Assembly: GCA_021785795.1 (NCBI GenBank)
Contig: JAJYEK010000092.1
Span: 1 to 13,865, forward strand
From: Pseudomonadota bacterium
Lineage (GTDB): Bacteria; Pseudomonadota; Gammaproteobacteria; Acidiferrobacterales; UBA6901
Direction of reading: 5' to 3'
Length of the DNA stretch: 13,865 bases
The position numbers were made by a program, and so were the translations under genes. Every line of letters starts with the position of its first letter. Within the stretch, counting starts at the first letter, position 1. Shown piece after piece: positions 1-13,865 of this stretch. The notes under the pieces are model-generated. The model was not told where the DNA came from and ran no database searches. It saw only the letters and a program-made list of their open reading frames with translations.

Positions 1-869
1 GATCTCTGCGCGCTCCGCGGCTGCTTCCCGTGCTGGCGCTGCTCGCCGGGGCAGGAATGTGGGGTGTCATCTGGTACCCGATGCGCCTGCTCGATGCTGC
101 CGGGCTGAACGGCGTATGGCTCACCCTGGTCCTGTACGCCAGCGCGCTGGCATTCAGTCTGCCGCGCAGCGCCGCGAGCCTCGGGGAGTTCCGGGCGGCA
201 CCGGCGACACTGGCGGCCCTGGCGCTCGTCGGCGGCTGGACCAATGTCGCGTTCATCGAGGCGGTACTGCACGGTGACATCGTGCGGGTGCTGCTGCTGT
301 TTTACCTGTCACCGCTGTGGGCAACCGTGCTCGGGTGGCTCGTGCTGGGCGAGCGGGTGTCGCTGCGGTCCTTGGCGAGCCTGGCGCTTGCCATGGGCGG
401 GGCGCTGCTCATGCTCTGGAATCCCCACACCCATGGCGCCTGGCCCCGTGGCGCGTCGGACTGGTTTGCAATCTCCTCCGGGTTTGCCTTTGCCGCGGGC
501 AATGTGCTGGTGCGCAGGATGGAGGAGATCTCCGTCACCGCCAAGTCTCTGGCCATATGGCTGGGTGTCCTGATTGTGGCCGTGGGCATGATCGCGCTGC
601 TGCATCTGGCCCCGCCGCCGGCCGGCGCCGGCGCATTCGGCGGCGCTGTGGCGCTCGGATTGTTCGGGATCCTGGTCATGACGCTGCTGGTGCAGTACGG
701 GGTGTCGCATATGCCGGTGCACCGCTCGGCGGTGATCATGCTGTTCGAGCTGGTGGCAGGCGCGGTGTCCCAGCAGCTCCTCACCACCGAGCAGGTCGGG
801 GCGCGCGAATGGGCCGGGGGTGCGTTGATCATCGCCGGCGCCTATTTGTCGGCAGTCGGGTCCGCCTAG
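1..869 (+). CDS. EamA/DMT-family transporter, 5'-truncated
   Basis: Integral inner-membrane protein of the drug/metabolite transporter superfamily (EamA repeats); these export small metabolites, but the substrate cannot be read from sequence. Almost the whole protein is hydrophobic, with about ten membrane segments in two EamA halves (roughly the first 130 residues and residues 145 to 279, counted from the GTG at 30). The second half begins after a short polar stretch near PHTHGAWPRGAS, and the hallmark LLFYLSPLWATVLGWLVLGE closes the first repeat. The reading frame stays open from the GTG at 30 to the left edge (residues SLRAPRLLP precede it), so the true start is probably a little outside the window and the GTG is not a trustworthy start. 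It converges on the yggS-like gene, with only 16 bp between the two stop codons. Family call is confident; function is unknown. Confidence 0.85.
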   Translation, partial: SLRAPRLLPVLALLAGAGMWGVIWYPMRLLDAAGLNGVWLTLVLYASALAFSLPRSAASLGEFRAAPATLAALALVGGWTNVAFIEAVLHGDIVRVLLLFYLSPLWATVLGWLVLGERVSLRSLASLALAMGGALLMLWNPHTHGAWPRGASDWFAISSGFAFAAGNVLVRRMEEISVTAKSLAIWLGVLIVAVGMIALLHLAPPPAGAGAFGGAVALGLFGILVMTLLVQYGVSHMPVHRSAVIMLFELVAGAVSQQLLTTEQVGAREWAGGALIIAGAYLSAVGSA

Positions 870-885
870 CAGCGGCAAGCGGCGG

Positions 886-1590
886 TCAGCCGCGCGCGCC
901 GAAGATGGCGGTTCCCAGACGCACCATCGTAGCGCCTTCCGCGATCGCCGGAACGAAGTCGGCGCTCATCCCCATAGACAGTTCGGTGAAGCCCGACAGG
1001 CCGAGCCGCTGACGACAGTCATCGCGCAGGGCGCGCACGGCCGCGAATGCCGCGCGCAGTTGCGGCTCCGTGGCCGGATGGGGGCCGATAGCCATAAGGC
1101 CGCGCAGCCGGATGCCCGGCAGCGCGGCTTGCGCCAGCTGTTCCACGAACGGTAACACGGCCTCGCGCGCAAGGCCGTGGCGGACGGGATCGCGGGTGAC
1201 GTTCACCTCGATGAGCGTGTCGAGCGACCCGCCCTGTGCCAGGCGCGACAGGCGGCGGGCGAGGTCAAGGCTGTCGAGCGAATGCAGCCAGGCGAAATTG
1301 TCCGGGACAAACCGGGCCTTGTTCGACTGGAGGTGCCCGATGAAGTGCCACACAAGCCCCGCCGTCCGGAACTGTTCGATTTTCGGCAAGGCCTCCTGGG
1401 TCGTGCTCTCACCGAAATGCCGTTGGCCGGCGGCGGCTGCCGCGGCAATGAGTTCGGCCGGCTGACGCTTGGAGACCGCCACCAGCACGACCTCGTCGCT
1501 GTTGCGCCCGGCGGCGCGCGCGGCGGCGGCGACCGCCTCGCGGGCCCGTTCCAGGTTTCCGGGTATATCGCTGGCAGCAGTGACGTTCAT
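886..1590 (-). CDS. yggS: YggS/PLPBP-family pyridoxal 5'-phosphate homeostasis protein
   Basis: Cytosolic single-domain TIM-barrel protein that binds PLP without known enzymatic activity and helps balance vitamin B6 and amino-acid pools. The 234-residue length fits the family. The PLP lysine is K41 in VLVAVSK; other hallmarks are WHFIGHLQSNK (81-91), HSLDS (103-107), the IEVN strand (127-130), GLMAIGP (164-170) and the C-terminal phosphate-binding stretch SMGMSADFVPAI with GATMVRLGTAIFG. The frame is open further upstream to 1767, but that extension is low-complexity and unlike the family, so the ATG at 1590 is chosen. No clear Shine-Dalgarno precedes it. One oddity is that the usual FGEN segment reads HFGESTTQE (59-67). 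The gene is divergent from the DUF721 gene rather than next to proC/yggT or pilT as is often seen elsewhere. Confidence 0.95.
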   Translation of the reverse strand: MNVTAASDIPGNLERAREAVAAAARAAGRNSDEVVLVAVSKRQPAELIAAAAAAGQRHFGESTTQEALPKIEQFRTAGLVWHFIGHLQSNKARFVPDNFAWLHSLDSLDLARRLSRLAQGGSLDTLIEVNVTRDPVRHGLAREAVLPFVEQLAQAALPGIRLRGLMAIGPHPATEPQLRAAFAAVRALRDDCRQRLGLSGFTELSMGMSADFVPAIAEGATMVRLGTAIFGARG

Positions 1591-1596
1591 GGGCGG

Positions 1597-1602
1597 AGTA
1601 TA
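1597..1602 (-). promoter_or_regulatory. Candidate -10 box of the yggS-like gene
   Basis: On the minus strand the hexamer reads TATACT, five of six matches to the sigma-70 -10 consensus, and ends 6 nt before the ATG at 1590. If used, transcription would begin at or next to the start codon, giving a leaderless mRNA, which agrees with the absence of a ribosome-binding site. No good -35 box is visible at 16 to 18 nt upstream, so this is a weak call. Confidence 0.3.
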
Positions 1603-1650
1603 GCCTTTCGCACTCGAACCGTATTCAGCCGCGGCGGGAGGCGGCGCCTC

Positions 1651-1680
1651 TTTACCGACGGCCGTGGAAACGCCGATAAT
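1651..1680 (+). promoter_or_regulatory. Candidate sigma-70 promoter of the DUF721 gene
   Basis: TTTACC (1651-1656, four of six matches to TTGACA) and GATAAT (1675-1680, five of six matches to TATAAT) are separated by 18 nt. The predicted transcript start near 1687 leaves a short leader holding GGAG at 1699-1702 before the start codon. It lies in the only divergent intergenic region of the window. Confidence 0.45.
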
Positions 1681-1709
1681 TGCGGTACTAGCCCAGCCGG
1701 AGTATGCAC

Positions 1710-2177
1710 ATGCCGAATCCATCGGCGCGCAGGATTGGCAGCTTCTTCTCGCAGGAGGTGCTCGCACATCTCGGGATGCCGTCGGACCTGCGCCTGCTGC
1801 CCCAGATCAGCGAGGCATGGGTGAGGGCGGCCGGCGAACCGCTTTGCCGGCATGTGCATGCCACGCGCTATGTCGGGGGACGGCTGAGCCTGTGTGCCGA
1901 CTCGTCAGTCTGGGCTGGAAGAGTTCGCTACCAGCAGCAGGCATTGATCGAGTTGCTGCGGCGCACCGCAGCCTTCCAGCAGCTGACCGGACTGCACGTC
2001 CGGATTGTCCCGCCCGGGCGCAGCGCGGACACCGCCGTCGGGCGCCGCCCGCGTCCCGGTCAGCTGTCCGCCGCGAGCCGCAGCCTCCTCAGGCAGGTGG
2101 CAGACCACATTAGCGATCCGGAGCTGCGGGCAGCATTGGTGCGACTGGGCCGCGGCCGATCCGATGCCGGTGGCTGA
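1710..2177 (+). CDS. DUF721 (DciA-like) protein
   Basis: Small cytosolic protein of the DUF721 family; the best-studied member, DciA, interacts with and helps load the replicative helicase DnaB in bacteria lacking DnaC. The 155 residues carry the family pattern: a tryptophan after an N-terminal helical region (EAWVRAAGEPLCRHV, 36-50), the beta strand GGRLSLCADSSVWAGRVRYQ (56-75) with the conserved S-x-W, a central hydrophobic helix, and a C-terminal segment LLRQVADHISDPELRAAL (126-143). Two in-frame ATGs lie at 1704 and 1710. GGAG at 1699-1702 sits 1 nt before the first but 7 nt before the second, so 1710 is preferred. DciA genes are often found near secA or lpxC, which is not the case here, so helicase loading is an inference from family membership only. 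Confidence 0.78.
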   Translation: MPNPSARRIGSFFSQEVLAHLGMPSDLRLLPQISEAWVRAAGEPLCRHVHATRYVGGRLSLCADSSVWAGRVRYQQQALIELLRRTAAFQQLTGLHVRIVPPGRSADTAVGRRPRPGQLSAASRSLLRQVADHISDPELRAALVRLGRGRSDAGG

Positions 2178-2289
2178 GCGGACCCGCCGCGGGCGCCCTG
2201 CGGGAACGCGGCGACCGACAGGTGGGGAACGCATGCCTGCGCCTGGGCTCTAAGGAGTACGTGTCGCGGGACGGCAGGGCAGCGAGCGG

Positions 2290-2307
2290 GCCGGTCGAAA
2301 GACCGGC
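2290..2307 (+). other. Perfect 7-bp hairpin with GAAA tetraloop
   Basis: GCCGGTC (2290-2296), loop GAAA (2297-2300), GACCGGC (2301-2307): a perfect stem closed by a GNRA-type tetraloop, expected to be very stable as RNA. A second weaker stem follows directly: GGGAA (2309-2313) with TTCCC (2326-2330). No T-tract follows, so it is not a canonical intrinsic terminator. It could stabilise the 3' end of the DUF721 transcript or be part of a structured lolC leader. Confidence 0.5.
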
Positions 2308-2345
2308 AGGGAATCGCAAATTGATTTCCCGGCGGCCATGCCCTG

Positions 2346-2354
2346 TGGTTTAAT
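2346..2354 (+). promoter_or_regulatory. Candidate extended -10 promoter of lolCD
   Basis: TGG followed by TTTAAT (2349-2354) matches an extended -10 element (TGn plus five of six matches to TATAAT). The predicted start near 2361 is only about 3 nt before the lolC ATG at 2364, and no Shine-Dalgarno is seen before that ATG, so a leaderless or almost leaderless transcript is possible. No convincing -35 box is present, which extended -10 promoters can tolerate. Confidence 0.38.
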
Positions 2355-2363
2355 TGGCGCCTC

Positions 2364-3611
2364 ATGATTCGACCGTACGAGCTGTTTGTCGGGTTGCGTT
2401 ACACCCGTGCCAAACGGCGCAATCATTTCATTTCCTTCATTTCCCTGTCCTCGATTCTGGGGACCGCGCTGGGTGTCACAGCGCTCATCACCGTGCTGTC
2501 GGTCATGAACGGCTTCGACAGGGAACTGCGCGACCGAATCCTCGGTGTGACGTCCAACATCACCATCCAGGCGGTCGGGGGGCCGTTGCAACACTGGCGT
2601 ACGGTCGCGGCGGCAGTCCAGGGCATGCATGGCGTAACCGGTCTGGCACCCTATGTCGAGGGACAGGGGATGCTGACCCATGGACGGGCCTCGAGCGGCG
2701 TTGTAGTGCGGGGAATCCTGCCTTCGGCTGAGCCGCGGGTCACGGACATCGGCGGCAAGATCGTCGCCGGCAGCCTCAATGCCCTCAAGCCTGGACAATT
2801 CGGCATCGTCCTAGGGCGGGAGCTCGCCTGGAAGCTGGGCGTCGATGTGGGTTCGCACGTGACGCTCATCGCTCCGGAAGGCGAGGTGACCCCAGCCGGG
2901 TTGCTGCCGCGGCTCCGACGTTTCAAGGTGGTTGGAATATTCGATGTCGGCATGTACGAGTACGACACCGGCCTGGCTTTCATCCAGCTCGATGACGCCG
3001 CCAAGCTCTACCTGATGCCGCAAGGGGTCAGCGGGCTGCGGATCAAGCTCTCCGACATCTACCAGGCGCCGGCAATCGCACAGCTCATGGCGGACAGGCT
3101 CGGGCCAGCCTACAGTGTGCGGGATTGGACCCGCGAACACGCCAATTTCTTCCGGGCCCTGCGCATGGAAAAGACGGTGATGTTCGTCATCCTGCTGCTC
3201 ATCGTCGCGGTGGCCGCGTTCAACATCGTCTCGACGCTGGTCATGGTCGTGACGGACAAGGAGGCGGAAATCGCCATTCTGCGCACGCTCGGCGCCAGCC
3301 CCGGTAGCATCATGGGAATATTCATGATCCAGGGGTCGGTGATCGGGATCATCGGTACCGTGATCGGGGCGATCGGGGGCGTCACGCTGGCGCTCAATGT
3401 GGTGACCATCGTGCCCTTTATCGAGCGCGTGTTTCACACGAACTTCCTCTCGAGCAGCGTCTATTACATCAGCCAGCTTCCCTCGCACCTCAAATGGTCA
3501 GACGTGATTACGGTAACGAGCGTGTCGCTTGCCATGGGCTTTCTGGCGACGATCTATCCCGCGTGGCGCGCGGCCCAGACCCAACCGGCGGAGGCGCTGC
3601 GCTACGAATGA
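2364..3611 (+). CDS. lolC: Lipoprotein-releasing ABC transporter permease LolC/LolE/LolF type
   Basis: Inner-membrane subunit of the Lol system, which extracts mature lipoproteins from the inner membrane and hands them to LolA for transport to the outer membrane. The 415 residues match the family length. N-terminal [20 protein letters not shown] leads into membrane segment 1 (about 25-48, with [11 protein letters not shown] following). A large periplasmic domain (about 50-268) precedes three C-terminal segments (about 271-295, 314-345 and 381-400) of the MacB/FtsX type, with the coupling-helix motif [17 protein letters not shown] (298-314) that contacts the ATPase. Only one permease gene is seen, so it may work as a homodimer of the hybrid LolF kind, unless a second copy lies elsewhere. 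It overlaps lolD by four bases (ATGA), which indicates translational coupling. No Shine-Dalgarno is visible at the ATG. Confidence 0.95.
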
Positions 3612-4291
3612 CGGATCACGCGGTATTGCGGTGCACCAGTCTGAGCAAAACCTTCAGCCAGGGCAGCCTGGTAATCGCGGTGTTGCGCGATGTCAATTTC
3701 ACCGTGGCCCAGGGAGAACAGGTGGCGATCGTCGGGTCCTCCGGCGCCGGTAAAAGCACGCTTCTGCATCTGCTCGGCGGACTGGATATGCCCAGCGCGG
3801 GGACCGTGGAGCTTGACGGCAGCGACATCGGCGCGCTTAGTGAACGGCAGCGTGGTGCACTGCGCAATCGCGCGCTCGGCTTCGTGTACCAATTTCACCA
3901 CCTTCTGCCCGAGTTCAGCGCCCTCGAAAACGTAGCCATGCCGCTGTTGATAAGGCGTGGACCTGTTGCGGAGGCGCTTGCGCGGGCCCAGGAAATGCTG
4001 AAAAGGGTGGGACTCGAACACCGCCTGGCGCACAAGCCCGGAGAGCTGTCCGGCGGCGAACGACAGCGTGTCGCGGTCGCCCGCGCCCTGGTGACCGACC
4101 CGCTGTGCGTGCTGGCCGACGAGCCCACCGGCAACCTCGATCGCAAGACAGCCGAGTCGGTCTATGCGCTGATGCTCGAGTTGCACCGTCACCAGCGCAC
4201 CAGCTTCATCATCGCAACCCATGATACGACACTGGCCGCACGCATGGGCCGCGTCGTGACGATCGTCGATGGCACCCTGCAGGAGGGCTGA
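3608..4291 (+). CDS. lolD: Lipoprotein-releasing ABC transporter ATPase LolD
   Basis: Cytoplasmic ATPase that drives the Lol permease. The 227 residues are normal for LolD. Visible motifs are Walker [10 protein letters not shown] (43-51), Q-loop Q95 within [18 protein letters not shown] (92-109, a LolD hallmark), signature [15 protein letters not shown] (147-161), Walker [13 protein letters not shown] (167-178) and the switch histidine H205 in IIATHD. The start at 3608 is taken from the ATGA overlap with lolC; an in-frame upstream extension to 3494 lies wholly inside lolC and is spurious. No other gene follows on this strand for almost 200 bp, so lolCD may end as its own transcript or read into exbB. 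Confidence 0.97.
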
Positions 4292-4343
4292 ACGCCTGGT
4301 GGACCGCCGCCGCGCGGCCGCCTCATGCCGTTGGCAGGCGGGA

Positions 4344-4380
4344 CCGGCCCGGCGCGACGGGGTGGGGCCGGGCCCGGCCC
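4344..4380 (+). repeat. GC-only palindrome and overlapping inverted repeat in the lolD-exbB gap
   Basis: A 16-bp perfect palindrome lies at 4365-4380, made only of G and C. Its left half also pairs with CCGGCCC at 4344-4350 (GGGCCGG at 4365-4371) around a 14-nt loop, giving two mutually exclusive stems. The 197-bp gap (4292-4488) has no gene. This may be a transcript-end structure for lolCD or a regulatory leader; no T-tract follows directly. Confidence 0.4.
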
Positions 4381-4427
4381 GGCCGTCTGCCGGGAGCGCC
4401 GCCGGTTCTGGTGCTTTCCGGCCGGGC

Positions 4428-4456
4428 GTGCGTCTGATAGATTACGCACATTTTTT
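4428..4456 (+). terminator. Possible weak intrinsic terminator upstream of exbB
   Basis: GTGCGT (4428-4433) pairs with ACGCAC (4444-4449) around a 10-nt loop and is followed by A then six T (4451-4456), the layout of a rho-independent terminator. The stem is only 6 bp. The same stretch holds TAGATT (4438-4443), which could instead be a -10 box for exbB, so the two readings compete. Confidence 0.35.
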
Positions 4457-4488
4457 CGGTCCAACTCGATCCTTCAGGTCAAGTCCGC

Positions 4489-5103
4489 GTGTTTGAACTG
4501 GTCAGGTCCGGCGGCTGGGTTATGGCGCCGATCATCCTCTGCTCGATCGCCGCTCTGGCGATCATCGGCGAGCGTCTGTGGTCGCTCCAGAAACGGTATG
4601 TGGCTCCGGCCGGGCTTCTGCCGCAGGTGCGCCAGTGGCTGGAGCGTAGCGAACTCGATGGCACCCGGATGGCGCTGCTGCGCGACAGCTCGCCGCTCGG
4701 GCGCATCATGGTGGCAGGCCTGGCGAACCGCAGCCATGAACGGGCGGTCGTCAAGGAGGCGATCGAGGATGCCGGGCGTCACGTGGCGCCGGAACTGGAG
4801 CGCTACTTGAACCCGCTCGGCACGATTGCGGCGATCGCGCCGTTTCTCGGCCTGCTCGGCACTGTGCTCGGCATGATCAAGATGTTCGCGGGCATCGGCA
4901 GCCACGGTCTGGGTGACCCGTCGGTGATCGCTGCCGGCATCTCCCAGGCGCTGGTCTCCACGGCGTCCGGCCTCACAGTCGCAATCCCGAGCCTGATGTT
5001 CTATCGCTATTTCCGAGCCCGCGTCGACGCGCTGCTTGTGGACATGGAACAGGAAGCGCTGAAGCTGGTTGAGATCATCCAGGGCGCGCGCGAAAGCGCG
5101 TAG
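4489..5103 (+). CDS. exbB: ExbB/TolQ/MotA-family proton channel subunit
   Basis: Inner-membrane channel component that with ExbD turns proton motive force into mechanical work. The 204 residues contain three membrane segments (about 9-30, 108-133 and 148-172), the arrangement of ExbB/TolQ. The channel signatures are PFLGLLGTVLGMI (118-130) and GISQALVSTASGLTVAIPS (150-168), which includes the conserved small/polar residues of the third segment. Start is a GTG at 4489 with only a weak upstream AGG. exbD follows after 24 bp. The pair sits in a lipid A/Kdo operon with no tonB gene in view, so its partner and cargo are uncertain; Ton, Tol or an envelope-lipid role are all possible. The identity as ExbB/TolQ-type is firm; assignment to a specific energised system is not. 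Confidence 0.9.
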   Translation: MFELVRSGGWVMAPIILCSIAALAIIGERLWSLQKRYVAPAGLLPQVRQWLERSELDGTRMALLRDSSPLGRIMVAGLANRSHERAVVKEAIEDAGRHVAPELERYLNPLGTIAAIAPFLGLLGTVLGMIKMFAGIGSHGLGDPSVIAAGISQALVSTASGLTVAIPSLMFYRYFRARVDALLVDMEQEALKLVEIIQGARESA

Positions 5104-5127
5104 CCGGCTGGGCCCCGAGGCGCAACC

Positions 5128-5553
5128 ATGCAATTTCGCGCGAAGCGGACCGAAGAACCGGAGATCAACCTCATTCCGTTGATCGACGTGCTGCTGATGA
5201 CGTTGATCTTCCTGCTGATGACCACCAGCTTCTCGAAGGAGGCACAGCTGCGGCTGCAGCTGCCGAGCGCGCACGCGCAATCGAAGCCGCAGGCCGCGAC
5301 GCTGCGCATCGTGATCGATGCCGGCGGGCAGTATTTCATCGGCGGCAAGGCGCTGCTCAATACCAGCGAGAGCGTGCTGCGGCAGGCCATGGCGGAAGCA
5401 GCGGGCGCGCAGAAGAATCCGGTGGTGATCATCGAGGCCGACCGGCGGACACCGGAGGGTGCGGTGGTCGAAGTCATGGACGTTGCGCGCCAGCTCGGGT
5501 TCGTTCACCTGACCTTCGCCACGCAGAAAGCCTCTGGCGGCTCCACGCCGTGA
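5128..5553 (+). CDS. exbD: ExbD/TolR-family biopolymer transport protein
   Basis: Partner of ExbB: one N-terminal membrane helix and a periplasmic domain. The 141 residues show a short cytosolic start, then PEINLIPLIDVLLMTLIFLL (11-30), in which D20 is the proton-carrying aspartate invariant in ExbD/TolR. A periplasmic domain of about 100 residues follows, with LRIVIDAGGQYFIGG and an ending VMDVARQLGFVHLTFAT typical of the family. GAGG at 5117-5120 precedes the ATG at a good distance. Its TGA stop overlaps the GTG of msbA (GTGA), so exbB, exbD and msbA look translationally linked. Confidence 0.93.
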   Translation: MQFRAKRTEEPEINLIPLIDVLLMTLIFLLMTTSFSKEAQLRLQLPSAHAQSKPQAATLRIVIDAGGQYFIGGKALLNTSESVLRQAMAEAAGAQKNPVVIIEADRRTPEGAVVEVMDVARQLGFVHLTFATQKASGGSTP

Positions 5554-7319
5554 GTGCCGACCGGGAGGGCCGGCAGCCGGACTCGGGTGCGGGCGTCTAC
5601 CGCAGACTGCTGAGTTACGCCTGGCCCTACCGTGGCCGCTTCCTGCTGGCGGTCGTGAGCATGGCCGTCACATCCGGCACCGAGACCGGATTCGCCTGGC
5701 TCATGAAGCCGCTGATCAATAGCGGTTTTGTGAAGAGCGATCCGCATAGTATCCGCTATATTCCGCCGCTCATCGTCGGCATTTTTCTGGCGCGGGGGCT
5801 GTTCGGATTCCTGGCGAACTACGTCATGACGTGGATCGGGCGCACGATCATATTTCATCTGCGCAACAGCATGTTCTCGCGGCTCGTGCACCTGCCCAGC
5901 CGGTTCTACGACAACAATTCCTCGAGTCTTCTGATCTCCAAGGTCATCTACGATGTGGAGCAGGTGATGTCGGCGACCACCAAGGCCGTGTCTTCGGTGG
6001 TCAAGGACAGCCTGTCGCTCATCGGCCTTATCGGTCTGATGATCTATTACAGCTGGCGGCTGACTCTCATCATGCTGCTCGTGGCACCGGTCATATCATT
6101 TGCGGTAACGAAGATCAGCCGCCGCTTCCGTAAATCGAGCCATCTGATCCAGCAGTCCATGGGTGAAATCACGCATGCGGTGCAGGAAGCCATCGACGGC
6201 CAGCGGGTGGTCAAGACCTTCTGTGCGCAGGATCGCGAGATCGCGGCCTTCGGGCAGGTCAATGGCCGCAACCAGCGCTACGTCATGAAGAAGGCCACGA
6301 CCTCCGCGCTCAACGTCCCGGTGATCGAGTTGCTGTCGGCCATCGGCATCGCTATCGCCATCTATGCGGCAATACAGGAGGCCGCCGCCCATCTCATGAA
6401 TGCGGGCACCTTCGTCTCCTACATCACGGCCATGATGCTGATGATGCCGGCCCTCAAGCGCCTCACCCAGGTCAATGAGACGGTGCAGACCGGGGTGGCG
6501 GCGGCCGGCAGCGTATTCGCGATGGTGGACGAGGAGCCCGAGCCGGATCCAGGCGTGCGCACGCTGCCGGAGGTTCGGGGCGAAGTCGAATACCGCCAGG
6601 TGAGCTTCAGTTACCCCGGTTCGCCGGCGCTGGTGCTGGATCAGGTGTCGCTGCGCATTGAACCCGGGACCACCCTGGCGTTGGTTGGGGCCTCGGGCAG
6701 CGGCAAGACCACGACCGCGAACCTGCTCGCGCGCTTCTATCCGGCCGACTCCGGCGAAATCCTGCTGGACGGCGTCAACATCAACGAGCTGCGGCTCGCC
6801 AATCTGCGCCACCATATCGCGCTCGTGAGCCAGGACACGGTGCTTTTCGACGACAGCATCCGCAACAACATCGCCTACGGTTCCAGCGGGGAGATTGATC
6901 CGGCGCGCATCGAGGGCGCGGCGCGCGCAGCGCATGTCCTGGAGTTCGCACAGCGCATGCCCGAAGGGCTCGACACCGTCGTCGGGGAGCGCGGCGTGCG
7001 GCTGTCCGGCGGACAGCGTCAGCGTATTGCGATCGCACGCGCCCTGTACAAGAACGCGCCGGTACTGATCCTGGATGAAGCCACTTCCGCGCTCGATACC
7101 GAGTCCGAACGCCTGGTGCACGATGCGATGCAGCAGCTGATGCGCAATCGCACGACCCTGGTGATCGCCCACCGCCTGTCGACCATCGAGAACGCCGACC
7201 GGATCGTGGTGCTGGAAGGCGGACGCGTGATGGAAGCCGGCAGTCATCGCGAGCTGCTGGCGCGCAACGGTATCTACGCCCGCCTGTACCGCATCCAGTT
7301 TAATGAACCCCGTCACTGA
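5550..7319 (+). CDS. msbA: Lipid A export ATP-binding/permease protein MsbA
   Basis: Homodimeric inner-membrane ABC exporter that flips lipid A-core from the cytoplasmic to the periplasmic leaflet. The 589 residues hold an N-terminal transmembrane domain (about 18-320, six helices; early motif YAWPYRGRFLLAVVSM) and a C-terminal nucleotide-binding domain. Motifs are Walker A GASGSGKTT (380-388), Q-loop Q428 in VSQDTVLFDDSI, signature LSGGQRQRIAIARAL (485-499), Walker B LILDEATSALD (506-516) and H541 in VIAHRLSTIENADRI. The GTG start at 5550 overlaps the exbD stop, and the 3' end overlaps the next gene by 17 nt. Placement beside lpxK and kdsB supports the lipid A role over a generic multidrug exporter. 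Confidence 0.95.
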   Translation: MSADREGRQPDSGAGVYRRLLSYAWPYRGRFLLAVVSMAVTSGTETGFAWLMKPLINSGFVKSDPHSIRYIPPLIVGIFLARGLFGFLANYVMTWIGRTIIFHLRNSMFSRLVHLPSRFYDNNSSSLLISKVIYDVEQVMSATTKAVSSVVKDSLSLIGLIGLMIYYSWRLTLIMLLVAPVISFAVTKISRRFRKSSHLIQQSMGEITHAVQEAIDGQRVVKTFCAQDREIAAFGQVNGRNQRYVMKKATTSALNVPVIELLSAIGIAIAIYAAIQEAAAHLMNAGTFVSYITAMMLMMPALKRLTQVNETVQTGVAAAGSVFAMVDEEPEPDPGVRTLPEVRGEVEYRQVSFSYPGSPALVLDQVSLRIEPGTTLALVGASGSGKTTTANLLARFYPADSGEILLDGVNINELRLANLRHHIALVSQDTVLFDDSIRNNIAYGSSGEIDPARIEGAARAAHVLEFAQRMPEGLDTVVGERGVRLSGGQRQRIAIARALYKNAPVLILDEATSALDTESERLVHDAMQQLMRNRTTLVIAHRLSTIENADRIVVLEGGRVMEAGSHRELLARNGIYARLYRIQFNEPRH

Positions 7320-8478
7320 TCGCGCCTACGGCAACCGGACCCTGTGGCTGTGGTGGTACGGTCTGCGCGATCGGCTGCGCGGCGACCGCGGACGGGCCAA
7401 TGCGCGCTGGGGTCATGTGCGGGCGCCGGCTGGCGGCGGGCGGCTGGTCTGGATTGAAACCGGAGCCGAAGAGGCGGGCGTGCGCCTGGGCGCCGGGGTG
7501 CTGCGGGCGCTGCGCGAGAGCCGGCACGACCTGCGCCTGGTGCTGTCGTTCGAGCGTGAATTTCCACAGCTGCTCGAACGTGCGCTCGTTGGCCTCGAGC
7601 GCACCGGATTCGGCTACGGTCCGAGCGATTCGGCACGCGCTGTGCGGCGCGTGCTGCGCACGTTTGCGCCGCTCGGCGTGCTGATGGTGGCGCGCCGTCC
7701 CGCACCGATCCTGAGCGCGGCTCTGGAAGCGGCGGGAATACGCTGCGTGGCGGTGCACACCCCGGCGGCGGTTGCCGGGCGCTTCCAGGCGGCCTATCCG
7801 GCCGACCGCGCGCAGGCCGAGGCATGGCAGCAATGCGGGCGGGCCGACTACATCGCGCCGCGTGCCGACCTCACGACCCTGTTGGTAGAGGCCCAGGTGG
7901 ATCCGAATTTCCGGTCGGCATTGTGCGGCGGGCTGGATCTGGCAGTATGGTGCCTGCTTGGCGCCAGCCCCCAGCGGTTTCCCGAAATCGACGCGTGGTG
8001 GCGGGATTCGGGTCTGGGAAGGCGTGGGCTGCTGCTGGTGGGGTCGGCGGCGCCCGCGGCGGCGCCCCCGGGGTGGCTGCGTATCAGCGCATGGAACCGG
8101 ACAGTGCTGGGCGGCGGCAGGGTTGTCCTGGTGGATGACAGCCGCTGGCTGCCGGCGGTCGCCGCCTCAAGCGACGCCATCCACTTGTTGGAAGCCGATG
8201 CCTGGACATTCTGGCAGACCCTGGCGGGAGGACGCCCGGTGAGCGTGCCCGATCATGCTGCCGTACTGGGCCGCCTTGACGCGGACGCAACTGCGGCGGC
8301 GCGGGTTTTCGAGGAGGTGCCAACACTGGCGCAGCTGGAGCGGTTCTGGACGGCGATGCGGGGTGATCCGATCGGGGGGCGTCGGCGTGGCGATGGCCTG
8401 CGTCGGCTGTTCTGGGGCGAACGCCGACGCGCTGCGGATGTCAACCGGGAACTGCTGGCGCGGGTGTTCGCCTGGTGA
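7303..8478 (+). CDS. Divergent WaaA/KdtA-like (GT30-like) protein, catalytic residues eroded
   Basis: Probably a cytosolic or membrane-associated protein with the two-Rossmann-fold (GT-B) layout of Kdo transferase WaaA. What is seen: an N-terminal aromatic segment LWLWWYGLRDRLRG (14-27), ARWG (34-37, cf. KRWGER of WaaA), LVWIETGAEEAG (48-59, in the place of the WIHxxSVGE catalytic motif), an ALRESRHDLRLVL strand (69-81), and MVARRPAPILSAALEAAGIR (128-147), which parallels the METELWPNLL...GIP element. The C-terminal region RVVLVDDSRWLPAVAAS followed by TLAGGRPVSVPDHAA (307-321) parallels the nucleotide-sugar domain, but the HNPLE-type motif is not recognisable. Length 391 is a little below WaaA. 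It overlaps msbA by 17 nt and lpxK by 4 nt, so it is a core member of the operon. It may be a specialised sugar transferase or a non-catalytic relative. This is a family-level inference made by eye. Confidence 0.5.
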   Translation: MNPVTDRAYGNRTLWLWWYGLRDRLRGDRGRANARWGHVRAPAGGGRLVWIETGAEEAGVRLGAGVLRALRESRHDLRLVLSFEREFPQLLERALVGLERTGFGYGPSDSARAVRRVLRTFAPLGVLMVARRPAPILSAALEAAGIRCVAVHTPAAVAGRFQAAYPADRAQAEAWQQCGRADYIAPRADLTTLLVEAQVDPNFRSALCGGLDLAVWCLLGASPQRFPEIDAWWRDSGLGRRGLLLVGSAAPAAAPPGWLRISAWNRTVLGGGRVVLVDDSRWLPAVAASSDAIHLLEADAWTFWQTLAGGRPVSVPDHAAVLGRLDADATAAARVFEEVPTLAQLERFWTAMRGDPIGGRRRGDGLRRLFWGERRRAADVNRELLARVFAW

Positions 8479-9470
8479 ACCGCAGTGCTTCGGGATGGAT
8501 ACAGGACCTCTGGCAGAGCCGGTCGCTTCCGGTTTTGACGCTCATCCCGCTCAGCTGGCTCTATCGGCTGTTATCAGGGTGGCGCAACCGGCTGTACGAC
8601 TGGAGGCTGCTCCCCGTCCGGCGCCTGCCGGTGCCGGTTATCGTTGTCGGAAACATTACCGTTGGCGGAACCGGCAAGACACCGCTTGTTATCTGGCTCA
8701 GTTTGTTCCTGCAGCGTGCCGGATACCGGCCGGGAATCGTGTCGCGCGGCTATGGCGGGCAGGCGAGACAGTGGCCGCAGGTGGTCACCCCCGATTCCGA
8801 TCCCCGGCAGGTGGGCGACGAGCCGGTCGTGCTCGCACGCCGCGCCGGCTGCGCGGTGGTGGTCGGTCCGGACCGGGCGGCCGCGGCGCAGAGGCTGCTT
8901 GCCGTGCATCGCTGCGACATCGTGATCAGCGATGACGGACTGCAGCACCGGCGGCTGGGCCGCGATATCGAAATCGTGGTGATCGACGGGCGGCGGCGCT
9001 TCGGAAACGGGCTGCTGCTGCCCGCCGGGCCGCTGCGCGAGCCGATCTCGCGCCTGCGGCGCACCGATTTGCGTATCACGCAGGGAGTTGCCCGGGACGG
9101 GGAGCATAGCTTGGTGCTGTACCCGGCCAGCCTGCGCAACCTCGCGAGCGGCAAGTCTTGTGACGCGCGGGATTTTGCCGGGCAGGCGGTGCATGCCGTG
9201 GCCGGAATCGGAAATCCCGACCGGTTCTTTGCCACGCTGCGCGATCTGGGGCTGGACGTGCGGGAGCACCCGTTTCCCGATCATTACCGCTTTCGTCCCG
9301 AAGACCTGCAATTCGCCGACGGCGCGCCCGTGATCATGACCGAGAAAGATGCGGTAAAATGCGAGCGCTTTGCTCGCCCCGACTACTGGTTCCTCGAGGT
9401 CGAGGCCCGCCCGGATCCGGGATTCGGCGCCCGGCTTGTCGAGCTGCTGAAGGAGAAGTGTGGTGGATAA
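8475..9470 (+). CDS. lpxK: Tetraacyldisaccharide 4'-kinase LpxK
   Basis: Phosphorylates the 4' position of the tetraacylated disaccharide-1-phosphate to form lipid IVA in the Raetz pathway; acts at the cytosolic face of the inner membrane through an N-terminal hydrophobic segment (about 17-33). The 331 residues are normal. Motifs: P-loop VGGTGKTP (63-70) preceded by [18 protein letters not shown] (88-95), VGDEPVVLA (113-121), [11 protein letters not shown] (151-161) with the catalytic-region DDGLQH, and [13 protein letters not shown] (178-190). Later [16 protein letters not shown] and TEKDAVKC complete the family pattern. The GTG start shares GTGA with the previous gene's stop, and the 3' end overlaps the next gene. 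Its order after msbA is common in gammaproteobacteria. Confidence 0.97.
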
Positions 9471-9642
9471 AAAACTGCTGGATATCCTGGTCTGCCCGAT
9501 CTGCAAAGGACCACTGCGGTACGACCGGGCCAGGTCTGAACTGGTATGCAAGGCGGATCGTCTGGCCTATCCGATCCGGGACGACATTCCGGTGATGCTG
9601 GAGGACCAGGCCCGCCAGATCTCCGAGGAGGAGGCGCGCTAG
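9463..9642 (+). CDS. ycaR: Trm112/YcaR-family zinc-ribbon protein
   Basis: Very small protein of the Trm112 family. In bacteria the gene commonly lies between lpxK and kdsB; its function is not settled. The sequence has the CPIC pair (about residues 12-15) in [16 protein letters not shown], a further Cys in [26 protein letters not shown], and an acidic tail, matching E. coli YcaR along its whole length. Two tandem GTG codons offer starts at 9460 and 9463. GGAG at 9452-9455 lies 4 and 7 nt away respectively, and the family begins MDxxLL, so 9463 is preferred. It overlaps the lpxK 3' end and is followed by kdsB after 17 nt. Confidence 0.92.
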
Positions 9643-9659
9643 CGCGCGCGGATAGACCG

Positions 9660-10409
9660 GTGATCGTCATCATTCCCGCCCGCCACGCATCGACCCGGCT
9701 TCCCGGCAAGCCGCTGGCAGATATCGCCGGGAAGCCGATGATCGTGCGGGTTTACGAGGCGGCGCGCGCCAGCGGCGCCCGGCGCGTGATCGTTGCGACC
9801 GACGACGCGCGTATCAGCGCTGCGGTACAGGGCGCAGGAGGCGAAGTCTGCATGACAGCCTCCGATCACCGTTCCGGCACCGACCGGATCGCCGAAGCGA
9901 TCGCAACCCTGGGGATCGATCCCGAGGAAGTTGTCGTCAACCTGCAGGGCGACGAGCCGCTCATGCCGCCGAACCTGATCCGGCGGGTGGCCGACACGCT
10001 GCTGGCCCACCCCCAGGCCTCCATGGCGACCGCCGGCCATGCAATCCACGACCGACGCAGCTTTCTCGATCCGAACGTGGTCAAGCTTGTCACCGACTGC
10101 AGCGGCTTCGCGCTCTATTTCAGCCGCGCCCCGATACCCTGGCCGCGAGAGGGGACGCAACATGCGGGCGAGTCCGCCGTGGAGGCCCTGCGGCACATCG
10201 GAATATACGCCTACCGCGCCGAATTCGTCGGCCGCTACGCCGCATGGCCCGCTTGTCCGCCGGAACGCATCGAGTCCCTCGAACAGCTGCGTGTACTCTG
10301 GAACGGAGAACGCATCGCGGTGTGCGAGACACCCGATGTTCCACCAGGCGGCGTAGACACCGCGGAAGATCTGGAAAGGGTGCGGGCGGCTTTCGCGCGC
10401 GGCCGGTGA
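9660..10409 (+). CDS. kdsB: 3-deoxy-manno-octulosonate cytidylyltransferase KdsB
   Basis: Cytosolic enzyme that joins Kdo and CTP to make CMP-Kdo, the donor for WaaA. The 249-residue length matches KdsB. Motifs are IIPARHASTRLPGKPLADIAG (4-24), which binds the nucleotide; VIVATDD (43-49); HRSGTDRIAEA (70-80); VNLQGDEP (93-100), where the aspartate coordinates metal; FSRAPIPWPRE (154-164); and RHIGIYAYR with SLEQLRVLWNGERI. The frame is open upstream to 9546 but only inside ycaR, so the GTG at 9660, directly before the conserved strand, is used; its Shine-Dalgarno is poor. It is the last gene of the operon; a GC-rich hairpin straddles its stop codon. Confidence 0.97.
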   Translation: MIVIIPARHASTRLPGKPLADIAGKPMIVRVYEAARASGARRVIVATDDARISAAVQGAGGEVCMTASDHRSGTDRIAEAIATLGIDPEEVVVNLQGDEPLMPPNLIRRVADTLLAHPQASMATAGHAIHDRRSFLDPNVVKLVTDCSGFALYFSRAPIPWPREGTQHAGESAVEALRHIGIYAYRAEFVGRYAAWPACPPERIESLEQLRVLWNGERIAVCETPDVPPGGVDTAEDLERVRAAFARGR

Positions 10410-10422
10410 GCCGGCGCGCCGG
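10397..10422 (+). other. GC-rich hairpin straddling the kdsB stop, with nested 12-bp palindrome
   Basis: Bases 10397-10406 pair with 10411-10419 with one bulged G at 10401 and a TGAG loop at 10407-10410; the stop codon lies in that loop. A nested perfect palindrome CCGGCGCGCCGG is at 10411-10422. It could slow or end the operon transcript, but lacks a T-tract, so intrinsic termination is not supported. Confidence 0.35.
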
Positions 10423-10439
10423 TCCGGCGCGGCGAGTCC

Positions 10440-10467
10440 GTAAATTCTCGGTGAGGTTTGCGTCTAA
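10440..10467 (+). promoter_or_regulatory. Candidate ECF-type promoter for the sigma/anti-sigma pair
   Basis: GTAAAT (10440-10445) and CGTCTAA (10461-10467) are 15 nt apart. CGTC-type -10 boxes are characteristic of ECF sigma promoters, and many ECF genes are autoregulated. The -35 part departs from the common GGAAC type, so this rests mainly on the -10 half. A start near 10473 would place AGGAGGT (10479-10485) immediately in the new leader. The matching promoter of the bufferin operon would lie outside the window. Confidence 0.35.
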
Positions 10468-10486
10468 ACGAAAGCCCCAGGAGGTA

Positions 10487-10936
10487 ATGATCGACCCAAA
10501 CACCTGCGTTCAGACTCATACCATGTGCGCAGAGACTTCCATTTGTACGCCGGCCGGATGGGCCGTATCATTGCCAGCCGATAAACCGATAACAACTCCA
10601 AACCCGCCGGAGACTACTGCAGCATCCCATGGGATCGAACAGGCAGACGATAGTGGAACACGGCGGTGCCCCGGCAGCCGATATTACGTCCCAGATCGAG
10701 GCATTGCGGCCTCAGCTTTTGCGGATCGCCCGTCTGCAACTGCGCGATCACGATGCGGCCGAAGACGCTGTACAGGATGCGGTGCTCGCGGCCCTCAAAG
10801 ATGCCCCCAATTTCGCGGGACGTTCCAGCGTAAAGACCTGGCTGGTGGGCATTCTCAAACACAAGATCATCGATGCGCTGCGTCAGAAGGCACGTCACGC
10901 GACCGAGCCGTTCGACGACGAGACCGATTCCGATGA
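10487..10936 (+). other. Possible leader ORF with strong Shine-Dalgarno overlapping the sigma gene
   Basis: A perfect AGGAGGT (10479-10485) stands 1 nt before an ATG at 10487; the spacing is shorter than ideal. The reading frame starts MIDPNTCVQTHTMCAETSIC with cysteines at 7, 14 and 20, runs through the untranslated region and on out of frame into the sigma gene to a stop at 10934-10936 (149 residues). The later part is the shadow of the sigma gene and resembles nothing. It may be a translated leader that couples to or delays sigma translation, or a chance ATG. No homology is recognised. Confidence 0.2.
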
Positions 10937-11240
10937 CTTCGATTCCGCATTCGACGCGCGCGGGCACTGGGCGCGGAAGCCGGCCGAATGGGAAAACGCC
11001 GAGCAGCAGCTGGAGCGCAAGCAGTTTTTCACCGTGCTCGATTTTTGTCTCGACGGCCTGCCGCCCAACCAGGGTCGGGTATTCATGCTGCGCGAGGTGT
11101 TTGAATTGGGCGCGGACGAGATCTGTAAGATGCTGGGCATCTCTGCGTCTAATTTATGGGTCTTGCTGTATCGCGCACGTATGAGGTTGCGCGAGTGCCT
11201 GGAGCAGAAATGGTTCATTCCGGAACGAAGCGCAACATGA
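10629..11240 (+). CDS. ECF-type RNA polymerase sigma factor
   Basis: Alternative sigma factor that redirects RNA polymerase to a small regulon. The 203 residues show region 2 (about 23-88: LRDHDAAEDAVQDAVLAALK, then SSVKTWLVGILKHKIIDALRQ for -10 recognition), an acidic linker (94-108, EPFDDETDSDDFD), a conserved HWARKPAEWENAEQQLERKQF stretch (113-133), and region 4 (about 140-190: LPPNQGRVFMLREVFELGADE then the helix-turn-helix ICKMLGISASNLWVLLYRARMRLRECLE). The ATG at 10629 lacks a close Shine-Dalgarno (GGAG is 16 nt away); an upstream in-frame stop at 10590 limits the start, and a GTG at 10653 is the alternative. Stop and next start overlap as ATGA. The bufferin operon points at it from the other side, so control of that operon is likely but unproven. 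Confidence 0.93.
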   Translation: MGSNRQTIVEHGGAPAADITSQIEALRPQLLRIARLQLRDHDAAEDAVQDAVLAALKDAPNFAGRSSVKTWLVGILKHKIIDALRQKARHATEPFDDETDSDDFDSAFDARGHWARKPAEWENAEQQLERKQFFTVLDFCLDGLPPNQGRVFMLREVFELGADEICKMLGISASNLWVLLYRARMRLRECLEQKWFIPERSAT

Positions 11241-11407
11241 TCAACTGCGCCGAAGCGAGCCGCCTGCTCTCGCAGGCCATGGAACGCCCCCTGGACCGCA
11301 AGGAACGGGCCATGCTGCGCCTGCACCTGCTGATTTGCCGCATGTGCCGGAAATTCGACAAACAGCTCGCCTTCATGCGCAAGGCCATGAAGCAGTACAC
11401 CAAATAG
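11237..11407 (+). CDS. Small zf-HC2 zinc-finger putative anti-sigma factor
   Basis: A 56-residue protein that probably binds the ECF sigma just upstream. It holds the zinc-binding anti-sigma pattern: Cys4 in MINCAEASRLL, then H30-x3-C34-x2-C37 in HLLICRMC, with predicted helices around them and a basic tail. No membrane segment is present, so unlike many anti-sigma factors it appears fully cytosolic and could sense redox state or metal directly through the cysteine/histidine site. The ATG at 11237 overlaps the sigma stop (ATGA). The frame is open to 11156 and offers an ATG at 11210 that would add 9 residues, but the overlap start is conventional and gives the usual domain boundary. Confidence 0.8.
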   Translation: MINCAEASRLLSQAMERPLDRKERAMLRLHLLICRMCRKFDKQLAFMRKAMKQYTK

Positions 11408-11430
11408 CCGGGCCGGCCGCGGTCCATGAT

Positions 11431-11458
11431 AAAAAGGGGGCGGTTACCCGGTTGCCGC
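11431..11458 (-). terminator. Weak candidate terminator of the bufferin operon
   Basis: On the minus strand GCGG (11458-11455) and CCGC (11443-11440) can pair around an 11-nt loop, followed by CCCC and five T (11435-11431). The stem is short and 4 nt separate it from the T-run, so termination would be weak. It lies in the 74-bp space between the two convergent operons. No matching T-run for the plus-strand genes was seen. Confidence 0.3.
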
Positions 11459-11481
11459 AGAAGCCATGATCGCCGCTGGAG

Positions 11482-12012
11482 TTACCTGATAACCTCGGGA
11501 TGGCCGTCGGCCTTGGCGGCCATCCAGGCGCCCCGGCGCGGCTGGATCCAGCGGTGCACGATGCCGTCCACCGACAACGTACCCGGGCCATAGGCGACGA
11601 TGGCCAGCAGCATCATGCCCCATACCTTGTGATCCATGAAATCGCTGCTCCAGAAGCCCGCCCACAGACCATGCGGCCACAGCGCGGGATAAGAGACCAC
11701 CGCGATGATATTGTAGATAAACAGAAAGAGCGCCGTCAGACGGCCCAGCAGGCCCACGCCCAGGAACCAGGGAGACACGAGCTCGATGAATGTGCCGAGA
11801 TAGGCGGCAAAAACGGGCGGCAGCAGCGGTACATGGTAGAGGTAGGTAAACAGCATGACGGTGCTGCTCATGTCGCTTACCTTGACGACGCCCGCCCGCC
11901 AGAAGGCCACGGCCACCCACAGCCGGAAGAGCAGCATGCTGACGGGGCCGAGATGTTCCAGACCCTGAGCGATGTTCCGATAGAGATGGTACGGTCCGGC
12001 ACAGCATTTCAT
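11482..12012 (-). CDS. DoxX-family membrane protein of the bufferin operon
   Basis: Four-helix inner-membrane protein of the DoxX family (176 residues); the fourth gene in many bufferin/MNIO operons. Helices are predicted around 24-42, 66-86, 90-108 and 130-148. Family features include LLFRLWVAVAFWRAGVVKV (27-45), FIELVSPWFLGVGLLGRLTA (75-94), and an aromatic loop ALWPHGLWAGFWSSDFMDHK before the last helix. Its precise job is unknown; proposals for relatives include redox or copper-related roles in the membrane. An unusual Cys pair stands at residues 3-4 (MKCC). The start is set by the ATGA overlap with the DUF2063 gene. It is the last gene of the operon. Confidence 0.88.
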   Translation of the reverse strand: MKCCAGPYHLYRNIAQGLEHLGPVSMLLFRLWVAVAFWRAGVVKVSDMSSTVMLFTYLYHVPLLPPVFAAYLGTFIELVSPWFLGVGLLGRLTALFLFIYNIIAVVSYPALWPHGLWAGFWSSDFMDHKVWGMMLLAIVAYGPGTLSVDGIVHRWIQPRRGAWMAAKADGHPEVIR

Positions 12013-12827
12013 GCGGTATTCCTCGCTGGTTCATGCCTGTCTCCGCCACCCGTGCAGCCCGTGACCAGGCCATCGCGGAGCAGTTCCAGGAGAAAGGACG
12101 ACGGATCGAAGCCGCCGGCCCGCCGTTTGGCGGCCTGCTCGCCGAGGCCTGCCACATCCACCCCGGTCAGCATGTCGCCGATAAAGGCGGCTCCGGGCGC
12201 CTCGATCGCCCGCATCGCCACCTGGTCCTGGTCGCGCCACAGCAGCACGCGCTGGCCACCGGAATCGAGCGACGGGGGCTCGGTACCCGCCTGCTGGCAG
12301 TACATCCAGATGTCGAAAACCGGGTAGCGCGACTCGACCAGGCGGACGCTCGGGTGCAAGCGAAGTCCGGGTTCCGAGGGCATCTCGGGCGCAATCCCGC
12401 TCACGGTTTCCGGATCGAGCGGCCACGCGTCCTCCGCGAGATAGGCCTGCTGGCGCGCCCATTCAAGCCGGGCGATGTCGGCGAGGTACGGGACACCATG
12501 CGCTTCGGGCATATCCGACAGAAATGCCGGGAAGCGCGCACCGTAGTCCTGGAGATTGCCGCTGACCGAGGGGTAGTCACGGATATAGCGCGCGGCCGCC
12601 CCCTCGAAAAAATCCACCCCGACGAGCGCGAGCACCGCCGGATAGGCCGTCTTGAGGGCGCCGCTAAGATTATGGAAGACGACATTGCGGTATATCTGCA
12701 GGCGCGCTGCGGGTGCCAGTCCATGGCCTGCGATGCAGGAATCCAGATCCGGCCGGGACGGCGTGCCTCCGGTGACCTGCTCTGCGAACAGCCGCTGGAG
12801 CTCAGGCAGCGATGGCGCGGCGCTCAT
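12009..12827 (-). CDS. bufC: DUF2063 (BufC/HvfC-type) RiPP maturation partner protein
   Basis: The 272-residue protein belongs to DUF2063, whose members accompany MNIO enzymes and are thought to bind the precursor and help present it for modification. The N-terminal domain (about 8-105) has LQRLFAEQVTGG, the hallmark RLQIYRNVVFHNLSGALK (42-59), TAYPAVLALVGVDFFEGAAARYI and NLQDYGARFPAFL. A less conserved C-terminal half includes YPVFDIWMYCQ (168-178). Despite the database label 'putative DNA-binding', no helix-turn-helix is visible here. The ATG at 12827 overlaps the preceding MNIO gene by 26 nt, which argues for translational coupling, and the stop overlaps the DoxX start (ATGA). Confidence 0.9.
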   Translation of the reverse strand: MSAAPSLPELQRLFAEQVTGGTPSRPDLDSCIAGHGLAPAARLQIYRNVVFHNLSGALKTAYPAVLALVGVDFFEGAAARYIRDYPSVSGNLQDYGARFPAFLSDMPEAHGVPYLADIARLEWARQQAYLAEDAWPLDPETVSGIAPEMPSEPGLRLHPSVRLVESRYPVFDIWMYCQQAGTEPPSLDSGGQRVLLWRDQDQVAMRAIEAPGAAFIGDMLTGVDVAGLGEQAAKRRAGGFDPSSFLLELLRDGLVTGCTGGGDRHEPARNTA

Positions 12828-13668
12828 CGAGCATCCTCTCGGCGGTGGCCGCTTCGGCCAGCAGAACCTCCAGCCCCGGTATGTCCTGATCCCATTCGAT
12901 CAGGGTTGCCGCTGGCCCGACAAGCGCCAGAGTCTCGCGGTACAATGCCCATACCGCAGGATCGACCGGACGGCTGTGGGAGTCGATGAGCAGCTCCACG
13001 GGCAGGCTGGTCTTGCGGGTGAAGCCGGCGAGATGAATCTCCTGTACGGCATCCGGTGGGATCGCTTGGATATAAGTCCGCGGGTCGTAACCGTGGTTGA
13101 TGGCGTTGACGTAGACGTTGTTCACGTCCAGGAGGATCCCGCAGCCGGCGCGCCGCGCCAGCTCGGCCACAAAGTCCCACTCGGTCATGGTGGAATGGGT
13201 GTAAGCCAGGTAGCTCGAGACGTTCTCTATCAGGATCCGGCGGCCCAGATACGCTTGTGTTTCCTGGACCCGGTCCACCATCAGCCTGAGCGCCTCCTCG
13301 GTGTAGGGCAGGGGAAGAAGGTCGTTGAGGTGGCGACCCGGGACGGCGCCCCAGCACAGATGTTCCGATACGAGCGCTGGCTCCATCCGGTCAGCCAGCT
13401 TCTTGAGCTTTGCAAGATGCCCGCGGTCGAGCGCCGCGGCAGCGCCCAGGGATAGACCGACGCCGTGCAGGCTCACTGGGTATTCCGATCGGATCGCCTC
13501 CAGGATCCGCAGCATCGGCCCGCCGGCGCAGAAGAAGTTCTCGCTGTGCACTTCGAACCAGGGTATTTGGGGATGCTCATCGAGCACCCTCGCGAAGTGG
13601 GGTGGCCGCAGGCCGATCCCTGCCTGCGCGGGGATCGGCCTGGCCGAAAAGGCGGATGCAGCGGCCAT
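12802..13668 (-). CDS. bufB: DUF692 MNIO-family bufferin maturase
   Basis: Multinuclear non-haem iron-dependent oxidative enzyme that modifies cysteines in the co-encoded precursor (thiooxazole-type heterocycles in characterised bufferins). The 288 residues form a TIM-barrel-type protein with the family motifs: PWFEVHSENFF (36-46), SLHGVGLSLG (66-75, H68), VSEHLCWG (100-107), LIENVSSYLAY (146-156; E148, N149), GILLDVNNVYVNAINHGYDP (177-196; D181, N183, N184), EIHLAGF (210-216), IDSHSRPVDPAVW (228-240; D229, H231) and LIEWDQDIPGLE (256-267). These His/Asp/Glu/Asn residues bind iron in solved relatives. The ATG at 13668 follows AAGG, and the TAAGG overlaps the precursor stop; the longer frame to 13788 is a shadow of the precursor gene. 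Confidence 0.95.
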   Translation of the reverse strand: MAAASAFSARPIPAQAGIGLRPPHFARVLDEHPQIPWFEVHSENFFCAGGPMLRILEAIRSEYPVSLHGVGLSLGAAAALDRGHLAKLKKLADRMEPALVSEHLCWGAVPGRHLNDLLPLPYTEEALRLMVDRVQETQAYLGRRILIENVSSYLAYTHSTMTEWDFVAELARRAGCGILLDVNNVYVNAINHGYDPRTYIQAIPPDAVQEIHLAGFTRKTSLPVELLIDSHSRPVDPAVWALYRETLALVGPAATLIEWDQDIPGLEVLLAEAATAERMLDERRAIAA

Positions 13669-13676
13669 CGCCGGCC

Positions 13677-13865
13677 TTACATCTTGTCCTTCGGTTTCAG
13701 CGAGCCGCCTGCAATTTTCTGGCACAGGCCCGCCGGCATGAGTATGAACGCGTTGGGGTCGCGCGCCTTGGCGTCCTGACCGGCGCACGAATGCCCCGGG
13801 GATTGGCAGTCGTTTTTATACGCGGCATTGACTCCAAAACACATCTTCATGCCTGCTGCTACTTC
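13677..13865 (-). CDS. bufA1: DUF2282 bufferin-type precursor peptide, 5'-truncated by window edge
   Basis: C-terminal 62 residues of a DUF2282/BufA1-type ribosomally made precursor. The visible part has four cysteines: [15 protein letters not shown] (C9, C20), GHSCAGQD (C27) and [17 protein letters not shown] (C48), numbered from the window edge, ending KDKM at a TAA. This pattern of CxG, NDC, HSCAG and a C-terminal GGSLKP is the DUF2282 signature. Family members carry an N-terminal signal peptide and are exported to the periplasm, where the modified peptide sequesters copper (as in Caulobacter BufA1) and may bind other metals; the signal peptide here lies off the window. The repeated EGKCG motif of HvfA is absent, so it is the BufA1 subtype. 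Eight bases separate its stop from the MNIO start. Confidence 0.9.

Follow-up and report, generated by a model that had tools for sequence, protein, structure and literature searches.

Does the open frame that runs off the right-hand edge of the 13,865-nucleotide stretch analysed here (the window) belong to a bufferin operon and, if it does, what might turn that operon on? The initial annotation had read this frame as the four-cysteine C-terminus of a DUF2282 protein with a GGSLKPK tail, lying 8 bp before an MNIO maturase gene, and had proposed a DUF2282 profile search as a check. Translation of the minus strand from 13865 to 13677 yields 62 residues and a stop codon with no internal stop; the four cysteines fall at residues 9, 20, 27 and 48 and the frame ends in the GGSLKPK tail. 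The stop codon occupies 13679-13677 and the ATG of the MNIO gene is read from 13668, leaving a gap of 8 bases. The profile search returned PF10048 (DUF2282) well over its cut-off (65.7 bits against a GA of 22.4, E = 3.5e-18) with all 53 profile positions covered, and the earlier description of the frame thus held in each of these respects. This E value, together with the 297 homologues found at E <= 1e-3 in a search of 5.8 billion proteins (the best 120 of which were listed), argues that the frame is not a product of chance.

The 5' end of the precursor gene and its promoter lie beyond the window edge at 13865. The top relative, a protein of 103 residues (P0002), is identical to the visible frame at 61 of 62 positions, the last residue alone differing (K for M). 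P0002 has a start, and its N-terminus, MKQSNLLLKSALAGVVALGMGGVSQASSAA, resembles a Sec-type signal peptide as judged by eye only. This protein may come from the window's own cluster, though its sequence and that of the window's protein are not fully identical. Among the aligned precursor relatives (43 aligned of 121 sequences), all four cysteines are invariant, as are G52, N54, K58-N59-D60, G65-H66-S67 and A69-G70-Q71 in P0002 numbering. NCBI names two of the relatives (P0066 and P0075) "BufA1 family periplasmic bufferin-type metallophore". Membership in the Buf2 (BufA2) group was considered and ruled out, the NCBI BufA2 model giving 19.1 bits for the window frame (P0001) and 20.9 bits for P0002 against a cut-off of 60. 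A comparison of the precursor with solved structures gave no significant match (best E 0.31).

The genes that follow on the minus strand fit a precursor of this type. The MNIO gene (12802..13668, 288 residues) matches PF05114 at 362.1 bits and the NCBI model NF050167 (MNIO_BufB, "MNIO family bufferin maturase") at 392.2 bits against a cut-off of 310, and its product aligns to the MNIO chains of solved structures, with 3bww the best match and MbnB chains also aligned. Overlapping it by 26 bases is the gene for a DUF2063 partner (PME-type 1, BufC-like; 12009..12827, 272 residues), which matches PF09836 at 80.3 bits (GA 27.2), lies under the NCBIfam HvfC cut-off (55.4 of 142) and has no counterpart among solved structures at E <= 1e-3 in a single-sequence search. 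A further overlap, of 4 bases, leads into the gene for a DoxX-family membrane protein (11482..12012, 176 residues), which matches PF07681 at 52.3 bits (GA 23.6) and is likewise under the HvfX cut-off of NCBIfam (44.9 of 80). Bufferin clusters have a published core of precursor, MNIO, DUF2063 and DoxX genes (PMC12452194), and the order in the window, DUF2282-MNIO-DUF2063-DoxX, is that of the published Buf1 core.

Through the MNIO protein we found 188 loci in species-representative genomes and kept the best 80. In this sample, which was picked by BufB-like MNIO and in which L005, L012, L045 and L067 each lack a gene at the end of the locus or contig, DUF2282 is present at 76 of 80 loci, DUF2063 at 78 and DoxX at 59. 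The closest MNIO match, in a gammaproteobacterial MAG (L001), shares 72% identity, so that at the sensitivity used no close relative of the window was found in the species-representative collection. Family membership supports the reading of the locus as a copper-buffering RiPP locus, and we conclude with considerable confidence that the genes at the window edge are the 3' part of a Buf1-type bufferin operon. The initial annotation's proposal that these loose families form one recognised bufferin locus is borne out by the DUF2282 and MNIO_BufB matches and by the core gene order, with copper function assigned by analogy, and the annotation of the loose DUF genes can be fixed as a single copper-buffering RiPP operon. 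The locus appears to be a typical representative of an already described RiPP class, truncated by the window edge and with a modest regulatory twist.

Several features of the wider set of loci deserve mention in their own right. At 10 of the 80 MNIO loci (L063, L068, L069, L071, L074, L075, L076, L077, L078 and L080) MNIO and DUF2063 are fused in a single reading frame that measures 545-659 codons between stops; the titles of these loci include Massilia, Herbaspirillum, Janthinobacterium, Oxalobacteraceae and Burkholderiaceae, and we found no mention of such a fusion in the available portions of PMC12452194 or PMC13097082. Three MNIO/DUF2282 loci (L011, L015 and L019), each on its own contig, belong to one Rhodanobacteraceae MAG (FW021_bin.3), and the FW021/FW106 sample series is the source of many of the MNIO-locus hits. 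At L101, the minus strand (8633-8896) encodes a signal-peptide-like protein that has six cysteines and CKGQ motifs and by eye is Buf2-like; its gene is directly upstream of the Buf1 precursor, both lying before a single MNIO gene; tandem bufferin precursors are mentioned in PMC12452194. Elsewhere in the window, a plus-strand open frame of 391 residues (7303-8478) sits between the genes for MsbA (5550-7319; TIGR02203, 746.8 bits) and LpxK (8475-9470). It has no Pfam match at 1e-5 and, judged by its position, is possibly a lipid A-related gene.

The less ordinary part of the locus is a stress-type sigma/anti-sigma pair on the plus strand that did not figure in the initial annotation's finding. 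An ECF sigma factor of family TIGR02943 (10629..11240, 203 residues; 245 bits, cut-off 162.2) is followed by a soluble protein of 56 residues (11237..11407) whose start overlaps the sigma stop in the sequence ATGA. The pair is convergent with the bufferin operon, 74 bases separating the end of the small gene from the DoxX stop. The 56-residue protein matches NF052368 (antisigmaE) at 70.1 bits against a cut-off of 50 and zf-HC2 at 23.4 bits (GA 22.2), and carries C4, H30, C34 and C37. These residues agree with the published motif for zinc-type (ZAS) anti-sigma factors of the MseR/HrsE type, C/H-X23-26-H-X3-C-X2-C in a small protein encoded beside its sigma (PMC7907618), and on sequence grounds we predict that the protein is an anti-sigma factor of this type. 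A scan of 11380-11520 found no promoter-like site; the same interval has one terminator-like site on the minus strand, where 0.2 would be expected.

Is the proximity of such a pair to an MNIO gene a recurrent arrangement? A survey of 369 genomes of one class found 39 TIGR02943 genes over the cut-off in 37 genomes, and an anti-sigma gene is also present at 38 of the 39. This count leaves out two TIGR02943 places in G007, a genome reached through an MNIO locus, and L106-L110 (genomes G005, G006, G008 and G010), which were also reached through MNIO loci. Around all 39 genes we fetched stretches of 3.8 to 15 kb, bounded by contig ends and for some places set in length after the MNIO places were known. 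In seven of these stretches an MNIO gene lies 0.7-3.6 kb from the sigma gene; the remaining 32 sigma genes have no MNIO gene within the fetched stretch. Five of the seven linked clusters have DUF2282 precursors (L101, L102, L103, L151 and L153) and two have EGKCG-repeat precursors (L104 and L105), and the layout of the window, with sigma and anti-sigma facing DoxX-DUF2063-MNIO-DUF2282, is repeated in L101, L151 and L153. A generous chance estimate, which assumes three MNIO genes per 2.4-Mb genome and 13-kb stretches and ignores kinship, gives 0.6 linked genes expected of 39 against the 7 seen (P = 3e-6). Viewed from the MNIO side, a ZAS-type anti-sigma is present at only 5 of the 80 loci and any sigma, by profile search, at 35. 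At the close relatives L002 and L003, the neighbouring sigma genes that were tested belong to a different type, and the genomes of L001, L004, L006 and L007 (G001-G004; MAGs of 1.8-2.7 Mb, perhaps incomplete) have no TIGR02943 gene over the cut-off. Linkage above chance, set against 32 of 39 unlinked genes and 5 of 80 loci, indicates that the pairing is real yet a minority arrangement, and control of the window operon by the pair is something that we infer.

On a tree of the sigma factors, linked and unlinked rows are intermixed, with 7 changes for 8 linked rows against a shuffled mean of 7.5, and the tree therefore shows no single origin of the sigma/MNIO pairing. Within a 17-row set that holds the window, linkage is found for 5 of 13 sampled others compared with 2 of 26 outside (one-sided Fisher P 0.03), a comparison that leaves out the window and L106-L110 and whose split was chosen after the tree had been viewed. 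When the stretches upstream of 21 sigma genes were searched for a bipartite promoter, the score reached 12.2 bits, compared with 11.7, 11.6 and 11.9 in three base-shuffled sets; this score is close to the shuffled ones, for which 8 restarts were run per set (25 for the real data), and we therefore claim no shared motif. The best dyad within a locus (in L101) was considered as a sigma promoter and rejected, since it seems to fall within a coding sequence or at its end. At L017, DoxX is followed in the same direction by another kind of ECF sigma gene (7245-7754, plus strand; 169 residues); it has no match to NCBIfam models at 1e-30, and by profile search many of L008-L042 have a different sigma placed in this way. 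The next non-overlapping frame at L017 (at least 100 residues, same strand) starts 94 bases after the sigma gene and encodes 713 residues that by eye are not an anti-sigma factor.

These observations can be joined to published chemistry in a single scheme. Bufferins sequester periplasmic copper via Cys-derived thiooxazoles, with the central cysteines of Buf1 modified and the first and last paired as a disulphide (PMC12452194), and evidence for ordered copper binding by DUF2282 products is cited in PMC13097082. At the window locus, where copper function rests on this literature for other bufferins, we envision a precursor that would be synthesised with a signal peptide and whose two central cysteines, residues 20 and 27 of the window frame (Cys61 and Cys68 of P0002), would be oxidised to thiooxazoles by the cytosolic MNIO enzyme and its DUF2063/RRE partner. 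The peptide would then leave the cytosol by Sec, a periplasmic disulphide would join the outer cysteines 9 and 48 (Cys50 and Cys89 of P0002), and the mature peptide would chelate surplus copper. The neighbouring sigma/ZAS anti-sigma pair may turn the bufferin operon on under thiol or metal stress.

The linkage of the TIGR02943/ZAS pair to MNIO genes suggests that some Buf1 operons are under soluble thiol/zinc control, and we tentatively propose that a Buf1 subset including the window is governed by a soluble cytosolic zinc/thiol anti-sigma of the MseR type, not by membrane NrsF, that bufferin output follows a cytosolic thiol/metal signal, and that the pairing was gained or lost several times. 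NrsF is the anti-sigma named for Buf1 clusters in PMC12452194, and the term "zf-HC2" is absent from the available main text of that paper. Among the matches listed in our literature search, none joins bufferins or MNIO with ZAS or zinc-binding anti-sigma factors; we make no claim that the arrangement is new in print. It is quite possible instead that the pair is an unrelated neighbour serving a different regulon, such as one for msr-type envelope repair, and that the operon's own regulator lies beyond the window edge. The 32 unlinked TIGR02943 genes, the anti-sigma at only 5 of 80 MNIO loci, the lack of a TIGR02943 sigma over the cut-off in G001-G004, the other sigma type near L002 and L003 and the lack of an accepted promoter motif are all as such a neighbour would have it. 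Against it stand a linkage that exceeds a generous chance estimate, the identical convergent layout in three other genomes, and the precedent of Neisseria, where sigma and MseR control their own operon with DoxX-like and partner-type genes (PMC2893595; PMC12452194 on NGO1945). Should control by the soluble anti-sigma be correct, one peptide system may, depending on the lineage, answer to either of two unrelated sorts of anti-sigma sensor, which would indicate when cells choose to produce bufferin; the idea is testable.

The main job of this Buf1 cluster could be to buffer a soft metal other than copper (gold, cadmium or mercury) or to protect against oxidant or thiol stress: the DUF2282 operons that sigmaF controls in Caulobacter are chromium-responsive, and this sigma factor has a role in stress from chromium and from cadmium (PMC3511200), the gig operon is named for gold and its share in copper tolerance is called small (PMC10304878), and anti-sigma factors like the neighbouring ZAS protein have been linked with oxidant stress in Haemophilus (PMC7907618). 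However, the reported bufferin activity is copper chelation (PMC12452194) and no pointer to another metal was seen in the window; we regard a main role other than copper as unlikely and favor copper buffering. Much less likely still is that the frame at the edge represents what is left of a DUF2282 gene after truncation or decay. No more than 62 residues can be seen, but the cut is that of the window edge, up to which the frame stays open, the conserved residues are intact and a near-identical protein of full length (103 residues) exists.

Known systems place the locus in context, among them gigPABT of Cupriavidus metallidurans, whose GigA we take to be the MNIO enzyme. Buf1 (BufA1) bufferin clusters, including CC3254-CC3257 of Caulobacter, present the four families in the window's order (PMC3511200) and, like the window, have four precursor cysteines and a maturase that fits the BufB model. 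The Caulobacter Buf1 operons are under sigmaF and NrsF, the latter listed with 214 residues and six membrane segments (PMC3511200), whereas the window has a TIGR02943 sigma and a convergent, soluble ZAS protein of 56 residues. The Cupriavidus cluster encodes a 94-residue preprotein with four cysteines, GigB (DUF2063) and GigT (DoxX-like) and, like the window, adjoins an ECF sigma gene; in contrast to the convergent, soluble arrangement described here, gig and rpoQ-rsqA are divergently oriented, with RsqA predicted to be membrane-bound, and there is as yet no direct evidence that RpoQ drives the gig operon (PMC10304878). The anti-sigma itself resembles MseR of Neisseria meningitidis, whose Cys4, His30, Cys34 and Cys37 have the same numbers as the window residues, by published numbering and not by alignment (PMC2893595). 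In the rpoE-MseR operon (NMB2140-2145), which includes DoxX-like and partner-type genes, the sigma factor is both part of the operon and its regulator (PMC2893595). For the corresponding cluster of Haemophilus, COG3220 and DUF2063 proteins are given (PMC7907618). By comparison with the Neisseria papers only, the Neisseria sigma and MseR genes are co-transcribed with their operon whereas the window pair is convergent, and the gonococcal product, gonophorin, belongs to the EGKCG class (PMC13097082) whereas the window precursor is a DUF2282 protein.
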